DNA of 64,000 nt, from contig QGFZ01000001.1 in the NCBI GenBank assembly GCA_003149065.1, forward strand, positions 1,612,001 to 1,676,000, read 5' to 3'. The position numbers and the translations under genes were made by a program. Origin of the DNA: Ruminococcaceae bacterium R-25 (GTDB taxonomy: Bacteria > Bacillota > Clostridia > Saccharofermentanales > Saccharofermentanaceae). Each line of letters opens with the position of its first letter. Within the stretch, counting starts at the first letter, position 1. The notes below the pieces were generated by a model. The model saw only the letters and a program-made list of their open reading frames with translations, made no database searches and had not been told where the DNA came from. Below, piece after piece: positions 1 through 64,000 of the stretch.

Positions 1-1080
1 ATTTCTGTGTATGAAAAGTGCCTCAGCTGTCTTCGCACTGTTAAAGCCGTTCATGTAATATGCAAGCAGAGTTTCCTGCAGAAAAGTACCATTCGCATGA
101 TCATATTCTTCGAGTTTATTTAACTTGTTATTGCAGTACGCAAGTATCTCCCTCTGGTCGTTACCTCGGAACATATACTTGTAAATTCCCATTGCACTCG
201 CACTTAAGACCTTCTTTTTCCTGGGATTCGGAAGATAATCTTTTTTGGGGATAAGACTTTTCGCTTCCTGATAACTCTGACCGAATTTACTGGGGTCTGT
301 GTAAGGAGTACCGAGTATGCATGTGCTGCTGATAATACCTTTGAACTCGGGTTTGTCATCAAGTTTTCTGAGCATTCTCTCGATCTCATGTTCTATCTCT
401 TTATTCTCTTTTGCTTCGAAAAGAAGAACGAATTTATTGAGAAACTTCATGAACATCGGACGGCCTTCCATCTTAATGACTTCGGAATTAAGACAGTTCG
501 CATAGTACTCATAAAGATGTTCATCCTGTTCAAGATTGATGCCGTAAGTTCTGTCCACGGCAATGATGCCTACTCTGTACGGCTTGTTGAAATCAAATCC
601 GAACTGACCTGAGATCTTCTGAACATATCTGTCGTTAATGTTGTATCCGAACAGGAGATTATAAAGATAATCGCCGGTGCGTTTGTTCATGATATTAGTC
701 TCAAGAATAAGGTTTCCGATACTCTGCGAAATATCGACAAAAGATGCGCCTTTCCATCTGACATTGAAAAGCGGAAGACACAATTCATTTGCTCTTTTTA
801 TTATCGATTTCGGGATGGGTTCCTTGTCGTCAACAACCGATACTGCAAGTCCAGAGATACCAAGCTCATTCAGTTCATCCATCGCCTTTCTGACCTCTTT
901 GAAATCAAAGCGGATATAGTCGACGACTATCAGGGCAAAATTACCTCTGTTCATGTGTTCATCATATGGTTTGGTCTGAACAAGATACGTCCATGAAACC
1001 ATTCGTTTCAGTCCGCTCTCACCTGCAACGAGTTCCATCCCGTCCAGCTTCAGATTATTAACGTCCATGCATGTAACCAT
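1..1080 (-). CDS. PucR-family transcriptional regulator, C-terminus cut by window edge
   Basis: An open minus-strand frame of 360 codons runs from the ATG at 1080 to base 1 without a stop. The first ~120 residues resemble the PucR N-terminal domain (starts MVTCMDVNNLKLDGMELVAG). A middle region has the look of a degenerate GGDEF-like segment. The last visible residues (NSAKTAEALFIHRN) match the start of the helix-turn-helix that ends PucR/CdaR regulators, so only about 20-40 residues are missing. Family members usually regulate purine or sugar-acid catabolism; the target here is unknown. The start lies 9 bases after the GNAT gene stop, so the two are probably co-transcribed. Confidence 0.85.
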   Translation of the reverse strand, partial: MVTCMDVNNLKLDGMELVAGESGLKRMVSWTYLVQTKPYDEHMNRGNFALIVVDYIRFDFKEVRKAMDELNELGISGLAVSVVDDKEPIPKSIIKRANELCLPLFNVRWKGASFVDISQSIGNLILETNIMNKRTGDYLYNLLFGYNINDRYVQKISGQFGFDFNKPYRVGIIAVDRTYGINLEQDEHLYEYYANCLNSEVIKMEGRPMFMKFLNKFVLLFEAKENKEIEHEIERMLRKLDDKPEFKGIISSTCILGTPYTDPSKFGQSYQEAKSLIPKKDYLPNPRKKKVLSASAMGIYKYMFRGNDQREILAYCNNKLNKLEEYDHANGTFLQETLLAYYMNGFNSAKTAEALFIHRN

Positions 1081-1088
1081 AAAAACTC

Positions 1089-1553
1089 CTATAAGCACAG
1101 TGCCATGCAAATGGCACCTTCTAAATTATCGTATGGAGGATAATTATCAATCAGTACATATCCTCTGCTTTCATATAAGCAGACCGCATCAGGCATGATA
1201 GGTCTCGTTTGAAGGATCGCTCTTTTATATCCCATCTGCCTTGCCTTATCTTCAATAAGGTCCATCAAGCCGGTGGCAATGTGCTTTCCTCTCCACTCAG
1301 GATCTACCCATACACGTTTGATCTCGACATCCTGATCAGAATATCTTTTAAGGCCTGCACAGCCTACAGCTTTACCATCAGCATAAGCTAATAGCACATC
1401 AGAAATACTCTCAGACAGATTGTATGGGATAAAACCTGTTCTGTTCTTTTTACCGCCCACTATCTCGCTGTAGTATTCTTCGGTCTTGAGGTAAAACCTC
1501 TGGAACACCTCATCATTTCCGTTTGTCCAAATGCATTCCATATTCATCAGCAC
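1089..1553 (-). CDS. GNAT-family N-acetyltransferase
   Basis: The 154-aa protein fits a single GNAT domain. The acetyl-CoA binding region reads VWVDPEWRGKHIATGLMDLIE (residues ~87-107), matching the R/Q-x-x-G-x-G/A motif A, followed by GYKRAILQTRP and a C-terminal LYESRGY strand-helix. No substrate can be named. Its start overlaps the stop of the upstream PPDK-like gene by 7 bases, so translation is probably coupled, and the PucR-type gene follows directly. The three form a leftward unit. Confidence 0.8.
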   Translation of the reverse strand: MLMNMECIWTNGNDEVFQRFYLKTEEYYSEIVGGKKNRTGFIPYNLSESISDVLLAYADGKAVGCAGLKRYSDQDVEIKRVWVDPEWRGKHIATGLMDLIEDKARQMGYKRAILQTRPIMPDAVCLYESRGYVLIDNYPPYDNLEGAICMALCL

Positions 1554-4117
1554 GTAATCACCAGATGCTCATTTGCAATGTCGTTATAGACCTTGCAGTT
1601 TATTCCCGACACATCGTAAACATGGACTATATCAGATAGATCTTCCGCACCTTCAAAATCACTTATAACATCCGGACAGTTTTGAAGTTTATCAGGATGA
1701 AAGCGAATTGTTTTCGCATTATTAAACACTGCAGTATAAAGGATCTCAGCCTCGACAAGGTCCTGGAAAATGTGACTGCCGTAAGACAGTTCGGGATTAT
1801 AACCGGCCTGGGTCTCTTCGGTCTCACAAATGATCTCAAAAGCGCTTATATCAGCAAAAGAAGTGGGGACTCCGAGTTCGGGAGATGTTGTTCCGACCCG
1901 GCCCGGAACGATAAGCATCATGTGCTTATTTAACTCTCTATAATGCCAGTTGATCTTACCTATAAGCCTTGCAACGGCATGCTTGTCCCTATACGGCATA
2001 TTGTAGTAATTCACGGGATCAACATAGACGATTATGTCCAGTTCAGATGCCTTTGAAAGACCCATAGAAGAGCTCTTATTCTCAAGCAGGATACTATCTT
2101 CGCAGATACCTTCCGGTATGACCGTTCCGCCTGATGTTTTCTGCACCTGAAGAGGTCTGCATTGAAGAAGATCGATGGAGTAATCACCATTATCAGAGAT
2201 ATTGATCGTGAACTCCGTGTCAACAGGATAGTCATATTCTTCCTGGATACAATGAAGCATCCTCTTCATTTGATCCATGAGTTTTTTATTGGCAACAAGC
2301 CCTTTGCATGAGATGAACTTGATCTGTCTCGGCCTGCCCATCTCACGAAGTCTGGATTCGGCATCGTAATCGTGCTCAAGCAATATATTTTCGAGATACT
2401 TCGGGATAACCGGCTCAAGCATATCGTATGACAGTTTCTCGAGCTGATGTGTCGTCATATTGATAACTTCAGCTTTACCCTGAGAGAACTTGTGCTTATC
2501 AGCAGACGACGAATAAGAGGACTTCTCCGGCATATCAAGATTTACTATTCTCGGATATGACCCTTCCGTCCTGTCAACGGCTGAAGTGCCAAGACCCATT
2601 ACTAGTCTTAACATTCCCAATGCGGGATCAGAATCCTTCATGATCCTATAAGGACTATAAGAGTATCCGACGCCTGCTGCGCAAGGCATATAATAGCTGC
2701 CATAATAAGAACCTGAAACTCGTTGTATGAGAAGCGCCATCTGCTCATCTCTTTTATCGAGGCCCCTTCTCTTTCTGTAATCCAAAGCAGAAAGACTCAT
2801 TGAACTTGCATATACAGTCTTTATCGCATTCTCAAACTCTTCCAGGCGCTCTTCAAGTGAACCTCTGTTTGCACAGAAAACCGATTCATATTTACCGGCA
2901 AAAGCATTCCCGAAACCGTCCTCCAGGATACTGCTCGACCTGATGATATAAGGGTCCTGTCCATAGTATTCAATGATCCGCAGAAACTGCTCACGCATCG
3001 CATCGGAGAATCTGCCTTCCATGAGCTTTTTGGCAAAATCTTCAGCAAGCGTAAAATATCCTTCTTCAGTACGCTGTTTTATCCGAAGAGCCCACAGATC
3101 ATTATCGACGATATAAGTGTAGTAAAGATCCGATCCTACATAGAAAGAATCATGCGGTTCTAAGTATTCTGCGATGTCAGGCTCGTTGTTCCTGATTATC
3201 GCCCTTGCAAGCAGCATACCGCATGCCTTGCCGCCGATCATCCCTGTGCCTATCATGTGATCTCTGATTGCAAAATAATCTTCAGGCGTGAAATTCTTTT
3301 TCACCATCTCACGCATCTTTTCATCTCTGGTCATCATGATATTGCACATTCTGCTGCACTCTTCCGCAATATCCGCCTGACTTTCATGAAGGATCCTTGT
3401 GCGGTTGAAAAACCTGTCCCATGAATCCTGATATTGATCTTCCGAAGATCGTTGGGCCTGACCTAATGTCTGATAGAATCTGCTGGATTTAACACCGTCT
3501 AATATCGGTTGAAACTTGCCCGTCTCAGGCTCATACGTGTGAGGAAGAAACATAGTATCGGAATTTCTGTTCCACACTTTTTCAGGACGGACGTAAATGT
3601 TTTTGCTGTCAGAATAAACATCAAAGAAGAGCTGTGTTGTATTTAGGATCTTATTGATCGCATCAACCGAATGTTTTCCCCTGATAATAGGGAAAAACGC
3701 AACCGTATCAAGAACAAACAAAAACGGACAGGTTACTTTAAAGAAATTACCCATCATGAGATCTGTCGCCCATGCCGCTTGAAGCTCTGAAAGGCAATCG
3801 AAAACATAGAATGCATCAAAGCCTTCCTGTTCGATAACATAATGGATATCAACCGTAAAAGTCTCAAACCTGTGAGACAGCGGAATGACTACCGTCTTTA
3901 CTTCAGGACAGTCTTCTATCAGCGGCTCATGGCTCGCAAACCTGAAATATATGATCTTGCGCTGATCTTTTATGGCTTGTTCAACATATGGTCTCATGAA
4001 CAGTTTGAACTGATCCAGATCAGAGACACGCCAGACGACATTGTCGCCAAGTCTTATATTATCGATTGCGGTATCCATTTCAGGGATGCCGCTTCTGACT
4101 CTGTCAAACGCTGCCAT
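1547..4117 (-). CDS. PEP/pyruvate-binding (PPDK N-terminal, ATP-grasp) domain protein
   Basis: I place the start at the ATG at 4117 because AGGAGAA lies a few bases upstream; a longer frame exists to 4216 but has no good ribosome binding site. The 856-aa protein has an N-terminal ~190-residue region that looks like a KaiC/RecA-type fold (IPEMDTAIDNI, then a Walker-B-like FLFVLDTVAFF) but without a Walker A loop. The middle (around residues 380-640) carries the PPDK ATP-grasp signature IIRSSSILEDGFGNAFAGKYES. No TSHAA phosphohistidine domain and no PEP/pyruvate barrel follow. It is therefore a stand-alone ATP-grasp relative, not a second dikinase, perhaps a regulatory or phosphotransfer protein. 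It lies immediately downstream of the original ppdK terminator. Confidence 0.8.
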   Translation of the reverse strand: MAAFDRVRSGIPEMDTAIDNIRLGDNVVWRVSDLDQFKLFMRPYVEQAIKDQRKIIYFRFASHEPLIEDCPEVKTVVIPLSHRFETFTVDIHYVIEQEGFDAFYVFDCLSELQAAWATDLMMGNFFKVTCPFLFVLDTVAFFPIIRGKHSVDAINKILNTTQLFFDVYSDSKNIYVRPEKVWNRNSDTMFLPHTYEPETGKFQPILDGVKSSRFYQTLGQAQRSSEDQYQDSWDRFFNRTRILHESQADIAEECSRMCNIMMTRDEKMREMVKKNFTPEDYFAIRDHMIGTGMIGGKACGMLLARAIIRNNEPDIAEYLEPHDSFYVGSDLYYTYIVDNDLWALRIKQRTEEGYFTLAEDFAKKLMEGRFSDAMREQFLRIIEYYGQDPYIIRSSSILEDGFGNAFAGKYESVFCANRGSLEERLEEFENAIKTVYASSMSLSALDYRKRRGLDKRDEQMALLIQRVSGSYYGSYYMPCAAGVGYSYSPYRIMKDSDPALGMLRLVMGLGTSAVDRTEGSYPRIVNLDMPEKSSYSSSADKHKFSQGKAEVINMTTHQLEKLSYDMLEPVIPKYLENILLEHDYDAESRLREMGRPRQIKFISCKGLVANKKLMDQMKRMLHCIQEEYDYPVDTEFTINISDNGDYSIDLLQCRPLQVQKTSGGTVIPEGICEDSILLENKSSSMGLSKASELDIIVYVDPVNYYNMPYRDKHAVARLIGKINWHYRELNKHMMLIVPGRVGTTSPELGVPTSFADISAFEIICETEETQAGYNPELSYGSHIFQDLVEAEILYTAVFNNAKTIRFHPDKLQNCPDVISDFEGAEDLSDIVHVYDVSGINCKVYNDIANEHLVITC

Positions 4118-4216
4118 AGTATTTTCTCCTTTACAATTTGAGTATAAATGCAAAAGAGACATGACAGATATACTTTCTCGGCATTGGAATAATGCCCTTT
4201 GAGAATATATGACCAA

Positions 4217-4247
4217 AAGAAAGCCGGAGGATCTTCTCCTCCGGCTT
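4217..4247 (-). terminator. Intrinsic terminator of the original ppdK 3' end
   Basis: An 11-bp perfect stem (4221-4231 with 4237-4247) on the minus strand is followed by TTTCTTTT. It sits just downstream of the stranded ppdK stop codon at 4274-4276, as expected for the ancestral ppdK terminator. Confidence 0.85.
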
Positions 4248-4259
4248 AGTTAATTCAAG

Positions 4260-4601
4260 TTATATGACCTGTATCAGCCCTTGTGCTTGATTGCAGCCTG
4301 TGCAGGGACCAACATTAGGGGGCATTTCAGGGAAAACCTTCACTTCTGGATGTCTTTTATTCCCTTCAATTCTCATCTTAAGAGCACCTCCATTAAAGTT
4401 TAGATGCCACTCCATAACATTAGGCATAAACTGATAGTTCTGCGCAGTCCTAATGAAAGCTTTATATACTTCTTTCAAATCTTTGGGATTAGATCTGTCT
4501 CCCTGAAGATACTTATCCAGATCATTTTCAGTCAACCTCTGAGGGAGCATGGAAAGTAATATTTTGTATGCTGTTTCATATAGTTGTTGGTTGATATTCA
4601 T
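4260..4601 (-). CDS. Small protein with a serine-recombinase C-terminal tail (recombinase remnant)
   Basis: The ATG at 4601 is preceded by AGAGGT, so it is preferred over a GTG at 4619; 113 aa result. The last ~55 residues (MEWHLNFNGG, then RHPEVKVFPEMPPNVGP) align with the tail of the intact recombinase at 8554-10254 (LEWHLIFDET, then NHEVVFLPDTPLNSGP). The first ~55 residues resemble nothing I recognise. The reading frame crosses att copy 1 one base out of phase with the intact recombinase and stops in flanking host DNA. I read it as the chimeric leftover of the recombinase of an older element; whether it is expressed is unknown. Confidence 0.6.
   Translation of the reverse strand: MNINQQLYETAYKILLSMLPQRLTENDLDKYLQGDRSNPKDLKEVYKAFIRTAQNYQFMPNVMEWHLNFNGGALKMRIEGNKRHPEVKVFPEMPPNVGPCTGCNQAQGLIQVI
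4274..4303 (-). pseudogene. Stranded ppdK 3' end, copy 1 (probably the original)
   Basis: In the minus-strand ppdK frame this segment reads AQAAIKHKG-stop, the expected C-terminus of pyruvate phosphate dikinase (the main gene has AQAAIRHSRK-stop). It is about 11.7 kb from the gene body and followed by its own terminator. It is the leftmost of three copies, so I infer it is the ancestral end displaced by insertions. Confidence 0.8.
4279..4303. other. Attachment-site copy 1 (att)
   Basis: These 25 bp are identical to 8572-8596. The inner 15 bp (4289-4303, gattgcagcctgtgc) are also identical to 16024-16038 in ppdK. The copies bound the two mobile segments. Confidence 0.8.
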
Positions 4602-4646
4602 AAGGACCTCTAAATCCACTTTTTCGCATTACCGCAGCCTATTTCA

Positions 4647-4919
4647 TCACATTGTAGAAATAGGCGGTCCTATCAACTCGAGTGTTTCTTCATCAACTTC
4701 AAATCTCTTATCATAAAGACCCATAGTACGAACTACGGCAAAGAGTTTTTCGCCAGCATAGAACATATAATCAAAACTGAGATAGTACATAAACCTGTCA
4801 GGATCGACCGGCAAAGGTATTTCTTTAGTGACGGAAGATGAATGAACAACGATCCGGTCATCGTACACATGGTATACGTTATTATTCTTTCTGGATTTGA
4901 ACACATCTGAATCAGTCAT
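4647..4919 (-). CDS. Hypothetical 90-aa protein
   Basis: I do not recognise this protein. It has an AGAGGAA ribosome binding site before the ATG at 4919. It is soluble, rich in aromatic and acidic residues (MYYLSFDYMFYAGEKLFAVV), with no signal peptide or membrane segment. It directly precedes the recombinase remnant and follows a SUKH-family gene in the same direction. The setting suggests an orphan immunity-type protein, which is a guess from context only. Confidence 0.6.
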   Translation of the reverse strand: MTDSDVFKSRKNNNVYHVYDDRIVVHSSSVTKEIPLPVDPDRFMYYLSFDYMFYAGEKLFAVVRTMGLYDKRFEVDEETLELIGPPISTM

Positions 4920-4972
4920 TGCCTATTCCTCTAAGTAACCCCTTGCTTTTCACGGTTCACATTGCTGAAGTT

Positions 4973-5455
4973 TTATAAAACTATGTCACCATTAATTACT
5001 TTGCACATGAAATCTTCAAAACTGTCTGCAACTTTGTCTGCTTCCTCAAACTCGGGTTCATAACCGCTCAATATGGTCCCTCCGTCTTCTGTATCTATCG
5101 CATAATATAAATATTCACCGCCGACTGACATAAAGAAAGGAAGCTTAGGTTTCCACCATGATTTAATATCATTCGTCCAGTCTTTGTCACCTTCGGCAGC
5201 TTCCAGACTCATCAGCTCAAACTCATTCCATTTGAAAGCCAAGTCGCTTTCACCACTGTAATCATCAACACAAAGGAAAAAGCAGGTTTCATCCTCTGAA
5301 GTAACGCTTTTATACTTCTGCAAAAATTCAAGAAAAACAGTCGGGAGATTTTCGTAACCACTTAATACTGAATTGGAATAAACATCACTCTTTGTGTCGT
5401 TTTCTTCAATCTTCCAATTGTTATCTTTCAAAAAGGCTATAAACTTTTCAATCAT
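4973..5455 (-). CDS. SMI1/KNR4 (SUKH) family protein, probable orphan immunity protein
   Basis: The 160-aa soluble protein has the SUKH pattern: an N-terminal helix, then LSGYENLPTVFLEFLQKY (the LPxxyxxFL-like core), then FFMSVGGEYLYYAIDTEDGG and a C-terminal DSFEDFMCKVI helix. SUKH proteins commonly act as immunity proteins against contact-dependent or polymorphic toxins in the cytoplasm. No toxin gene is visible here, so it would be an orphan. GGGAG precedes the start. It is inside the left mobile segment, a usual place for immunity gene collections. Confidence 0.7.
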   Translation of the reverse strand: MIEKFIAFLKDNNWKIEENDTKSDVYSNSVLSGYENLPTVFLEFLQKYKSVTSEDETCFFLCVDDYSGESDLAFKWNEFELMSLEAAEGDKDWTNDIKSWWKPKLPFFMSVGGEYLYYAIDTEDGGTILSGYEPEFEEADKVADSFEDFMCKVINGDIVL

Positions 5456-5527
5456 CTTCTATGTCTCCCTTGTATCAGTTAATCTATCATCAGATAATCG
5501 CTTAATTTTCCTCTCCCGATACGATGA

Positions 5528-7390
5528 TTATACCATCCTCTGCACGAACCCTTCCCCATACGACAGCCCGTACCCTCTCTCGAATAAAGGTTCCTCCAGG
5601 CCTAGGATCTGCTTGGGAGAGTTATACCACGGAGACGGAAGCCTGCCTGTAAAATCAGCACATCCGCAGAGGACGTCTGAGATGCCCTTGCCTTCAGAGC
5701 CGGGCAGATAACACATGACCACACTGTCCCATGTGTCATAATAAGACTTGCCGAGGAAGAGATGTCTTCCGGCAATGATGCAGGCAACAACAGGTTTGCC
5801 GAGGGACTTGGCTTGTTTGACCGCACTCATATTGTTCTTCAGGCCGTTATTACCAATCAGGGTAAGCTCCATGGAATCGCCGAACCACTCGGCGTAAGCA
5901 TCCTCGCCGACACAGAGAATGACCACATCGGCTTCTTTGAAGCGCTCCGGATCCGTTATGACTTCGATACCGTATGCATCAGCATTCTCCAGAAAGGCTC
6001 TGTAAATAGTGGTAACGCCTCCGATACCGGTCGAAGGACTTCCGTTCCAGCCCATGGTCCAGCCGCCGCACTGAGCCGCACAATTATCGGCTGCGGGTCC
6101 AATGATCAATACTTTGCTTCCTTCCTTGATCGGCAGGGTATTGTTTTCATTCTTGATAAGGACAAGGCTCTTCTCGACGAGCTGCTCAGCGACTGCCCTG
6201 GAATCAGCTGAACCAACTTCACTGCTGACCTTTATTTTCTTGCAATACGGATCGTCGAAAAGACCTGCGTCTTTCTTTACCTTGATTATCCTTGTGACCG
6301 CATCGTCCACGCGCTCTTGTGTAATCTTGCCGTTCTCGACACTTGCAATAATGATTTTCCTCGCCTGCTCATATTTTTCGCCTTCCATGAGCATGTCGAT
6401 GCCGCTGTTGACCGCCGTGATGACCTGACCTTCGTAAGTAGACGGTGACGTGTACTGAATGGCCATGCTGTCGCTTACGACGAAGCCCTTAAAGCCCATC
6501 TCGTTCTTCAGCTTCCAGATGTATTCGCCGTTCTCATGCATCTTAGTGCCGTTGACTGAAGAATAGCTGACCATTATGGTTTGGACGCCTGCATCGATCT
6601 GTGCCTGATAGACCGAGAGGAGCTGATTGATCTGTTCTTCAGTAAGCGTGGCATTACCTCTGTCGATCAGGCTTAAGTTACTGTATTCTTCATGATCGCC
6701 CGAACCGAACACCACGTTGCCGTCACCAAAGAAATGTTTCGCGCACGCTATTACTCCGCCGTCGACAAGACCTCTAGTGTAAGCGGAAGAAAGCCTTTTT
6801 ATAGTCTCGATATCCGAACTGTAACATTCATAAGTTCTGCCCCATCTGGGATCTTTTGACTGCGCCACGCACGGGTAAAGGTTCCACATCAGGTGGCACT
6901 GCTTGGCTTCATTAGCCGTGATGAGTCCCATCTGATAAGCGAGCTTCTCGTCATTTGCAGCGCCTATGCCGATATTATGAGGAAAGTAGACCGCATCTCT
7001 GCAATATCCGACACCATGAACATCATCCTGGGCCAGCAGCATCGGTATTCCAGCTTCAGACTCTATCGCGGCTTTCTGATAGTCATCAACGATCTTGCTC
7101 CACTCTTCAGCAGTATATTTTCCTTCATCGCCATAGATGCTTCCGTAGCAATGGTCCTGCATGCCCTGAATCTTAAGATCCTTGAGTAGCGGCTGCACCA
7201 TCTGCGCAGCCTTTTGTTCAAGCGTCAGTTCCGCGGTAATCTCTTCAGGAGACATTGTTGCATACCGCTGGTACTTATATTCATATTGGGTTGCCGTAGT
7301 TTCATTGAACATCACGTTTTCGCTCGGCCTGCATGCGGCCATAGGTATGATCATCGCGAAAACCAACACCATAGAAAGTGCTCTCTTCAT
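5528..7390 (-). CDS. Glycoside hydrolase family 3 lipoprotein (beta-glucosidase-like)
   Basis: I choose the ATG at 7390 because GGGAGG lies 9 bases upstream; another ATG at 7399 abuts the binding site. The 620-aa protein has a lipoprotein signal peptide (FAMIIPMAAC, Cys ~20), so it should be anchored outside the membrane. The GH3 barrel carries GKH-type KHFFGDG and the nucleophile motif VVSDSMAIQ (Asp ~307). The C-terminal alpha/beta domain has VGEDAYAEWFGD, where the Glu of YAE (~501) fits the acid/base residue. It should release glucose or a related sugar from beta-linked oligosaccharides. It has ordinary host-like composition although it lies between att copies, so it is likely cargo. Confidence 0.85.
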   Translation of the reverse strand: MKRALSMVLVFAMIIPMAACRPSENVMFNETTATQYEYKYQRYATMSPEEITAELTLEQKAAQMVQPLLKDLKIQGMQDHCYGSIYGDEGKYTAEEWSKIVDDYQKAAIESEAGIPMLLAQDDVHGVGYCRDAVYFPHNIGIGAANDEKLAYQMGLITANEAKQCHLMWNLYPCVAQSKDPRWGRTYECYSSDIETIKRLSSAYTRGLVDGGVIACAKHFFGDGNVVFGSGDHEEYSNLSLIDRGNATLTEEQINQLLSVYQAQIDAGVQTIMVSYSSVNGTKMHENGEYIWKLKNEMGFKGFVVSDSMAIQYTSPSTYEGQVITAVNSGIDMLMEGEKYEQARKIIIASVENGKITQERVDDAVTRIIKVKKDAGLFDDPYCKKIKVSSEVGSADSRAVAEQLVEKSLVLIKNENNTLPIKEGSKVLIIGPAADNCAAQCGGWTMGWNGSPSTGIGGVTTIYRAFLENADAYGIEVITDPERFKEADVVILCVGEDAYAEWFGDSMELTLIGNNGLKNNMSAVKQAKSLGKPVVACIIAGRHLFLGKSYYDTWDSVVMCYLPGSEGKGISDVLCGCADFTGRLPSPWYNSPKQILGLEEPLFERGYGLSYGEGFVQRMV

Positions 7391-7564
7391 AGCATTCATC
7401 CTCCCGTGGAGAAGTTCAATTAACGATTCTTCTCCATCTTATGAATGCATGATAACAACGCTGCTTGAAGCGTGTGTGAAAGTATTATGGAGTTTCTGTG
7501 GAGAGCGTTGGCTACCGCTTTTGTTTGTGACCTCAACATATATGAGTGCTGATGATATTCTATG

Positions 7565-7795
7565 CTAAGAGTTTCCTAAGTGTTCTTCTTTGATCTTGAA
7601 AAACTTCTTACGCAAATCGAAAGATGATTCATATCCCAGTTTGGAAAGCATCTCGAAAACCTCATCCCCGTCAACATAAACCAGGCGCTCTTTAGAAGGC
7701 ACCTTCTCTGCACTATATTCATCTGACAGCCGTTGATATCTTCCGATGAAATCAATATCTACCAGAGCTAGCTTAATGATCGGATTCAGTTCCAT
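7565..7795 (-). CDS. Hypothetical 76-aa protein
   Basis: I do not recognise this protein. It is small, charged and soluble (MELNPIIKLALVDIDFIGRY at the start). The bases before its ATG (ggaaataggca) resemble those before the 90-aa gene at 4919 (ggaataggca), which suggests related genes or shared origin. It lies upstream of the GH3 gene with a 165-bp gap that probably holds the GH3 promoter. Confidence 0.5.
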   Translation of the reverse strand: MELNPIIKLALVDIDFIGRYQRLSDEYSAEKVPSKERLVYVDGDEVFEMLSKLGYESSFDLRKKFFKIKEEHLGNS

Positions 7796-7937
7796 TGCCT
7801 ATTTCCCATTGTCGATTATCCTGAAGATTTATCTGCTCCAAGTAACGCTCTTGGATAAAGTCATTATAACATGCCTATTCTGCCGGGCCTGTCACCCCAC
7901 TGCCTGTTACTTTCTTATATCAACCACACCCAAACGA

Positions 7938-7972
7938 GGCAAAAAAAAGCTGTGAGCAGAACTCACAGCTTT
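7938..7972 (-). terminator. Intrinsic terminator
   Basis: The minus strand reads aaagctgtgag-ttctg-ctcacagctttttttt, a strong stem with T tract, 22 bases downstream of the 125-aa gene stop at 7994. Confidence 0.9.
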
Positions 7973-7993
7973 AATCATTATTTTATTTGAACA

Positions 7994-8371
7994 TCACCTA
8001 ACTTTTGTTCTTGTAAAATGATTAGCAGCACTGTCATAAACATAAGTATAATTCCATGTTCCGCTATTCGTGTCATTTTTGGTTTTAAGGCTGTCAATTA
8101 CGTCGGAGATCTTAATATATCTACCACTATATCCAGACCAAATTTCAGTATCACTTTTTGCTCCTACTGCGCTTACAACATCTGCTCCAGTAGTACTACT
8201 TGTAAATTGGTAAGAAGGACTTCTATAATCAAAATCAATCTTATTATCAGTAAAATCGCCATTACCAAAGTTACTAAATGTCATCTTGGAACCATTAGTT
8301 AAACCACCGCTCGCAGCAATTACGTCCTCGCTGCTAAATCTAACAACTTCCATCTCAGGTCTGAATTTCAT
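7994..8371 (-). CDS. Small low-complexity protein, unknown function
   Basis: The ATG at 8371 (AAGG 9 bases upstream) gives 125 aa beginning MKFRPEMEVVRFSSEDVIAA, and is preferred over a start at 8434. Short proteins starting with a similar P-x-M/L-E-V-V-x-F-x-x-E-D-V-I-x-x-S-G-G pattern are common in Clostridia, to my recollection, but I know no function. The rest is Gly/Ser/Thr/Asn-rich (SSTTGADVVSAVG) with no signal peptide or membrane segment. It stands alone between two terminators. Confidence 0.5.
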   Translation of the reverse strand: MKFRPEMEVVRFSSEDVIAASGGLTNGSKMTFSNFGNGDFTDNKIDFDYRSPSYQFTSSTTGADVVSAVGAKSDTEIWSGYSGRYIKISDVIDSLKTKNDTNSGTWNYTYVYDSAANHFTRTKVR

Positions 8372-8512
8372 AATCTTATACCTTGCGCTTTCTTTATATA
8401 AACAAAATATATAATTCTTATCAAACACAAACAAATATATAAAATAATTTATACACTTTGATATTCATTTGTCAACTTTATTAGAGAAATCAGAAAACTA
8501 ATCTTGGATAAA

Positions 8513-8540
8513 AAACACCCGGAGCGGTTGCCCCGGGTGT
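8513..8540 (-). terminator. Intrinsic terminator after ppdK 3'-end copy 2 and the recombinase
   Basis: The minus strand reads acacccgg, a 10-base loop, ccgggtgt, then TTTTTTA. It lies 14 bases past the recombinase stop and past the second stranded ppdK stop, so it may serve both. Confidence 0.85.
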
Positions 8541-8553
8541 ATTAATTAGAATC

Positions 8554-10254
8554 TTAAAGACTCTTATTAAGCCTTGTGCTTGATTGCAGCCTGTGCTGAG
8601 GCCCGCTATTTAGGGGAGTATCCGGTAAGAACACTACTTCGTGGTTTCTTTTTTGTCCTGTGCAGGACAGTCTCATTTGTGTTGTCTCATCAAAGATCAG
8701 GTGCCACTCCAAGTAATCTTCATATACGACTATTTTATCAACAAACGCCCTAATTATATCCTCCGGTATTCGTGTAAAGTCGTATTCTTTTTGTCCTTCA
8801 ATGACTTCTTTCATTGCATTAACACGAGCTTCTATACTATCTTCCATCGCCTGATACTTTGATATTTGTGCTATCTTCTCCTGCGCTTGAGCAATGAGTT
8901 TATCCAATTCTTCTCTTTTTCTGGCATAATCATCGCGGTCGATTTCTTCTGACAATCGAAGATCAAGCAGCTTATCAATCTTACTTTGTGCTTTATCTAT
9001 TTGCTGATTGAGTCTTTTAAGTTCTTTTTCTTCGCTGTTTTTCTTTCCTTCAACTATCCCGTTCGACTCAAACATAGCATTTGCTACACGCAGAATCGCT
9101 TTTTTATTGTTGAAGAATTGAGCAAATATTACCGATGCTTGAGCCTCCAGTTTCCATGCCTGAACAAATTGAGAACGGCAAACCCCATCCAAAGGCAGTC
9201 CTTTATTTATTCTTGTTTTTATAGATCCTGTATCTTTTTGAGAGGCACACTGATATGCATACTTTATATCTCCGGCTTTCGTCGTATGATACTTCACGCG
9301 ATTCAGCTTTCTTCCGCAACAACAAACAAGCTTTTCGCCCCAAACATCTGCATGTTCCTTCCGTCCTGTGACTTTGGATTTGTTGTTCGCTGGTTGAACA
9401 TTTTTCTCGATTCTTGCCTGCACCATAGCAAATTCGACTTCGGAAACTATTGGTTCATGGGTTCCTTTAACCCGTATCCGTTCTACTGCACCATGATTAT
9501 TTATCTTCTTTTGTTCAAGATAATCCGGTACATATTGCTTGCGATACTCAAGAATTCCGCAATAAAACGGATTCTTCAATATTCTTCCGATGTTAGAACA
9601 ATCCCAATGACTTAATCCTTTCGCCGTCTTTCTGCCTCTTTGTTCGAGCTCAAACTGTATTGCGCGCAAGCCTTTTCCGGAAAGATACAGATCATAAATC
9701 AATCTAACCGTCTCTGCTTGTTCTTTATTAATCACATATCCGCCATGATTGGGCAGCTTATCGTATCCAAGAATATTACCATTTCCATACGGAACGCCAT
9801 TCTTAAAAGAGATCATCTGACCGGCTTTAACACGTGTGGAGATCTTCTTGCTCTCATTCTGTGCAAGTGTTGCCATGAGTGTAAGCTTTATCTCTCCATC
9901 GGTATCATCAAACGTCCAGATGTTATCTTCTGTAAACCATACCTCTACGCCCATAGCTTTAAGCTTACGTGTTTCAAGAAGAGTATCGACAGTATTACGA
10001 GCAAATCGCGAGACCTCGCGCGTAATAATCAAATCGAAACACCCCTTTTTTGCATCTTCCATCATTCTGAGAAAGCTTGGTCTCTTGTTTACAGATGTTC
10101 CTGTAATGCCCTCATCGATGTATCGATCATAGAGTTCGAACTCGGGATGACGCTCCAAAAGCTCTGAATAGTACTGAACCTGATTCTCCAAGGCCGATAT
10201 CTGTTCTTCGTGTTCGGTCGAAACACGGGCATAAATTGCGACTTTTCTTCTCAT
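8554..10254 (-). CDS. Large serine recombinase (site-specific integrase of the element)
   Basis: The 566-aa protein has the resolvase domain at residues ~3-150 with the catalytic Ser in YARVSTEHEEQ (Ser12) and the conserved TREVSRFARNT and LAQNESKKIS segments. A Recombinase domain follows (GLRAIQFELEQRGRKTAKG to PFYCGILEYRKQY), then a zinc ribbon with Cys motifs (CCCGRKLNRV and YQCASQ) and a coiled coil (~390-470). It should integrate and excise the element by a 2-bp staggered exchange. The last 8 codons and stop lie beyond the attachment core, in DNA not belonging to the element. In an excised circle the frame would instead run into the right end and gain 48 residues. It starts 14 bases after the 126-aa gene. 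Confidence 0.95.
   Translation of the reverse strand: MRRKVAIYARVSTEHEEQISALENQVQYYSELLERHPEFELYDRYIDEGITGTSVNKRPSFLRMMEDAKKGCFDLIITREVSRFARNTVDTLLETRKLKAMGVEVWFTEDNIWTFDDTDGEIKLTLMATLAQNESKKISTRVKAGQMISFKNGVPYGNGNILGYDKLPNHGGYVINKEQAETVRLIYDLYLSGKGLRAIQFELEQRGRKTAKGLSHWDCSNIGRILKNPFYCGILEYRKQYVPDYLEQKKINNHGAVERIRVKGTHEPIVSEVEFAMVQARIEKNVQPANNKSKVTGRKEHADVWGEKLVCCCGRKLNRVKYHTTKAGDIKYAYQCASQKDTGSIKTRINKGLPLDGVCRSQFVQAWKLEAQASVIFAQFFNNKKAILRVANAMFESNGIVEGKKNSEEKELKRLNQQIDKAQSKIDKLLDLRLSEEIDRDDYARKREELDKLIAQAQEKIAQISKYQAMEDSIEARVNAMKEVIEGQKEYDFTRIPEDIIRAFVDKIVVYEDYLEWHLIFDETTQMRLSCTGQKRNHEVVFLPDTPLNSGPQHRLQSSTRLNKSL
8567..8596 (-). pseudogene. Stranded ppdK 3' end, copy 2
   Basis: In the ppdK frame the minus strand reads AQAAIKHKA-stop, a normal PPDK C-terminus. 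It is followed by a terminator and separated from the ppdK body by the 7.5 kb element. It was most likely carried in as the right end of the left segment, which restored ppdK before the second element inserted. Confidence 0.75.
8572..8596. other. Attachment-site copy 2 (attL of the mobilizable element)
   Basis: The 25 bp equal copy 1; the inner 15 bp (8582-8596) equal 16024-16038. The site lies inside the 3' end of the recombinase gene. Confidence 0.8.
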
Positions 10255-10267
10255 ATATACCCCCGTT

Positions 10268-10648
10268 TTAAACTACTTTATTAGTAGTCATACTATCACC
10301 GTATAAGAGATTTCGCCAGCGTTTTTCATTGTCGGACACAATCTCAAGGTATTCATCTTCTGTAAGCAAACCCTGTTCTTTGAACGATTTGAATAATGAA
10401 ACAGCCATGATAATGTTTGCTGCCTCTACAAACCTGTCCGGAAAAACTATTCTTATCTCATTGATGAGCAATACATCTGTAGTTTGGTTGTTTATATTTT
10501 TTAACCGCATCATCTCTGCAATGAGCTCTGAAATATAGTCTAAATCTTCCATCTTTTCTCGTTCGAAGACGCGGTCAGAAACATATATACCCCCGCCAGT
10601 TTCTTCAATAAGAATATTTTTAATATTATTTGCCTTAATTCTATCCAT
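10268..10648 (-). CDS. Hypothetical 126-aa protein of the element
   Basis: I do not recognise this protein. GGAGGAA precedes the ATG at 10648. It is acidic and helical, and the segment SLFKSFKEQGLLTEDEYLEIVSD resembles the short SHOCT-like or recombinase-associated motif L-x-x-G-L-I/L-T-E-x-E-Y/F. It lies between the relaxase (19 bases) and the recombinase (13 bases) and is surely co-transcribed. Position suggests a helper of excision or transfer, but nothing in the sequence proves it. Confidence 0.7.
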   Translation of the reverse strand: MDRIKANNIKNILIEETGGGIYVSDRVFEREKMEDLDYISELIAEMMRLKNINNQTTDVLLINEIRIVFPDRFVEAANIIMAVSLFKSFKEQGLLTEDEYLEIVSDNEKRWRNLLYGDSMTTNKVV

Positions 10649-10667
10649 ATAAAATTCCTCCTATGAT

Positions 10668-12032
10668 TTACATTGTCATTACCGGACCATGTCCGTCATG
10701 CCGTTGTTTCTTCTTTTTGTCATCGTGGGATGCCTTTTCACGTGCAATTTCATTCTCGTCACGGTCTTTATCTTGCGGTGATTCGGTCAAAGTTGAAGCA
10801 CCAGCCATAAGGTAAGCACCGCTGAGAGCAATGTCGTAAGAAGGCATGGAAGAAGCAGACGGTGATACAGTCTGTCCGAATAAACTTGCATTTCCATCTT
10901 GATCTTGGCCAGATCCGTAGCAGACTGCTCGCTCATTTTCCCAGCCTGTGAGGTCAGATCTGTCATCATTTTCTTCGATTGTTCTTCCAATTCCGTCTTC
11001 AGAGTCTTTGCTTCGCCTGTCAGTTCTTCCATCCAATACTGTTCGTGTTTGATATGAATATCCGTCATTTGATTTATAAAACTGCACGTCTGCTCTGCTG
11101 TGAGTGTTCTGTTCAGTAACATTCCAAGCCTGTCCATCGCTTTTAACTGCGCTTCCAACGTCTTGACGATGCTCTTCCAGTTCTCTTCCGAGATCATCAC
11201 GCACTTCGTCGGTTCTGCTGCCTGTATAAGATTCTTCTCTGCGTTGCCTATGAAGCTCGTTAATTCTTCGTCGTATTTCGAATTCATAATCCATCATCTC
11301 CTTTGTATATTTCTTGAGATGTAGTTTGTTATCTCTGCATTTTTTGCCGTCCGGGATAGTGTAAGTTATGTATTTCCTGGTATCAGACCACGTCACTTTA
11401 TATCCGCGCGACTCCATAAATCTGATGAAATCATTCCTTGTTTTGGCTTTTGTCATCGCTAGATTGATCGTAGCCATGAGGTTGATCTTCCAGCTTTCAC
11501 CCTTTGATGCCGCTCTGTATTCTCTTGTTCCCATCTTCCGGAGACCGTTTTCCGTCTTTCCGATTACTGAAAGTCCATATTTCATACAGAGTGCATCTGA
11601 TGCTGCACGTAGTTTTAGGATGTTATTCTTGTCCGAATGATATTTCTTTCCATCAATATGGCTGACGCTGTTAAGCACGATGTGCGAGTGTATATGGTCT
11701 CTGTCAACGTGTGTAGCAACGATCAGTTCATAACCCTTAAACTGTTCCTGAGCATACTCCCAGGCAATCCTATGGGCCTCTTCCGGCGTAACAAGCTCAT
11801 CCGGAGCAAACGACTGAAGGATGTGATAGTATTCACGACCGCCTGTTTTGCCAAATCTCTTCTTTGTTGCCATCATGTCCGAGTATGCCGATTCAGGCAA
11901 ACAGTCGATCCCTGACACGAGTTTATGTCCGTCATTCATTGTTTTTGCTTCCTGCATGCAGTAGTCGAGAACATTCTTGAGCGGTTTATGACCTTGTGTA
12001 CTTCCGTTGGAAAGAATACTTATCACTGCCAT
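10668..12032 (-). CDS. mobA: Relaxase/mobilization nuclease (MobA/VirD2-type)
   Basis: The start is the ATG at 12032, which overlaps the mobC stop as TGATG, with GGAAGG upstream; a GTG at 12041 is less likely. The 454-aa protein carries the relaxase signature with metal-binding histidines in HVDRDHIHSHIVLN (residues ~105-118) and tyrosines near the start (LDYC, REYYH). It should nick oriT and pilot the strand in conjugative transfer. Residues beyond ~265 are hydrophilic and low in order (Asp/Ser/Arg-rich), and this stretch encodes a second protein in another frame. Confidence 0.92.
   Translation of the reverse strand: MAVISILSNGSTQGHKPLKNVLDYCMQEAKTMNDGHKLVSGIDCLPESAYSDMMATKKRFGKTGGREYYHILQSFAPDELVTPEEAHRIAWEYAQEQFKGYELIVATHVDRDHIHSHIVLNSVSHIDGKKYHSDKNNILKLRAASDALCMKYGLSVIGKTENGLRKMGTREYRAASKGESWKINLMATINLAMTKAKTRNDFIRFMESRGYKVTWSDTRKYITYTIPDGKKCRDNKLHLKKYTKEMMDYEFEIRRRINELHRQRREESYTGSRTDEVRDDLGRELEEHRQDVGSAVKSDGQAWNVTEQNTHSRADVQFYKSNDGYSYQTRTVLDGRTDRRSKDSEDGIGRTIEENDDRSDLTGWENERAVCYGSGQDQDGNASLFGQTVSPSASSMPSYDIALSGAYLMAGASTLTESPQDKDRDENEIAREKASHDDKKKKQRHDGHGPVMTM
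10787..11287 (-). CDS. Overprinted MobB-like membrane protein inside mobA
   Basis: A 166-aa frame lies wholly inside mobA, in another phase. AAGGAG sits 9 bases before its ATG at 11287, a better signal than many genes in the window. The protein is a long helical or coiled-coil chain (TGEAKTLKTELEEQSKKMM) ending in one membrane segment (LLLPCLLTTLLSAVLTLWLV). ColE1-type plasmids have a comparable layout, with mobB overlapping mobA and a C-terminal membrane anchor that stabilises the relaxosome. I infer the same role; sequence homology to MobB is not shown. Confidence 0.7.
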   Translation of the reverse strand: MNSKYDEELTSFIGNAEKNLIQAAEPTKCVMISEENWKSIVKTLEAQLKAMDRLGMLLNRTLTAEQTCSFINQMTDIHIKHEQYWMEELTGEAKTLKTELEEQSKKMMTDLTSQAGKMSEQSATDLAKIKMEMQVYSDRLYHRLLLPCLLTTLLSAVLTLWLVLQL

Positions 12033-12358
12033 CAGCGCCACCTTCCACGTTCGAGAATCTCATTCAGTTTCCCTGTAACCTTTGCATATTCGTTTTTGAC
12101 TTCATCGAGACCGACTACATTTACCGCCCCGCTGTTTGCAATTCTTGTGAGCTGATTGAGGTTGTTGCCAACATATTTCTGCTGCCGTATCACTTCATCG
12201 ATACCTTCAATGACGAATATCTGTTTCTCAAGACAACACTTAGTCACATAATCAGTAACAGTCAAATAGGATGACAAAGCCTTTTTCCTTATAAGTTCAA
12301 AGTCATTTTCTGATAAACGAATATGAAGATTTTTGGTCTTATTTTTCTCTTTTGTCAT
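12032..12358 (-). CDS. mobC: MobC-like relaxosome accessory protein
   Basis: The 108-aa basic protein starts MTKEKNKTKNLHIRLSENDF and contains NNLNQLTRIANSG, the typical MobC (bacterial mobilization protein) core. AGGAGGTG precedes the ATG at 12358. The N-terminal RLSENDFELIRKKA looks like a ribbon-helix-helix DNA-binding fold. MobC proteins bind oriT and help the relaxase open the strands. The stop overlaps the mobA start (TGATG). Confidence 0.9.
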   Translation of the reverse strand: MTKEKNKTKNLHIRLSENDFELIRKKALSSYLTVTDYVTKCCLEKQIFVIEGIDEVIRQQKYVGNNLNQLTRIANSGAVNVVGLDEVKNEYAKVTGKLNEILERGRWR

Positions 12359-12384
12359 TGTGAATCACCTCCTGTAAATAAAAG

Positions 12385-12475
12385 TGGGTTCGGGCTTCTG
12401 CCCGATAAGTTGCGTCCTTGTGTACACGGACGCGATGCTTGCCTTAAACCAAAAGAATGAACGTCCATTCTTTTA
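12385..12475. other. Putative origin of transfer (oriT)
   Basis: Directly upstream of mobC lie three inverted repeats: gggc-ttct-gccc (~12392-12403), cgtcc...cggacg (12413-12432) and aaaagaatg...cattctttt (12450-12474). Between the first two is ataagttgcgtccttg (12405-12420), which resembles the nic region of MobQ-type oriTs (taagtgcgccctta). Position, hairpins and nic-like word together support oriT; the cleavage site is inferred. Confidence 0.6.
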
Positions 12476-13177
12476 GTTCGTAGCAAAATAAAAGTCATCT
12501 TGAATAGAAAAGACAGATAATAAAAAAACACCAACACGTCGAAACTCATCTTCCGGACATAGTTGTCCTCAATGGAAGAATGAAGTCTCAAACTAGTTGG
12601 TGCCTTTTGCTTGTCATGGATCCTGGCATCAAAATGCCTGAACATTATATATCCGTCCGCAAAATGGTCACTTTATTACTGTCATCTTCTGAATACAAGA
12701 TGCAGTTAAGCGATGTACGTGAACACAGATATATCACGCTAAGACGTCTTTGTCAAGAACTTATGTTTGTTTTTATTGAATGTGTCCCATTAATTTGTTA
12801 AGATTGTTTCTGGCACATCAATATGCAACAGCCAATGTCAATATTCTGGGAAAACATTATTATGTTGGGTTGAAAAACAAAAAAGGTTATCGCATAACCT
12901 ACAACTAATTTCATAACCGGAAGTAAGACGATCACTGATAAGTATTCATACTATATATGAGAATCTTATATTAGTTTCTGATAATTGCTTATATTATTTA
13001 TAGTACTCTACTATAGTTAACTACTATCTTTTCAACTTAATAAATTCAAGTGTTATAAGTTCAATGTAATGCACGGTTCACCAGTGAACCGTGCCATGGT
13101 TCATCATTTCAAAAACGATTCGGAAGAATTGCAATTTTGATTAACAAATCGCAGGATTGCAATCATTTATTCCCGTC
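12476..13177. other. A+T-rich intergenic region of the element
   Basis: The 700 bases between the oriT region and the HEPN-like gene hold no convincing gene. They contain a minus-strand hairpin followed by TTTTTTG (about 12872-12900, stem aggttat/ataacct), a likely terminator, and a 24-bp palindrome at 13071-13094 with 11-bp arms (gcacggttcac/gtgaaccgtgc). Confidence 0.55.
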
Positions 13178-13975
13178 TTATGCAAAACACTTTTCAGCAT
13201 TATTAGCGTAAACATCCCACCAACTGTTTTTGCCATGATTTTGATACACAATTATATTAGACTTTTTTAGAAAATCTAAGGCTCTATCAATAACATATTG
13301 TGATTCCTTGAACATGGAAATCAAATCTTTTCGGCGAAGACGATTGTTTTCCAGAAGTGCCTGAAACACCTCACGATGATAGTCTTTTTCCTGTTCCTGT
13401 GGACCGTCGGTAATGATTTTTGCCCAACGAAGAAGCGTGCTTTTTCTTAAAACCATACGCGCTTTGACTTGAAAATCCTTTCCCTTGTCACAGCCGTTTT
13501 CCATAACAAAAATAATATCCTGATTTTCGTTGTCCTCAAACATTGTTATTCTTCCATGAGCCAGAGCACACCGGATATGGTGAAACAAGCTTATATATTC
13601 ATTGCTTTCGCAATTAAGAAAAGCCACTCTTTCTGTCTTTCTATGCTCATAAAAACTTTCTTCTAATTCTGCTTTATGAAACGATTCGGGCAACTCAGAT
13701 ATCTGCGATGCGACACGAAAATAATGATTATTTTCACCAAACAAATCTCCTTTTAGTTTATCTTTTAGATATCTGTTAGTTTTCCATGGTTTGTCATTCC
13801 ACCCGTAAAACTGTAACGTACGCCCTTGCGTTGCGTATTTGGGGCATGGTGAATAAAATACATAAAAGAGGATGATTTGAAAAAATTCCTCGTCAAAAGC
13901 AAAATTCGAGATATTTGTGTCAAGCCACGCAGGCTGCTTCTGCGTTAGAACCAAATCTTCTTGTGATTTTCTCAT
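13178..13975 (-). CDS. HEPN-like protein with C-terminal winged helix
   Basis: The 265-aa soluble protein has the segment YISLFHHIRCALAHGRITMF (residues ~128-147), which fits the R-x4-H motif of HEPN domains, often RNases of defence or toxin systems. The C-terminal ~65 residues (REVFQALLENNRLRRKDL to WWDVY) look like a winged helix-turn-helix. The start at 13975 has no clear Shine-Dalgarno and lies just after a terminator stem. Possible roles are element-borne defence, toxin or regulator; none is proven. Confidence 0.55.
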   Translation of the reverse strand: MRKSQEDLVLTQKQPAWLDTNISNFAFDEEFFQIILFYVFYSPCPKYATQGRTLQFYGWNDKPWKTNRYLKDKLKGDLFGENNHYFRVASQISELPESFHKAELEESFYEHRKTERVAFLNCESNEYISLFHHIRCALAHGRITMFEDNENQDIIFVMENGCDKGKDFQVKARMVLRKSTLLRWAKIITDGPQEQEKDYHREVFQALLENNRLRRKDLISMFKESQYVIDRALDFLKKSNIIVYQNHGKNSWWDVYANNAEKCFA

Positions 13976-13989
13976 AATAACAATAATAA

Positions 13990-14025
13990 AAGCGGAGAAA
14001 CCGGATTTGTTTGGTTCCTCCGCAT
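13990..14025 (-). terminator. Intrinsic terminator
   Basis: The minus strand has stem gcggaggaacc/ggtttctccgc with a short loop followed by TTTTATTATTG, directly after the stop at 14032. Confidence 0.75.
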
Positions 14026-14031
14026 ATGGGT

Positions 14032-14844
14032 TTACATTTTAGATAGTATTTCTTCTCTCTTTTTTGTAAACTCTTCCTCGTTAATCAACCCGGACTCTTT
14101 CATTGCCAACAGTTCTTTTAATTTATCAGATGTTGAAGCAGGTACATTGGCATTAGTCTGAGCAACTACACGAGAACTTTTTTCTTTTTCTTTGATTTCA
14201 TTAATGCGTTTCATAGCTGCCGAAACAACTTCTTCTGCATTATGAACAAAATGGATTTTAATTACACCAGAAGCAGAACATACGCCCAGAGTCACACCAG
14301 TACGAAGCTTGTCCATCAAACCGGAAATCGTTGTCAAATTATCAACTTTTTCTATTGGCATTTCCAATGTCTTCATAAACAGAAAGCTATTATATGATCC
14401 ATATATTTTTGTCTCAGAAATTGTAAGTGCTGTATTCTTACATTGACGTTTGTGAATAGCATCAATATAAAAAGGTGCTCCAAGAAGAACAAGGAACATA
14501 CCAGATACCCATACAATATTTCCGACATATGGTACAGTATGATCGTACTCGATGTACGAAGCATACACATATTTATGAGTGTATTCACTGACCAAAACAG
14601 CACTATCATACTCATAGAGGTCAACGCCAAACCAATTAATATACGTAAAATCAGAATCAGGATAGTGTTCACCATAAATATTTGTTCCACCTTTTATATG
14701 GTGAGCAATACCGGAGCTGGAAATCAATCCAATAATTAAAACTGCTGCTACTATAACAAGATAAACAATCTTGATTATCTTTCTTTTTTTGTTTGAGACC
14801 TTTTTTATATCTGCTTTTGCCAAAACATGTTCCTGAGTTTCCAT
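14032..14844 (-). CDS. Membrane protein with PH-like region and C-terminal SHOCT motif
   Basis: GAGGAG precedes the ATG at 14844. The 270-aa protein has membrane segments at ~24-44 (IVYLVIVAAVLIIGLISSSG) and ~108-127 (IVWVSGMFLVLLGAPFYIDA). A region of ~140-215 resembles a bacterial PH-like fold (ISETKIYGSYNSFLFMKTLEMPIEKVDNL). It ends with a SHOCT motif (LKELLAMKESGLINEEEFTKKREEIL). SHOCT segments usually mediate oligomerisation. It is in one unit with the 208-aa gene 40 bases upstream. Function unknown. Confidence 0.65.
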   Translation of the reverse strand: METQEHVLAKADIKKVSNKKRKIIKIVYLVIVAAVLIIGLISSSGIAHHIKGGTNIYGEHYPDSDFTYINWFGVDLYEYDSAVLVSEYTHKYVYASYIEYDHTVPYVGNIVWVSGMFLVLLGAPFYIDAIHKRQCKNTALTISETKIYGSYNSFLFMKTLEMPIEKVDNLTTISGLMDKLRTGVTLGVCSASGVIKIHFVHNAEEVVSAAMKRINEIKEKEKSSRVVAQTNANVPASTSDKLKELLAMKESGLINEEEFTKKREEILSKM

Positions 14845-14884
14845 TGTACATTCTCCTCATTACTTCATAATCAGTATTAAGCTA

Positions 14885-15511
14885 TTATTTCTTCCTATAT
14901 GTTACAACCAGACCATCATCCGGGTGATATGTCCAAGAAACAACGTATTTACCGTTTTCCTCGCTTTGACGTCCCATCAAGGCATTCGTTCTCAGCATAC
15001 GCGAATAGACGCTATCCGGAAAGCCTAATTCTTTATTTGCATATTGTATTGCCTCTATTGCGTTATCCTGATACACGTTTAACAACGCATCTTTAACAAT
15101 ATCTTCGTATTCACCACCCGTCCCAATCTCAGACATATAGTCCGGATTTGTATCAATAGTAAAGTATCCTTTGCCAGTAGTAACCGTACCGCTACCAATT
15201 TCTACACACTCTTTCTTTACTTTGTCAAATTCAGATGGAATCAATACAATAACTAGCACAATAGCTATTACGGCAACAAATCCAACAATTCCAATAATTA
15301 TTCCTAATTTCTTTTTTGATACTTTTTTCTTTGTAGCTACCACATCAGCGCCAGTAGAGATCGTGTCTGTCGATGATTTATCTGTTAATGAGGGCTCTGC
15401 ATTTGGAAGTTTTTCCTCGGAACTCTCTTGATTTGTTTTAATCTCCTCGGTCGTAGCGGATTCTTCCTGTGATTTTAGTTCTTCTTGTTCATTTATCTTC
15501 TTTTCTTCCAT
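14885..15511 (-). CDS. Single-pass membrane protein, unknown function
   Basis: AAGGAGGG precedes the ATG at 15511. The 208-aa protein has an acidic, disordered first ~60 residues (Glu/Ser/Thr), a Lys-rich stretch (TKKKVSKKKLG), one membrane segment (IIIGIVGFVAVIAIVLVIVL, ~72-91) and an extracellular domain of ~115 residues ending WTYHPDDGLVVTYRKK. I do not recognise the domain. Its start is 35 bases after the terminator of a structured leader RNA, so its expression may be controlled by attenuation. Confidence 0.65.
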   Translation of the reverse strand: MEEKKINEQEELKSQEESATTEEIKTNQESSEEKLPNAEPSLTDKSSTDTISTGADVVATKKKVSKKKLGIIIGIVGFVAVIAIVLVIVLIPSEFDKVKKECVEIGSGTVTTGKGYFTIDTNPDYMSEIGTGGEYEDIVKDALLNVYQDNAIEAIQYANKELGFPDSVYSRMLRTNALMGRQSEENGKYVVSWTYHPDDGLVVTYRKK

Positions 15512-15546
15512 GTGGCTACCCTCCTTGATATTTCAATTACTCACAT

Positions 15547-15577
15547 AAAAAAAGTGCGGCAACCGAAGCTACCGCAC
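15547..15577 (-). terminator. Intrinsic terminator with UUCG tetraloop
   Basis: The minus-strand stem gtgcggtagc/gttgccgcac with loop TTCG is followed by TTTTTTT. It ends the structured RNA and lies 35 bases before the start codon at 15511. Confidence 0.92.
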
Positions 15578-15691
15578 CGAAAATCGTCAGCCTCGATTGT
15601 TGCGACACAATTTCATCCTGTAACGAATGAGAGACTGACGTTTTTGCCAAACGCCAATTTCGTTACAGGAGATATATTTAATTGTGTCGCA
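15547..15691 (-). ncRNA. Structured RNA of ~145 nt (candidate leader/attenuator or small RNA)
   Basis: On the minus strand a perfect TATAAT (15697-15702) places the RNA start at about 15690. Stems: P1 12 bp perfect (15680-15691 with 15601-15612), P2 12 bp perfect (15659-15670 with 15616-15627), P3 7 bp with one G-U (15649-15655 with 15637-15643). Bases 15631-15640 can pair with 15585-15594 (10 bp, one G-U), giving a pseudoknot from the P2 loop to the 3' flank. A UUCG-capped 10-bp terminator stem and seven T end it. I match it to no RNA family I know. Confidence 0.7.
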
Positions 15692-15842
15692 CCCTCATTA
15701 TAACTTTATAGGCATGGCTATTCCTATATGGAATTGTTAACGAGTAATGAAATTTTCTTTCTCACCTTTCCTTAGCCTGGGTGTTATCTAATCTGTTACC
15801 TCTCAGTTTTATCATTCGTCCCTAATAGATAAATTGAAACAA

Positions 15843-15875
15843 ATATGCCCGAAGCACTAAAGCTCCGGGCATATC
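15843..15875 (-). terminator. Terminator at the right end of the element (now serves ppdK)
   Basis: The minus strand has a 13-bp stem (atatgcccggagc/gcttcgggcatat, with G-U pairs) and TTTGTTT. It is right after the stop of the recombinase-tail frame (15876). In the integrated state it would end ppdK transcription. Confidence 0.8.
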
Positions 15876-16038
15876 TTAAATGTAAATATCAATTCTCATG
15901 TCCTTGTACGCATTGACTTTTGTGTACTCGGGAACGTTCGCGAAATACCGCATAACGTCCTCTTTAGTTATATACAAGGTCATAAAGTAATATGACTTAC
16001 GTGGCTTATTTCCTCGAATGGCGGATTGCAGCCTGTGC
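15876..16038 (-). other. Detached C-terminal coding segment of the recombinase
   Basis: Across the 15-bp core the minus strand encodes HRLQS in the same frame as the recombinase does at attL. At this end the frame continues AIRGNKPRKSYYFMTLYITK and on for 48 codons in all, to the TAA at 15876. Joining the ends in a circle would give a recombinase of about 606 aa. In the integrated form only a shorter frame from the ATG at 15983 (35 aa, MTLYITKEDVMRYF...) could be translated alone, with no visible ribosome binding site. Confidence 0.7.
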
Positions 16039-18639
16039 AGCAGCAAGACGTGCGATCGGTACACGGAAAGGTGAGCAGGATACGTAGTCGAGGCCGATCT
16101 CATCGCAGAACTCTACGGATGTCGGGTCGCCGCCGTGCTCACCGCAGATACCGAGGTGGAGGTCAGGACGAACTGCCTTACCGTTCTCGATAGCCATCTT
16201 CATGAGCTTACCAACACCGTTCTGGTCAAGACGAGCAAACGGATCAGACTCGAAGATCTTAGACTCATAGTAAGCTGTGAGGAACTTGCCTGCGTCGTCT
16301 CTTGAGAAACCAAATGTCATCTGTGTAAGGTCGTTTGTACCGAAGCAGAAGAACTCAGCTTCCTTAGCGATCTCGTCAGCTGTAAGAGCAGCTCTCGGGA
16401 TCTCGATCATTGTACCAACCTTGTAGTTCATGTTGACGCCTGCAGCCTTGATCTCTTCGTCAGCAACTGCAACTACGACCTTCTTAACGTTAACGAGCTC
16501 CTTGATCTCGCAAACGAGAGGGATCATGATCTCAGGTGTTACGTTCCAGTCGGGATGCTTAGCGTTGACGTTGATAGCAGCGCGGATAACTGCTCTTGTC
16601 TGCATCTTAGCGATCTCAGGATATGTAACAGCGAGACGGCATCCTCTGTGACCCATCATAGGGTTGAACTCGTGGAGAGAAGAGATAAGTGTCTTGATGT
16701 CTTCAACAGACTTGCCCTTTTTGTCAGCAAGAGCCTTGATGTCAGCTTCTTCTGTAGGAACGAATTCGTGGAGCGGCGGGTCAAGGAATCTGATAGTAAC
16801 AGGATGTCCCTCGAGAGCCTCATAGAGAGCTTCGAAGTCGGACTGCTGCATAGGAAGGATAACTTCGAGAGCAGCCTCACGCTCCTCAACTGTGTCGGAG
16901 CAGATCATCTCACGGAATGCTTCGATTCTACCTTCACCGAAGAACATGTGCTCTGTACGGCAGAGACCGATACCTTCAGCGCCGAGCTCACGAGCCTTCT
17001 TAGCATCGTTAGGTGTATCAGCGTTTGTACGTACTTCGAGTCTCTTGAACTCGTCAGCCCACTTCATGATGCGGCCGAAATATCCGTTGTTAGGATCAGC
17101 ATCAACCTGAGCGATTGCGCCGTCATAGATCTTACCTGTAGAACCGTCGAGGGAGATGATGTCGCCTTCGTGGAATGTCTTGCCTGCAAGAGTGAACTTC
17201 TTGTTAGCTTCGTCCATAGCGATGTCGCCGCAGCCGGATACGCAGCACTCACCCATACCACGTGCAACTACTGCAGCGTGTGATGTCATACCGCCACGTA
17301 CTGTGAGGATACCCTCAGCAGCCTTCATACCTGTGATATCTTCAGGAGATGTTTCGAGTCTTACGAGGACTACCTTCTCTCCTCTGTCGTGCCAAGCTAC
17401 TGCATCGTCAGCTGTGAATACGATCTTACCGCAAGCAGCTCCAGGAGAAGCGCCAAGGCCCTTACCGATTGCCTCTGCTGCCTTAAGAGCTGCAGGGTCG
17501 AACTGAGGGTGAAGGAGTGTATCGAGGTTTCTAGGATCGATCATAGCAACTGCTTCTTCAGGTGTTCTCATGCCCTCATCAACGAGGTCACAAGCGATCT
17601 TCATAGCAGCCTGAGCTGTTCTCTTACCGTTTCTTGTCTGGAGCATGTAGAGCTTACCGTGCTCAACTGTGAACTCCATGTCCTGCATGTCTCTGTAGTG
17701 CTTTTCGAGAGTCTCGCAAACCTTTGTGAACTGAGCGAATGCTTCAGGGAACTTCTGCTCCATCTCAGCGATCTTCATAGGTGTACGAACGCCTGCAACA
17801 ACGTCTTCGCCCTGTGCGTTTGTAAGGAACTCACCGAAGAGGCCCTTTTCGCCTGTAGCAGGGTCACGTGTGAAAGCAACACCTGTACCGCAGTCGTCAC
17901 CCATGTTACCGAATGCCATGGACTGAACGTTAACTGCTGTACCCCATGAATAAGGGATATCGTTGTCTCTTCTGTAAACGTTAGCTCTCGGGTTGTCCCA
18001 GCTTCTGAATACAGCCTTGATAGCGCCAACGAGCTGCTCCTTAGGATCTGTAGGGAAGTCTGAACCGATCTTAGCCTTGTACTCAGCCTTGAACTGTGAA
18101 GCGAGTTCCTTGAGGTCGTCTGCTGTAAGCTCAACGTCCTGCTTAACGCCTCTCTCGTTCTTCATCTTGTCGATGAGCTCTTCGAAGTACTTCTTACCGA
18201 CTTCCATAACAACGTCAGAATACATCTGGATGAATCTTCTGTAGCAGTCCCAAGCCCATCTGGGGTTGCCGGACTTTGTAGCAATAACGTCTACAACCTG
18301 CTCATTCAAACCTAAGTTGAGGATCGTGTCCATCATACCAGGCATTGAAGCTCTTGCACCGGATCTTACGGAAACAAGAAGCGGGTTCTCGAGATCACCA
18401 AACTTCTTGCCTGTGATCTCCTCAAGCTTAACGATATACTCCATTACCTGAGCCATGATCTCGTCATTAATCTGACGGCCATCCTCATAATACTTGGTGC
18501 ATGCCTCTGTGCTGATCGTGAAACCCTGAGGTACAGGGAGTCCGATGTTTGTCATCTCAGCAAGGTTAGCGCCCTTACCACCAAGGAGTTCGCGCATGTT
18601 TCCGTTGCCTTCGGTGAACAGGTAAACGTACTTTGTCAT
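16006..18639 (-). CDS. ppdK: Pyruvate, phosphate dikinase with element-supplied C-terminus
   Basis: The 877-aa enzyme interconverts pyruvate + ATP + Pi and PEP + AMP + PPi in the cytoplasm, important in anaerobes using PPi-linked glycolysis. The N-terminal ATP-grasp domain starts VYLFTEGNGNMRELLGGKGA and has SVRSGARASMPGMMDTILNL. The central phosphohistidine motif is RGGMTSHAAVVARGMG (His ~450). The C-terminal barrel ends with GICGEHGGDP and the catalytic Cys. Length is normal. The last codons (IRHSRK-stop) come from the inserted element, replacing the ancestral IKHKG or IKHKA. A ribosome binding site (AAAGGCGG) precedes the start. Confidence 0.97.
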   Translation of the reverse strand: MTKYVYLFTEGNGNMRELLGGKGANLAEMTNIGLPVPQGFTISTEACTKYYEDGRQINDEIMAQVMEYIVKLEEITGKKFGDLENPLLVSVRSGARASMPGMMDTILNLGLNEQVVDVIATKSGNPRWAWDCYRRFIQMYSDVVMEVGKKYFEELIDKMKNERGVKQDVELTADDLKELASQFKAEYKAKIGSDFPTDPKEQLVGAIKAVFRSWDNPRANVYRRDNDIPYSWGTAVNVQSMAFGNMGDDCGTGVAFTRDPATGEKGLFGEFLTNAQGEDVVAGVRTPMKIAEMEQKFPEAFAQFTKVCETLEKHYRDMQDMEFTVEHGKLYMLQTRNGKRTAQAAMKIACDLVDEGMRTPEEAVAMIDPRNLDTLLHPQFDPAALKAAEAIGKGLGASPGAACGKIVFTADDAVAWHDRGEKVVLVRLETSPEDITGMKAAEGILTVRGGMTSHAAVVARGMGECCVSGCGDIAMDEANKKFTLAGKTFHEGDIISLDGSTGKIYDGAIAQVDADPNNGYFGRIMKWADEFKRLEVRTNADTPNDAKKARELGAEGIGLCRTEHMFFGEGRIEAFREMICSDTVEEREAALEVILPMQQSDFEALYEALEGHPVTIRFLDPPLHEFVPTEEADIKALADKKGKSVEDIKTLISSLHEFNPMMGHRGCRLAVTYPEIAKMQTRAVIRAAINVNAKHPDWNVTPEIMIPLVCEIKELVNVKKVVVAVADEEIKAAGVNMNYKVGTMIEIPRAALTADEIAKEAEFFCFGTNDLTQMTFGFSRDDAGKFLTAYYESKIFESDPFARLDQNGVGKLMKMAIENGKAVRPDLHLGICGEHGGDPTSVEFCDEIGLDYVSCSPFRVPIARLAAAQAAIRHSRK
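16024..16038. other. Attachment-site copy 3 (attR) inside ppdK
   Basis: The 15-bp core gattgcagcctgtgc lies in the codons for AQAAI near the ppdK end and is shared with 4289-4303 and 8582-8596. The match with copy 1 extends 2 bp further into ppdK. Confidence 0.8.
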
Positions 18640-18739
18640 TCTTTTATCCGCCTTTCATTTATTGGATTCAGTTTTTTGTCTCTCTATTGGCAATTTAGCC
18701 TGCTAAAAACTTATCAGTTTATTTTAACAGAATATAGTC

Positions 18740-20155
18740 TTAAAAATCGAACTTATCTGCAAAAAATTCTTCAAGTTTTTCGATCGGGAATCTGATGTTT
18801 CCAGGCTCGTACTCAACGTTCTTCATTGAGTCTCTTTCTCTGATAGTTACGCAGCCGTCATTCTCGGAATCGAAGTCGTAAACTACGCAGTAAGGAGTAC
18901 CGATCTCGTCCTGTCTTCTGTAGCGCTTACCGATGGACTGACGGTCGTCGAGCTCGCACATATACTTTTTCGAGAGCTTCTCGAAAATGGGCTGAGCCTT
19001 GTCTGTAAGCTTTGCAGAAAGCGGGAGCACACCGATCTTGATAGGTGCAAGGAACGGGTGGAAATGCATAACAGTTCTTACGTCGCCGCCCTCAAGCTCT
19101 TCCTCGTCATAAGCTGAGCAGAGGAATGCGAGTGTAACACGGTCAGCACCGAGCGAAGGCTCGATAACGTAAGGAATGTACTTCTCGTTCTTAGCCGGAT
19201 CGAAATATGTGAGATCCTGCTTGGAGAATTCCATGTGCTGCTTAAGATCGTAATCTGTACGGTCAGCGATACCCCAGAGTTCGCCCCAGTCTGTGAAAGG
19301 GAAAGCAAACTCGAAGTCTGTTGTAGCTCTGGAATAGAAAGCGAGTTCTTCCTTAGCGTGGTCTCTTGTACGGAGCTCTTCTTCCTTGATACCAAGACCG
19401 ATAAGCCAGTCGTGGCAGAATGTCTTCCAGTAATCGAACCACTCAAGGTCTGTGCCGGGTTCGCAGAAGAACTCTAATTCCATCTGCTCGAACTCACGTG
19501 TTCTGAAGATGAAGTTACCGGGAGTGATCTCGTTACGGAAAGACTTACCGATCTGGCAGATACCGAAAGGAAGCTTCTTTCTTGCAGAACGCTGAACATT
19601 TGCGAAGTTAACGAAGATACCCTGTGCTGTCTCTGGTCTTAAGTAAACTTCAGATGTTGCATCCTCGGTAACACCGATGAATGTCTTGAACATAAGGTTG
19701 AACTTACGGATATCTGTGAAGTTGTGGCCGCCGCATACAGGACAGGGAATGTTGTTCTCCCTGATGTAAGCTACCATCTCTTCAGGACTCATACCCTCAA
19801 CAGGTACGTTCTCGATTCCGTTTTCCTTGTTCCAATCCTCAACGAGGTTATCTGCTCTCTGACGTGCCTTGCACTGCTTGCAGTCGATAAGAGGATCGGA
19901 GAATCCGCCGACGTGGCCTGAAGCGACCCATGTCTTGGGGTTCATGATGATCGCAGCATCAAGTCCTACATTGTAAGGGCTCTCCTGGACGAACTTCTTC
20001 CACCATGCTGCCTTAACATTATTCTTAAGCTGAACACCTAACGGGCCGTAGTCCCATGAATTTGCGAGACCGCCATAGATGTCAGAACCGGGATAAACGA
20101 AGCCTCTTACCTTTGCAAGTGAGACTATCTTATCCATTGTTTTCTCTACTGCCAT
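18740..20155 (-). CDS. glyS: Glycyl-tRNA synthetase, single-chain type
   Basis: The 471-aa protein is the homodimeric class II enzyme that charges tRNA-Gly (two tRNA-Gly genes are in the window). It begins with the [26 protein letters not shown] signature; class II motif 2 is in the [25 protein letters not shown] region. The C-terminal anticodon-binding domain runs from [19 protein letters not shown] to the end. The zinc-binding pairs CKQC and CPVC are present. It lies 21 bases after rpoZ and ~100 bases before ppdK. No T-box leader is seen in the short gap. Confidence 0.95.
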
Positions 20156-20176
20156 AATTATTTAACTCCCTTTGGA

Positions 20177-20617
20177 TTATTCTTCATCATCAGAAGGCTC
20201 ATCTTCGCCTTCACCCTCGTAAACGACTTCCTCTTCTTCATCGGAAGAACCGCCTGCGAGTGCATCAATAAGATCATCCAAACCCTTGGAGTTCAAACCG
20301 CCTGCAACAGACATTCTCTCTGCTTTTTCTTCTTCGAGCATCTTTCTTCTGTTCTCAGCTTCTTCTCTTCTTCTGATCTTCTCTTCTCTTGTGATCGGGA
20401 TGACTGCTTCATCCTCTACATCACCCTTGACTGCAACGACCTTGTCAGCTGCAACTTCACGGCAAGCCAAAGATACAACATTTGCTGCACCCTCAGCGTC
20501 GATCATGGGCTGAGCGCCGTCTGTCAGTTCTCTTGCACGCTTACTTACGAGTACCGTAAGGTCGTAAGGGCTTGCTGACTTCTCTTTGAGTTTCTCGATT
20601 GAAGGATCTGTTAACAT
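20177..20617 (-). CDS. rpoZ: RNA polymerase omega subunit with long acidic extension
   Basis: Residues 1-80 match omega: MLTDPSIEKLKEKSASPYDL, VLVSKRARELTDGAQPMID. The gene follows gmk, its usual partner. At 146 aa it is about twice the common length. The extra ~65 residues contain a charged helix (TREEKIRRREEAENRRKMLE) and end in an acidic run (SSDEEEEVVYEGEGEDEPSD). Omega stabilises beta-prime during polymerase assembly; what the extension does is unknown. Confidence 0.85.
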   Translation of the reverse strand: MLTDPSIEKLKEKSASPYDLTVLVSKRARELTDGAQPMIDAEGAANVVSLACREVAADKVVAVKGDVEDEAVIPITREEKIRRREEAENRRKMLEEEKAERMSVAGGLNSKGLDDLIDALAGGSSDEEEEVVYEGEGEDEPSDDEE

Positions 20618-20638
20618 CTTTTTACCTCTCTTCTCCTT

Positions 20639-21262
20639 TTATTCAAGTTCTTTTGCTGTACGTATATTCTTCGAAGCTTTAAGCTTTTCAGCGGTGATTA
20701 TCGCAAGAATATCTCTTGCTGCCCTGTCCACATCGTCGTTGGTGATGATGTATTCGAATTCTCCGGCACGCTTGATCTCTTCTCTGGACTGCGCGAGCCT
20801 TTTCGCGATCTTCTCTTCAGTCTCGGTGCCTCTGCCTCTTAATCTGCTCTCGAGTTCTTCCATTGAAGGCGGAAGGATAAATATCGTTACCGTGTCAACG
20901 TCGAACTTACGGTTGAGCGCGAGGCTTCCTTCTATTGTTATATCGAAAAGAACGTCCTGTCCTTTGCTGAGCATCTCATCGAGCGGATCAGAAGGCGTAC
21001 CGTAGTAGTTATCAACATACTTGTCGTACTCTACGATCTTGCCGTCCTTGATCATCTGCTCGAACTGCTCGGTCGTTCTGAAGTAATACTCAACGCCGTC
21101 TTTTTCCTGGCCTCTCGGAGCTCTGGTCGTAACCGAGATCGAGTGCCCTACAGAGCCGGGGTGCTCTTTTTCGAGCAGTTCTTCGACCTTCGCAAGAACA
21201 GTTCCTTTTCCGACGCCCGAAGGACCTGATACTGCAACTATCAAACCTCTGTAATTACTCAT
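20639..21262 (-). CDS. gmk: Guanylate kinase
   Basis: The 207-aa enzyme phosphorylates GMP to GDP. The P-loop is GPSGVGKGT (residues ~13-21), followed by SVTTRAPRGQEKDGVEYYF, the GMP-binding signature, and a lid with RGRGTETEEKI. The start overlaps the remA stop by 4 bases (ATGA). It forms the order yicC-remA-gmk-rpoZ seen in many Firmicutes. Confidence 0.97.
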   Translation of the reverse strand: MSNYRGLIVAVSGPSGVGKGTVLAKVEELLEKEHPGSVGHSISVTTRAPRGQEKDGVEYYFRTTEQFEQMIKDGKIVEYDKYVDNYYGTPSDPLDEMLSKGQDVLFDITIEGSLALNRKFDVDTVTIFILPPSMEELESRLRGRGTETEEKIAKRLAQSREEIKRAGEFEYIITNDDVDRAARDILAIITAEKLKASKNIRTAKELE

Positions 21263-21495
21263 CCCAGCATCTCCTTTATATCTGATGTGGAAAGCGCGGA
21301 TGTAAGGACCAATCCGCTGTCAGTAACGATTACTGATTTGCACTTTTTTCCGGCACAGCAGTCAACAAGCGTTCCCCTGTCTTTGGAATCCTGCATCATG
21401 CGTCTTACGGGTGAAGATTCCGCAGCCGCAACGCAGATAATGCGTGATGCCTGCGCTATATTTCCGAATCCGATGTCTATAAATTCAGATGCCAT
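21259..21495 (-). CDS. remA: RemA-like DNA-binding regulator (DUF370)
   Basis: The 78-aa protein has the RemA pattern: FIDIGFGNIAQASRIICVA, SPVRRMMQDSKDRGTLVDCC, SVIVTDSGLVLTS. RemA activates biofilm matrix genes in Bacillus subtilis and forms ring-shaped DNA-binding oligomers; in other Firmicutes its targets are unclear. Position between yicC and gmk supports the call. Confidence 0.9.
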   Translation of the reverse strand: MASEFIDIGFGNIAQASRIICVAAAESSPVRRMMQDSKDRGTLVDCCAGKKCKSVIVTDSGLVLTSALSTSDIKEMLG

Positions 21496-21509
21496 CTGCT
21501 GCCCTTCCT

Positions 21510-22397
21510 TTATACAAGATTCTGTATCTGTTCTCTGATCTCTTCGACCAGGTTCTTCATGGAAAGAACTCTGGAAGTGATCTCGATATCATTTGCTTTG
21601 CTGCCTGTCGTGTTGACCTCGCGGTTGATCTCCTGCACGAGGAAATCCATCTTCTTACCGACAGAACCGTCTTCAGCAAGGATCTTTCTTGCCTGTGAGA
21701 AATGGCTGCTAAGTCTTGCCATCTCCTCGTCGATTGCGCACTTGTCAGCAAAGATCGCAACTTCTGCTGCAAGCCTGTTGTCATCGTAGAATTCTCTCTG
21801 ATCGCTCGTGAGGATATCGTTGATCCTTGCTGCGAGCTTTTGCTTATATGCTTCAACAACTTCAGGTGATCTTGCTACTACTTCGCCTCTTATAACTTCG
21901 AGTGCATCTACCTTGCCGAGAATGGAAACCACGAGGTTATCGCCCTCTCTCTTTCTCATCTGGAGCATGCCGTCGATAGCTAAATTCAATGTTTCCAAAA
22001 GTTCCTTTGAAGCAGTTTCTTCATCAAGTTCATTCTGGGTAACGCTCAAAACATCCTGCATCGTTGCAAGTCTAGCAACTCCGAAATCGTCTTCCCTGCC
22101 TGTGAGGTCTGCGATCTCTTTTGCAGCCCTGGAATATTCCTTTGCAAGTCCGGTATTAACTGTAACCGTCTGGCCTGCTTCGCCCTGATCTTCGTAATTG
22201 ATGAAAACGTCGATCTTGCCTCTTAAGAGCCTGTCCGTAATTACTCTTCTGATATCGCCGTCCAGATAGTTGAATATCCTGGGCATTCTGATCGAAATAT
22301 CGCAGAATCTCGAATTAACGGATTTAAGCTCAATACTGTATTTTCTGGTGTCAAAAACCTTCTCGCCGCGGCCGAAGCCTGTCATCGAGTATGCCAT
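21510..22397 (-). CDS. YicC-family endoribonuclease
   Basis: The 295-aa protein starts MAYSMTGFGRGEKVFDTRKY, the hallmark of YicC/YloC. It contains VNSRFCDISIRMPR and the C-terminal DUF1732 segment (KKMDFLVQEINREVNTTGSKANDIEI). YicC proteins have been reported as endoribonucleases acting on small RNAs. AGAGGT precedes the start, and a terminator-like hairpin lies about 30 bases upstream. Confidence 0.93.
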   Translation of the reverse strand: MAYSMTGFGRGEKVFDTRKYSIELKSVNSRFCDISIRMPRIFNYLDGDIRRVITDRLLRGKIDVFINYEDQGEAGQTVTVNTGLAKEYSRAAKEIADLTGREDDFGVARLATMQDVLSVTQNELDEETASKELLETLNLAIDGMLQMRKREGDNLVVSILGKVDALEVIRGEVVARSPEVVEAYKQKLAARINDILTSDQREFYDDNRLAAEVAIFADKCAIDEEMARLSSHFSQARKILAEDGSVGKKMDFLVQEINREVNTTGSKANDIEITSRVLSMKNLVEEIREQIQNLV

Positions 22398-22424
22398 GTG
22401 ATTACCTCTAATGAAGATATAGAC

Positions 22425-22472
22425 AAAAAGAGCCGCCGCATAAGGATTATCCCTATGCTTCGGCTTCGTAAG
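22425..22472 (-). terminator. Terminator-like hairpin in the yicC leader
   Basis: The minus strand has an imperfect stem (agccg-aagcata / ttatgc-ggcggct) followed by CTTTTTG, only ~28 bases before the yicC ATG. It can end transcripts from upstream or act as an attenuator for yicC; too little space remains for a promoter after it. Confidence 0.55.
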
Positions 22473-22559
22473 TATTATATATTATATTATTATGGCTGTC
22501 TATCAAAAATAATTTATGTATCCCGCAAATGCCTTTATTTATTACGTTTGCGGACTTGA

Positions 22560-22865
22560 AAAAATTTTTAGTGCGCGTTTTTAGGGGCGGCCGTGCAAGT
22601 GCACCTGCAGCGTGTCAAAATTCCAGAAAAAAGTCCGACCTAGTCGGAACTATTTCTGGTATTTTTCTTGTCGCTCCCCTAAATTCCAGATTTTTGTCCG
22701 ATATAGTCGGACTTTTTTCGGAAAAATCAGCGGTCCGGGGCCGGGCTTGATTATGTTCGGCATTTGTTCGGCATAGCCGAACGGATGTAGTAACAAAACC
22801 GCCGTTTTGTCCTGATTTTTACGACTTTTGTTCGGCTATGCCGAACGGTTGCCGAACATACGGGC
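22560..22865. repeat. Cluster of short palindromic words in a 500-bp intergenic gap
   Basis: The gap 22398-22901 has no gene. Its right part holds gtccgacctagtcggaac (22633-22650), gtccgatatagtcggac (22696-22712), gttcggcatagccgaac (22767-22783) and gttcggctatgccgaac (22829-22845), with extra half copies. The first is nested in ccagaaa...tttctgg. It is not a CRISPR: spacing is irregular and units are palindromes. Confidence 0.6.
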
Positions 22866-22901
22866 AGTGAATGCGGGAGTTGGTATTGGGGTTTTGAGAG
22901 A

Positions 22902-23618
22902 TCACACGATTCTGACCGGTGTAAAGCCGACAAAATCTGCAGATGTGCAGATGAATTCGCAGCTGCCGATCTTTCCTTCGAAAGCTTTCTTGTGAGCCTT
23001 GCCGTGAAGGTGTCCGTAAACGCAGATATCGACGCCGCCTTCGGCCATCATTTCCGCGAACTCGGTAAAGTCCTGCTTTGCGGTTACAGGCGGATAGTGG
23101 ATCATGAGGATGTGCTTTTTCGAGTGGTCAGGATCGGCCTCATTAAGAACATCCAAGCACATCTGGATCCTTACCTTTTCACGCTCATAGATTTTCCTGT
23201 TATCAGACCCTTCAATGCTCTCTTTTGTCTCGATCATCCAGCCCCTTGTGCCGGTGATTAGACAGCCTTCGGCTTCTTTAATGTTGGTCCTTACGAACTC
23301 CAGATTATTGAAGCCTTTGGATGCGAAGAATTCTTCCATCTTCTTCATTGTGGTCCACCAGTAATCGTGGTTGCCGCGTGACAAGAGCTTGCGGCCGGGA
23401 AGCTCGGAAATATAGCGGAAATCCTCTTCCGCTTTTTCGATGTAAGTAGCCCATGAGATATCGCCTGAGACAAGCACCGTATCCTCATCGGTCACTATGC
23501 TTTCCCAGTTTGCTTTTATCCTCTCTACATAGTCAACCCAAGAACCCCAGCAGATCGCCATGGATTTGTCGGGATTGCTTAAACACAGATGAAGATCTGC
23601 AAGAGCGTAAATTGCCAT
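22902..23618 (-). CDS. Metallophosphoesterase
   Basis: I place the start at the ATG at 23618 (GGGAG upstream) rather than 23708, giving 238 aa. The calcineurin-like metal-binding motifs are present: ALADLHL (with a shortened DxH), SGDISW (GDxxW), GNHDYWW (GNHD/E), HYPP and GHLHG. The protein starts MAIYALADLHLCLSNPDKSM, typical of a clostridial cytoplasmic phosphohydrolase family. Substrate unknown. It follows the uvrC stop by 10 bases. Confidence 0.88.
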   Translation of the reverse strand: MAIYALADLHLCLSNPDKSMAICWGSWVDYVERIKANWESIVTDEDTVLVSGDISWATYIEKAEEDFRYISELPGRKLLSRGNHDYWWTTMKKMEEFFASKGFNNLEFVRTNIKEAEGCLITGTRGWMIETKESIEGSDNRKIYEREKVRIQMCLDVLNEADPDHSKKHILMIHYPPVTAKQDFTEFAEMMAEGGVDICVYGHLHGKAHKKAFEGKIGSCEFICTSADFVGFTPVRIV

Positions 23619-23628
23619 TAGACTCCCT

Positions 23629-25491
23629 CTAGTGGAAATAGTTGTAGATTGCGTTGGCGTCCTTCTCGGAGATGCCTTTCGCTTCTTCGAGCTCCTCCAC
23701 GGAAGCATTTTCCACGGCCTTTATTGTACCAAAATGCGCGAGCAGATTCTTTCGCTTGGAAGGGCCGATACCTTCAATATTTTCGAGCTTGTATTTTATG
23801 TTGCGCTTGCCGGCAAGCTTATGCTGGTATGAGATCGCAAATCTGTGGACTTCGTTCTGGACAGTCGTAAGGAACCTGAGAAGACCCATCTCGCTGTCGG
23901 TTAAGGTCCTTCCTTCAAGCCTTATCTCGCGGCCGTCTTCGAAAACGATTCCCGAAGTCTTATGGCGGTCATTCTTGACCATTCCGGCAAGATATATATT
24001 CTCTGTTCCCTTCATCGATCTGACGACTGATGCGACCGCTTCTAACTGGCCTTTTCCGCCGTCAACAAGGATGATGTCAGGATACTTAAATCCGTCGTCT
24101 TCGTTATGTGAAAATCTTCTTTCCAGGGTCTCTCTCATAGACATATAATCGTCCTGTGTCTCAACCCTCTTCATCTTGAATAATCTGTAAGACGGCTTGT
24201 CTGCCTTGCCGTCCTTAAACACGACCATGCCGGCGCAGATATCGTCATTTCCGAGGTTCGAGATATCGAAAGATTCTGCTCTGGAAATCGAGTTTTCAGG
24301 CGCGCCCAAAAGCTCTTCGAGATACCTTAAAGGCACCGACGGATCGGCATTTGCGCTGCCGCCTCTCAAGATTCTTCTGACCATCATCTCACGCGCGTTA
24401 TTCTTCGCGAGGTCGGATAATTCACGGAGCTCGCCGCGCTCTGCGACATGGAGCCTGCAGTTCTTGCCGAGCTTCTCGGTGAGGGTCTTCTCGATCACTT
24501 CGAGGTCTTCCTCTTCCATCTTGAACGGAACGAGAATGAGCGGCGGAATGAACGGCGCGTCCTCGTAGTACTGCATTATGAAATTCTTCAGGATGTCTTC
24601 CTTCTCGTCGTCTTCGCCGGTGAAGAAATATGTGGATGAGCCGACGATTCGGCCCTGTCTTAATTCAAGCTTACGAACACACGTCTCACCGCAGTCGGAA
24701 TAAAGTCCGATAGCATCGACGTCGCGCTCGATATCAAGGTAAACACGCTGGTTTTGGCGGATGGCTTTAAGTGCGTATAGCCTGTCTCTTAAGGCGCCCG
24801 CTTTCTCGAATTCGAGGTTGGCAGAACAGTTTTCCATCTGGGCTTTGATATCCTTTTCGATGCCGTCATATTTACCTTCGAAAAACTGGACGATCTGGTC
24901 TACCATCGCCCTGTAATCTTCCTGTTTTACCGTGCCCAGACAGGGTGCCATACACTTGCCGATATGGTAATTAAGGCAGGGTCTTTCCTTGCCGATATCT
25001 CTGGGGAAAACTTTCTTGCAGCGCTTTAAAGGGAAGATGTCATTGATCGCATTAAGAACTTCGAAGCAGTCGGAACCCATGTAAGGTCCGTAGTATTTCG
25101 CACCGTTTTTTCTGGCATCCGGATCAGGTCTGAAAGCCTTGAATACTCTGGGGTATGCTTCGTTCAGAGTGACACAGATATAAGGATATCCTTTGTCGTC
25201 ACGGAGCAGGATATTGTATTTTGGTTGGTATCTTTTGATGAGATTGTTTTCGAGCAGGAGCGCTTCAGGTTCGGAACCTACGACCGTATATTCAAAGTCA
25301 GCAACATGGGATACCATCGCGCGGACTTTGGGCGAAGAGATAACTCCGCCTCCGAAATAACTCTTCAGTCTGTTACGGAGTTTCTTTGCTTTCCCTACAT
25401 AAATAACACAGCCCGAAGAGTCCTTCATAAGGTACACTCCGGGGCTTAAAGGGACTGTGTCCAGCCTAGCGTCGAATTTACCGGCGGGCAT
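23629..25491 (-). CDS. uvrC: Excinuclease ABC subunit C
   Basis: The 620-aa protein carries the GIY-YIG nuclease domain at the N-terminus (PGVYLMKDSSGCVIYVGKAK), a UVR motif (KAQMENCSANLEFEKAGALRD), the RNase H-like endonuclease domain (ESFDISNLGNDDICAGMVVF, DIILVDGGKGQLEA) and a C-terminal double HhH (LENIEGIGPSKRKNLLAHFG). It makes both incisions in nucleotide excision repair with UvrA and UvrB. Its start shares a base with the stop of the Crh-like gene. Confidence 0.97.
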   Translation of the reverse strand: MPAGKFDARLDTVPLSPGVYLMKDSSGCVIYVGKAKKLRNRLKSYFGGGVISSPKVRAMVSHVADFEYTVVGSEPEALLLENNLIKRYQPKYNILLRDDKGYPYICVTLNEAYPRVFKAFRPDPDARKNGAKYYGPYMGSDCFEVLNAINDIFPLKRCKKVFPRDIGKERPCLNYHIGKCMAPCLGTVKQEDYRAMVDQIVQFFEGKYDGIEKDIKAQMENCSANLEFEKAGALRDRLYALKAIRQNQRVYLDIERDVDAIGLYSDCGETCVRKLELRQGRIVGSSTYFFTGEDDEKEDILKNFIMQYYEDAPFIPPLILVPFKMEEEDLEVIEKTLTEKLGKNCRLHVAERGELRELSDLAKNNAREMMVRRILRGGSANADPSVPLRYLEELLGAPENSISRAESFDISNLGNDDICAGMVVFKDGKADKPSYRLFKMKRVETQDDYMSMRETLERRFSHNEDDGFKYPDIILVDGGKGQLEAVASVVRSMKGTENIYLAGMVKNDRHKTSGIVFEDGREIRLEGRTLTDSEMGLLRFLTTVQNEVHRFAISYQHKLAGKRNIKYKLENIEGIGPSKRKNLLAHFGTIKAVENASVEELEEAKGISEKDANAIYNYFH

Positions 25492-25757
25492 TACACAGCG
25501 ATCTTAGGATTCTTGAGATGGGAGATGAGAGCTTCGCAAGCTTCCTTCTCATCGTCGCCGTTAGCTTCGATCTCGATCTCGGCGCCGTTCTCGATTCCGA
25601 GGGACATAACACCTAAAAGGCTCTTCGCATTAGCTCTTCTGCCGCTGCGAACGATATAGATTGTGCTGTGATACTGGGAAGCTTTCTGGATCATGACCGC
25701 AACGGCCTTCATCTGCAAAGCATCTTCACAATCAAATACGATCTTTTCTTTAGTCAT
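25491..25757 (-). CDS. Crh-like HPr paralogue lacking the phosphorylatable histidine
   Basis: The ATG at 25757 follows GAGGGG by 12 bases; 88 aa result, the normal HPr length. The fold-defining segments are HPr-like: IVRSGRRANAKSLLGVMSLG with the regulatory serine (Ser46 position, AKSLLGVMS) and a GDDEKEACEAL helix. The site that is GLHARPA in HPr reads ALQMKAV, so His15 is Gln, as in Bacillus subtilis Crh. It therefore cannot carry phosphate from Enzyme I but may be phosphorylated on Ser and act with CcpA. Its neighbours are uvrC and rimI, not pts genes. Confidence 0.8.
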   Translation of the reverse strand: MTKEKIVFDCEDALQMKAVAVMIQKASQYHSTIYIVRSGRRANAKSLLGVMSLGIENGAEIEIEANGDDEKEACEALISHLKNPKIAV

Positions 25758-25903
25758 AGTCAGGTACATCCCCTCATAAAATAACACGATAAGTATATTT
25801 TTGAGTTCCTTTAAAATCAACCAAAATCGAGCCGTTCTGACCAATTTCGACTATTTAACCCAAATGAGTGGGATTTAGGAAATCCTTTTGTTAAATTTAT
25901 CAA

Positions 25904-26344
25904 TCAAAGTTCTTTGCTCATCAGGACAGCGTCCTTACCCTGACCGTAATAATCGCGTCTGCACCCGTAATTTGAGAAGCCGAGTTTCTCATAAAGTCTG
26001 ATGGCAGGAGTGTTGTCGTGCTCAACTTCCAGGAAGAGTTTCTTGATTCCCTGTGTCCTAAGCTCGGTTAAAAGAGCCTCAAAGAGCACGGTCGCAACTC
26101 CTTTGCCCCTGTAATCTTTACGGGTAACGATATTGCCGACATTGGATTCATCGAGTACCGATTCCGCGCCTACATAAGAAACTACTTTGCCGTCAAGTTC
26201 GGCGACAAGGCATGTCTTGTTATTGTCCGTAATGAGAGTCTCAATTGCTTTTCTCTCCCAGGGATGCTCAATAGATCCCTGTTCCAGGTCCATTATCGCG
26301 GGAATGTCGGAAAGAGTGCCCTGCCTGATAACAAGATCAGTCAT
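25904..26344 (-). CDS. rimI: Ribosomal-protein-alanine N-acetyltransferase RimI-like
   Basis: The ATG at 26344 (MTDLVIRQGTLSDI) overlaps the tsaB stop; the protein has 146 aa. The GNAT core is present: NIVTRKDYRGKGVATVLFEALL, FLEVEHDNTPAIRLYEKLGF, and the end YYGQGKDAVLMSKEL. RimI acetylates the N-terminal alanine of S18 in E. coli. Location after tsaE-tsaB is the classic arrangement. Confidence 0.88.
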   Translation of the reverse strand: MTDLVIRQGTLSDIPAIMDLEQGSIEHPWERKAIETLITDNNKTCLVAELDGKVVSYVGAESVLDESNVGNIVTRKDYRGKGVATVLFEALLTELRTQGIKKLFLEVEHDNTPAIRLYEKLGFSNYGCRRDYYGQGKDAVLMSKEL

Positions 26345-27053
26345 TCTTCTTAAGCCTCTCAGCCTGTGAAACGGCACAATAAGATGCCTTAAGGTCTCTG
26401 CCGTCTATAAGCTCAGGATTTGCATAAGCCGCTTTAGCTACGCCCTTAGGCATAATGGCAGCGCCGGGAGCATAGTAAATGTTAAGTCCGTAGCCGGCCT
26501 TTTCGAAAGCTTTCTTCATCACGGCAGCGCCGCTCCCGACAACTAATATCTGGCGTCTCTTTCCGTATATGACTTCAGGTATCTTCGAGAGCTTTTCCGC
26601 AAGATCGTCAGCATCGTATGCATCTTCAGGGAGCAACGCTTTTAAAGTGTCATCTTCTGCAGCCTGCGCGAAAACCCTGTTGTTCCTCGCGTCTATTGCA
26701 GGAACAATAAGCGTCTCACTCTTGGGCGTCATCGTCGCATTTTCGCAGGATCTAGCCAAGGCTTCTGTCGAAGATACCGCAATGCACTTCTTGCCTGCAG
26801 CAAGAGCCATGCCCTTAACTGCCGCAACGCCGATCCTTATTCCTGTAAAAGAACCGGGGCCCACAGTTACAGCATAGCCGTCAAGTTCTTCGTGCCTGAC
26901 GCCGGCCTTTTCCATAACACTGTGAACCAGCGGCATAAACGTCTCAGAATGAGTTTTTGTCTCAAACGAGAGTTCATAGCAGATCTCTTTGCCGTCTTCG
27001 AAAACTCCGGCACTGCAATTTGAATTTGATGTATCACAAACTAGAAGTTTCAT
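26337..27053 (-). CDS. tsaB: tRNA threonylcarbamoyladenosine protein TsaB
   Basis: The 238-aa protein has the ASKHA-type start LLVCDTSNSNCSAGVFEDGK and VTVGPGSFTGIRIGVAAVKG, diagnostic of TsaB. With TsaD and TsaE it makes t6A37 in ANN-decoding tRNAs. The start overlaps the tsaE stop by 4 bases. Confidence 0.95.
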   Translation of the reverse strand: MKLLVCDTSNSNCSAGVFEDGKEICYELSFETKTHSETFMPLVHSVMEKAGVRHEELDGYAVTVGPGSFTGIRIGVAAVKGMALAAGKKCIAVSSTEALARSCENATMTPKSETLIVPAIDARNNRVFAQAAEDDTLKALLPEDAYDADDLAEKLSKIPEVIYGKRRQILVVGSGAAVMKKAFEKAGYGLNIYYAPGAAIMPKGVAKAAYANPELIDGRDLKASYCAVSQAERLKKND

Positions 27054-27526
27054 TCTTCGATAACAGCTCCCGCCTTAATGACTGCGTCTTCCAGATATTT
27101 CTGATGCTTTTCGGAACATTCGCATTCGAACTTCCTGGTATTGCCGTCTCCCGTTATTGTCATCTTAATCGTGTCTTGTGGCAACAGTTCATCGATAATA
27201 TCACTCCACTCGATAACGCAGACACCTTCCCTGTAAAAATATTCATCAAGGCCGCTCATAAGGAAATCATCCGGACCTGAGAGCCTATATGTATCGAAAT
27301 GAAACAGCATGAGCCTGCCGCCGTCATATTCATTGACGATGGTAAACGTAGGGCTCGAGACATAAGCGGTCGACCCCAGGCCCTTTGCGATGCCTCTGGT
27401 AAGGCAAGTCTTCCCTGCGCCGAGATCGCCTGTCAAAGCAATAACGTCGCCGCCACAAAGAGACTTGGCCAGTTCATAGCCAAATTTCTCGGTCTGTTCG
27501 GGTGATGTGGTATTAAATCTGATCAT
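27050..27526 (-). CDS. tsaE: tRNA threonylcarbamoyladenosine ATPase TsaE
   Basis: Starting at ATG 27526 gives 158 aa (MIRFNTTSPEQTEKFGYELA), the usual length; a start at 27568 is possible, and neither has a strong ribosome binding site. The Walker A motif is LTGDLGAGKTCLTRGIA, and the end of the domain has VCVIEWSDIIDELLP. It is the ATPase of the t6A complex. It is first in tsaE-tsaB-rimI. Confidence 0.93.
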   Translation of the reverse strand: MIRFNTTSPEQTEKFGYELAKSLCGGDVIALTGDLGAGKTCLTRGIAKGLGSTAYVSSPTFTIVNEYDGGRLMLFHFDTYRLSGPDDFLMSGLDEYFYREGVCVIEWSDIIDELLPQDTIKMTITGDGNTRKFECECSEKHQKYLEDAVIKAGAVIEE

Positions 27527-27567
27527 GTTAAGTAATTTTACATTCAAGGCAGGCAAATAGCAAAACA

Positions 27568-27598
27568 AAAAAAGACCGCTCCAAACGGAACGGTCTTT
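27568..27598 (-). terminator. Intrinsic terminator after rpsI
   Basis: The minus strand has stem aaagaccgttcc/ggagcggtctttttttg, right after the rpsI stop at 27625. Confidence 0.9.
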
Positions 27599-27624
27599 GA
27601 AGTTCTTGTTGAATCGAATAACGA

Positions 27625-28038
27625 TTAACGCTTTGAGAACTGGGATGCCTTTCTTGCCTTCTTGAGACCCGGCTTCTTTCTTTCCTTCATACGTGCGTCA
27701 CGTGTGAGGAATCCGCTCTCCTTGAGAACTGCCTTGTAGCTCTCTTCATCAGCTTCAACCAAAGCTCTTGCAATACCGTGACGGATTGCACCAGCCTGAC
27801 CGGAGATACCGCCGCCGATAGCCTTAACGATTACGTCGAACTTATCTTCTGTCTGTGTAGCTGCGAGGGGCTGACGAACGATGAGCTTAAGTGTATCAAG
27901 ACCAAAGTAGTCATCGATGCTCTTGCCGTTGATTGTGATATTGCCCTTACCAGGAACCAAACGAACAGCTGCTACTGCGTCCTTACGACGGCCTGTGCCG
28001 TAGTAATATACTTTGTTGCTTGTTTTCTTTGCTGCCAT
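27625..28038 (-). CDS. rpsI: 30S ribosomal protein S9
   Basis: The 137-aa protein has [39 protein letters not shown] and the basic tail [17 protein letters not shown] that reaches the P-site tRNA. It follows rplM by 18 bases, the universal L13-S9 pair. Confidence 0.98.
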
Positions 28039-28056
28039 TATTACTTAGTCCTCCGA

Positions 28057-28485
28057 TTAGAATGTGTGAACTTCAGGCTTCTGTGCTGTCTGCTCATAGT
28101 CAGGACCAGCATAAACGTGAAGCTTTCTGAACATCTGACGGCCTAAAGAGTTCTTAGGGAGCATGCCCTTAACTGCGAGCTCAACAGCCTTCTCAGGGTT
28201 CTTTGCCATCAAAGTACGATAGTCGATTTCCTTAAGTCCACCCGGGAATCCAGAGTGATGACGATAGAGCTTATCGTCGAGCTTCTTACCGGTAAGAACT
28301 ACCTTGGAAGCGTTGATTACGATTACGTTATCTCCGGTATCAAGGAAAGGAGTATATGTGGGCTTGTGCTTACCTCTTAAGAGTCTAGCAACCTCTGTAG
28401 CCAAACGACCGAGAACCATGCCCTCAGCGTCGATTACGAGCCATTTCCTTTCTATTGAATCCTTGGTTGCAACATATGTAGCCAT
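28057..28485 (-). CDS. rplM: 50S ribosomal protein L13
   Basis: AAGGAGA precedes the ATG at 28485, giving 142 aa, the normal length. Motifs include [40 protein letters not shown] and [20 protein letters not shown]. An upstream extension to 28578 crosses a terminator and is rejected. Confidence 0.98.
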
Positions 28486-28544
28486 GTGTCTTTCTCCTTG
28501 AAATTCATTGATTCTTCTTATATTCAAATGCCTAATATAAGCAA

Positions 28545-28580
28545 AAAATACAGGCCTGCTCTTTGAGCAAGCCTGCATAT
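28545..28580 (-). terminator. Intrinsic terminator upstream of rplM
   Basis: The minus strand has a stem around gcaggcttgctc/gagcaggcctg followed by TATTTTTTGC. It ends the surface-protein gene cluster that finishes at 28671. Confidence 0.85.
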
Positions 28581-28670
28581 AATAACCGCCTATTATTGTT
28601 ATGTCAACAATTTTCTATAAAAAATTTCGATAATTCTCTTAAATTCTTCGAAATTCGCCTTTTTTCTCAA

Positions 28671-29249
28671 TTAATTGAACTCATATTCATAGTTAATCTC
28701 AGTGATTGTGTTTACCCCATCAGTATTGATCTGAAGCTTAGTGTTACCCGAACGGTAGGTTATTCCAAAGTCATCTTCCTGAAATGGGTCTCCGTAAATC
28801 TTCTTGGCATCATCTATGGTCTGACCAACATGAATGCCGTTGCAATCAATCAAAGGATCGTTAATGGAGATCCTGGTGATAATTGCTACTTCATCTTCGT
28901 CTTCCCTGCTATCTTTTATTGAAGCAATAAGAAATCCCGGATAATAGTATTCCAAATCAGCACCCAGACTCGCACAAGAGTCACCTTCAAGTCTGTTTTC
29001 AGGCTCGCCCAAGACCTTGCTAATCGTTCCCAATTTAGCACCAGGAACGATTTCATATCCCTTATAGGAAAATGTGAAAATTCCAGAAGCTGAATTGTTG
29101 CCATTTCCATTTTCAACAGATATCTTTGTCTGTCCGCCGTCGATACGGGAAATCTGTGCTGACTCTCCCGTTTGATTGTTACATCCTGTGAAAACGGATG
29201 CTGCCATGCACAAACTGATTGCTGCAATGATAATCTTGTCTTTTTTCAT
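28671..29249 (-). CDS. Lipoprotein with C-terminal small repeat-like domain
   Basis: AGGAGAAG precedes the ATG at 29249; the protein has 192 aa. The signal peptide ends in a lipobox (VFTGC, Cys ~22), then a Gly/Asn/Ser linker. The C-terminal part (GTISKVLGEPENR and HVGQTIDDAKKIYGDPFQE) has the repeated pattern G-x2-V/I-x3-Y/L-G-x-P. The lipoprotein at 35305 shares it (STVDQVKAAYGEPTD), so the two are paralogues bracketing four transglutaminase-like genes. Function unknown; both likely face the cell wall. Confidence 0.75.
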   Translation of the reverse strand: MKKDKIIIAAISLCMAASVFTGCNNQTGESAQISRIDGGQTKISVENGNGNNSASGIFTFSYKGYEIVPGAKLGTISKVLGEPENRLEGDSCASLGADLEYYYPGFLIASIKDSREDEDEVAIITRISINDPLIDCNGIHVGQTIDDAKKIYGDPFQEDDFGITYRSGNTKLQINTDGVNTITEINYEYEFN

Positions 29250-29266
29250 CTTTACTTCTCCTATTA

Positions 29267-30559
29267 TCAAGTTTTATTTTTCGATTCTTTTTCAAGATCT
29301 TTAACGTATTCGGGTGTTCCACCGGCTCTTACCGGGAGGCATGAACCGTCGAAACGGTGGTGAGCGTCACCTATCTTTTTGTCGGTTGCTTTAATAAAAG
29401 AACCTCTGTGGTACTGGTACACAGTCGAATCACAATGATACCACGTATCCCCGTATTTGACGAGATTCCAATAGTGTCCGGCATTCTTAACCGGATACCT
29501 CTTGACCATCATGTTAGGGATACCGGAGCAGTCCAAAAGGATCTTAACCGTGCAATAATATCCGTAACAGTCACCGCTGTGTTTTGTAAATGCCTGATAT
29601 ACTGCATCTTCGAAAGTCTGGTTGCCTCTGACTGTTGTATACCATACATGTGAGTGAACATAAGATACGATATTCTTTACTGTCTCAGTCGTATTTTTTC
29701 CCTTGAGTTTCTTGGCAAGGGCATTTGCCATCTTATAAACATCGTTATGGCGGTTCGAGTCCCATCCTCCGCCTGCGCCGTATGTTCCGTTGGTTGCGCG
29801 CTGCTTAACTACATGGACATTCGCTTTCTGCAGACGGATATTTCCTGCAGCATCCATGGCTTTATATGTGATCTCGTAGACGCCTTCCTGTCCGATTACA
29901 ACATTGGTCTCGTCTACAGCGACTTTCGGTGATTCATCATAATCGTCTTCGTAGGTTACGCCTTCGAAATAATCGATCTTCGCATCTTCGGAATCGTCGA
30001 TATAAATGTCGTGAATTCCGTAGAACAGCGGAGCATTATGGTCATCCGTTACGTGGAAAGGAACATCTATTACGGTTGAATTGTCATACCAGTCAGTGAC
30101 GACAACGGGGATCAGATAGTCGCCTGTAAACTGAATAGCAGGTGTGCCGTCCCTGTATTCGATCTTGGCGATCCCTGAAAGGTCATAAAGGCAGCCGACG
30201 CACTCTGATGCATCAGGCCATTCGCGGCTTGCATACTGGTTCTTTGGTAGAGCGATACCCTTAGGTGCTGTGTGATCTTCGATCCTTAGAGTAACGTCTT
30301 TGACAAAGGCTTCGTCGTAACGGACCTTAAGCTGGTAAACGGAAGGAACCGATGTGTCGACTTGTGATACATCAGTTACAAACTCGGCATCATCAGGACA
30401 ATTCTTAAAAAATACAGAAACATCAATATCAGAACCTGCTTCAATAACAGCTTCTTTTATCAGGTTTCTGTTAGCATCCCTGATCGTTAATACAACAGTT
30501 GTTACTACGATTGCGGCAACATAAAGTATCGGTCCGATTTTTGCAATTATCTTATACAT
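29267..30559 (-). CDS. Membrane-anchored transglutaminase-like protein 1
   Basis: The 430-aa protein has an N-terminal membrane anchor (ILYVAAIVVTTVVLTI), three Ig/HYR-like modules (residues ~30-265, with repeated D-x-x-A-P and V-T-D-x-x-x-N patterns) and a transglutaminase core. The triad is Cys331 (KHSGDCYGYY), His362 (NAGHYWNLVK) and Asp377 (WYHCDST). The enzyme would act outside the membrane as a protease, amidase or crosslinker. It is the last of the four tandem paralogues and overlaps nothing; the lipoprotein gene follows 17 bases later. Confidence 0.85.
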   Translation of the reverse strand: MYKIIAKIGPILYVAAIVVTTVVLTIRDANRNLIKEAVIEAGSDIDVSVFFKNCPDDAEFVTDVSQVDTSVPSVYQLKVRYDEAFVKDVTLRIEDHTAPKGIALPKNQYASREWPDASECVGCLYDLSGIAKIEYRDGTPAIQFTGDYLIPVVVTDWYDNSTVIDVPFHVTDDHNAPLFYGIHDIYIDDSEDAKIDYFEGVTYEDDYDESPKVAVDETNVVIGQEGVYEITYKAMDAAGNIRLQKANVHVVKQRATNGTYGAGGGWDSNRHNDVYKMANALAKKLKGKNTTETVKNIVSYVHSHVWYTTVRGNQTFEDAVYQAFTKHSGDCYGYYCTVKILLDCSGIPNMMVKRYPVKNAGHYWNLVKYGDTWYHCDSTVYQYHRGSFIKATDKKIGDAHHRFDGSCLPVRAGGTPEYVKDLEKESKNKT

Positions 30560-30600
30560 AACTTAACTGACTTGTTTTCGCTTTCCTTATTCCGTTAAGG

Positions 30601-32259
30601 TCATTCTTCAGAAGTCGACTCAGTAGGCTTTTCCTGTTGTTCTGTCGGCTTCGGCTTTGGCGTGCTCGTCGGCGTGCTGGTAGGCGTATTCGTCGGTGTA
30701 TTTACCGGAGCTTCCGTAGTCGTATTCACAGGTGTAGGTGACGGTGTATCCGTCGGATCACCAGAAGGTGAATTTGTCGGACCTGGCGTATTTGTCAGAT
30801 CCTGCGAAGGACCTGTTGTAGGCGTCGGCGTATCTCCTGCTGAAGATGTAGGCTCGGCTGTACCTGTCGGTTCCGGCGTGACAGTACCCGTTGGTGTCGG
30901 AGAAGAATTACCCGGGCCTTGAGATGGTGATGTTTCAAGTGTCGGATCGTCTGTAGGCGTGGGCGTATCGGACGGTTTAAAGTCTGTAGAACCGCCTGCA
31001 CGAGCAGGATAGAGCTTGCCGTTAAACTGGTGGTATTTGTCATTGATCTGGGCATCAGTGCACATGAAGTAAATACTGCCTCTGTGTCTGAAACGCGTTG
31101 AATCGCAGTGATACCACTGGCCGTTGAGCTTTACGAGATTCCAGTAATGGTTGCTGCCGTAAACAGGATATCTCTTGACCATCATGTTCGGGATTCCCGC
31201 CAGGTCAAGAAGCATCTTGCAGCATGAATAGTAAACATAGCAGTCACCGGATCTTCTCGAAAATCCTCTGTATGCAGCCTGAGAATATGAAAGGCTTCCG
31301 CAGTGGACATAAGAGATATGGCTGTGGACCCAGTTGAAGATATTTCTGGCAGTCGCGACATCATTCTTTCCCCAGAGACCGGACATGACCTTTGAAGCAA
31401 GGCGCTTTGCGTCATTCTTTGAAACATTGCCGACTCCGCCGCCGCTTCCGGTATCAGAGCCGCTGACATCATAACCGTCACTGTTGGTATTGACTGCAGC
31501 CTTGTTTGATGGTTTTACCGTGATCTCAACATATTTGGTGCTGATATTGTTAGCCTTGTCTATTGCTTCGTATTTGAGCTTGTAAACGCCCGGAGTTCCG
31601 TAATCCACTTCAGAATCATCGATCCTGATCATGGGGTCATCATCGTAGTCATCAGATACCATAACGCCGTCGAAAAAGTCAGGTTCGCCCTGGTTTGCTT
31701 CAACTTCCAGATTTTTGATGCCACTTATGACAGGTCCTGTGTGATCGTCTATAACCGTGAAAAGAACGTCGACCGTTGAAGTATTTCCGTAAACATCTGT
31801 TACGAGAACATCCACATTGTAGATACCGCCTTCTTTGAAGACAGGTTCCTTCTTATACTCGATCTTTCCAATGCCCGAGAGATCATAAAGATAGCCTACA
31901 CATTCGTCTGCATCAGGAGCATTCCATGTCGTATAGAGGAGCTTCGGAAGGCCGATTGCTCTGGGAGCAGTATGGTCTTCGATCCTTAAGATGACATCCT
32001 TTTCGAATACTTCATCGTAAGAGACCTTGAGCTGGTATATGGCAGGCTCGTTTGTATCTATGCCTGATACGTCTGTTAAGAACTTCGCATCCTCAGGGCA
32101 TCTTTCGAAAAAGTCTTCGATCTTTATCTCAGAGCCGGCTTCGATAACTATCTCTTTTTTTAGATTCCTGTTGGCGTCACGAATGGTGAGCAAAACAGTC
32201 ACCACAATTATTGCGGCGCAATATAAAAAAGCTCCTATTTTAGCGAAGGTCTTAGACAT
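30601..32259 (-). CDS. Membrane-anchored transglutaminase-like protein 2 with Pro/Thr/Ser tail
   Basis: The 552-aa protein has an N-terminal anchor (FLYCAAIIVVTVLLTI), Ig-like modules to residue ~250, a Gly-rich linker and the transglutaminase core with Cys340 (RRSGDCYVYY), His371 (GSNHYWNLVK) and Asp386 (WYHCDST). From ~425 to the end is a Pro/Thr/Ser tail (SPTPTGTVTPEPTGTAEPT). No LPxTG motif or C-terminal membrane segment follows, so the tail may span or bind the wall, or be O-glycosylated. Closest relative is the next gene. Confidence 0.85.
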   Translation of the reverse strand: MSKTFAKIGAFLYCAAIIVVTVLLTIRDANRNLKKEIVIEAGSEIKIEDFFERCPEDAKFLTDVSGIDTNEPAIYQLKVSYDEVFEKDVILRIEDHTAPRAIGLPKLLYTTWNAPDADECVGYLYDLSGIGKIEYKKEPVFKEGGIYNVDVLVTDVYGNTSTVDVLFTVIDDHTGPVISGIKNLEVEANQGEPDFFDGVMVSDDYDDDPMIRIDDSEVDYGTPGVYKLKYEAIDKANNISTKYVEITVKPSNKAAVNTNSDGYDVSGSDTGSGGGVGNVSKNDAKRLASKVMSGLWGKNDVATARNIFNWVHSHISYVHCGSLSYSQAAYRGFSRRSGDCYVYYSCCKMLLDLAGIPNMMVKRYPVYGSNHYWNLVKLNGQWYHCDSTRFRHRGSIYFMCTDAQINDKYHQFNGKLYPARAGGSTDFKPSDTPTPTDDPTLETSPSQGPGNSSPTPTGTVTPEPTGTAEPTSSAGDTPTPTTGPSQDLTNTPGPTNSPSGDPTDTPSPTPVNTTTEAPVNTPTNTPTSTPTSTPKPKPTEQQEKPTESTSEE

Positions 32260-32310
32260 ACTCTATTATTTTAAATATCAGAAATAATTGTCAAGAAATA
32301 TTTATGACAA

Positions 32311-33882
32311 CTATGGTGTAGTCTCCGGGTCAGATGTTGTAACTTTTGTCGGCTCAGGTGTCGGCACAGGAGTGTTCTCAGCAGCCTTCGTCGGCTCCGG
32401 TACCGGAGTCGATGTCGGCGTCGGTGAGCTCTCAGTATTTGTCGTCTCCGGTGTAGGAGTCGGAGTTTCAGAAGTTTCCTGTGTTGTCGGAGAAGGACCT
32501 TCTGAAGGCTGGGCAGTAGTCGTTACAGTTGGTGAGACTGCCGGAGATACCGACGGAGAAACCGACGGGGTTACCGAAGGCGAAGCCATAGGATCCTCTG
32601 TGGGAGAAGGTGTCGGAGATGCTAAGAATTCCTTGGAACCGCCTGCTCTCGGAGGATATAATGCTCCGTTAAACTTATGATATCTGTCGTTGATCTGGGC
32701 ATCGGTGCACATGAACCAGATGCCGGGGTGATCGCTGTATCCTTCTGTAGCATCGCAGTGATACCACTCGCCGTTAAGCTTTACCAGAAGCCAGAAGTGG
32801 ATCTTGCCGTTAAGCTTCGGGTAACGGTCAACACGCATGTTCTCGATTCCTGCGATGTCCAAAAGCATCTTGCAGCAGGAATAGTAAACATAGCAGTCAC
32901 CGCTGTGCTTCGTAAATCCTCTGTATGCCGCATGTTCATAATTGCGCGTACCCCAGAGGAGTCTGAAGGAAAGGTTATTGTGAACCCAGTTGAAGATCGC
33001 TCTCGCGGTCTCTACTTCATTATTTCTGTAAAGGCCGGACATAACTTTTCTGGCGATAGCGTAAGGATCGCCGTCACCTACATAATAAGTTCCGGGATCG
33101 CCGCCTGAAGTCTTGTTTTTCGCTGTCTCGGAAGCGACCTTGATCTTCATGGTCGTTTCTGCGGTAGCAATATTGCCGGCCTTATCCTTCGCTCTGTAAA
33201 TGAGCTTGTAAGTGCCGGTCTTAGTGTAATCGACCTGTGAATCGTCAAAAGTGAGCATCGGTTCAGGATCGTAGTCGTCTGTAACCGTGATGCCTTCATA
33301 GAAATCGAGCTGGTCAGGATTGCCTTCGAGTTCAAGCTCATGAAGACCGCTTATTACAGGAGGCGTAGTGTCATTGATCACCGTAAACGGAACAGTGATA
33401 ACCGCGCTGTTGCCGTATACGTCCGTTACGACGATAGGGACCTCATATTCCCCTCCCGTCGTAAATACAGGTGTACCGTCCTGATACTCCACCTTTGCGA
33501 TTCCGGAAAAATCAAAAAGATTCGCGATGCAGTCCTGCGGATCCGGCATTTTCCAGTTCATATAAACCGTTGTCGGAACAGCTTCTCCTGAAGGCGGAGT
33601 GCGGTCTTCGATCCTAAGGACTACATCCTCACTTTTCTTGCCGATCCTGATCCTGATCTGATAGATGCCGGGCTCATTTGTATTGATCCCTGATACGTCC
33701 GTCAAAAAGTCAGCATTCAGCGGCGCATTCTCAAAAAATGCATCGATCGAGATAGGTGTCCCTACCTCGATCGTTACGTCTTTCTTGAGATTGTTAAGGG
33801 TGTCGCATGCAGCAAACAAGGCAACAGTAGTTACTGCCAGGATGCCAACGACGATGCTTAATACTTTTCGCTTCATTCCCAT
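32311..33882 (-). CDS. Transglutaminase-like lipoprotein 3 with Pro/Thr/Ser tail
   Basis: Two ATGs are possible (33882, 33876); I use 33882. The ~523-aa protein differs from its paralogues in having a lipobox (TVALFAAC) in place of a membrane anchor. Ig-like modules follow, then the core with Cys (KHSGDCYVYYSCCKML), His (GKIHFWLLVKLNG) and Asp (WYHCDAT). The last ~110 residues are Pro/Thr/Ser-rich (SPSVTPSVSPSVSPAVSPT). Gene order and homology place it in the tandem series of four. Confidence 0.82.
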   Translation of the reverse strand: MGMKRKVLSIVVGILAVTTVALFAACDTLNNLKKDVTIEVGTPISIDAFFENAPLNADFLTDVSGINTNEPGIYQIRIRIGKKSEDVVLRIEDRTPPSGEAVPTTVYMNWKMPDPQDCIANLFDFSGIAKVEYQDGTPVFTTGGEYEVPIVVTDVYGNSAVITVPFTVINDTTPPVISGLHELELEGNPDQLDFYEGITVTDDYDPEPMLTFDDSQVDYTKTGTYKLIYRAKDKAGNIATAETTMKIKVASETAKNKTSGGDPGTYYVGDGDPYAIARKVMSGLYRNNEVETARAIFNWVHNNLSFRLLWGTRNYEHAAYRGFTKHSGDCYVYYSCCKMLLDIAGIENMRVDRYPKLNGKIHFWLLVKLNGEWYHCDATEGYSDHPGIWFMCTDAQINDRYHKFNGALYPPRAGGSKEFLASPTPSPTEDPMASPSVTPSVSPSVSPAVSPTVTTTAQPSEGPSPTTQETSETPTPTPETTNTESSPTPTSTPVPEPTKAAENTPVPTPEPTKVTTSDPETTP

Positions 33883-33922
33883 TACCAATTCCCATTTATT
33901 TAATTAATCCCCAATGACAGAG

Positions 33923-35293
33923 TTATCCGTCCTTTTTATACGGGAAACCTGATTTTATCTTCCCGCTATAAACATCCACATATTTCTGCACCGACTTGGT
34001 CGACCTCTCCGGATACTTGTTCTTCTCGAAAGTATGGTCGGAAGGTGCCGCATAGATTTCCTTATCAGTCATCATGAAGGTGAAGTACTTCTTGGAAGTT
34101 CCGTCAAAATACTTCTGTGCATCGCAGTGATACCACTCACCGTTAAGCTTTACCAAAGCCCAGTAATGGTAGTTCGGATGCGCCTTGGATACTTTTCGTA
34201 CAACGCAGAGATTTTCTATTCCTTCGATATCGAGCATAGCCTTGCAGACAGCCCATGTACCATAGCAGGAAGAATATCTCTTTGTGAAAGTATTGATTGC
34301 TGCAACTGCCCAGTTATCGTACTGGGGAGTACGCAGAACGAATCTGATGTTATTGTGTACCCAGTAGAAGATCTTCATGGCCTTTTCAACATCAGTATCG
34401 CTGGACTTAAGAATCTTCTTGTTGATGTCCTTAGCCATTTTGTAAGCCTTATCTTCATAAGCACGGATCTCAGCAGATGACAGACCGCCTCTGCCCGTAA
34501 TTACAACATGGACCTGAACGGTAACTTCAGTAACATTGCCGACATCATCAGTAGCTCTGTAAATAAGATCATAATCACCGACCTGTGTGAGATCCACTTT
34601 TGAATCATCGATTTCCAATTTAGGGTTAACAGCATAATCGTCTGTAACGATGATGCCATCATCATAGGTCATGCCGTCACCTTTTCCTACGACGACATCG
34701 AAATCTCCTGTGCCTAAAATCTTCGGCGGTTGTGTATCTTTAATTACACGGAACGGAACATCAACAACGGAATAGTTGCCGTTGGTATCCGTAAGCCTTA
34801 CGGGGATATCGTAATCTCCGCCCTTTGTAAGATCAGGTTCGCCCTTGTCATAAGAGAGCGTAACTGCCGTGAGATCGAAAATATCTTTAATCAGGAGATT
34901 CGGATCAGGTGCCTTTCCTGCGTACATCTTAAAAGGAACAGCTGTTCCTGTAGGAGCTGTACGGTCAACTACATTAAGCACCGAATGAACGACATGACCG
35001 CCGCAATCTATCGCAATATCATAAGACTGCAGAAGACCTGTATCGATCTGGTCTACGGCAGTGATGAACTTAGTGTTCGGCGGGATCTCCGTAAAGAAGC
35101 TGTCCAATGTGATCGGATGACCATATTCTATGCTTACTTCCTGAACGACTTTGTTGTCGATGGAATCGATAGTTTTTGTGTAATAAAAATAACAGGCAGC
35201 AATGCCCAACAAGGCTCCTGCGATCGGGGGTAGGATCCCCAATCCCAAAAGCCTTGTAATACTGAATTTCTTTTTCTTAGCCTGACGAGTCAT
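33923..35293 (-). CDS. Membrane-anchored transglutaminase-like protein 4
   Basis: The 456-aa protein has a basic start, an anchor (LGLGILPPIAGALLGIAACYF, ~14-34), Ig-like modules to ~270, and the core with Cys (RYSSCYGTWAVCK), His (PNYHYWALVKLNG) and Asp (WYHCDAQ). It lacks the Pro/Thr/Ser tail. The residue before the catalytic Cys is Ser, not Asp or Asn as in the others. It is first of the four tandem copies, 11 bases after the lipoprotein gene at 35305. Confidence 0.82.
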   Translation of the reverse strand: MTRQAKKKKFSITRLLGLGILPPIAGALLGIAACYFYYTKTIDSIDNKVVQEVSIEYGHPITLDSFFTEIPPNTKFITAVDQIDTGLLQSYDIAIDCGGHVVHSVLNVVDRTAPTGTAVPFKMYAGKAPDPNLLIKDIFDLTAVTLSYDKGEPDLTKGGDYDIPVRLTDTNGNYSVVDVPFRVIKDTQPPKILGTGDFDVVVGKGDGMTYDDGIIVTDDYAVNPKLEIDDSKVDLTQVGDYDLIYRATDDVGNVTEVTVQVHVVITGRGGLSSAEIRAYEDKAYKMAKDINKKILKSSDTDVEKAMKIFYWVHNNIRFVLRTPQYDNWAVAAINTFTKRYSSCYGTWAVCKAMLDIEGIENLCVVRKVSKAHPNYHYWALVKLNGEWYHCDAQKYFDGTSKKYFTFMMTDKEIYAAPSDHTFEKNKYPERSTKSVQKYVDVYSGKIKSGFPYKKDG

Positions 35294-35304
35294 CTGTCAA
35301 AAAA

Positions 35305-35892
35305 TTACTGCATCAAATACTGAATCTGCCAAACAGCATCATTTTTAACATTGAACTGGAGAACAGCATCCTCTGAAAGCTCATAAATCAAAGCTTCAGA
35401 CGTAGAATCTGTGGGCTCACCGTAAGCAGCCTTAACCTGGTCTACTGTGCTGCCGATGCTGATTCCCTCGGGTGTTGATACTGTATCATCGTATACAATT
35501 ATATTCTGAATTAACTGCTTACCATCCGTAGGTGTTGTTCTGACTTCCACAGAACCACCCGTGAATGTGATGATCCATCCCATTTCACCATCAGCGTTAG
35601 CGCAGCTCTCACTCTCGATCAATTCATAATCTGTACCTTCTACAAACTTAGAAAGATCAACTTCTTCATTGATTGCAAAACCTGCACCCTTATATATAAA
35701 TTTATTAGCTGCTGTGCTTCCGGCATTGTTACCACTGGTTTCATCAGTGTTCGAAATGCCGCTGTTCTGGCTCTGTGTAGCGATAACGTTAATGTCAGAA
35801 GATACCGGCTCAGGCTGGTTGTTACAAGCACAAAGTGCGGCACCTGCTATGCTAAGGCTCATGATAAGAGCTGCTGTTTTAACGAATTTCAT
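35305..35892 (-). CDS. Lipoprotein paralogous to 28671-29249
   Basis: GGGAGG precedes the ATG at 35892; 195 aa. The signal peptide has a lipobox (AALCAC), then a Ser/Asn/Gly linker. The C-terminal domain contains GISIGSTVDQVKAAYGEPTD and EDAVLQFNVKNDAVWQIQYL, matching the layout of the lipoprotein at the other end of the tandem transglutaminase block. Probably a surface partner; function unknown. Confidence 0.75.
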   Translation of the reverse strand: MKFVKTAALIMSLSIAGAALCACNNQPEPVSSDINVIATQSQNSGISNTDETSGNNAGSTAANKFIYKGAGFAINEEVDLSKFVEGTDYELIESESCANADGEMGWIITFTGGSVEVRTTPTDGKQLIQNIIVYDDTVSTPEGISIGSTVDQVKAAYGEPTDSTSEALIYELSEDAVLQFNVKNDAVWQIQYLMQ

Positions 35893-36031
35893 GTCAAATA
35901 AATCCTCCCATATTTGGTTCTTTGTAAACACTCCACTAATAATACACTATGGAAATTACTTTCAAATGCCAAAAATAAGGGAAAACCGTAGCATTTTTTC
36001 CTATAAAATGCCTAAATATTAATAAATCTTG

Positions 36032-37126
36032 TTATTTCTCGATTGCGCGGGATCCGTAACTTCTGAGTTCGCCGTATTTCTCAAGCTCGCTTAACTGATC
36101 GTCCCTTACGAAATTGTAGAACTCGATGTCTTTCTCATATTCTTTGGCTACGGCAGGAACGGTCCTGTAGTCGGTAAGATCGTAATTCTCCATAAGATAT
36201 TTACCGAAGAATACACTTACCTTCTCTGCACCATAAATATTCAGATGGACACCACTGTCGTAAGTATCCTGAGTCATATCGATACCCATCTCATCAGCGT
36301 AATCGCAGAGATTAATATATGTGAGTCCATACTGTGCAGCATAGTTTTCGATGTTTTGATCCCATTGTTCATACCATCCGTATTCAATCGGAGCTCGCAC
36401 CAGTAAAAGCTTAATGCCTTTCTCCTCACAAAGGATCCTTATCTGGTCAAGATAATACATTGAAGTCTCATCGAATCTGTAGCTGGTCCTGGCCGGTGTT
36501 CTCCTTGGTTTATCTATGCCTTTAACATCACAGCGCATATAGTAGCCGTTGTGGGAAGTAATATCCTTTGTGAACACATGCTTGAAGTCTGTCTTGGTCA
36601 ATTGATTCCATCTGTCGTGATATCTCAATATCGGGAACACGTAAGAAGCCAGATTCTCGTCCTTTGTCATTGAAACGTTAATGGCATCAACTTTATCCTT
36701 GGACCATTTCATTCCATCTATAGTCATTCTGTTATAAGCTTCTTTTCTCTTCGGATACTCGTTCTGCATATTATGGATAGACAGTACGACAACCTTTGGA
36801 GTCTCGGTCCTTAAGGAATCCCTGAGAAGATAATAAGACTGCCATATGTACTGCTCGCCGGAACCTCTGATATAGGACGAAATTCCGTAATCTTCATACA
36901 TTTTAACGGGCGAGAAGTTCTCATACGCATCACAGTCGCCGAATATAAGGACATCATGAGGAACCTTTTCCTTGTAATACTCTTCGGTAAATGAGCCCTC
37001 GATAACGCCTACCTGGTACTTAGGTATAAGGAGTCTTTGTACAAACCATAAAATGCCAAAAGACAGCGCCAGAAGAACCAGCGCGAGAATTATCTTTTTT
37101 AAGGTTTTAGACTCTTTTTTCGCCAT
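36032..37126 (-). CDS. SGNH/DltD-like membrane-anchored protein
   Basis: The 364-aa protein has one N-terminal membrane segment (IILALVLLALSFGILWFVQ) and an extracellular SGNH-like domain. Block I reads VLIFGDCDAYENFSP, where the GDS serine is replaced by Cys; the C-terminal block reads DSGVHLNIYGAEKV with Asp and His at catalytic spacing. Relatives include surface O-acyl transfer or esterase proteins. The start shares a base with the stop of the GT2 gene upstream, so they are translationally coupled. Likely modifies a glycan or polymer made with the two GT2 proteins. Confidence 0.7.
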   Translation of the reverse strand: MAKKESKTLKKIILALVLLALSFGILWFVQRLLIPKYQVGVIEGSFTEEYYKEKVPHDVLIFGDCDAYENFSPVKMYEDYGISSYIRGSGEQYIWQSYYLLRDSLRTETPKVVVLSIHNMQNEYPKRKEAYNRMTIDGMKWSKDKVDAINVSMTKDENLASYVFPILRYHDRWNQLTKTDFKHVFTKDITSHNGYYMRCDVKGIDKPRRTPARTSYRFDETSMYYLDQIRILCEEKGIKLLLVRAPIEYGWYEQWDQNIENYAAQYGLTYINLCDYADEMGIDMTQDTYDSGVHLNIYGAEKVSVFFGKYLMENYDLTDYRTVPAVAKEYEKDIEFYNFVRDDQLSELEKYGELRSYGSRAIEK

Positions 37127-37830
37127 TACATTGCCTTTTTAAGACGGCGGAAGTCACCTAAAGCCTTCCAGCCGATCTTAACTATCTTCTTGATATTGAT
37201 TGAGTTAGTGCCTCCCTGACGGGGTCTGAACGTTACTTCACGGAATGTGTGCTCCTCACCATAGTGGACGAAATAAGTAGTCATCATGATATTCGGGAGG
37301 TTGTAATCCTTGTCGAGCTTTGGAAGATACTTAGCTACAGTCTTAGCGTCCATGAGACGGAAAGGCGCATTCGCATCCGGTACCTTTACCTTGAAATAGA
37401 GCTTTAAGAGGAAGCATACGACCTTCTCGACAAATGCTCTGTCCTTACCGTCGCCTCTTACGACTCTGTGGCCGAAGATACCCTTATAGCCGTGGCGCAT
37501 CTGCCAGAAAGCATCGAATTCTTCAGGCAGTGTCTGTCCGTCGGAGTCAGTCTGGAAAATAAAATCAGCGCCCTGCTTGATTGAATAATCGTAAAGAGCA
37601 ATAACCTTGGGGCCATGCTGCTTGCCTGTATCAGACAGGATCTCAAGCTGCGGATGATCCTTCTTGAAATTTTCAAGAAGCTCATGTGTACGGTCCTGGC
37701 TTCCGCTGTCTGCGATTACGAGCCTTGATGCGGGATCTTTGCCCTCAAGGATCGGATACCAGGAAGTAACAACATCTAAAATATTGTCTTCTTCGTTATA
37801 TGCGGGCATAACGATATACAAAATATCCAT
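37126..37830 (-). CDS. Family 2 glycosyltransferase
   Basis: The 234-aa GT-A enzyme starts IVMPAYNEEDNILDVV and has the nucleotide-sugar metal motif QTDSDGQ, SQDRTHELL and the acceptor-side FRPRQGGTNS. No membrane segment is seen, so it works at the inner face of the membrane. It is three bases from the next GT2 gene and coupled to the SGNH-like gene. Sugar and acceptor unknown. Confidence 0.88.
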   Translation of the reverse strand: MDILYIVMPAYNEEDNILDVVTSWYPILEGKDPASRLVIADSGSQDRTHELLENFKKDHPQLEILSDTGKQHGPKVIALYDYSIKQGADFIFQTDSDGQTLPEEFDAFWQMRHGYKGIFGHRVVRGDGKDRAFVEKVVCFLLKLYFKVKVPDANAPFRLMDAKTVAKYLPKLDKDYNLPNIMMTTYFVHYGEEHTFREVTFRPRQGGTNSINIKKIVKIGWKALGDFRRLKKAM

Positions 37831-37833
37831 GGC

Positions 37834-38793
37834 TTACTCCTCCGTTATGTTTTTTCTTTCAGCAACAAAGTAACGCGGACGATGCTTTGTCTCGAGATAG
37901 ATCTTACCGACATATTCACCGATTACGCCAAGGCTTATCATCTGGATTCCGGAAACGAAGCAGATGATGCATGTGGTTGAAGCCCAGCCGTCAACATAAT
38001 ATCCGGTGATTACAGATACCAGAACATAAATGATACCTATAAAGCTCAACAAAGCCACTATCATTCCGAGAACCGTGATGAGTCTTAACGGCCTTACTGA
38101 AAATGAAGTAACACCGTCAACAGCAAGAGATACCATCTTTGACAGAGGATAATGTGTCGTTCCGGCTTCTCTTTCTGCTCTGGAATAATAAACAACAGAC
38201 TGCTTGAATCCCAGTGTAGGGATGATGCCTCTTAAGAAAAGGTTTACTTCACCGTAGCCTTCCAGAGCACTTAAAACTCTGGAGCTCATAAGTCTGTAAT
38301 CGGCATGGTCGGGAATGATATCTACGCCCATTCCTCGGAGGAACTTGTAATAAGACTGAGCCGTCGTTCTCTTAAACCATGTATCTGTGGATCTGTCATT
38401 TCTAACACCGAAAACGATCTCGCTGCCTTTTGCATATTCATCAACCATCGCTGTTATGGCATTGATATCATCCTGTCCGTCACAGTCAAGTGATATCGTG
38501 ATATCGGCAAACTTCTTGGCTTCCATGAGACCTGCGATAAGCGCATTCTGGTGGCCTCTGTTATGAGCCAGAGAGATAGCGCAGTATTTCTCATCAGCTT
38601 CACAAAGAGAAGAAAGGATCTCCCATGTCTTATCCCGGCTTCCGTCATTTACGAACATAACGCGGCTCTTGTCACTGATTTTTCCCGCTTCAATAAGCTC
38701 TTCAATTTTGCCTTTAAACTTGCCGCTCGTGAGCGGAAGGACCTGCTCTTCGTTATAGCAGGGTATTACAAGATAAAGTACAGGCGTCATCAT
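37834..38793 (-). CDS. Family 2 glycosyltransferase with C-terminal membrane helices (GtrB/DPM1-like)
   Basis: The 319-aa protein has LVIPCYNEEQVLP, FVNDGSRDKTWEIL, LDCDGQDD and the RGMGVDIIPDHADYRLM region, followed by two membrane helices (~232-300). This is the layout of bactoprenol-phosphate sugar transferases such as GtrB. It probably charges a lipid carrier with a sugar that is used outside the membrane. GGGGAG precedes the start. Confidence 0.88.
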   Translation of the reverse strand: MMTPVLYLVIPCYNEEQVLPLTSGKFKGKIEELIEAGKISDKSRVMFVNDGSRDKTWEILSSLCEADEKYCAISLAHNRGHQNALIAGLMEAKKFADITISLDCDGQDDINAITAMVDEYAKGSEIVFGVRNDRSTDTWFKRTTAQSYYKFLRGMGVDIIPDHADYRLMSSRVLSALEGYGEVNLFLRGIIPTLGFKQSVVYYSRAEREAGTTHYPLSKMVSLAVDGVTSFSVRPLRLITVLGMIVALLSFIGIIYVLVSVITGYYVDGWASTTCIICFVSGIQMISLGVIGEYVGKIYLETKHRPRYFVAERKNITEE

Positions 38794-38847
38794 AAGCTCC
38801 CCATAAATATTATTTTTCTATAAGGGATTATAGCATAACAAACAGGA

Positions 38848-40575
38848 TCAGGACTTAATCTTATGATTCTTATAGTCGATCCTCTTCTGGACTGATTCGG
38901 TCGCGCTCTCAGGATATGCCTTCTGCTTGAACTGGAATCCGTTCCATCCTCCCTGCCAGAAATTCAAAAGTTCCTTTGTAGTATACATAAAGAAATAACT
39001 GTCATAATCTTTACGCCACGTCGAATCACAGTGGTACCACTGGCCGTTTATCTTAACGTAATTCCAGTAGTGGGTCGCCGTCTGATAAGGATAGCGTTCG
39101 ATTATCATGTTATCGATACCAGCTACATCCAACAAAACCTTCACTGCATATACAGTCGAATAACAGTTGCCTATTCTCTTTGTATACGCGTTATAGGCAG
39201 CTTCTGTCCAAGAGCTATTCTGCGTCCTTAATACAAATCTTATGTTATATCTGCACCACCAGACGATCTGGAGCGCGATCTCTTCTTCTGTCATTCCGGG
39301 TTCGGTTATCTCTGCCAGGATCTTTCTTGCCTCGGCTTCGACCACTTCGGGTTCGATATATCCCTTGGGTTTATTCTTTACCTTGATCTTGACCTTTACT
39401 GAAGTTTCATTGCCGGAAAAATCCCTCGCAGTATAAACGACATCATATTTGCCGGGCGTCTTCAGATCAACGTTTGACGCATCTATATCCAAAGCAGGAT
39501 CCGGGTCGTAGTCATCGGTAATTATGAGATCTTTTTTGTATGAAATGCCGTCTCCTATATACACTTCCAAATCTTGGTAGCCCTTGATTTCGGGTGGGTT
39601 GGAGTCCACTGTTACCTCAAAAGGAACAACTACATAAGTCGTGTTTCCGGCAGCGTCAGTAAGGGTGACATATGTGTTATATCTGCCGCCTCTGGACATG
39701 TCCGGCACTTCATACCATTCGGCAGTTACATCGGTAACATCCTGTACATTGGTAACGCAGGTCTTGGGATCAGGCATTTCCTGACTCGCGAAAATATGCT
39801 GCGGTACGCCTTCCCCAGTCGGAGCTATAGTATCAACAATCGTTAGAACGCATGGGAAATTCTTCCCGTACATGGTAACCGTGAACCTTATCGTCTGGGG
39901 AAGATTTATGTTTACCTCATCGAAATTGAGATTGCACGATAAGAAGTTATTAAATGCAGGCTCACCTTTAACAAACATACCCAGATCAGGCTTTACGGAT
40001 CCTGCTTCGATCGTCATCTCCTGGTTTACCATCGCATAATCTTTTTCGAGGAAAGACTTAATGCTGAAATAGCCGATCACGATCAGAAGAATTGCTGCTC
40101 CTGACAGGATGAGCGGAACAAAGTTAAACCTCTTAGAAGTGCTCTTTGGCTTTGAAGCAGTCTTATTTTGTACAGCCTTTTGGACGGGCTTTTTAGGAGT
40201 ATTCTGCACAGGCCTTTTTGCATTATTCGGAACAACTTTTTGAGCAGGCCTTTTCATCTGATTTTTTGCCTGCATCTGAGGCTGAACCTGCTTCTGAGCC
40301 GGATTTTTAGCTTGATCCGGCATAAGCCTCTGCCCTGCTTTTGGGACAGGTCTTTGAGCCTGTTTCATGACAGGCTTACGGTTAGGAGTCCTGTTTGCAG
40401 GATTAACCGGCCTTTGAGGCTGCCTTTGTACAGGCTGGCCTTTAGTCTGCTGTCTGTTTATGTTGGATTGGGGCCTTATAGGTCTGCTGCCGGCATTGGT
40501 GGAGCGGGAGATAGCGGAACTATTCTGATTCCGCATACCTGGCTTCTGATTATTGCCGTCAACATTATTCTTCAT
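38848..40575 (-). CDS. Transglutaminase-like type II membrane protein 5 with basic disordered N-terminus
   Basis: The 575-aa protein begins with ~145 cytoplasmic residues rich in Gln, Pro, Arg, Asn and Lys (PVQRQPQRPVNPANRTPNRK). A membrane anchor follows (FVPLILSGAAILLIVIGYF), then Ig-like modules and the core with Cys (RIGNCYSTVYAVK), His (TATHYWNYVKING) and Asp (WYHCDST). It pairs with the next gene, sharing the end motif YFFMYTTKEL-x-NFW. The start is one base from that gene's stop. Confidence 0.82.
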   Translation of the reverse strand: MKNNVDGNNQKPGMRNQNSSAISRSTNAGSRPIRPQSNINRQQTKGQPVQRQPQRPVNPANRTPNRKPVMKQAQRPVPKAGQRLMPDQAKNPAQKQVQPQMQAKNQMKRPAQKVVPNNAKRPVQNTPKKPVQKAVQNKTASKPKSTSKRFNFVPLILSGAAILLIVIGYFSIKSFLEKDYAMVNQEMTIEAGSVKPDLGMFVKGEPAFNNFLSCNLNFDEVNINLPQTIRFTVTMYGKNFPCVLTIVDTIAPTGEGVPQHIFASQEMPDPKTCVTNVQDVTDVTAEWYEVPDMSRGGRYNTYVTLTDAAGNTTYVVVPFEVTVDSNPPEIKGYQDLEVYIGDGISYKKDLIITDDYDPDPALDIDASNVDLKTPGKYDVVYTARDFSGNETSVKVKIKVKNKPKGYIEPEVVEAEARKILAEITEPGMTEEEIALQIVWWCRYNIRFVLRTQNSSWTEAAYNAYTKRIGNCYSTVYAVKVLLDVAGIDNMIIERYPYQTATHYWNYVKINGQWYHCDSTWRKDYDSYFFMYTTKELLNFWQGGWNGFQFKQKAYPESATESVQKRIDYKNHKIKS

Positions 40576-40576
40576 A

Positions 40577-42718
40577 TCACTTTAGTTTGTGTGCCGCGTA
40601 ATTGATCTTCTTTTGAACAGATGTAGTAGCCGACTTCGGATACTTTTCCTCTTTAAAATTATACCCATTCCAGCCGTTATGCCAAAAGTTTTTCAATTCC
40701 TTTGTCGTATACATGAAGAAGTAACTGTTATATTTCTTTCTGGGTGTAGAATCGCAGTGATACCACTCGCCATCTATATTAATGTAATTCCAATAGTGAC
40801 CGTGATAAATAAACGGTTCTCTCGTGATTATCATGTTCTCGATACCGGCGGCATCGAAAAGAGCCTTTGCCGTCATGGCAAAGTTATAGCAGTTGCCCTG
40901 TCTCTTAACGAGGCCGTCATAAGCAGCTCTCGTCCAAGATGAGTTGTCGGCCTTCGCAACATAGTTGACGTTATATCTTACCCACCATGTGATCTGGAGA
41001 GCCTTTTCCATATCGCTCATTCCCGGTTTGGTAATCTTATCCAAGACCTTTTTAGCCTCTTTTTCAACAGTCGCCGGATCAACATAAGACTTCGGCTTTT
41101 TCGTGAGCGTAAGCTTGATCGTGACTTCGGTCAAGTTGCCGGAGAAATCCGTAGCTCTGTAAATGACTTCGTATGTACCGGCCTCGCTTATTTTAACCTT
41201 GCTCGTATCTATCTCAAGCTTAGGGTTGGGGTCGAGGTCATCTGTGACCGTTACGTCTTTTCTGTATGTGATGGAATCGCCAACAAAAGCTTCGATGTCC
41301 TTTGTTCCGTCGATAACAGGTGCAACAGAATCCTTGGTTACATTGAAAGGGACGTCGATTATGGTCTCGTTTCCGGATGAATCCGTAACAGATACCTTTG
41401 CGATAATATTTCCGCCGCCGGAAATATCAGGTTCCTGAGCCCATTTGACCGTTACATCGTTAAGGTCATAGACATTCTTAACGCATTCTTCTACAGGCGG
41501 GATCTTATCAACCGAGAACATCTCGTGAGGAACAGGTTCTGCCGTAGGAGGCGTGGTGTCTACGATCTGAAGGACACAAGGGAAATTTGTGCCGTACATT
41601 CTTACAGTGAATCTGATCGTCTGGGGAAGCACGTAGTTAACGGTATTAAAATCCAGATTGCATGAAACATACTGAGGGAACTTCGGATCGCCCTTGATAT
41701 ACATGCCAAGGTCAGCAGAAGTGCCTGCTTCGATAGTATTTTCCGTTACGATAAGATCCGTATCTTCGTTATAAACGGTAATTGCCCAGACTGCCGGAAT
41801 GGCTAAAAGAATGACCAGAAGGAGCAGGACGAGCAAAGGCACCGCACTGTGCTTCTTCTGCTTCGGTTCTTTCTGCTTTCTTGCTTTGCGGGAAGGTCTC
41901 TTCTCTTCTTCAGAGTCATCGAATTCCTCATATTCGGAATCGACTTCTACGATGCCGTCTTCTTCAGGTTCTTCATACTGAACCTCATCCATTACGGGCT
42001 CAAGCTGCTTATGCTCGGCATTAAGCGGAGCAACGTGACGCGGAGCTGTTATCGTCTGCGGAACAGAACGTACAACAGGGCTATTTGCATCGGGAGCCTC
42101 ACCAGGACGGTGAGGGACCGGCATTCTCGTATTTAACTGGCGTGTTGAAACATAGAATGCAGGCATATCGGTATTTGCCTGCTGAACTCCGGGCTGAGGC
42201 ATCTGGCCTCTTGTATTCAAAGGCTGTGCCTGTCCCTGGGGAATGGGCTGCCTTACATTCATAGGTATGGTCTGCCGGGGCCTCTGCTGCATTAAAGGCT
42301 GTGGCTGAGCCTGGCGCTGGAGCATCTGCTGTCCCTGTCTTTGCGGCATCGCCTGAACCGGACGCTGGGGCATCTGCTGCCTTAATATCTGCGGCTGGGG
42401 CTGACGCTGAACCGGCTGAGCCTGTCTCTGCATAGGCTGAGCTTGTCTTGTCATGGGCTGCGCCTGTCTTTGGGGCATAGCCTGAGCCTGTCTTTGCGGC
42501 ATTGCCTGTGCCGGACGCTGGTATTGGGGCCTTGTTACATTGGCAGGTCTGGGCATGCGCTGAGGCATGGCCTGATTTTTCGCCATGCGGGCCTGTTCCT
42601 GTCTCTGCTGGGCCTGGCGTTCAAGGGCAGCCTGATGCTCTACAGCCTTAACGACTGCAGAATCAGCTGATCTGACATTAGGATGTCTTCTTCCTTGATT
42701 ATTCCTGTTATCCGGCAT
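40577..42718 (-). CDS. Transglutaminase-like type II membrane protein 6 with long Gln/Pro/Met/Arg repeat region
   Basis: The 713-aa protein has a ~200-residue cytoplasmic region of degenerate repeats of the type MPQRQAQ / MQRQAQP, an acidic stretch (VEVDSEYEEFDDSEEEKRPS), a membrane anchor (VPLLVLLLLVILLAIPAVWA), Ig-like modules and the core with Cys (RQGNCYNFAMTAK), His (YHGHYWNYINIDG) and Asp (WYHCDST). It is the largest of the six paralogues. The gene starts 12 bases after the purF stop, so it may be expressed from the purF promoter. Confidence 0.82.
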   Translation of the reverse strand: MPDNRNNQGRRHPNVRSADSAVVKAVEHQAALERQAQQRQEQARMAKNQAMPQRMPRPANVTRPQYQRPAQAMPQRQAQAMPQRQAQPMTRQAQPMQRQAQPVQRQPQPQILRQQMPQRPVQAMPQRQGQQMLQRQAQPQPLMQQRPRQTIPMNVRQPIPQGQAQPLNTRGQMPQPGVQQANTDMPAFYVSTRQLNTRMPVPHRPGEAPDANSPVVRSVPQTITAPRHVAPLNAEHKQLEPVMDEVQYEEPEEDGIVEVDSEYEEFDDSEEEKRPSRKARKQKEPKQKKHSAVPLLVLLLLVILLAIPAVWAITVYNEDTDLIVTENTIEAGTSADLGMYIKGDPKFPQYVSCNLDFNTVNYVLPQTIRFTVRMYGTNFPCVLQIVDTTPPTAEPVPHEMFSVDKIPPVEECVKNVYDLNDVTVKWAQEPDISGGGNIIAKVSVTDSSGNETIIDVPFNVTKDSVAPVIDGTKDIEAFVGDSITYRKDVTVTDDLDPNPKLEIDTSKVKISEAGTYEVIYRATDFSGNLTEVTIKLTLTKKPKSYVDPATVEKEAKKVLDKITKPGMSDMEKALQITWWVRYNVNYVAKADNSSWTRAAYDGLVKRQGNCYNFAMTAKALFDAAGIENMIITREPFIYHGHYWNYINIDGEWYHCDSTPRKKYNSYFFMYTTKELKNFWHNGWNGYNFKEEKYPKSATTSVQKKINYAAHKLK

Positions 42719-42730
42719 GTTAAAGCTCTC

Positions 42731-44086
42731 TTATCTCTCCGGGTAATTTCCGGTGAAGCAGGCATCACAATACCTGAATTCATCGCCGCCGAGCATGTCA
42801 TCGAGATCATCCGGTTCGAGATAGCCTAAAGAATCCGCACCGATTATGCTGCAGATCTCAGGAATCGTATGCTGGCATGCGATAAGATAGTCTTCATCCG
42901 GAACATCCGTTCCGTAGTAACAGGGATGCATAAACGGCGGTGAACTGATCCTTACGTGAACCTCTGTGGCTCCCGCATTTCTTAACATATTTACCTGGTT
43001 CGCGATCGTATTGCCTCTTACGATGGAATCGTCGATAATTACGACTCTCTTGCCGTTAACTACGGCAGAGATAGGGTTAAGCTTGATCTTAACCGCCTGT
43101 TGACGCTGTTCCTGTGATGGTTTGATAAACGTTCTTCCTACATAGGAATTCTTGACGAATCCCTTTTCATAAGGTATGCCTGATTCTGCTGCAAAGCCAA
43201 GTGCAGCATCAATCCCCGATTCAGGCACGCCGATTACTATGTCGCAGTCGCAAGGATGCTTCCTCGCGAGGATCCTTCCCGCTTCTCTTCTTGCCGATGC
43301 AACAGAGATACCGTCAATTACAGAATCCGGTCTTGCGAAATAGATATACTCGAAAACACATTTCTTCATCGGACGCTTTAATCCCGAATCAACTGATCTG
43401 ACGTCACCGTTCTCCACAATTACGATCTCACCGGGCTTAATGTCTCTTACGAAAGTCGCACCTACGGCTTCTAATGCGCATGTCTCGGAACAGAAGATGA
43501 CCGCGTCATCCAATTTACCCATTACGAGAGGTTTTAAGCCAAACGGATCTCTTGCTGCGATAAGTTTTCTGGGGCTCATTACAAGAAGGGCATAACCGCC
43601 CTTGATAAGGCCCATGACTTCCTTTACGGCTTCTTCAACCGAAGGAGAAGTGGATCTCTTCTGTGCTATCAGATATGCGATGACCTCCGAATCGGTGGTC
43701 GTGTGAAAGATAGCACCCTTGTCTTCGAGCTCTCTTTTAAGCTCATTCGCATTGGTGAGATTTCCGTTATGTGCGATGGAAAGTGTTCCCTTTGAATACT
43801 GGGTTACGATAGGCTGGGCGTTTTCCGGAACGCTGCCGCCTGCTGTGGAATATCTTACGTGTCCGATCGCGATATCGCCTTTGAGATTACTGATCTTGTC
43901 GCTGCTCAATACATCACTGACAAGTCCCATTCCCTTAACGCACTCAATGGAGGCGTCATCATTTGTAGCAATACCACAACTCTCCTGTCCCCTGTGCTGG
44001 AGACTGAAAAGTCCGTAATAAACATCACTGGCGCAGAACTTACTGCCGTGAATTCCAAATATTCCGCATTCTTCGTGTATGGCCAT
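42731..44086 (-). CDS. purF: Amidophosphoribosyltransferase
   Basis: The 451-aa enzyme makes phosphoribosylamine from PRPP and glutamine, the first step of purine synthesis. MAIHEECGIFGI puts the catalytic Cys directly after a short propeptide (Cys7). Ntn-hydrolase and PRT domains follow, with the PRPP loop RVVIIDDSIVRGNT. The isolated position, away from other pur genes and next to surface-protein genes, is unusual. No purine riboswitch is seen in the 128-bp upstream gap. Confidence 0.95.
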   Translation of the reverse strand: MAIHEECGIFGIHGSKFCASDVYYGLFSLQHRGQESCGIATNDDASIECVKGMGLVSDVLSSDKISNLKGDIAIGHVRYSTAGGSVPENAQPIVTQYSKGTLSIAHNGNLTNANELKRELEDKGAIFHTTTDSEVIAYLIAQKRSTSPSVEEAVKEVMGLIKGGYALLVMSPRKLIAARDPFGLKPLVMGKLDDAVIFCSETCALEAVGATFVRDIKPGEIVIVENGDVRSVDSGLKRPMKKCVFEYIYFARPDSVIDGISVASARREAGRILARKHPCDCDIVIGVPESGIDAALGFAAESGIPYEKGFVKNSYVGRTFIKPSQEQRQQAVKIKLNPISAVVNGKRVVIIDDSIVRGNTIANQVNMLRNAGATEVHVRISSPPFMHPCYYGTDVPDEDYLIACQHTIPEICSIIGADSLGYLEPDDLDDMLGGDEFRYCDACFTGNYPER

Positions 44087-44214
44087 GCATAGATTTTATC
44101 ATCAAGTTTGCAATCACATATGCGGTAAAATGTCTGTATTTTAATGTCAGTTAGATGTCGCAGTTGGATATAACAACAACGGCCCCGCCTGTTTGGTAGT
44201 AGAATAATATTGTT
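44087..44214. promoter_or_regulatory. Divergent promoter region between purF and the radical SAM gene
   Basis: These 128 bases must drive purF leftward and the radical SAM gene rightward. A tagaat box (44200-44205) lies so close to the ATG at 44215 that a transcript from it would have almost no leader. I see no clear -35 boxes. Confidence 0.4.
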
Positions 44215-45105
44215 ATGGAAAATCTTTTTGAGAAATGCAGTTTATGTCCGAGGAGATGCGGCACCGACAGAACATCCGGCAAGACCGGCTTTTGCAGGAT
44301 GCCCGCTTATCCTCTGGTAAACCTTATAAAGCTCCATTATGGCGAAGAGCCGGTAATATCAGGAAAAACAGGGAGCGGTACGGTCTTTTTCGAAGGCTGC
44401 AGTTTAGGCTGCATTTTCTGCCAGAATTATTCCATCTCCAGAGGCCCTACGGGATTTGGCACAAAGATGGATTCGAAAAGCCTTTCTGACAGCTACCTTA
44501 AGCTTCAGGACCAGGGAGCGTGCAACATAAATCTTGTTACTCCGATGCACTTTGCGCCAGTTGTCGCTAATTCAATTGCGCTTGCCAGATCATCAGGCCT
44601 TAATATCCCTGTTGCAGTTAACTGCTCGGGTTACGATCTGGTCTCCACCTTAAGACTTTTCGACGGACTCGTTGATATCTACATGCCCGACATGAAATAT
44701 TTCTCTTCGAAGTTTTCTTCGGAATATTCCCATGCGCCTGATTATTTCAGTGTCTGCTGCAGCGCAATAGATGAGATGGTAAGACAGACCGGCGATATCG
44801 CAATGGGGGATGACGGGCTCCTTAAGAAAGGCGTCATAGTAAGGCACCTGATCCTGCCGGGCGGTCTTTTCGATTCAAAGCATGTAATAGATTATCTGAC
44901 ATCCAGATACGGAAACAGGATCTTCATTAGTCTCATGAGCCAATATACTCCGATGCCATCATGCACGGGAAAGCTTGCAGAGAAACCTTCAAAAAGGACA
45001 TGTGATACCTTGGCTGACTACCTCGCTTCAAAAGGCCAGGAAAATGCCTTCATTCAGGAATACGAATCCTCCGGGAATGAAATGATCCCGGACTTCAATT
45101 CGTGA
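44215..45105 (+). CDS. Radical SAM protein (PflA/AmmeMemo-type activating enzyme)
   Basis: The 296-aa protein has an N-terminal Cys pair region (CSLCPRRCGTDR, then TGFC) and the 4Fe-4S motif CSLGCIFCQN (C-x3-C-x2-C) followed by the SAM-binding region. It belongs to the PflA-like/COG1313 group. The substrate is unknown. No Shine-Dalgarno is visible before the ATG, although the conserved N-terminus supports this start. Confidence 0.85.
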   Translation: MENLFEKCSLCPRRCGTDRTSGKTGFCRMPAYPLVNLIKLHYGEEPVISGKTGSGTVFFEGCSLGCIFCQNYSISRGPTGFGTKMDSKSLSDSYLKLQDQGACNINLVTPMHFAPVVANSIALARSSGLNIPVAVNCSGYDLVSTLRLFDGLVDIYMPDMKYFSSKFSSEYSHAPDYFSVCCSAIDEMVRQTGDIAMGDDGLLKKGVIVRHLILPGGLFDSKHVIDYLTSRYGNRIFISLMSQYTPMPSCTGKLAEKPSKRTCDTLADYLASKGQENAFIQEYESSGNEMIPDFNS

Positions 45106-45122
45106 AACCGGGATCTTAATTC
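45084..45122. terminator. Convergent terminator between the radical SAM gene and trxA
   Basis: A stem gatcccgg/ccgggatc (45084-45091 and 45108-45115) begins inside the last codons of the radical SAM gene and is followed by TTAATTCTT. It can serve the plus-strand gene. Confidence 0.55.
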
Positions 45123-45140
45123 TTAGCTTTTGTCCGTATA

Positions 45141-45461
45141 TCAGAGGATCTCCTGGATAAGCGCCTCGATCTTTGGCTGGGGAACAAAACCCATTGACTC
45201 GTTTACCACTTCGCCGCTCTTGAAGATCTTTACTGCGGGAATGCTCTCGATATAGTACTTCTCGGCATATTCCGTGGAATCGTCAACATTGTACTTGCCT
45301 ACCTTGATCTTGCCTTCGTACTTCTCTGCAATAGCTGAAATGACGGGGCCAAGCATCTTGCAGGGACCGCACCAGGGTGCCCAGAAATCAACAAGCACCG
45401 GAATGTCGCTCTGTAATACTTCTGCTTCGAAATTGCTGTCATCTAAGATAATCTCTGCCAT
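45141..45461 (-). CDS. trxA: Thioredoxin
   Basis: The 106-aa protein has the active site FWAPWCGPCKMLGP and the cis-Pro segment SIPAVKIFK. It is a general cytoplasmic disulfide reductase. It lies 12 bases after the DUF134 gene and is probably co-transcribed. Confidence 0.97.
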   Translation of the reverse strand: MAEIILDDSNFEAEVLQSDIPVLVDFWAPWCGPCKMLGPVISAIAEKYEGKIKVGKYNVDDSTEYAEKYYIESIPAVKIFKSGEVVNESMGFVPQPKIEALIQEIL

Positions 45462-45473
45462 TATTTCTCTCCT

Positions 45474-45827
45474 TTATTCATCATGTCTGCAGTCGTCACC
45501 GCTGCACTGTCTGCCGTTTGCGGTACAGCACTCGTGGCCTTCGCAAACCCTGTAATTGCCGCCTTCGATACATAATGTCTTTCCGTTGATCAGTGAATCG
45601 GCGATCTTATATCTTGCCGTCTCATAGATCTCCGTTACCGTCGTTCTGGAGATCGCCATCTGCCGTGCGCACTCCTCGTGCGTCATTTTCTGATAATCCA
45701 CGTGACGGATGACTTCATACTCTTCGATGGTTAATACCTGAGCGTCGATCTTATCCGCGCCTGTCGGTACAAATCTCGTGTACTTAGGCTCCTCACAAAC
45801 TCTTCTGACTCTTACCGGCCTTGGCAT
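45474..45827 (-). CDS. DUF134-family DNA-binding protein
   Basis: The ATG at 45827 (GGAG upstream) gives 117 aa starting MPRPVRVRRVCEEPKYTRF. The helix-turn-helix is MTHEECARQMAISRTTVTEIYETAR. A Cys/His-rich end (CEGHECCTANGRQCSGDDC) may bind metal or an Fe-S cluster. Members often sit near redox genes, which fits the following trxA. Confidence 0.88.
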   Translation of the reverse strand: MPRPVRVRRVCEEPKYTRFVPTGADKIDAQVLTIEEYEVIRHVDYQKMTHEECARQMAISRTTVTEIYETARYKIADSLINGKTLCIEGGNYRVCEGHECCTANGRQCSGDDCRHDE

Positions 45828-45845
45828 TTTCAGCAACTCCTAATA

Positions 45846-45877
45846 AAAAGACATATGCCGTGAAAACGACATATGTC
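45846..45877 (-). terminator. Intrinsic terminator after rfbA
   Basis: The minus strand has perfect 8-bp arms gacatatg/catatgtc, then TTTTTATTA. It lies between rfbA and the DUF134 gene. Confidence 0.75.
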
Positions 45878-45923
45878 AATTATAACATTCTATTGCCGGA
45901 AAATCGAATAGCCGGATTTTGTC

Positions 45924-46790
45924 TCAGATCTCCTCGCCAAGAGACTCAAGATACTGGCCGTAATTGGTCTTTGACATTGAATGGGCGATCTCAAGGAACT
46001 GATCCTTTTCGATCCATCTGTTGTGCCATGCGATCTCTTCCAAGCATCCGATCATTCTTCCTGATCTCTGGGCTGCCCTGATCTGGCCTGCTGCTTCATA
46101 GAGGCTGTCCGGATTTCCTGCGTCAAACCATGAGAACTCTTTGCCCAAAGGAATAACATGGAGCTTACCTCTTCTTAAGTATTCTTCGTTTACGGAAGTG
46201 ATCTCGAGCTCGCCTCTAGCGGAAGGCTGGATATTTGCTGCGATATCAACAACATCGTTATCGTAGAAATAAAGACCCGGAACGATGTAATTTGACTTCG
46301 GATGTCTGGGCTTTTCCTCGATGGAGATCGCATTGCCGTCAACATCGAATTCTACAACACCGAAAGCTCTTGGGTCTGCAACATAGTAACCGAAAATAAC
46401 TGCGCCCTCTTCATTTCTTCCTGCTGTTCTGAGCTTTCTTCTGAAGAAAGGTCCGTAGAAGATATTGTCACCGAGTGCGAGGCAGACGGAATCTGTGCCG
46501 ATAAAATCTTTCGCGATAATGAAAGCATCAGCGATACCTCTTTGAACTTTCTGCTCCATATACTGGATAGAAATGCCGAGCTGGGAACCGTCACCTAAGA
46601 GGTCAACGAACGGCTTTGTGTCATCCGGTGGAGTAATTACCAGGATATCCTTGATTCCGGCTTCCATAAGGACCGAAAGAGGATAGTAGATCATAGGCTT
46701 GTCATAAACAGGAAGAAGCGGCTTGCAAACCGGCTTTGTGATCGGATAAAGACGTGTACCCTTTCCTGCTGCAAGAATAATACCTTTCAT
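45924..46790 (-). CDS. rfbA: Glucose-1-phosphate thymidylyltransferase
   Basis: The 288-aa enzyme makes dTDP-glucose, the first step to dTDP-rhamnose and other dTDP-sugars. The nucleotide-binding start is MKGIILAAGKGTRLYPITKP, and KPLLPVYDKPMIYYPLSVLM and SIEEKPRHPKSNYIVPG are typical. No rfbB, C or D genes are in the window. It probably feeds envelope glycans. Confidence 0.95.
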   Translation of the reverse strand: MKGIILAAGKGTRLYPITKPVCKPLLPVYDKPMIYYPLSVLMEAGIKDILVITPPDDTKPFVDLLGDGSQLGISIQYMEQKVQRGIADAFIIAKDFIGTDSVCLALGDNIFYGPFFRRKLRTAGRNEEGAVIFGYYVADPRAFGVVEFDVDGNAISIEEKPRHPKSNYIVPGLYFYDNDVVDIAANIQPSARGELEITSVNEEYLRRGKLHVIPLGKEFSWFDAGNPDSLYEAAGQIRAAQRSGRMIGCLEEIAWHNRWIEKDQFLEIAHSMSKTNYGQYLESLGEEI

Positions 46791-46828
46791 ATTGCACCCC
46801 TAGATATTTAAAAAATGTTGACTATATA

Positions 46829-46858
46829 AATATACAATATTCTTCGGTTGTGCGACAA
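46829..46858 (-). promoter_or_regulatory. Putative sigma-A promoter of rfbA
   Basis: The minus strand has TTGTCG (46853-46858), an 18-base spacer and TATATT (46829-46834), about 40 bases before the rfbA ATG. Confidence 0.6.
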
Positions 46859-46890
46859 TATAAACATCGATTTTGGGGGTATTTGATTTT

Positions 46891-48378
46891 ATGCTGAGTT
46901 TTATTTTCGGCCATGCGGGTGAGATCCACTGGTGGAACATTGCGGATTTAATCGTCGCACTCGCATTTGTCTATCTGATCTTCTGGGGCAGGTCAAATAA
47001 GCTGTTCAAGAAGAATGAGTATAACGATGACTTCTTAAGCCTTGATACGATGAAGTCATTAAGAGGTTTTGCCGCGATCGGCGTAATCCTCCACCACATT
47101 TCGCAGGAGAGCGTATTCCAGCAGGAAGGCATCCTTCTTCCGTTCGTTAATGCCGGTGCTTACTTCGTATCCATTTTCTTCTTTGCTTCCGGTTACGGAC
47201 TTTTGAAGAGCTTCAATTCAAAGCCCGGTTACCTTAATGGCTTTATCAAGAAGAGGATCGTAAAGTCGATCATCGTTCCTTACTATGTCGACATCCTGAT
47301 CTACGCCGCATTTATCGCTCTTGTAAGACTCCCCATGGAGAAAGAGCAGTGGATCTTCAATCTTTCCGGTCTTACCATGATGAACCAGTATGCATGGTTC
47401 CCCGTTGTTCTCACGATCCTCTATCTCGTATTCTTCATTACTTTCAAACTCTTCAAGCTCAACAAGACACGCTTTGCGGTTATCTTCGCATTCATCATCC
47501 TCATGGGAATCGGCTGTATGGTCGAAGGCCACTGTGCATGGTGGGCAGGTCCCGACAACTGGTGGTGCAGCGAATACTACTATATGAATGAAGCCACATG
47601 GTGGATGAAGGAAAAGGTATTCTGGTTCCATGGCGAATGGTGGGTAAATTCAGCTCCCGCATTCCTTACAGGTATCGTTTTCGCGAGCTACGAGGAAAAG
47701 ATCGTTGCCTTCTTCAAGAAGGATTACTGGAAGCGTTTCTTCTTCCTCGTCCTCATAACAGAAGCATGCTTTTTCATCTCCGACATCGGCCAGTCCAAGT
47801 TCGGTTACTGGACAGAATACAATTTAAAGGGACCTGAGATCGGCAATAAGATAGCCACATATTTCTGCCAGGTTCCCCTGTTCCTGATCCTGCCCGTTAC
47901 GATCTTCATCTTCCTTATGAAGTATCACGTAAGCAACCCTGTCAGCCGTTTCTTCGGCAAGTACTCGCTCCATACATATCTCATGAATCTTATGGCAATT
48001 ACGCTGCTCAGATTCCTTGAGTTTAATTTCGAAGGATCCCCCTTCTATATGGGCGACAGATACAACAACCTCTTCGTTTATGCGATCGGCGTAATAATCT
48101 TTACCGTCGCATTCGGTGTCATGGAATATAAGATCACGACCCGCGTACAGGAATGGATGTTCGGCGGCAAGAAGGTCGTAGAAGCACCTGTTGCCAGAGT
48201 CTCACTTCTCGAAGACGCAGATGACAAGTATTCCAGAAAGATGTCGATGTTCAGGAAAGAAGCAGAATTAGGGCTCTCGGCTGCCGAATCCGTATCTGCC
48301 TATGAGACGGTCGAAGAAACTTCCTTAAAGGAAAAGCCGAAGAAGAAAGTTAAGAAAAATAAGAAAGCTGAAAAATAA
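46891..48378 (+). CDS. Multi-pass membrane acyltransferase (family 3), Lys-rich tail
   Basis: The ATG at 46891 follows GGGGGT by 10 bases; a TTG at 46873 is rejected. The 495-aa protein has about ten membrane helices and the acyltransferase-3 motif SLRGFAAIGVILHHISQ. A Trp-rich outer loop (HCAWWAGPDNWWCSEYYYM) is notable. The cytoplasmic C-terminus ends with Lys repeats (KPKKKVKKNKKAEK). Family members O-acylate envelope polysaccharides. Confidence 0.88.
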   Translation: MLSFIFGHAGEIHWWNIADLIVALAFVYLIFWGRSNKLFKKNEYNDDFLSLDTMKSLRGFAAIGVILHHISQESVFQQEGILLPFVNAGAYFVSIFFFASGYGLLKSFNSKPGYLNGFIKKRIVKSIIVPYYVDILIYAAFIALVRLPMEKEQWIFNLSGLTMMNQYAWFPVVLTILYLVFFITFKLFKLNKTRFAVIFAFIILMGIGCMVEGHCAWWAGPDNWWCSEYYYMNEATWWMKEKVFWFHGEWWVNSAPAFLTGIVFASYEEKIVAFFKKDYWKRFFFLVLITEACFFISDIGQSKFGYWTEYNLKGPEIGNKIATYFCQVPLFLILPVTIFIFLMKYHVSNPVSRFFGKYSLHTYLMNLMAITLLRFLEFNFEGSPFYMGDRYNNLFVYAIGVIIFTVAFGVMEYKITTRVQEWMFGGKKVVEAPVARVSLLEDADDKYSRKMSMFRKEAELGLSAAESVSAYETVEETSLKEKPKKKVKKNKKAEK

Positions 48379-48384
48379 AACAAC

Positions 48385-48416
48385 AAAGACTGTCCATATG
48401 TTGGGCAGTCTTTTTA
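48385..48416 (+). terminator. Intrinsic terminator after the first acyltransferase
   Basis: The plus strand has stem aaagactgtcc/gggcagtcttttt just after the stop at 48378. Confidence 0.9.
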
Positions 48417-48442
48417 ACATTACTCACTTAAAGAGGTGGAAT

Positions 48443-48471
48443 TTGTCGGGTTTAATCGCACTATCTGTAAT
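48443..48471 (+). promoter_or_regulatory. Putative promoter of the second acyltransferase
   Basis: TTGTCG (48443-48448), a 17-base spacer and TGTAAT (48466-48471) precede the gene by ~45 bases. Confidence 0.6.
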
Positions 48472-48514
48472 GCGATAATATCGGCAGTGTTATGAATTCC
48501 AAGTGAGGTACATT

Positions 48515-49792
48515 ATGAAAGAATTCCTGAACGGGCTGACGGGTTGGTCTATCTTAGACCAGGTCGTTTTCTATTTTTACCTGATCCTTTTCATCTGGGG
48601 CGGAACCAACAAGTTCGGCAAAAAACTCGAGTTCAACGATGATTTTGCGAGCCTTGATGCGATGAAGTCCTTAAGGGGCTTTGCTGCGATCGGCGTCCTT
48701 CTTCACCACATCTCCCAGGAAGATATTTTTCAGGCAAACAAGATCCTCTCTCCCTTTGTAGGCGCCGGCGCTTACTTTGTAGCTATCTTCTTTTTCTGTT
48801 CGGGATACGGACTTATAAAGAGCCTCAATTCAAAGGAAAACTATCTCAAGGGATTTATTAAGAACAGAATCGTCAGGGCTATCGTTCTCCCCTTCTATGT
48901 AAATGTCGTTGTCTATGGACTCTATATGCTCATAAGCGGCGTCAAGCTGCCCAGGGAGCGCTGGATATTCAATTTTCTCGGCATCACCATGATGAATGAA
49001 TATGCGTGGTTCCCGATCGTTCTCGCGCTCTTATATCTCGTATTCTTCCTGTGCTTCCGCTTTATCAAGAATCGCCCTGTTTGCTTTGCGATCATCTTCG
49101 TATTCATAATCGCTCTCGGCATCGGCTTCTGCTACAACGGACACTTCGCCTGGTGGTACGGCGCAAAGAACTGGTGGCTCAATCCGGCGCTTTCGGGTAA
49201 GGCATTGTGGTGGCAGGCACAAAAAGCTCTGTGGTTCAGCGGAGAATGGTGGGTCAATTCAGCGCCTGCTTTCTTTACAGGACTTATCTTTGCCAATTAC
49301 GAAAAAGAGATCACTTCATTCTTTAAGAAGGCCTATGCAGTCAAGTTCCATGTCCTTCTCATCATCACAATGATCTGCTACAAGCTCTCTTCATTTGGAC
49401 AGATGAAGTTCCAGTACTGGACAGAGTGGTCCGGCAACGGCCCCGGTATCGCAGAAAAGATGAAGACATACTTCTGCCAGGTCCCGCTTTTCCTCCTGCT
49501 CGGCCTTACGATCATCATCTTCATGATGAAATACCACGTAGAAAACCCTGTAACGCGATTCTTCGGCAAGTATTCGCTCCACACATACCTTATGAACCTT
49601 GCAGCGCTTACAGTGCTCAGATTCCTTCAGACTGATGCTACATCGCCCATCAAAGCCGGCAAGTACGATCTCCTGGTCTATGGATTGGCAGTAATCATTC
49701 TGTCAGTAATACTCGGTGTTGCGGAACAGGAACTGACAGGGGTGTTGCAGAAGCTGTTGTTCAAGAAAAAGGCGAAGGTTGCTGCGAAATAA
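48515..49792 (+). CDS. Multi-pass membrane acyltransferase (family 3), paralogue of the previous gene
   Basis: The ATG at 48515 follows GTGAGGT; the protein has 425 aa. It matches its neighbour along its whole length (SLRGFAAIGVLLHHISQEDI; HFAWWYGAKNWWLNPALSG; ARFFGKYSLHTYLMNL-type end). It lacks the long Lys-rich tail. Tandem duplication is evident, but each copy has its own promoter or terminator. Confidence 0.88.
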   Translation: MKEFLNGLTGWSILDQVVFYFYLILFIWGGTNKFGKKLEFNDDFASLDAMKSLRGFAAIGVLLHHISQEDIFQANKILSPFVGAGAYFVAIFFFCSGYGLIKSLNSKENYLKGFIKNRIVRAIVLPFYVNVVVYGLYMLISGVKLPRERWIFNFLGITMMNEYAWFPIVLALLYLVFFLCFRFIKNRPVCFAIIFVFIIALGIGFCYNGHFAWWYGAKNWWLNPALSGKALWWQAQKALWFSGEWWVNSAPAFFTGLIFANYEKEITSFFKKAYAVKFHVLLIITMICYKLSSFGQMKFQYWTEWSGNGPGIAEKMKTYFCQVPLFLLLGLTIIIFMMKYHVENPVTRFFGKYSLHTYLMNLAALTVLRFLQTDATSPIKAGKYDLLVYGLAVIILSVILGVAEQELTGVLQKLLFKKKAKVAAK

Positions 49793-49818
49793 GTGTTTGG
49801 CGTTTGATGCTTTTTGGG

Positions 49819-49855
49819 GAGGCTGCTCACTTAGTTGCGGGCGGCCTCTTTTATT
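49819..49855 (+). terminator. Intrinsic terminator after the second acyltransferase
   Basis: The plus strand has stem gaggctgc/gcggcctc (49819-49826, 49841-49848), then TTTTATTT. Confidence 0.75.
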
Positions 49856-49879
49856 TGCCGGTGAAATGCGGGCGGCTTT

Positions 49880-50135
49880 TTTCGTGCCAGTGCAAATTCA
49901 GTGCGTAAATATTGGAAAATGCGCACTTTTTTGCACTGTAGGCACTCTAGTGCATATTTAGTGCGCAAATTGCGTGTTTTACGCACTGGATTTACATTTG
50001 ACATAAACTGTTGGGAAGCAAATACCTATTTCGTACCTGAAACAGCGGTTTTAGGTACAGAAAAAGTATTTCAGGTGTCAAAATACCTATTTCGTACCCA
50101 AAAACGCGAAAACAGGTACGAAAAAGGCAAGCCCA
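49880..50135. repeat. Intergenic cluster of repeated short words
   Basis: The gap 49793-50224 has no gene. From 49889 to 49987 the word agtgc or its complement gcact occurs eight or so times. A 17-bp direct repeat (aatacctatttcgtacc) then occurs at 50021-50037 and 50082-50098, with inverted partial copies (ggtacgaaa at 50115-50123). Confidence 0.6.
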
Positions 50136-50188
50136 AGGTTTAACGCCGCTCTCATTAATCCGGCTTGGAAAGATCCGAAAAGGCAATA

Positions 50189-50216
50189 AAAAAGGTTGTC
50201 TCGATGAGACAACCTT
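50189..50216 (-). terminator. Intrinsic terminator after tRNA-Gly(GCC)
   Basis: The minus strand has stem aaggttgtctc/gagacaacctt followed by TTTTTATTG, 9 bases past the tRNA. Confidence 0.9.
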
Positions 50217-50224
50217 GATATCAG

Positions 50225-50299
50225 TGGAGCGGGATACGAGATTCGGACTCGCGACTTTCACCTTGGCAAGGTGACACTCTACCACTGAGTTAATCCCGC
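50225..50299 (-). tRNA. tRNA-Gly (anticodon GCC)
   Basis: The minus strand gives a 75-nt cloverleaf with acceptor GCGGGAT/ATCCCGC, anticodon loop TTGCCAA, T-arm GAGTCCGAATCTC and encoded CCA; discriminator U as usual for tRNA-Gly. Confidence 0.95.
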
Positions 50300-50379
50300 G
50301 TGCTCGATTATTATATGGTCGAGCCTTTATTTTGTCAACAAGTTTTTTTCTTAATTCAAAAGCTTTTTCAGAACGGCCT

Positions 50380-50919
50380 TTAAGACGGGTGTGAGTTGAT
50401 CCAGGTAAAGACGCCTGTCTGCGTGTCGGCAAGCTTTTTGCCCTGCTTATTATTCAGGTAAATAAGCACCTGGTACTCGCTGGAGGTATTGATTTCCTTG
50501 CCGAGCTGTACCTTTGCCTCAAAGCCGGACTCGTCGTAATTGGTTCCGTCATAGAACTGCTTGGTTACGGTCTGTCTGAGCTGTCTTGTGGTCGGGATGC
50601 TGTAGCACCTGCCGGTGTTGATATCCATCAGGACGACCTTGATGGTGTCGGAAGACTTGGAATCGACATTTTTCTCGACTATCCAGCCCTTGAGGGTTAT
50701 ATAGTCCCTGCCGCCGTCCGTATCCTGTTCAATGCGCTCGAGCTTAAAGTCAACGCCCTGGTCTTTTGCAACCACCTTAACGCCGGAAGTCTTGAAAACC
50801 ACGGGCTTGCTGTTTCTGTAAGTAATAACGGCCAAAGCACAAAGGCCTGCCAGGAAGACGATCTCCAGGGCGATTACGATACTCTTCCAATTCTTCTTTT
50901 CGAAATGCACTTTGCTCAT
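50380..50919 (-). CDS. Membrane-anchored hypothetical protein
   Basis: The 179-aa protein has one N-terminal membrane segment (IVIALEIVFLAGLCALAVIT) and an extracellular beta-rich domain of ~140 residues (DYITLKGWIVEKNVD, VQLGKEINTSSEYQVLIYL). I do not recognise the domain. Its start overlaps the stop of the YfhO-type gene by 4 bases, so it probably works with it. Confidence 0.75.
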   Translation of the reverse strand: MSKVHFEKKNWKSIVIALEIVFLAGLCALAVITYRNSKPVVFKTSGVKVVAKDQGVDFKLERIEQDTDGGRDYITLKGWIVEKNVDSKSSDTIKVVLMDINTGRCYSIPTTRQLRQTVTKQFYDGTNYDESGFEAKVQLGKEINTSSEYQVLIYLNNKQGKKLADTQTGVFTWINSHPS

Positions 50920-53192
50920 GCTTTTGCCCCCTTTCCGGCCTTCTTGTTATTTACCGCAGAGTAAATACAATAGCCTGCAAAAGCTGTCCAGGACAGAGCA
51001 GCAAGTACGATGCCCGCCTTAAATCCGTATGTGTGGTAAGAAAATTCGACGGAGTGATTTCCGGAAGGAACCTTAAGGAGCATCATGCCGCAGGTATCTA
51101 CAACAAAAGTCTTCTGGCCGTCGATCGTTACTGTCCAGCCGCGGTCGTTGGGGACAGAGAAATATACGAAAGTATCTTTATCGTAATCTGTCGTGCACTT
51201 AAATCCGTGAGCATCTCTTGTGAAGTTCTTTACGGCTTTAGCCTGAGCTTCTCTGGCCAGGTCGTCTAGAGAAGCATTGAAATCGATAGCTGACGTGTCG
51301 ATGTGGCTCATTACGGGCTCGACGTCATTTGTCTGGGCTGGCATAATGGCTGCGCCGTACATCAGAGCGATGCCGCGCTTTTCGAACGGGAGCTTTGCGA
51401 GCTCACCCGCATACATGTACTTATCCATTGCAAAACCGATCGGAAAAGCCTCCTGCTCGGTTACATAGAGCGTAGTGTCCTTGTAGCTTACAGTATCTAC
51501 AACGCCCTCCGAAACAGGTTCATTGTTTATCACATATCTTCCGCCCAAGAGCCTGCTTAAGCCCGGCACGTCGATCCTTCCCTGGCTTGAGTTATTGGTA
51601 TCAACGTCAAGCATCCTCGAAAACTCATGTGCGGAATTTTCGATCGTGGAACTGAAGCACCCGATGCCGGCAGCTCCACCTGTGAGCGTATATACATTAT
51701 CTCTTGTGCTGTATCTGTACTGGCCGTCCAAAACCTTAAGGTTCATGGCTGCCTCGTATTTTCCGATATATTTGGAAGTGTCATCGTCCTTGTAGTAGTA
51801 AAGCGTAAGGCCGGTTGTAAAGGCACAGAACAGGACTGTGGCAGCCAGAACAGCGCCGTACTTGAGCTTATTCATCCTGTAGAGGATATCGATAAGGATC
51901 GGACCGGAAACAGCGATGACGTAGAAATAAGTGAATCTGTCTTCGTAGTAGATGATCTGTTCCTTATTGCTGTTCCAGGGAATGAACTTGATCGCGAGGA
52001 AAAAAGCTGTCGTAAGGAACACATAGAACAGCAGGCCTTTGGACATGAAATATTCCTTGGGTTCTTCTAAGACCTTAACTGTCGCAAGAGCCATAACAAG
52101 GACCATCATGTACCACCAGCGCTGGTATACGGCCGTAAAGAGAAGAAATCCGGACTGAGCGAACGGGAATACCGAAACGATCAGGAGGAATACCAGGAGT
52201 TTTTTAAGCCAGCTCTTGTCCTTTGCGATAAAAGCGATAACAAGCGAAATGCCGAACAAAGGCAGATAGCATGAAGGCGAATCCCAGTTCTGGGAGATTA
52301 CTGCGCTATTGTCAGGCATTACGTCACCGGGGAGCAGTACGCCCTTGATCAGGTGCAGAAGTGACTTTGAATCGAAGACGAAGTTTCTTAAGAAGAGCGC
52401 CATGTCGCTTCTGGAGTTTTCTTTGATGTAAAGAACGCTCGGAACGAAAAGTGCTGCAGCCATGCCTACGCCTGCGACTCCGCAGATTATGCATGTCAGC
52501 ATCTTCTTAAGAGTATCTTTTACGGGTTCTTTCCAATATCTGAAAAGGAAATAGATAACCATGAAGATTACTTCCTGGATAAAGAAGAAGTAATTTACAA
52601 AGCAGTTGATGAAGATCGCAAGAATAAACCATGGTCTCTTCTTTTTGTCGTCGATAGTCTCAACGCCCCAGAGAAGCAGCGGGAAAAATGCCACTACATC
52701 GTGGAAGTGGAAGAACATGAGGTTGACAGCCTGGAAACCGGAAAATGCATAGAGCAATGCACCGATAAGGGCAAAGTCATTTTTCCAGCCTGTTTCTTTA
52801 TTTGTAAAGAGCCTTAAGTAAACATAAGCCGTTACTGTGGCAACCGTATATTTCAGGACATATAAAGGTGCAACAAGATAAGGGAATATTCCCTTGGGGA
52901 GAGCTAGGAAGATCCAGTAGAACGGGCTGCCCAGATTATAGAAAGCAAAGCCGTTTACAACAGAAGTTCCGAGGTCAAGATTCCAGCACCATTCACCGCC
53001 GTTTCCGTTATGAACGACATTCCACACTGCCTGTGCAAAGGTCAGCTGCTGGGAATTAAAGTCATCGCAAATGGTCAGGATCCCACCATTCCTGATCACA
53101 AAAAGGCAAAAAGCAAGACTAGCGGTTATAAAACCGATAATGGTGCATCTGAGCAAGCCATTATTCTTCTTTAACTTAATCGAATTATCCAA
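50916..53192 (-). CDS. YfhO-family polytopic membrane protein
   Basis: The 758-aa protein has about a dozen membrane helices and a C-terminal extracellular domain ending with another helix. The GT-C-type first loop has CDDFNSQQLTFAQAVW, and FSGFQAVNLMFFHFHDVVAFFPLLLWG is typical of YfhO. Members are linked to glycosylation of lipoteichoic acid or other envelope polymers with lipid-linked sugars. The GT2 proteins at 37-39 kb could supply such a donor; that link is inferred. Confidence 0.85.
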   Translation of the reverse strand: MDNSIKLKKNNGLLRCTIIGFITASLAFCLFVIRNGGILTICDDFNSQQLTFAQAVWNVVHNGNGGEWCWNLDLGTSVVNGFAFYNLGSPFYWIFLALPKGIFPYLVAPLYVLKYTVATVTAYVYLRLFTNKETGWKNDFALIGALLYAFSGFQAVNLMFFHFHDVVAFFPLLLWGVETIDDKKKRPWFILAIFINCFVNYFFFIQEVIFMVIYFLFRYWKEPVKDTLKKMLTCIICGVAGVGMAAALFVPSVLYIKENSRSDMALFLRNFVFDSKSLLHLIKGVLLPGDVMPDNSAVISQNWDSPSCYLPLFGISLVIAFIAKDKSWLKKLLVFLLIVSVFPFAQSGFLLFTAVYQRWWYMMVLVMALATVKVLEEPKEYFMSKGLLFYVFLTTAFFLAIKFIPWNSNKEQIIYYEDRFTYFYVIAVSGPILIDILYRMNKLKYGAVLAATVLFCAFTTGLTLYYYKDDDTSKYIGKYEAAMNLKVLDGQYRYSTRDNVYTLTGGAAGIGCFSSTIENSAHEFSRMLDVDTNNSSQGRIDVPGLSRLLGGRYVINNEPVSEGVVDTVSYKDTTLYVTEQEAFPIGFAMDKYMYAGELAKLPFEKRGIALMYGAAIMPAQTNDVEPVMSHIDTSAIDFNASLDDLAREAQAKAVKNFTRDAHGFKCTTDYDKDTFVYFSVPNDRGWTVTIDGQKTFVVDTCGMMLLKVPSGNHSVEFSYHTYGFKAGIVLAALSWTAFAGYCIYSAVNNKKAGKGAKA

Positions 53193-53320
53193 ATCATCAC
53201 CTGCATATTCTTATTAATAAAATAAACAAGAGAATAATAACACACGCATAGGCATAATCAAGCAACCGCCCTGTGTTGTGCGCTTTGTAACTGCTTTGTT
53301 TCCTGTTTGGATTATTACTA

Positions 53321-54451
53321 TTACTGGTCGCTGATGTCGCTGTCTACTGCGACGATGATCTCATAATCAGGCAGGATCTCCTTAACATCATTCCTGATGT
53401 GGTCGATCAGACCTTCCCTGTCCTGCTCGTCGAAATCAACGACAACGTCAAATGTGATCCTCTTCTTCTCTTCATCGACATAGAAACCGTGAAGCTGCTT
53501 AATGTGCTTATGGTCAACAACGACTTCACTTATATCGTGCCTGAGCTTCATGAGTTTTTCATTGGAAGAATTTCTGGAATAAAGGCCTATTGCAGTAATG
53601 ATAATGCCTGTATCTTCAAAGACTTTTGCAGTGATGTTTCTGGTAAGAGTATCGATCTTATCAGCAGTCATGGTGTCATCAACTTCGATATGAAGAGAAC
53701 CCAGATATTTATCAGGTCCATAGTTATGAAGGATCAGATCATAAGCTCCGTGAACTTCTTCGAAAGTAAGAACACTGTCCTTAACCTTCTTGGTATATTC
53801 GGATTCGACTCTGTGGCCGACCATGTCATCAACGGCTTCCCTGATGATCTCAATACCAGCCTTCAGGATGAATACCGAGATAATGACGCTTACATATGCT
53901 TCGATATTGAACTTGAACAGCATAAGGATTACCGCAGAGATAAGCACTGCTGTTGAAAGGATCGCGTCGAAAAGTGCATCTGTGCCGGATGAAATAAGCA
54001 GATCAGACTTAACTTTTTTGCCCTGGCCTTTTACAAAGATGCCCAGACCGATCTTAACAACGATCGCAACAGAGATGATTGTAAGCGATATTGCACTGTG
54101 GTCAGCTTCTACAGGGTTAATTATCTTTTGGATCGATTCCCAGAGAGCGGTGATACCGGCATAAAGGATCAATGCCGCGATGATCATCTGGGCCAGATAT
54201 TCAACTCTGCCGTGTCCTAACGGGTGTTTGTAATCCGGCTTCCTGGAAGCGATCTTAGTTCCGATGATCGTAACAACAGAAGATAAGACATCACTGAAAT
54301 TGTTGACAGCATCAAGGACCATTGCCGTCGAATGTACGGTAAGTCCTATCAGGGCCTTAAAGGAAGCGAGCAGGATATTTGCTATGATTCCGATGATTCC
54401 TGTTCTTACTATCGTTTTTTCTCTTGAAATTGTCTTTGTCTGTTCTGCCAT
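53321..54451 (-). CDS. Cation diffusion facilitator (CDF) efflux protein
   Basis: The 376-aa protein has six membrane helices with metal-site motifs DAVNNFSDVLSS and HPLGHGRVEYLAQM (HxxxD-type sites on helices 2 and 5: GTDALFDAILS). The C-terminal cytoplasmic domain (~210-370) is longer than usual. It should export Zn, Fe or Mn in exchange for protons. It stands alone. Confidence 0.92.
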   Translation of the reverse strand: MAEQTKTISREKTIVRTGIIGIIANILLASFKALIGLTVHSTAMVLDAVNNFSDVLSSVVTIIGTKIASRKPDYKHPLGHGRVEYLAQMIIAALILYAGITALWESIQKIINPVEADHSAISLTIISVAIVVKIGLGIFVKGQGKKVKSDLLISSGTDALFDAILSTAVLISAVILMLFKFNIEAYVSVIISVFILKAGIEIIREAVDDMVGHRVESEYTKKVKDSVLTFEEVHGAYDLILHNYGPDKYLGSLHIEVDDTMTADKIDTLTRNITAKVFEDTGIIITAIGLYSRNSSNEKLMKLRHDISEVVVDHKHIKQLHGFYVDEEKKRITFDVVVDFDEQDREGLIDHIRNDVKEILPDYEIIVAVDSDISDQ

Positions 54452-54479
54452 ATGATCTGCCGTCTTTATAAATAATTAA

Positions 54480-54505
54480 GCGGGTCCGTGATATACGAAC
54501 CCGCG
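54480..54505 (-). terminator. Hairpin after rubredoxin
   Basis: The minus strand has a 10-bp stem gcgggttcgt/acggacccgc and a short T/A tract (TTAATTATT). A weak terminator. Confidence 0.55.
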
Positions 54506-54526
54506 GATTTGTTTTTCTTTATGTGA

Positions 54527-54685
54527 TTATGCGGGCTGGAAATTCTCCTTGCCTACACCGCAAACAGGGCACTTCCAATCCTCAGGGATATCCTCAAATG
54601 CTGTGCCGGGTGCGATTCCGCTATCAGGATCGCCGATCTCAGGGTCGTACTCGTAGCCGCAAATAGCGCATACATATTTTTGCAT
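54527..54685 (-). CDS. Rubredoxin
   Basis: The 52-aa protein reads [19 protein letters not shown] at the start and [14 protein letters not shown] at the end, with two CxxC pairs that bind one Fe. AAGGAGG precedes the ATG at 54685. Rubredoxins carry single electrons, often for oxygen and peroxide detoxification in anaerobes. Confidence 0.97.
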
Positions 54686-54765
54686 AGTTTAATCCTCCTT
54701 GGATTTTGATATAAATTTATTTTACATTTTTTAACTGAAAAAAGTAATAGCCTGGAAACTATATT

Positions 54766-55010
54766 GCGTTGTCGGTTAATTCAAGGCTTTTGCCAGGTTT
54801 TCTTCAGGGTTCTTGTCGGTAATTGTCGGGAATAACCTTCGTTTGTCGTTTTTTGACGGCTTTCTTGTCGGAAAGTCTTGCGGGATTTCGGAGGTTTTGT
54901 CGGCTGCGAAAAGGTGTTTTTAGCGGCGTTTTTTAGCGTTGGGTTGCGAAAAAGCTATGTAAGGCGCGGGAACTGCGAAAACGCATTTGCGAAAGCGCTT
55001 GTATAAATTA
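54766..55010. repeat. Intergenic cluster of repeated short words
   Basis: The gap 54686-55047 has no gene. ttgtcgg occurs five times between about 54769 and 54902 (plus ttgtcgt once), and tgcgaaa occurs four times between about 54904 and 55000. Copies are irregularly spaced. Confidence 0.5.
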
Positions 55011-55047
55011 AAACTCTCTCCGGAAGCATCCGAAGAGAGCCATATAT

Positions 55048-55123
<76 letters not shown>

Positions 55124-55156
55124 AAAAGTCTTTAAAACAAGGAAATCTTATCAGAC

Positions 55157-56260
55157 CTAATCTTTTAAATCAAACACAGGAGCGAGCTTGATGTGCGGGT
55201 CTTGAGCGAACGTTGTGAAGTCGTCGCACATCTCGTGTCTGAAATCTTCAGTGACGAAAGGAACCCAGAACTGTGTGTCTGAGAAATTGGCCCAAATGAG
55301 CATATATGCGATGTGGGCGCCACCGTCGGTGACCAACAGCGCATCGAGGAGCGATGTGAACCAGTCCTGTACTGTATTGCCTGCCGGAGCGAGGCCTTCG
55401 AAGTAACCGTTTTCGGTATCGAGGGAACGGTAGCCGGTCTCGGTCAGCGCGGAGATCTTTTTTCGCTCGTTGGCGAGGACGTAGATGATGTCCAGGGAAT
55501 CAGTAAGTTTCCTGAAGAAGCCGTCGCCGGTATGGGGCTTGTCGTGATAGTAATCGAGGCCCAGGATGTCGATGTAATCGTCGCCGGGATATCTCTTAAG
55601 ATAATCAGCCTGGTCTTCTACAGGTCCGTTGGGAGAATAGGCGACAAGGAAGTTGTCGACACCTTTTTCGCCCATCAGGTAATCGATGGTGTATCTGAAA
55701 AGGCTGATGAAATCATCGTCTGATACAAAGTCCTGGCCCCACCAGAACCAGTTGCCGTTGCACTCGTGGAAAGGACGGAAGATCATGGGAATCATTTCGC
55801 CTTCGACATCGATGCACAATGAAGCAAACTCGGCGATCAGGTCGAGAAATCTCTTGTATTTTTCGTTGAGGTCGCCGCCCGGAAGGATCTTTTTCGCGCA
55901 GTCGCCGTCAGTGCAATTGGGCGAATAATCGTAGAATTCGTCACCGCCTAACGTGAAGTTCGGCATGTGGGAAGACAATGTGATGATGATGCCCTGGCGG
56001 TGCAGGTTTTTGACGACCGTGACGAGGTCATGCATCTTGCCTTCGTAACCCAAAAAGCTTAAGGTGTCGATGCCGACGATCGCCGGGTGGCTGCCGGTTA
56101 AGTTCTTGACGTCAGATTCGGTGCCGTCAACCGCATTTATGGACACGCCGATGTGGCCGGCGTTCTGATGGCCGAACAGGATGCGGTCCTTTACAAAATA
56201 ATCTGTCAGTGTTTCTAAAAGTTCCGCAACGTTTTCCGTTCTCTGGTACTTAAAACTCAT
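55157..56260 (-). CDS. Glycoside hydrolase family 26 (beta-mannanase-like), no signal peptide
   Basis: The 367-aa enzyme has the GH26 acid/base motif FRPFHECNGNWFWWG (Glu ~166) and a second catalytic Glu in SALTETGYRS. GH26 enzymes cleave beta-1,4-mannan or related glucans. There is no signal peptide, so it probably works on imported oligosaccharides. The start shares a base with the stop of the gene upstream. Confidence 0.88.
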   Translation of the reverse strand: MSFKYQRTENVAELLETLTDYFVKDRILFGHQNAGHIGVSINAVDGTESDVKNLTGSHPAIVGIDTLSFLGYEGKMHDLVTVVKNLHRQGIIITLSSHMPNFTLGGDEFYDYSPNCTDGDCAKKILPGGDLNEKYKRFLDLIAEFASLCIDVEGEMIPMIFRPFHECNGNWFWWGQDFVSDDDFISLFRYTIDYLMGEKGVDNFLVAYSPNGPVEDQADYLKRYPGDDYIDILGLDYYHDKPHTGDGFFRKLTDSLDIIYVLANERKKISALTETGYRSLDTENGYFEGLAPAGNTVQDWFTSLLDALLVTDGGAHIAYMLIWANFSDTQFWVPFVTEDFRHEMCDDFTTFAQDPHIKLAPVFDLKD

Positions 56261-57213
56261 TATTTCTTTGCCTGCTTCTTCTGAAAATCTCCAAACGGAT
56301 CCTGGATATCCGAGATGTCGCCGCCCAAGTGCTGGATTGCGGACATCATTTCATAGAACAAGTCTCTCTCAATGGTCTTCTGGTTTCTGTTGATGTAATT
56401 CTTGAACATCGCTACGGCTCTGTCATCGCCGTAATCAGCGAGGCAGATGACAGCATAGATCTTGTTCGTCATGTATCTGAAAGCATGTCTTAAGGTCTGG
56501 TAGATCTCTTCTGTCTTGTGCTCTTTGCCGATCTCGGTGAGCATGATGACTACGTCTTCATAAGGACCTTCAAGGCCTGAATCGGCGTTGCTCTCGAGGA
56601 TGCTGATGAGGAAAGGCTCTGATACTTCAGGGAATGCCTCAACATATCCGGCAATGGACTCTGCGACGAATTCACGTGTCTGGCCGTAGCTTAAGTAACG
56701 GTCTAAGACTGCCTGGATGAAGCAAGGTTCCTTCATCTTGGTAAGAACAGAAAAGCATGCAATAGCCTTCTGGAACTGCATCTCGAAAAGGACATTATCG
56801 TCAGTCAGTTCGTCTTCGGTCCATGCGCACTCGCCAATTACCTTGCCACAGTAGTCTCTGACCATATCGGCAGGCTCTGTTGCAATGCTCTCTACCAAAG
56901 ACTGAGGTGCTCCCCTGTCCATATTAAGTGCGCTGTACTCAAGTGCTTCTGTCTTCTCATCAAAGGAGAGCTCGTCGAAGATCTGTCTCATTGACTTGTT
57001 TCCGAGCTTTTCGTCAGGCTCGTTCTCGAGCTTGGCGGTAGCCTCTTCGGTCTCTTCTTTTGCAAGACGCTGGATATATTCCTCATAGGTAGCATCGTCA
57101 ACGTCGTCCGGCTTCTGGTCTAACTGGTCGCCGAACTCGTCTAACTTCTGCTCAAGGATCAAAGCACCGATCTCATCGTATCTTTTGAGTAATTCCTTAA
57201 TATCTTCTCTCAT
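56260..57213 (-). CDS. Hypothetical acidic helical protein (HEAT-like)
   Basis: I do not recognise this 317-aa protein. It is acidic and all-helical, with repeated helical pairs (FIQAVLDRYLSYGQTREFVAE; FLISILESNADSGLEGPYED; AVICLADYGDDRAVAMFKNYI) that resemble HEAT-type repeats. It has no signal peptide. It is coupled to the GH26 gene. Confidence 0.75.
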   Translation of the reverse strand: MREDIKELLKRYDEIGALILEQKLDEFGDQLDQKPDDVDDATYEEYIQRLAKEETEEATAKLENEPDEKLGNKSMRQIFDELSFDEKTEALEYSALNMDRGAPQSLVESIATEPADMVRDYCGKVIGECAWTEDELTDDNVLFEMQFQKAIACFSVLTKMKEPCFIQAVLDRYLSYGQTREFVAESIAGYVEAFPEVSEPFLISILESNADSGLEGPYEDVVIMLTEIGKEHKTEEIYQTLRHAFRYMTNKIYAVICLADYGDDRAVAMFKNYINRNQKTIERDLFYEMMSAIQHLGGDISDIQDPFGDFQKKQAKK

Positions 57214-57280
57214 GCAAACCTCATCTTTCGTCTTAATCCTATTATTCAGACGCGAATATTTTACTCTGATTGTTTGTGTA

Positions 57281-57314
57281 AAAAAAGCGTCGCTTTGTAA
57301 GAAAAGCGACGCTT
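57281..57314 (-). terminator. Intrinsic terminator of the tRNA operon
   Basis: The minus strand has stem aagcgtcgcttt/aaagcgacgctt followed by TTTTTA, directly after tRNA-Cys. Confidence 0.92.
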
Positions 57315-57388
57315 TGGAGGTACCACCCAGATTTGAACTGGGGATCAGGGTTTTGCAGACCCATGCCTTACCACTTGGCTATGGTACC
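57315..57388 (-). tRNA. tRNA-Cys (anticodon GCA)
   Basis: A 74-nt cloverleaf with acceptor GGTACCA/TGGTACC, anticodon loop CTGCAAA, T-arm CAGTTCAAATCTG, encoded CCA and discriminator U. Confidence 0.95.
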
Positions 57389-57390
57389 AT

Positions 57391-57465
57391 TGGTGACCCG
57401 TACGAGAGTTGAACTCGTTACTCCGCCGTGAAAGGGCGACGTCTTAGCCGGTTGACCAACGGGCC
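57391..57465 (-). tRNA. tRNA-Glu (anticodon TTC)
   Basis: A 75-nt cloverleaf with acceptor GGCCCGT/ACGGGTC, anticodon loop CTTTCAC, T-arm GAGTTCAACTCTC and encoded CCA; two bases from tRNA-Cys. Confidence 0.95.
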
Positions 57466-57470
57466 TTTTA

Positions 57471-57547
57471 TGGTAGCGGCGGTGGGATTCGAACCTACGA
57501 CCTGCCGGGTATGAACCGGACGCTCTGGCCAACTGAGCTACGCCGCC
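57471..57547 (-). tRNA. tRNA-Met (anticodon CAT)
   Basis: A 77-nt cloverleaf with anticodon loop TTCATAC, T-arm AGGTTCGAATCCC-type and encoded CCA. It lacks the three G-C pairs of initiator tRNA in the anticodon stem, so elongator Met is likely; a lysidine-modified Ile tRNA cannot be excluded. It is first in Met-Glu-Cys. Confidence 0.88.
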
Positions 57548-57654
57548 ATAAAAGTTGCTTTGAAATTATAACCACGCATGGTTTCAAAGTCAATAGAATA
57601 AAAGAAGAAATAGAATAATTATTCAGTTAAGTTTACTTTTAACTAAGAGTGTTT

Positions 57655-57835
57655 TTGAATATGCGAGCTATTCCGCACAAGCGAAGCGCGGAGGACCTTA
57701 GCGAGCATATCAAAATCCAAGCTTCGCGTTGAGTTTTTCCCCTTAGATAAAGAGATTATTGATTGTGCGAGCGCTTCCGCACAAGCGAAGCTCCGCTTCG
57801 CGCGGAGGACCCCAGTGAGCACAATCAATAATCCC
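57655..57835. repeat. Two REP-like hairpin elements
   Basis: Copy 1 (57661-57709) and copy 2 (57766-57821) share the core gcgag...ttccgcacaagcgaag...cgcggaggacc...gagca; copy 2 has a 10-bp internal insertion. Each is enclosed by different inverted arms: 57754-57768 with 57819-57833 are 15 bp perfect in copy 2. The right arm of copy 2 includes the stop codon of the gene at 57825, so it may act as its terminator. Confidence 0.65.
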
Positions 57836-58247
57836 TGTTTTGCATTTTCCAGTTCGACCACTCTACGGCCTGCCTATGTCTCTCAGAAAGAAAGATCCTG
57901 TTCGAGAGATTCGAAGCTTTCTTAAAGGCACGCCTTTCGAAGACCTTAGCGAGCGTCATCCAGCCGGAAATAACAACTATGGCGGCAAAACAGAAGATCA
58001 CGATATACAGGTAAGTGTAATTGTAATCGTTAAATCCGAAAGAATGAGCGGCATCAATTGAAGCGATCGTCTGGTATTGGGCTGAATCGTAGAAGAGATT
58101 TATAAAGATAATTCCGGCAATCAGGAAAACGCCAATAATTATGAGCGAAGCTATAAAGCGCCTTTTGCTGAATCTGAACAACCAGGGAATCTTTTCGAAT
58201 TCCTCGTTGAACAGAAAGGTGAAGTCATCTTGATTTTCAATAGGCAT
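57825..58247 (-). CDS. Small two-helix membrane protein
   Basis: The ATG at 58247 lies 9 bases after GGGGAT; 140 aa. Two membrane segments (FIASLIIIGVFLIAGIIFI and YLYIVIFCFAAIVVISGW) follow an acidic N-terminus (DDFTFLFNEEFEKIPWLFRF). The end is AVEWSNWKMQNRDY. It is clearly paralogous to the next gene upstream. Function unknown. Confidence 0.75.
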   Translation of the reverse strand: MPIENQDDFTFLFNEEFEKIPWLFRFSKRRFIASLIIIGVFLIAGIIFINLFYDSAQYQTIASIDAAHSFGFNDYNYTYLYIVIFCFAAIVVISGWMTLAKVFERRAFKKASNLSNRIFLSERHRQAVEWSNWKMQNRDY

Positions 58248-58262
58248 TACCATTATCCCCTT

Positions 58263-58697
58263 TTAGTAATCGCGGTTTTGCATTTTCCAATTCTGCCATT
58301 CGACATTCAGTTTGTGTGTTTCTGAAAGGAATATCATGTTCGACAGTTCTGAAGCTCTCTTGAACGCACGTTTTTCAAGTAATTTCGCACAGGTCATCCA
58401 GACGGCAATGAGCGCGGCGATTATTCCGCAGATCAATGTAGCGACCATATATCCGTATTTGTAGTCGCTCACATATTGGTAACTTCCGACTGTTGACTGA
58501 GGTAAGATCGAAGGAACTAATTCCGTAGTCTGCGTGCTGTAGAAGACCGTAATAAGGACCAGCATCGCTGCAAAAAAGACGATCATGACTATCAGCGCTA
58601 TCTTATAGCGCTTCTTGGTGAACCTGAAGAGAAACGGGATCTTTTCGAACTCGTCGCTATACAGGAAATTGAAATTGTCGTCATTTTCGAGCCTCAT
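58263..58697 (-). CDS. Small two-helix membrane protein, paralogue
   Basis: The 144-aa protein has the same plan (DNFNFLYSDEFEKIPFLFRF, two helices, NVEWQNWKMQNRDY end) as its neighbour, showing tandem duplication. No recognised domain. It ends 15 bases before the start of the paralogue. Confidence 0.75.
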   Translation of the reverse strand: MRLENDDNFNFLYSDEFEKIPFLFRFTKKRYKIALIVMIVFFAAMLVLITVFYSTQTTELVPSILPQSTVGSYQYVSDYKYGYMVATLICGIIAALIAVWMTCAKLLEKRAFKRASELSNMIFLSETHKLNVEWQNWKMQNRDY

Positions 58698-58747
58698 ACA
58701 CGAATGATAACAAATCTCAAATTTGATTGCGAGTTAAGAAGCGGTAA

Positions 58748-58785
58748 AGAAAAAGGGTTGCCTCGATCGAGACAACCCTTGAAAG
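58748..58785 (-). terminator. Intrinsic terminator after rplL
   Basis: The minus strand has stem aagggttgtctcg/cgaggcaaccctt followed by TTTCTTT. Confidence 0.9.
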
Positions 58786-58807
58786 TCAATTCTAAAGTGA
58801 TTAAGAA

Positions 58808-59185
58808 TTACTTGAGTTCGAGCTCAGCGCCGCAACCATCAAGCTTCTTCATGAGGTCATCAGCCTCTTCCTTAGAAACGTTCTCCTTGAGGGCAACAGG
58901 TGCCTTCTCAACGAGTTCCTTTGCTTCCTTAAGGCCCATACCAAGAACATCCTTAACTGCCTTGATAACGCCCATCTTGGAATCGCCGAAGCTCTTGAGC
59001 ATAACTGTGAACTCTGTCTGCTCAACTGCTGCTGCACCAGCGCCTGCGCCAGCACCTGCAGATACTGCTACTGCTGCTGCGGATACGCCGAATTCCTCTT
59101 CAATAGCCTTCTCAAGATCGAAAAGCTCGATAACTGAGAGACCCTTAATTTCTTCAAGAATGCTTGTAACTTTCTCACTAGCCAT
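58808..59185 (-). CDS. rplL: 50S ribosomal protein L7/L12
   Basis: The 125-aa protein starts [20 protein letters not shown], has the Ala/Gly hinge ([12 protein letters not shown]) and the C-terminal [14 protein letters not shown] factor-binding domain. Four copies bind L10 in the ribosomal stalk. Confidence 0.98.
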
Positions 59186-59216
59186 TTTAAGTTTCCTCCT
59201 ATGAAAATTTAGCTAA

Positions 59217-59816
59217 TTACTCTGCGGGTGTCTCCGCGGGTGCTTCTGCTTCAGCTGCGGGAGCCTCTGCTTCAGCCTTTACTTCTTCTGCTGCGGGTGC
59301 TGCAACGGGTGCTTCACCGCCTTCTTCCTGCTTCTTCTCTGCAACAGCCTTTACGAGCATAGCAAGCTTCGTGAAAGGGAAGAGCAAAGAATATGCAACC
59401 TGTGTCTGGAGTGTTGTCGGATCCGGTACCTGAGACAAAGCCATAACTTCATCGAGTGAAGCAACCTTGCCGTCAATGATTCCGCCCTTGATCTCCATGG
59501 GCTCGATGTCCTTGCTGTACTTAGCAAGAATCTTTGCAGGAGCGATGATGTCATCAGAATAACCTACTGCTGTAGGTCCCTTGAATACCTCATCAAGTCC
59601 TTCAAAACCGAGCTCTGCGAAAACGCGTCTAAGAACAGTGTTCTTGATAACTTCGAACTTAACGCCGTTCTTACGGAGCTCTGAACGCATCTCTGTGTCC
59701 TGAGCAACTGTAAGTCCGCGGGTAGCTACGAATACATATGTTGTAGCGCCCTTGAGCTCTGAAGTAAGATCTTCAACACGCTGCTGCTTAGCTGCCAGAA
59801 TCTTTTCACTGGGCAT
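59217..59816 (-). CDS. rplJ: 50S ribosomal protein L10
   Basis: The 199-aa protein has TYVFVATRGLTVAQDTEMRS and the L12-binding helix near FTKLAMLVKAVAEKK. The Ala/Glu/Pro-rich tail (APAAEAEAPAETPAE) is longer than in E. coli, as often in Clostridia. It is preceded by an L10-type leader. Confidence 0.97.
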   Translation of the reverse strand: MPSEKILAAKQQRVEDLTSELKGATTYVFVATRGLTVAQDTEMRSELRKNGVKFEVIKNTVLRRVFAELGFEGLDEVFKGPTAVGYSDDIIAPAKILAKYSKDIEPMEIKGGIIDGKVASLDEVMALSQVPDPTTLQTQVAYSLLFPFTKLAMLVKAVAEKKQEEGGEAPVAAPAAEEVKAEAEAPAAEAEAPAETPAE

Positions 59817-59834
59817 ATTGGTTTTTCCTCCTTG

Positions 59835-60003
59835 TTATATTTTCATTAAAAACCCCCCTGGGTCACCTGACAGGGAAACCAAGGGGGACGAATTAATCCT
59901 AGCGAATTAACAAGTTCCTTCCTCGGCCGGCCGTCCGCTTAACGGACATTTCAGAGATCTTATTGCAAAGGTCCCACCTGCTGTCTTTGGCAGGAAAGGT
60001 ATT
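59835..60003 (-). ncRNA. L10-type ribosomal leader
   Basis: The rplA-rplJ gap has G-rich and C-rich paired arms (ccttggtttccctgtcagg region against ccccctgggtcacctg) and other inverted repeats (gtccgcttaacggac). The position, size and pairing fit the L10 leader that binds the L10-L12 complex to regulate rplJL. Confidence 0.65.
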
Positions 60004-60023
60004 TAATTGTTAAGTAATTAGAA

Positions 60024-60716
60024 TCAAGAGAACTTTGTAGCGTTAACCTTGATTCCAGGGCCCATTGTAGCTGCGAGTGAGCAGCTCTTGATGTACTGAC
60101 CCTTAGCTGCTGCCGGCTTAGCCTTGATGATAGCTTCCATCAATACCTTAACGTTCTCTTCGATCTTTTCGGGACCGAAAGAAACCTTGCCGACGGGGCA
60201 GTGAATGATGTTGGACTTGTCGAGTCTGTACTCGATCTTACCGGCCTTAACTTCGTTAACAGCCTTTGTAACGTCCATTGTAACTGTGCCTGCCTTAGGG
60301 TTAGGCATCAATCCCTTAGGACCCAATACCTTACCTAATCTACCAAGCTTACCCATCATGTCAGGTGTAGCGATGATTACGTCGAAATCGAACCAGTTCT
60401 CTTTCTGGATCTTATCGATCATATCGTCATCACCAACGAACTCAGCGCCTGCTTCCTTAGCCTCATCAGCCTTAGGGCCCTTAGCGAGTACCAAAACTCT
60501 CTTTGTACGGCCTGTACCGTGAGGAAGAACTACAGCACCTCTAACCTGCTGGTCAGCGTGTCTGGAGTCAACACCGAGTCTTACATGAAGCTCTACAGTC
60601 TCATCGAACTTAGCCTTACCTGTCTCGCAGACAAGCTTAGCTGCCTCAGAAGGATCATAGAGTGTGGACTTGTCAACGAGCTTTACGAGCTCTGCATATC
60701 TCTTGCCTGTTTTCAT
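60024..60716 (-). CDS. rplA: 50S ribosomal protein L1
   Basis: The 230-aa protein starts [20 protein letters not shown] and has [20 protein letters not shown] and [20 protein letters not shown], diagnostic of L1. Part of the rplKAJL cluster. Confidence 0.98.
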
Positions 60717-60733
60717 GCTCTATTCTCCTTTCC

Positions 60734-61162
60734 TTAGTCTTTCTTTACAACGATACCCATGGAACGTGCTGTACCTGCAACCATTCTAGCGCATGCTTCT
60801 ACATCAGCAGCGTTAACGTCAGGCATCTTGATCTCAGCGATCTTCAAGCAGTCTTCCCAAGTAACTGTTGCAACCTTTTCTGTATTAGGTCTTCCCGAAG
60901 CCTTCTCGATCTTAGCGGTCTTCTTAAGAAGTACCGGTACCGGCGGAGTCTTCGTGATGAACGTGAACGAACGGTCAGCATAAACTGTAATGATTACAGG
61001 AATGATGAGACCTGCGTCCTTAGCTGTTCTCTCATTGAACTCTTTGACGAAGCCGGCAATGTTGATACCGTGCTGTCCAAGAGCTGGTCCGACCGGCGGC
61101 GCGGGTGTTGCTTTGCCTGCAGGTATCTGAAGCTTTACATAACCTGTGACTTTTTTAGCCAT
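60734..61162 (-). CDS. rplK: 50S ribosomal protein L11
   Basis: The ATG at 61162 ([20 protein letters not shown]) follows GGGAGGTGG, giving 142 aa. It contains [20 protein letters not shown] and the Pro-rich rRNA-binding segment. A GTG three codons upstream is rejected. Confidence 0.98.
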
Positions 61163-61227
61163 AGTGGCCACCTCCCAAATTAAATTTCTTTATTATCAGA
61201 GACCTAACGGTCTTTAATAAACGTTAA

Positions 61228-61776
61228 TTAAACTTTTCTTACCTTTATGAAGTCGAGCGTTACAGGTGTCTCACGGCCGAACATTGATACCGTAACAGTA
61301 ACCTGCTGCTTCTCTTCATTGATGTCCTTAACGATAGCCTTGCTATCCTTGAAAGGACCGTCTGTGATGATGATAAGATCGCCGATGCGATAATCAACTT
61401 CAACAGTTGAAGGAATAATGAGACCCATCTTTACCAAGTCTTCTTCCGTCATCGGAGTGGGCTTGTTCGGGTCAGGTGCTACGAAGCCCGTAACACCATT
61501 GGTATTACGGATCTTGTACCAGAGATCCTTATCAACCTTATCGTTGTTGCCGTAAACGAGCTTCAAGAAGATATAGTTGGGGAATCTCAGCTTCTCAACT
61601 TCCTTACGCTTGCCGTTCTTAGTCTCAACAACTACATCGGTCGGCAAATAGACCTCCTGGATAATGTTCTCCATATCCTGGGCCTTAGCATAATTCTCTA
61701 TGGAAGTCTTAACTTTCTTCTCATATCCGCCGAAGGTATGAATTATATACCACTTGGCTTCATTATTATCCGGCAT
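61228..61776 (-). CDS. nusG: Transcription termination/antitermination factor NusG
   Basis: The 182-aa protein has the NGN domain (AKWYIIHTFGGYEKKVKTSI, NYIFLKLVY) and a C-terminal KOW domain (IGDLIIITDGPFKDSKAIV). It follows secE and precedes rplK as usual. Confidence 0.97.
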   Translation of the reverse strand: MPDNNEAKWYIIHTFGGYEKKVKTSIENYAKAQDMENIIQEVYLPTDVVVETKNGKRKEVEKLRFPNYIFLKLVYGNNDKVDKDLWYKIRNTNGVTGFVAPDPNKPTPMTEEDLVKMGLIIPSTVEVDYRIGDLIIITDGPFKDSKAIVKDINEEKQQVTVTVSMFGRETPVTLDFIKVRKV

Positions 61777-61797
61777 TTATTTACTCCTAAATCAAGC

Positions 61798-62112
61798 TCA
61801 GCCTTCTGCTGAAGACTCAGTTTCCGTTGCGCTTTCAGATGCTTCAGTAGCAGCTGTTGTCTCTGCAGCCTCGGTAGTCGTTGTAGCTGTTGTCTCTACT
61901 ACATCGTAGAAACCAACCTTGTCGAGGATCCAGCGTCCGCCGTTACCGATCAATGTAAGGTAAACAGCGAAGAAAACGATAACGAGCAAAACAACTGCAG
62001 CGGTCTTAGCAAGCTTCTCGCCTGTAGGCCACGTAACGCGCTTTAACTCTGCAAATACATCAGAAATCTTCTTGCCAAGGCGCTTGAAAAAATTACCTTT
62101 ATTATCAGCCAT
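61798..62112 (-). CDS. secE: Preprotein translocase subunit SecE with acidic tail
   Basis: The 104-aa protein has the conserved FAELKRVTWPTGEKLAKTA and one membrane helix (AAVVLLVIVFFAVYLTLIG). About 45 residues after the helix include a Thr/Glu/Ser/Ala tail (ETTATTTTEAAETTAATEAS). Gram-positive SecE is usually ~60-75 aa and ends near the helix, so this outer tail is unusual. Confidence 0.93.
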   Translation of the reverse strand: MADNKGNFFKRLGKKISDVFAELKRVTWPTGEKLAKTAAVVLLVIVFFAVYLTLIGNGGRWILDKVGFYDVVETTATTTTEAAETTAATEASESATETESSAEG

Positions 62113-62131
62113 CTTACGTACCTTTTAAGAA

Positions 62132-62296
62132 TTACTTGGATTCCCTGTGAACTGTGTGCTTACGGCAGAAGGGGCAATACTTTTTGAGCTCTAATCTCTC
62201 TGTATTGTTCTTCTTGTTCTTGTATGTCTGATAGTTTCTCTGCTTGCACTCTGTGCATGCGAGAGTAAGCTTATCGCGAGCTCCGGCCTTTGCCAT
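62132..62296 (-). CDS. rpmG: 50S ribosomal protein L33
   Basis: The 54-aa protein starts [20 protein letters not shown] and ends [16 protein letters not shown], keeping two CxxC pairs (zinc-binding form). It directly precedes secE. Confidence 0.97.
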
Positions 62297-62366
62297 GGTA
62301 CAAATACCTCCAAACGTAGTGTTTCAGGGCTTTTCAGGGTCCCCGAGCGCAAATTTCCGCGCAACT

Positions 62367-62392
62367 AAAAACAAGACCTGAACGGTCTAGCG
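62367..62392 (-). terminator. Putative terminator after hisE
   Basis: The minus strand has a short stem agacc/ggtct and TTGTTTTTAG, between hisE and rpmG. The stem is weak. Confidence 0.45.
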
Positions 62393-62459
62393 CGAAGATT
62401 GTATCACAGACCAGGGGATAAAGTCAACGAAAATATTGATGGTTAGGGCAATTTAAGCC

Positions 62460-62738
62460 TCAACCTCTGCGCGATCTGAGTTCAGCCTCGACATCATCCA
62501 ATGTGATGCCTCTGTCAGCCATGAGGACCAAAAGATGATATTCGAGATCTGCGATCTCCTGGATCGTAGCTTTACGGTCTCTCTGGGAAGCAGCGATAAC
62601 GACCTCTACTGCCTCTTCACCGAGCTTTTTGGAGATCTTGTCTGTTCCCTTGTCGAAAAGGTAATTTGTATAAGAACCCTCAACGGGATGTTCCTTGCGG
62701 TCCAAAATTACACTGTAAAGCTCTCTCATGATATCCAT
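62460..62738 (-). CDS. hisE: Phosphoribosyl-ATP pyrophosphatase
   Basis: The 92-aa protein has SYTNYLFDKGTDKISKKLGE and EEAVEVVIAASQ, the MazG-like metal site of HisE. It catalyses the second step of histidine synthesis and is separate from hisI here. It is last in the operon. Confidence 0.95.
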   Translation of the reverse strand: MDIMRELYSVILDRKEHPVEGSYTNYLFDKGTDKISKKLGEEAVEVVIAASQRDRKATIQEIADLEYHLLVLMADRGITLDDVEAELRSRRG

Positions 62739-62741
62739 CTT

Positions 62742-63113
62742 TTATTCCTCCTCATTTTGGGTCAGATCCCAATTGTTAAGTTCTGTATAAAAACATGTCC
62801 TGTTTCCGGTGTGGCACGCAGCTCCCGTCTGGTCGATCTTATAAAGGAGCGTATCTTTGTCACAGTCGATATAAGCCTCAATGACTTTCTGGACATGACC
62901 TGAAGTCTCGCCCTTCTTCCATAGTGTATCCCTGGATCTGGAATAATAATACATATATCCTGTTTCGCAGGTAAGACAGAATGCCTCTTCATTCATGTAA
63001 GCCATCATGAGGACCTGGCCGTTTTCGTAGTCCTGGGTGATGGCGGGAACCAGCCCGTCGGAATTCTTCTTCATCTTGGCCCACATTGCGTGAGGGTCGG
63101 TGTTGGTATTCAT
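62742..63113 (-). CDS. hisI: Phosphoribosyl-AMP cyclohydrolase
   Basis: The 123-aa protein has [42 protein letters not shown] and NRTCFY with the conserved Asp and Cys metal ligands. It opens the adenine ring in step three. It lies 3 bases from hisE. Confidence 0.96.
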
Positions 63114-63115
63114 AA

Positions 63116-63886
63116 TTAAACTCTCCTTACGGGAATGCCTTCGCCTTCAAGATAATCCTTAAGGTCGGAGATCTTGATCTCGCCGAAGTGGAAAAGGCTT
63201 GCTGCAAGAACCGCATCAGCTTTTCCGATATTGACGGCATCAGCAAAATCCTTCATGGAACCTGCTCCGCCTGAAGCTATTACCGGAACTCCGACGCTCT
63301 CTGAGATAAGCGCCGTGATCTTGTTATCGTAACCGGACTTTGTTCCGTCCTTATCCATGGATGTGAGCAGGATCTCTCCGGCACCCAGGGATACGGCCTT
63401 TTTTGCCCACTCAAGAGCATCGATGCCTGTAGGCTTTGTGCCGCCTGCGATAACTACTTCATAACCTGAAGGGAAACCCGTTTCCCTTGCCTTTACGTCA
63501 ATTGCGCAGACAATGCACTGCGAACCGAACATGTCTGCTGCTTCCTTTACGAATTCAGGATTCTTGACTGCCGCTGAGTTTAAAGAAACCTTGTCAGCGC
63601 CTGCATTAAGAAGTTCTCTTATATCTTCTACAGTCCTGATACCGCCGCCGATAGTAAAAGGAATAAATACCTCGTTGGCAACTCTTCTTGCCATCTCGAC
63701 TGTAGTTCCACGGGATTCGATCGTAGCCGTGATATCCAGGAAAACGAGCTCGTCAGCACCTGATGCATTATATGTTTTGGCGCACTCGACAGGATCGCCT
63801 GCATCTCTTAAGGATACGAAGTTAACGCCTTTGACGACTCTGCCGTCTTTAACGTCCAGACATGGGATTATACGTTTTGTAAGCAT
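63116..63886 (-). CDS. hisF: Imidazole glycerol phosphate synthase subunit HisF
   Basis: The 256-aa barrel starts [20 protein letters not shown] and has the two catalytic Asp regions ([22 protein letters not shown]) and [12 protein letters not shown]. With HisH it makes the imidazole ring. Its start overlaps the hisA stop. Confidence 0.97.
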
Positions 63887-64000
63887 CTTGCCAGGTCCAC
63901 CTTTCCTTCGTATATTGCCTTGCCGATGATGACGCCAGCGCAGCCGGAAGTCTTGATAAGATCAACGTCTTCATTAGATCCGATTCCGCCCGAAGCGATA
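63868..64000 (-). CDS. hisA: HisA (ProFAR isomerase), C-terminal part only
   Basis: The 44 last codons are visible, reading [16 protein letters not shown] and ending [18 protein letters not shown] then LQNV-stop, the conserved end of HisA. The gene continues beyond the window. It overlaps hisF by 19 bases. Confidence 0.92.

Follow-up and report, generated by a model that had tools for sequence, protein, structure and literature searches.

The structured RNA encoded at 15547-15691 of the window, the whole 64,000-nucleotide stretch of DNA that was analyzed, is best read as an undescribed, riboswitch-like attenuator that occurs in multiple copies and controls the transcription of secreted, membrane, and small orphan genes. 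Judging by its pairing strands, this RNA seems capable of halting or permitting transcription of the next gene by swapping paired partners. It is quite probably the 5′ leader of the gene that follows it and a transcription attenuator of the riboswitch type. The helices, their compensatory changes, the mutual exclusion of successive pairings, the constant location of a promoter-like box, and the tendency to precede a gene can all be read from the compared sequences. Three of the properties expected of a riboswitch were found by sequence: a conserved structured domain with compensatory changes, an expression platform in which terminator and antiterminator exclude each other, and a place in the 5′ leader, 35 nt from the gene in the window and within 50 nt of one in 50 of 78 usable copies.

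Fold and alternative pairings of the window RNA

The features of the RNA are listed in Table 1. The minus strand folded at −65.0 kcal/mol, whereas 200 shuffles averaged −35.9 (sd 3.85; z = −7.56) and none was as good. The original prediction, made from the letters of the window, had named a TATAAT box just before the structure, two perfect 12-bp stems, an inner hairpin, a 10-bp pairing between the P2 loop and the 3′ flank, and a UUCG terminator 35 bases before a gene with a ribosome binding site. All of these were located on the minus strand, with the gene starting at 15511. An overlap of the pseudoknot strand with P3 had also been predicted and is real, though it spans five bases (15636-15640) and not four. 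The structured RNA at this locus was, in sum, confirmed on the minus strand. The plus-strand reading was rejected since its fold is weaker (z = −4.87) and the downstream gene lies on the minus strand. A weak plus-strand match of model R3, described below (25.4 bits), was dismissed because it mirrors the helices of the minus-strand RNA.

Table 1. Positions of the RNA, its promoter box, and the genes downstream of it in the window.
Feature	Position	Strand	Basis or remark
Whole structured RNA, P1 to end of terminator T run	15547-15691	minus	about 145 nt; shuffle-tested fold and R3 model match
−10 promoter box TATAAT	15697-15702	minus	5 nt upstream of P1
P1 5′ arm	15680-15691	minus	12 bp; pair counts (A3), own-vs-foreign test
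P1 3′ arm	15601-15612	minus	pairs with P1 5′ arm
Internal loop J1/2	15671-15679	minus	AAUA mostly kept in family, 71-90% per base (position profile, n = 84 distinct copies)
P2 5′ arm	15659-15670	minus	12 bp; both-side changes in 10 of 10 counted pairs
P2 3′ arm	15616-15627	minus	pairs with P2 5′ arm
P3 hairpin inside P2 loop	15636-15656	minus	fold and genus alignment A3
Pseudoknot strand in P2 loop	15631-15640	minus	overlaps P3 3′ arm; A3 covariation, own-vs-foreign test
Pseudoknot strand after P1	15585-15594	minus	10 pairs, including one G-U, with 15631-15640
Antiterminator strand	15588-15599	minus	overlaps pseudoknot strand; A3 covariation, own-vs-foreign test
Antiterminator's partner inside terminator hairpin	15560-15571	minus	A3 covariation, own-vs-foreign test
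Intrinsic terminator	15547-15578	minus	UUCG loop and T run; sequence and fold
Ribosome binding site of downstream gene	15519-15526	minus	sequence
First controlled gene (proposed)	14885-15511	minus	208 aa; one hydrophobic segment (by reading); no Pfam match
Second gene in line	14032-14844	minus	270 aa; weak C-terminal SHOCT, below Pfam's cut-off

One pairing was absent from the original prediction. The stretch that directly follows P1 (15585-15599) has partners in both the P2 loop and the terminator. The strand at 15588-15599 (CAAUCGAGGCUG) can pair as an antiterminator with a complement inside the terminator at 15560-15571 (UAGCUUCGGUUG), and the flank half of the pseudoknot consists mostly of the same bases as this antiterminator strand. 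Among the 84 distinct copies described below, bases of the P3 3′ arm are reused by the pseudoknot in 77, and bases of the pseudoknot strand are reused by the antiterminator in 83. The four pairings thus make up a chain (P3, pseudoknot, antiterminator, terminator) whose neighbors are mutually exclusive, which leaves two consistent states. The claim that two states are possible is supported by these exclusive pairings once the antiterminator is added. We infer that the states occur in cells, P3 with the antiterminator allowing read-through and the pseudoknot with the terminator causing a stop. Mean energies of the terminator hairpin (−15.6) and the antiterminator duplex (−17.6) are close, the two numbers not being strictly comparable. 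Of the minimum-energy folds of the first 14 copies, 10 contained the terminator hairpin, and in 4 the terminator was instead bound by the strand after P1.

In the proposed mechanism, the transcript would start at P1, and P1, P2, and P3 would fold first. The strand after P1 would then have two possible partners. If it invaded the P2 loop and opened the 3′ arm of P3, the pseudoknot would form and the terminator would be free to stop transcription ahead of the gene. With P3 and the loop closed to it, the strand would instead pair with the terminator sequence and the polymerase would read through. A signal, presumably bound by the P1/J1-2/P2-P3 domain, would pick the state, and the sign of the response is likewise presumed. 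P1 and P2 are helices of similar length joined by an asymmetric internal loop, which would let P2 fold back and the P2 loop reach the base of P1.

Copies and compensatory changes in the genus and the class

When 115 genomes of the family were searched at the DNA level, 14 strong copies, the window included, turned up in 13 genomes, all of the window's genus. Covariance model R1 found 18 places in 16 of the 115 genomes at E ≤ 1.6e-6, with a single copy in the window's own genome, and gave no matches outside the window's genus in the sample of the order. Several candidates were rejected as homologues: the short DNA matches L022, L024-L027, and L029, which read like coding or unrelated sequence; L107, which reads like coding sequence; and L023 (with the covariance matches L072/L108) as well as an R1 match in G055, which are ordinary terminators. 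One locus, L075 (G026:C4:5862-5957), is possibly a decayed copy that lacks the terminator.

Alignment A3 held the 16 best-aligned genus copies, including the window; two divergent loci, L094 and L095, were left out. RNAalifold run on a MAFFT alignment missed P2 because the P2 arms were unaligned, which the structural alignment A3 solved. P1, P2, P3, and the terminator were 97.2% paired in A3, compared to only 34-47% when partners were slid, and 21 of 41 pairs had changed on both sides. The cells of P2 were paired in 98.7% of cases, and each of its 10 counted pairs had changed on both sides. P1 contained seven invariant pairs out of 12 and four that had changed on both sides. The pseudoknot was 92.5% paired; both sides had changed in 4 of its 10 pairs, and its covariation score was reached by 1 of 500 shuffles. 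The antiterminator was 95.3% paired, with 2 of 12 pairs changed on both sides; its score was reached by 2 of 500 shuffles, and its number of further pair types by 57 of 500. By reading, the shared strand was altered together with both partners in L092, with the loop partner in L091, and with the terminator partner in L093. Arms that change without compensation among homologues had been named at the outset as the outcome that would speak against the structure; the homologues do compensate in P1, P2, and the pseudoknot.

Model R2 was built from A3 and run on whole-genome samples of the class (Clostridia) and the phylum. In the class sample, 89 of 391 genomes, from 52 of 222 genera, matched at E ≤ 0.01, and three of the 89 belong to the window's genus. 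In the phylum sample, the only match among 398 genomes was the window's own, with none in the 397 others, at least 14 of which are listed class genomes. Fifteen class genomes, mostly picked for many matches, held 4-23 RNA matches each at E ≤ 0.01, the weakest of which may be due to chance. Model R3 was made from 38 class copies, with no copy from the window's genus. It found the window RNA at 15550-15691 (92.4 bits, E = 7e-16) and matched 98 of the 391 class genomes at E ≤ 1e-4. The distribution is patchy, a point against the attenuator reading: clear matches were seen in 16 of 115 family genomes, and roughly one in four genomes of the class sample matched. No match came from exact-pattern searches of viral contigs; searches of plasmids gave one chance-like match of 28 bases to the window RNA and none to a class copy. 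Three unannotated faecal records named 'Bacteriophage sp.' (MT835845.1, MT837627.1, and MT835503.1), whose phage status is doubtful, did match a class copy; two of the model matches were full-length (L204:2076-2229 and L205:2903-3058) and one was partial (L206:475-530).

The pseudoknot and the antiterminator were also tested across the class in an alignment-free manner. For each strand, the duplex energy obtained with its own partner was set against those obtained with the partners of other copies, by permutations that take no account of the tree. Eighty loci, chosen mostly by score among the listed R2 class matches (at most eight candidates were scored per genome), contained 95 RNA matches. 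In all, 110 of 111 copies were parsed, the exception being the partial row L172:1166-1265, and 84 distinct copies were left after 26 near-duplicates were dropped. The mean energy with the own partner was −16.8 for the pseudoknot, compared to −11.9 with foreign partners, and −17.6 compared to −12.6 for the antiterminator; neither was equaled in 2000 permutations. For the control pairing of J1/2 with the strand after P1, 1414 of 2000 permutations did as well. The control pairing of the P2-loop region with the terminator was low with the 84 copies (16/2000) and borderline with 68 stricter representatives (98/2000), which weak coupling through the shared middle strand would explain. With the 68 representatives, z was −13.6 for the pseudoknot, −13.4 for the antiterminator, −25.1 for P1, and −34.2 for P2, while four controls lay between −1.7 and +0.9, the P2-loop region with the terminator being the lowest. 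The own partner was the single best in only 3 of 84 copies for the pseudoknot and 12 of 84 for the antiterminator because the copies share a motif. The test was weak with the 16 copies of the window's genus alone (pseudoknot 77/2000, antiterminator 9/2000).

Promoter, downstream genes, and genomic setting

A −10 box within one mismatch was present in 78 of the 84 distinct copies, compared to 14 of 83 at control positions 200 nt further up. The gap to P1 was 5 nt, as in the window, in 53 of the copies with a box, and an extended TG was seen in 57. Further upstream, a conserved block, CGTTAACAA, was noticed in the window (15703-15780) and in L011, L012, L014, L018, and L030, and a short dyad (ATTCCATATAGGAAT in the window) recurs in several genus copies. 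The block or the dyad is a possible activator site.

First genes and their distances were obtained with a script that follows simple rules. Of the 78 non-tandem copies followed by 400 nt or more of sequence, those without a gene start within 50 nt divide into 20 with one further away and 8 with none. The original prediction had left open an attenuator-type riboswitch or leader and a stand-alone small RNA. The attenuator is favored because the antiterminator covaries and because a gene start with a ribosome site lies within 50 nt in the 50 copies mentioned above; the covarying antiterminator disfavors the stand-alone RNA.

Pfam and PHROGs scans took in 51 of the 52 distinct near genes. Nine of the 51 encode BspA-type leucine-rich repeats, and single matches to SLH, CHAP, M23, GDSL, and lectin domains were found along with others. 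No protein family is common to more than nine, and many of the remaining proteins are short. Among the first genes in the window's genus are those for AMP-binding enzymes, DUF4190 proteins, an SPFH protein, a DUF6591 protein whose start resembles a zinc ribbon, proteins that read like lipoproteins, and membrane proteins with a weak likeness to VanZ (below Pfam's cut-off). Relatives of residues ~150-208 of the protein encoded at 14885-15511 in the window were found in viral contigs and, going by record titles, in actinobacteria, most matches being 40-63% identical over 35-57 residues. A cysteine-rich small orphan family (MIIDxTGIxLxPGNxGKDCxGNG...ECCCDEC) follows the RNA repeatedly, in L115, L119, L121, L124, L140, L151, and L183. 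In L115 and L119 its gene stands among housekeeping-type genes, and the one protein tested, that of L119, had no NCBIfam match.

Tandem double or triple copies of the RNA were observed at L168:4787-5366 and in L124, L148, L153, L157, L164, L169, L177, L186, and L159. Seven of 11 gaps between tandem copies were 52-68 nt long, and most of the following units had a −10-like sequence of their own (by eye). In another case, L079:1-16144 and L080:1-16144 represent one chromosomal neighborhood, with common upstream genes and two GTPase-like genes downstream (by reading), and have different genes directly after the RNA.

The original prediction had also placed the RNA in a mobile element, and the comparison of flanks supports a location inside such a unit, near its edge. 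The flank beyond the neighboring pyruvate phosphate dikinase (PPDK) gene matches relatives up to 15807-15876 in four (G014, G026, G049, and G050:C18) of the 58 genomes with any match. On another contig of G050 (C13), the RNA copy has the window segment 15703-15863 beside it at 96% identity. Genes for a serine recombinase and a relaxase lie downstream of the window RNA.

Known RNA families, the signal, and rival explanations

With Rfam 15 at curated thresholds, only five tRNAs were found in the whole window and no family at the RNA. Nine class loci gave none at threshold, and a permissive search returned only matches below threshold. The description of the RNA as unrecognized holds to that extent. 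The best weak match of the window region was sbrA (RF01489), at 25.7 bits against a threshold of 45. sbrA and GadY, both weak permissive matches, were rejected as relatives because they fall below threshold; the likeness to sbrA, a small RNA of Listeria, is confined to the surroundings of the terminator hairpin, whereas P1, P2, and the pseudoknot have no counterpart in it. Literature searches and the passages searched in PMC11109978, PMC8632094, PMC6429828, and PMC2864571 contained no fitting description. Within Rfam 15, for the window and nine class loci, and within the literature searched, the RNA is undescribed.

Fluoride/crcB, preQ1, and pfl/ZMP riboswitches terminate transcription and combine a pseudoknotted aptamer with an intrinsic terminator. 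The window RNA resembles them in its aptamer-like domain with a pseudoknot, its competition between an antiterminator and an intrinsic terminator, and its place in the 5′ leader. It differs in sequence and fold and in having four successive exclusive pairings, as well as in its up to 23 matches per genome, its tandem copies that mostly carry −10-like sequences of their own, and a set of genes among which no common pathway was seen. The T-box also involves a choice between terminator and antiterminator, and the P3 loop carries UGGU before an A run in 37 of 84 copies, which in principle could meet the end of a tRNA. However, the UGG is not invariant, the genes seen are not aminoacyl-tRNA synthetase or amino-acid genes, and the T-box families of Rfam did not match the window or the nine class loci.

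By gene type, the nearest known RNA is the SLH motif, an orphan riboswitch candidate whose 80 examples come from Synergistaceae, Clostridia, Negativicutes, and metagenomes, about 60% of them before S-layer genes (PMC6429828). Like the window RNA, it occurs in Clostridia and precedes surface-protein genes. The family of the window RNA, in contrast, has an SLH domain in 1 of 51 first genes, and in the phylum sample it was found only in the window's own genome. These differences concern genes and distribution, and a distant relation between the two RNAs is possible.

As for the signal that would set the switch, we lean slightly toward a small molecule or an ion, and a protein comes next as a possible but less likely answer. 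A global RNA-binding protein might hold P1/P2/P3 or the pseudoknot and thereby set termination for the whole gene set. Up to 23 matches per genome before unrelated genes would suit one global regulator, and the sequence of P1 is kept in the genus beyond what pairing needs, with 7 of 12 pairs never varying. Against this, the RNA carries a complete two-state switch of its own, and we consider such a protein conceivable though rather unlikely. One named candidate, LoaP, was scanned for together with GGDEF domains in 45 of the 89 RNA-bearing genomes and in 35 genomes without an R2 match (two of these, G197 and G213, later gave R3 matches). LoaP exceeded the cut-off in 9 of the 35 but in only 1 of the 45, the window's own; this disfavors the RNA as a target of LoaP antitermination.

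It is improbable that the RNA is a stand-alone small RNA that acts in trans, with the terminator as its end and the nearby genes incidental. The promoter box and terminator do frame it tightly, the −10-like sequences of tandem copies would not be needed by a simple leader, and 28 of the 78 copies lack a gene start in the first 50 nt. Such an RNA, however, would have no switch in cis tied to the downstream gene and would need no antiterminator, yet the antiterminator covaries strongly, and the copies directly before a gene leave little room for a second promoter.

Sensing of c-di-GMP, or of cGAMP made by GGDEF enzymes, would fit the many surface and secreted proteins among the controlled genes and the 34 GGDEF matches in the window's genome. 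Yet, of the 45 scanned RNA-bearing genomes, 29 had GGDEF and 16 had no match at E ≤ 1e-10; the latter include G384 and G433, which carry 12 and 13 RNA matches. The c-di-GMP families of Rfam matched neither the window nor the nine class loci. Because GGDEF is missing in these 16 genomes, c-di-GMP is a poor ligand for the class as a whole, and we regard class-wide sensing of it as very unlikely. Universal signals such as c-di-AMP and ppGpp, ions, or another protein remain as candidates.

A ribosome-controlled attenuator with a leader peptide is highly implausible: a purine box followed by a start and a frame of at least five codons occurs somewhere in 31 of the 84 distinct copies, but 53 have none, and the starts that exist lie at several different relative places. 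Equally hard to credit is the view that the palindrome is decayed or due to chance, or that it is a repeat of the mobile element at the DNA level. The position near the element's edge might suggest this, but the compensation, wide distribution, and fixed place of the promoter speak against it, and the copies with listed surroundings sit in different contexts; the evidence already contradicts that reading.

As a bolder reading, we see an even balance for and against a new class of riboswitches in Clostridia, one present in about a quarter of the sampled genomes with up to roughly 23 matches each, built on a four-step exclusive chain, and tying scattered surface, secreted, and small orphan genes to one signal for which GGDEF enzymes are apparently not the source. 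If true, this would be a global RNA-based reader of a signal in a major bacterial class. The RNA is common enough to be expected in catalogues, and still no Rfam 15 family matched the scanned copies. A ligand, if found, would tell what controls many surface proteins and small proteins to which no function has been assigned, and the single strand common to pseudoknot and antiterminator offers a test case.

Some of the genes under the proposed riboswitch class lie on mobile elements. The two loci left out of A3, L094:8001-8140 and L095:8001-8148, keep P1, the antiterminator strand, and the terminator around an unrelated middle domain that is common to both (TGCGAGATTT...GGGGTGAGTCGTCCAC), and both precede a secreted-looking protein of ~1250 aa. 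The sensing part may have been exchanged in these copies, a hint that it is an exchangeable unit.
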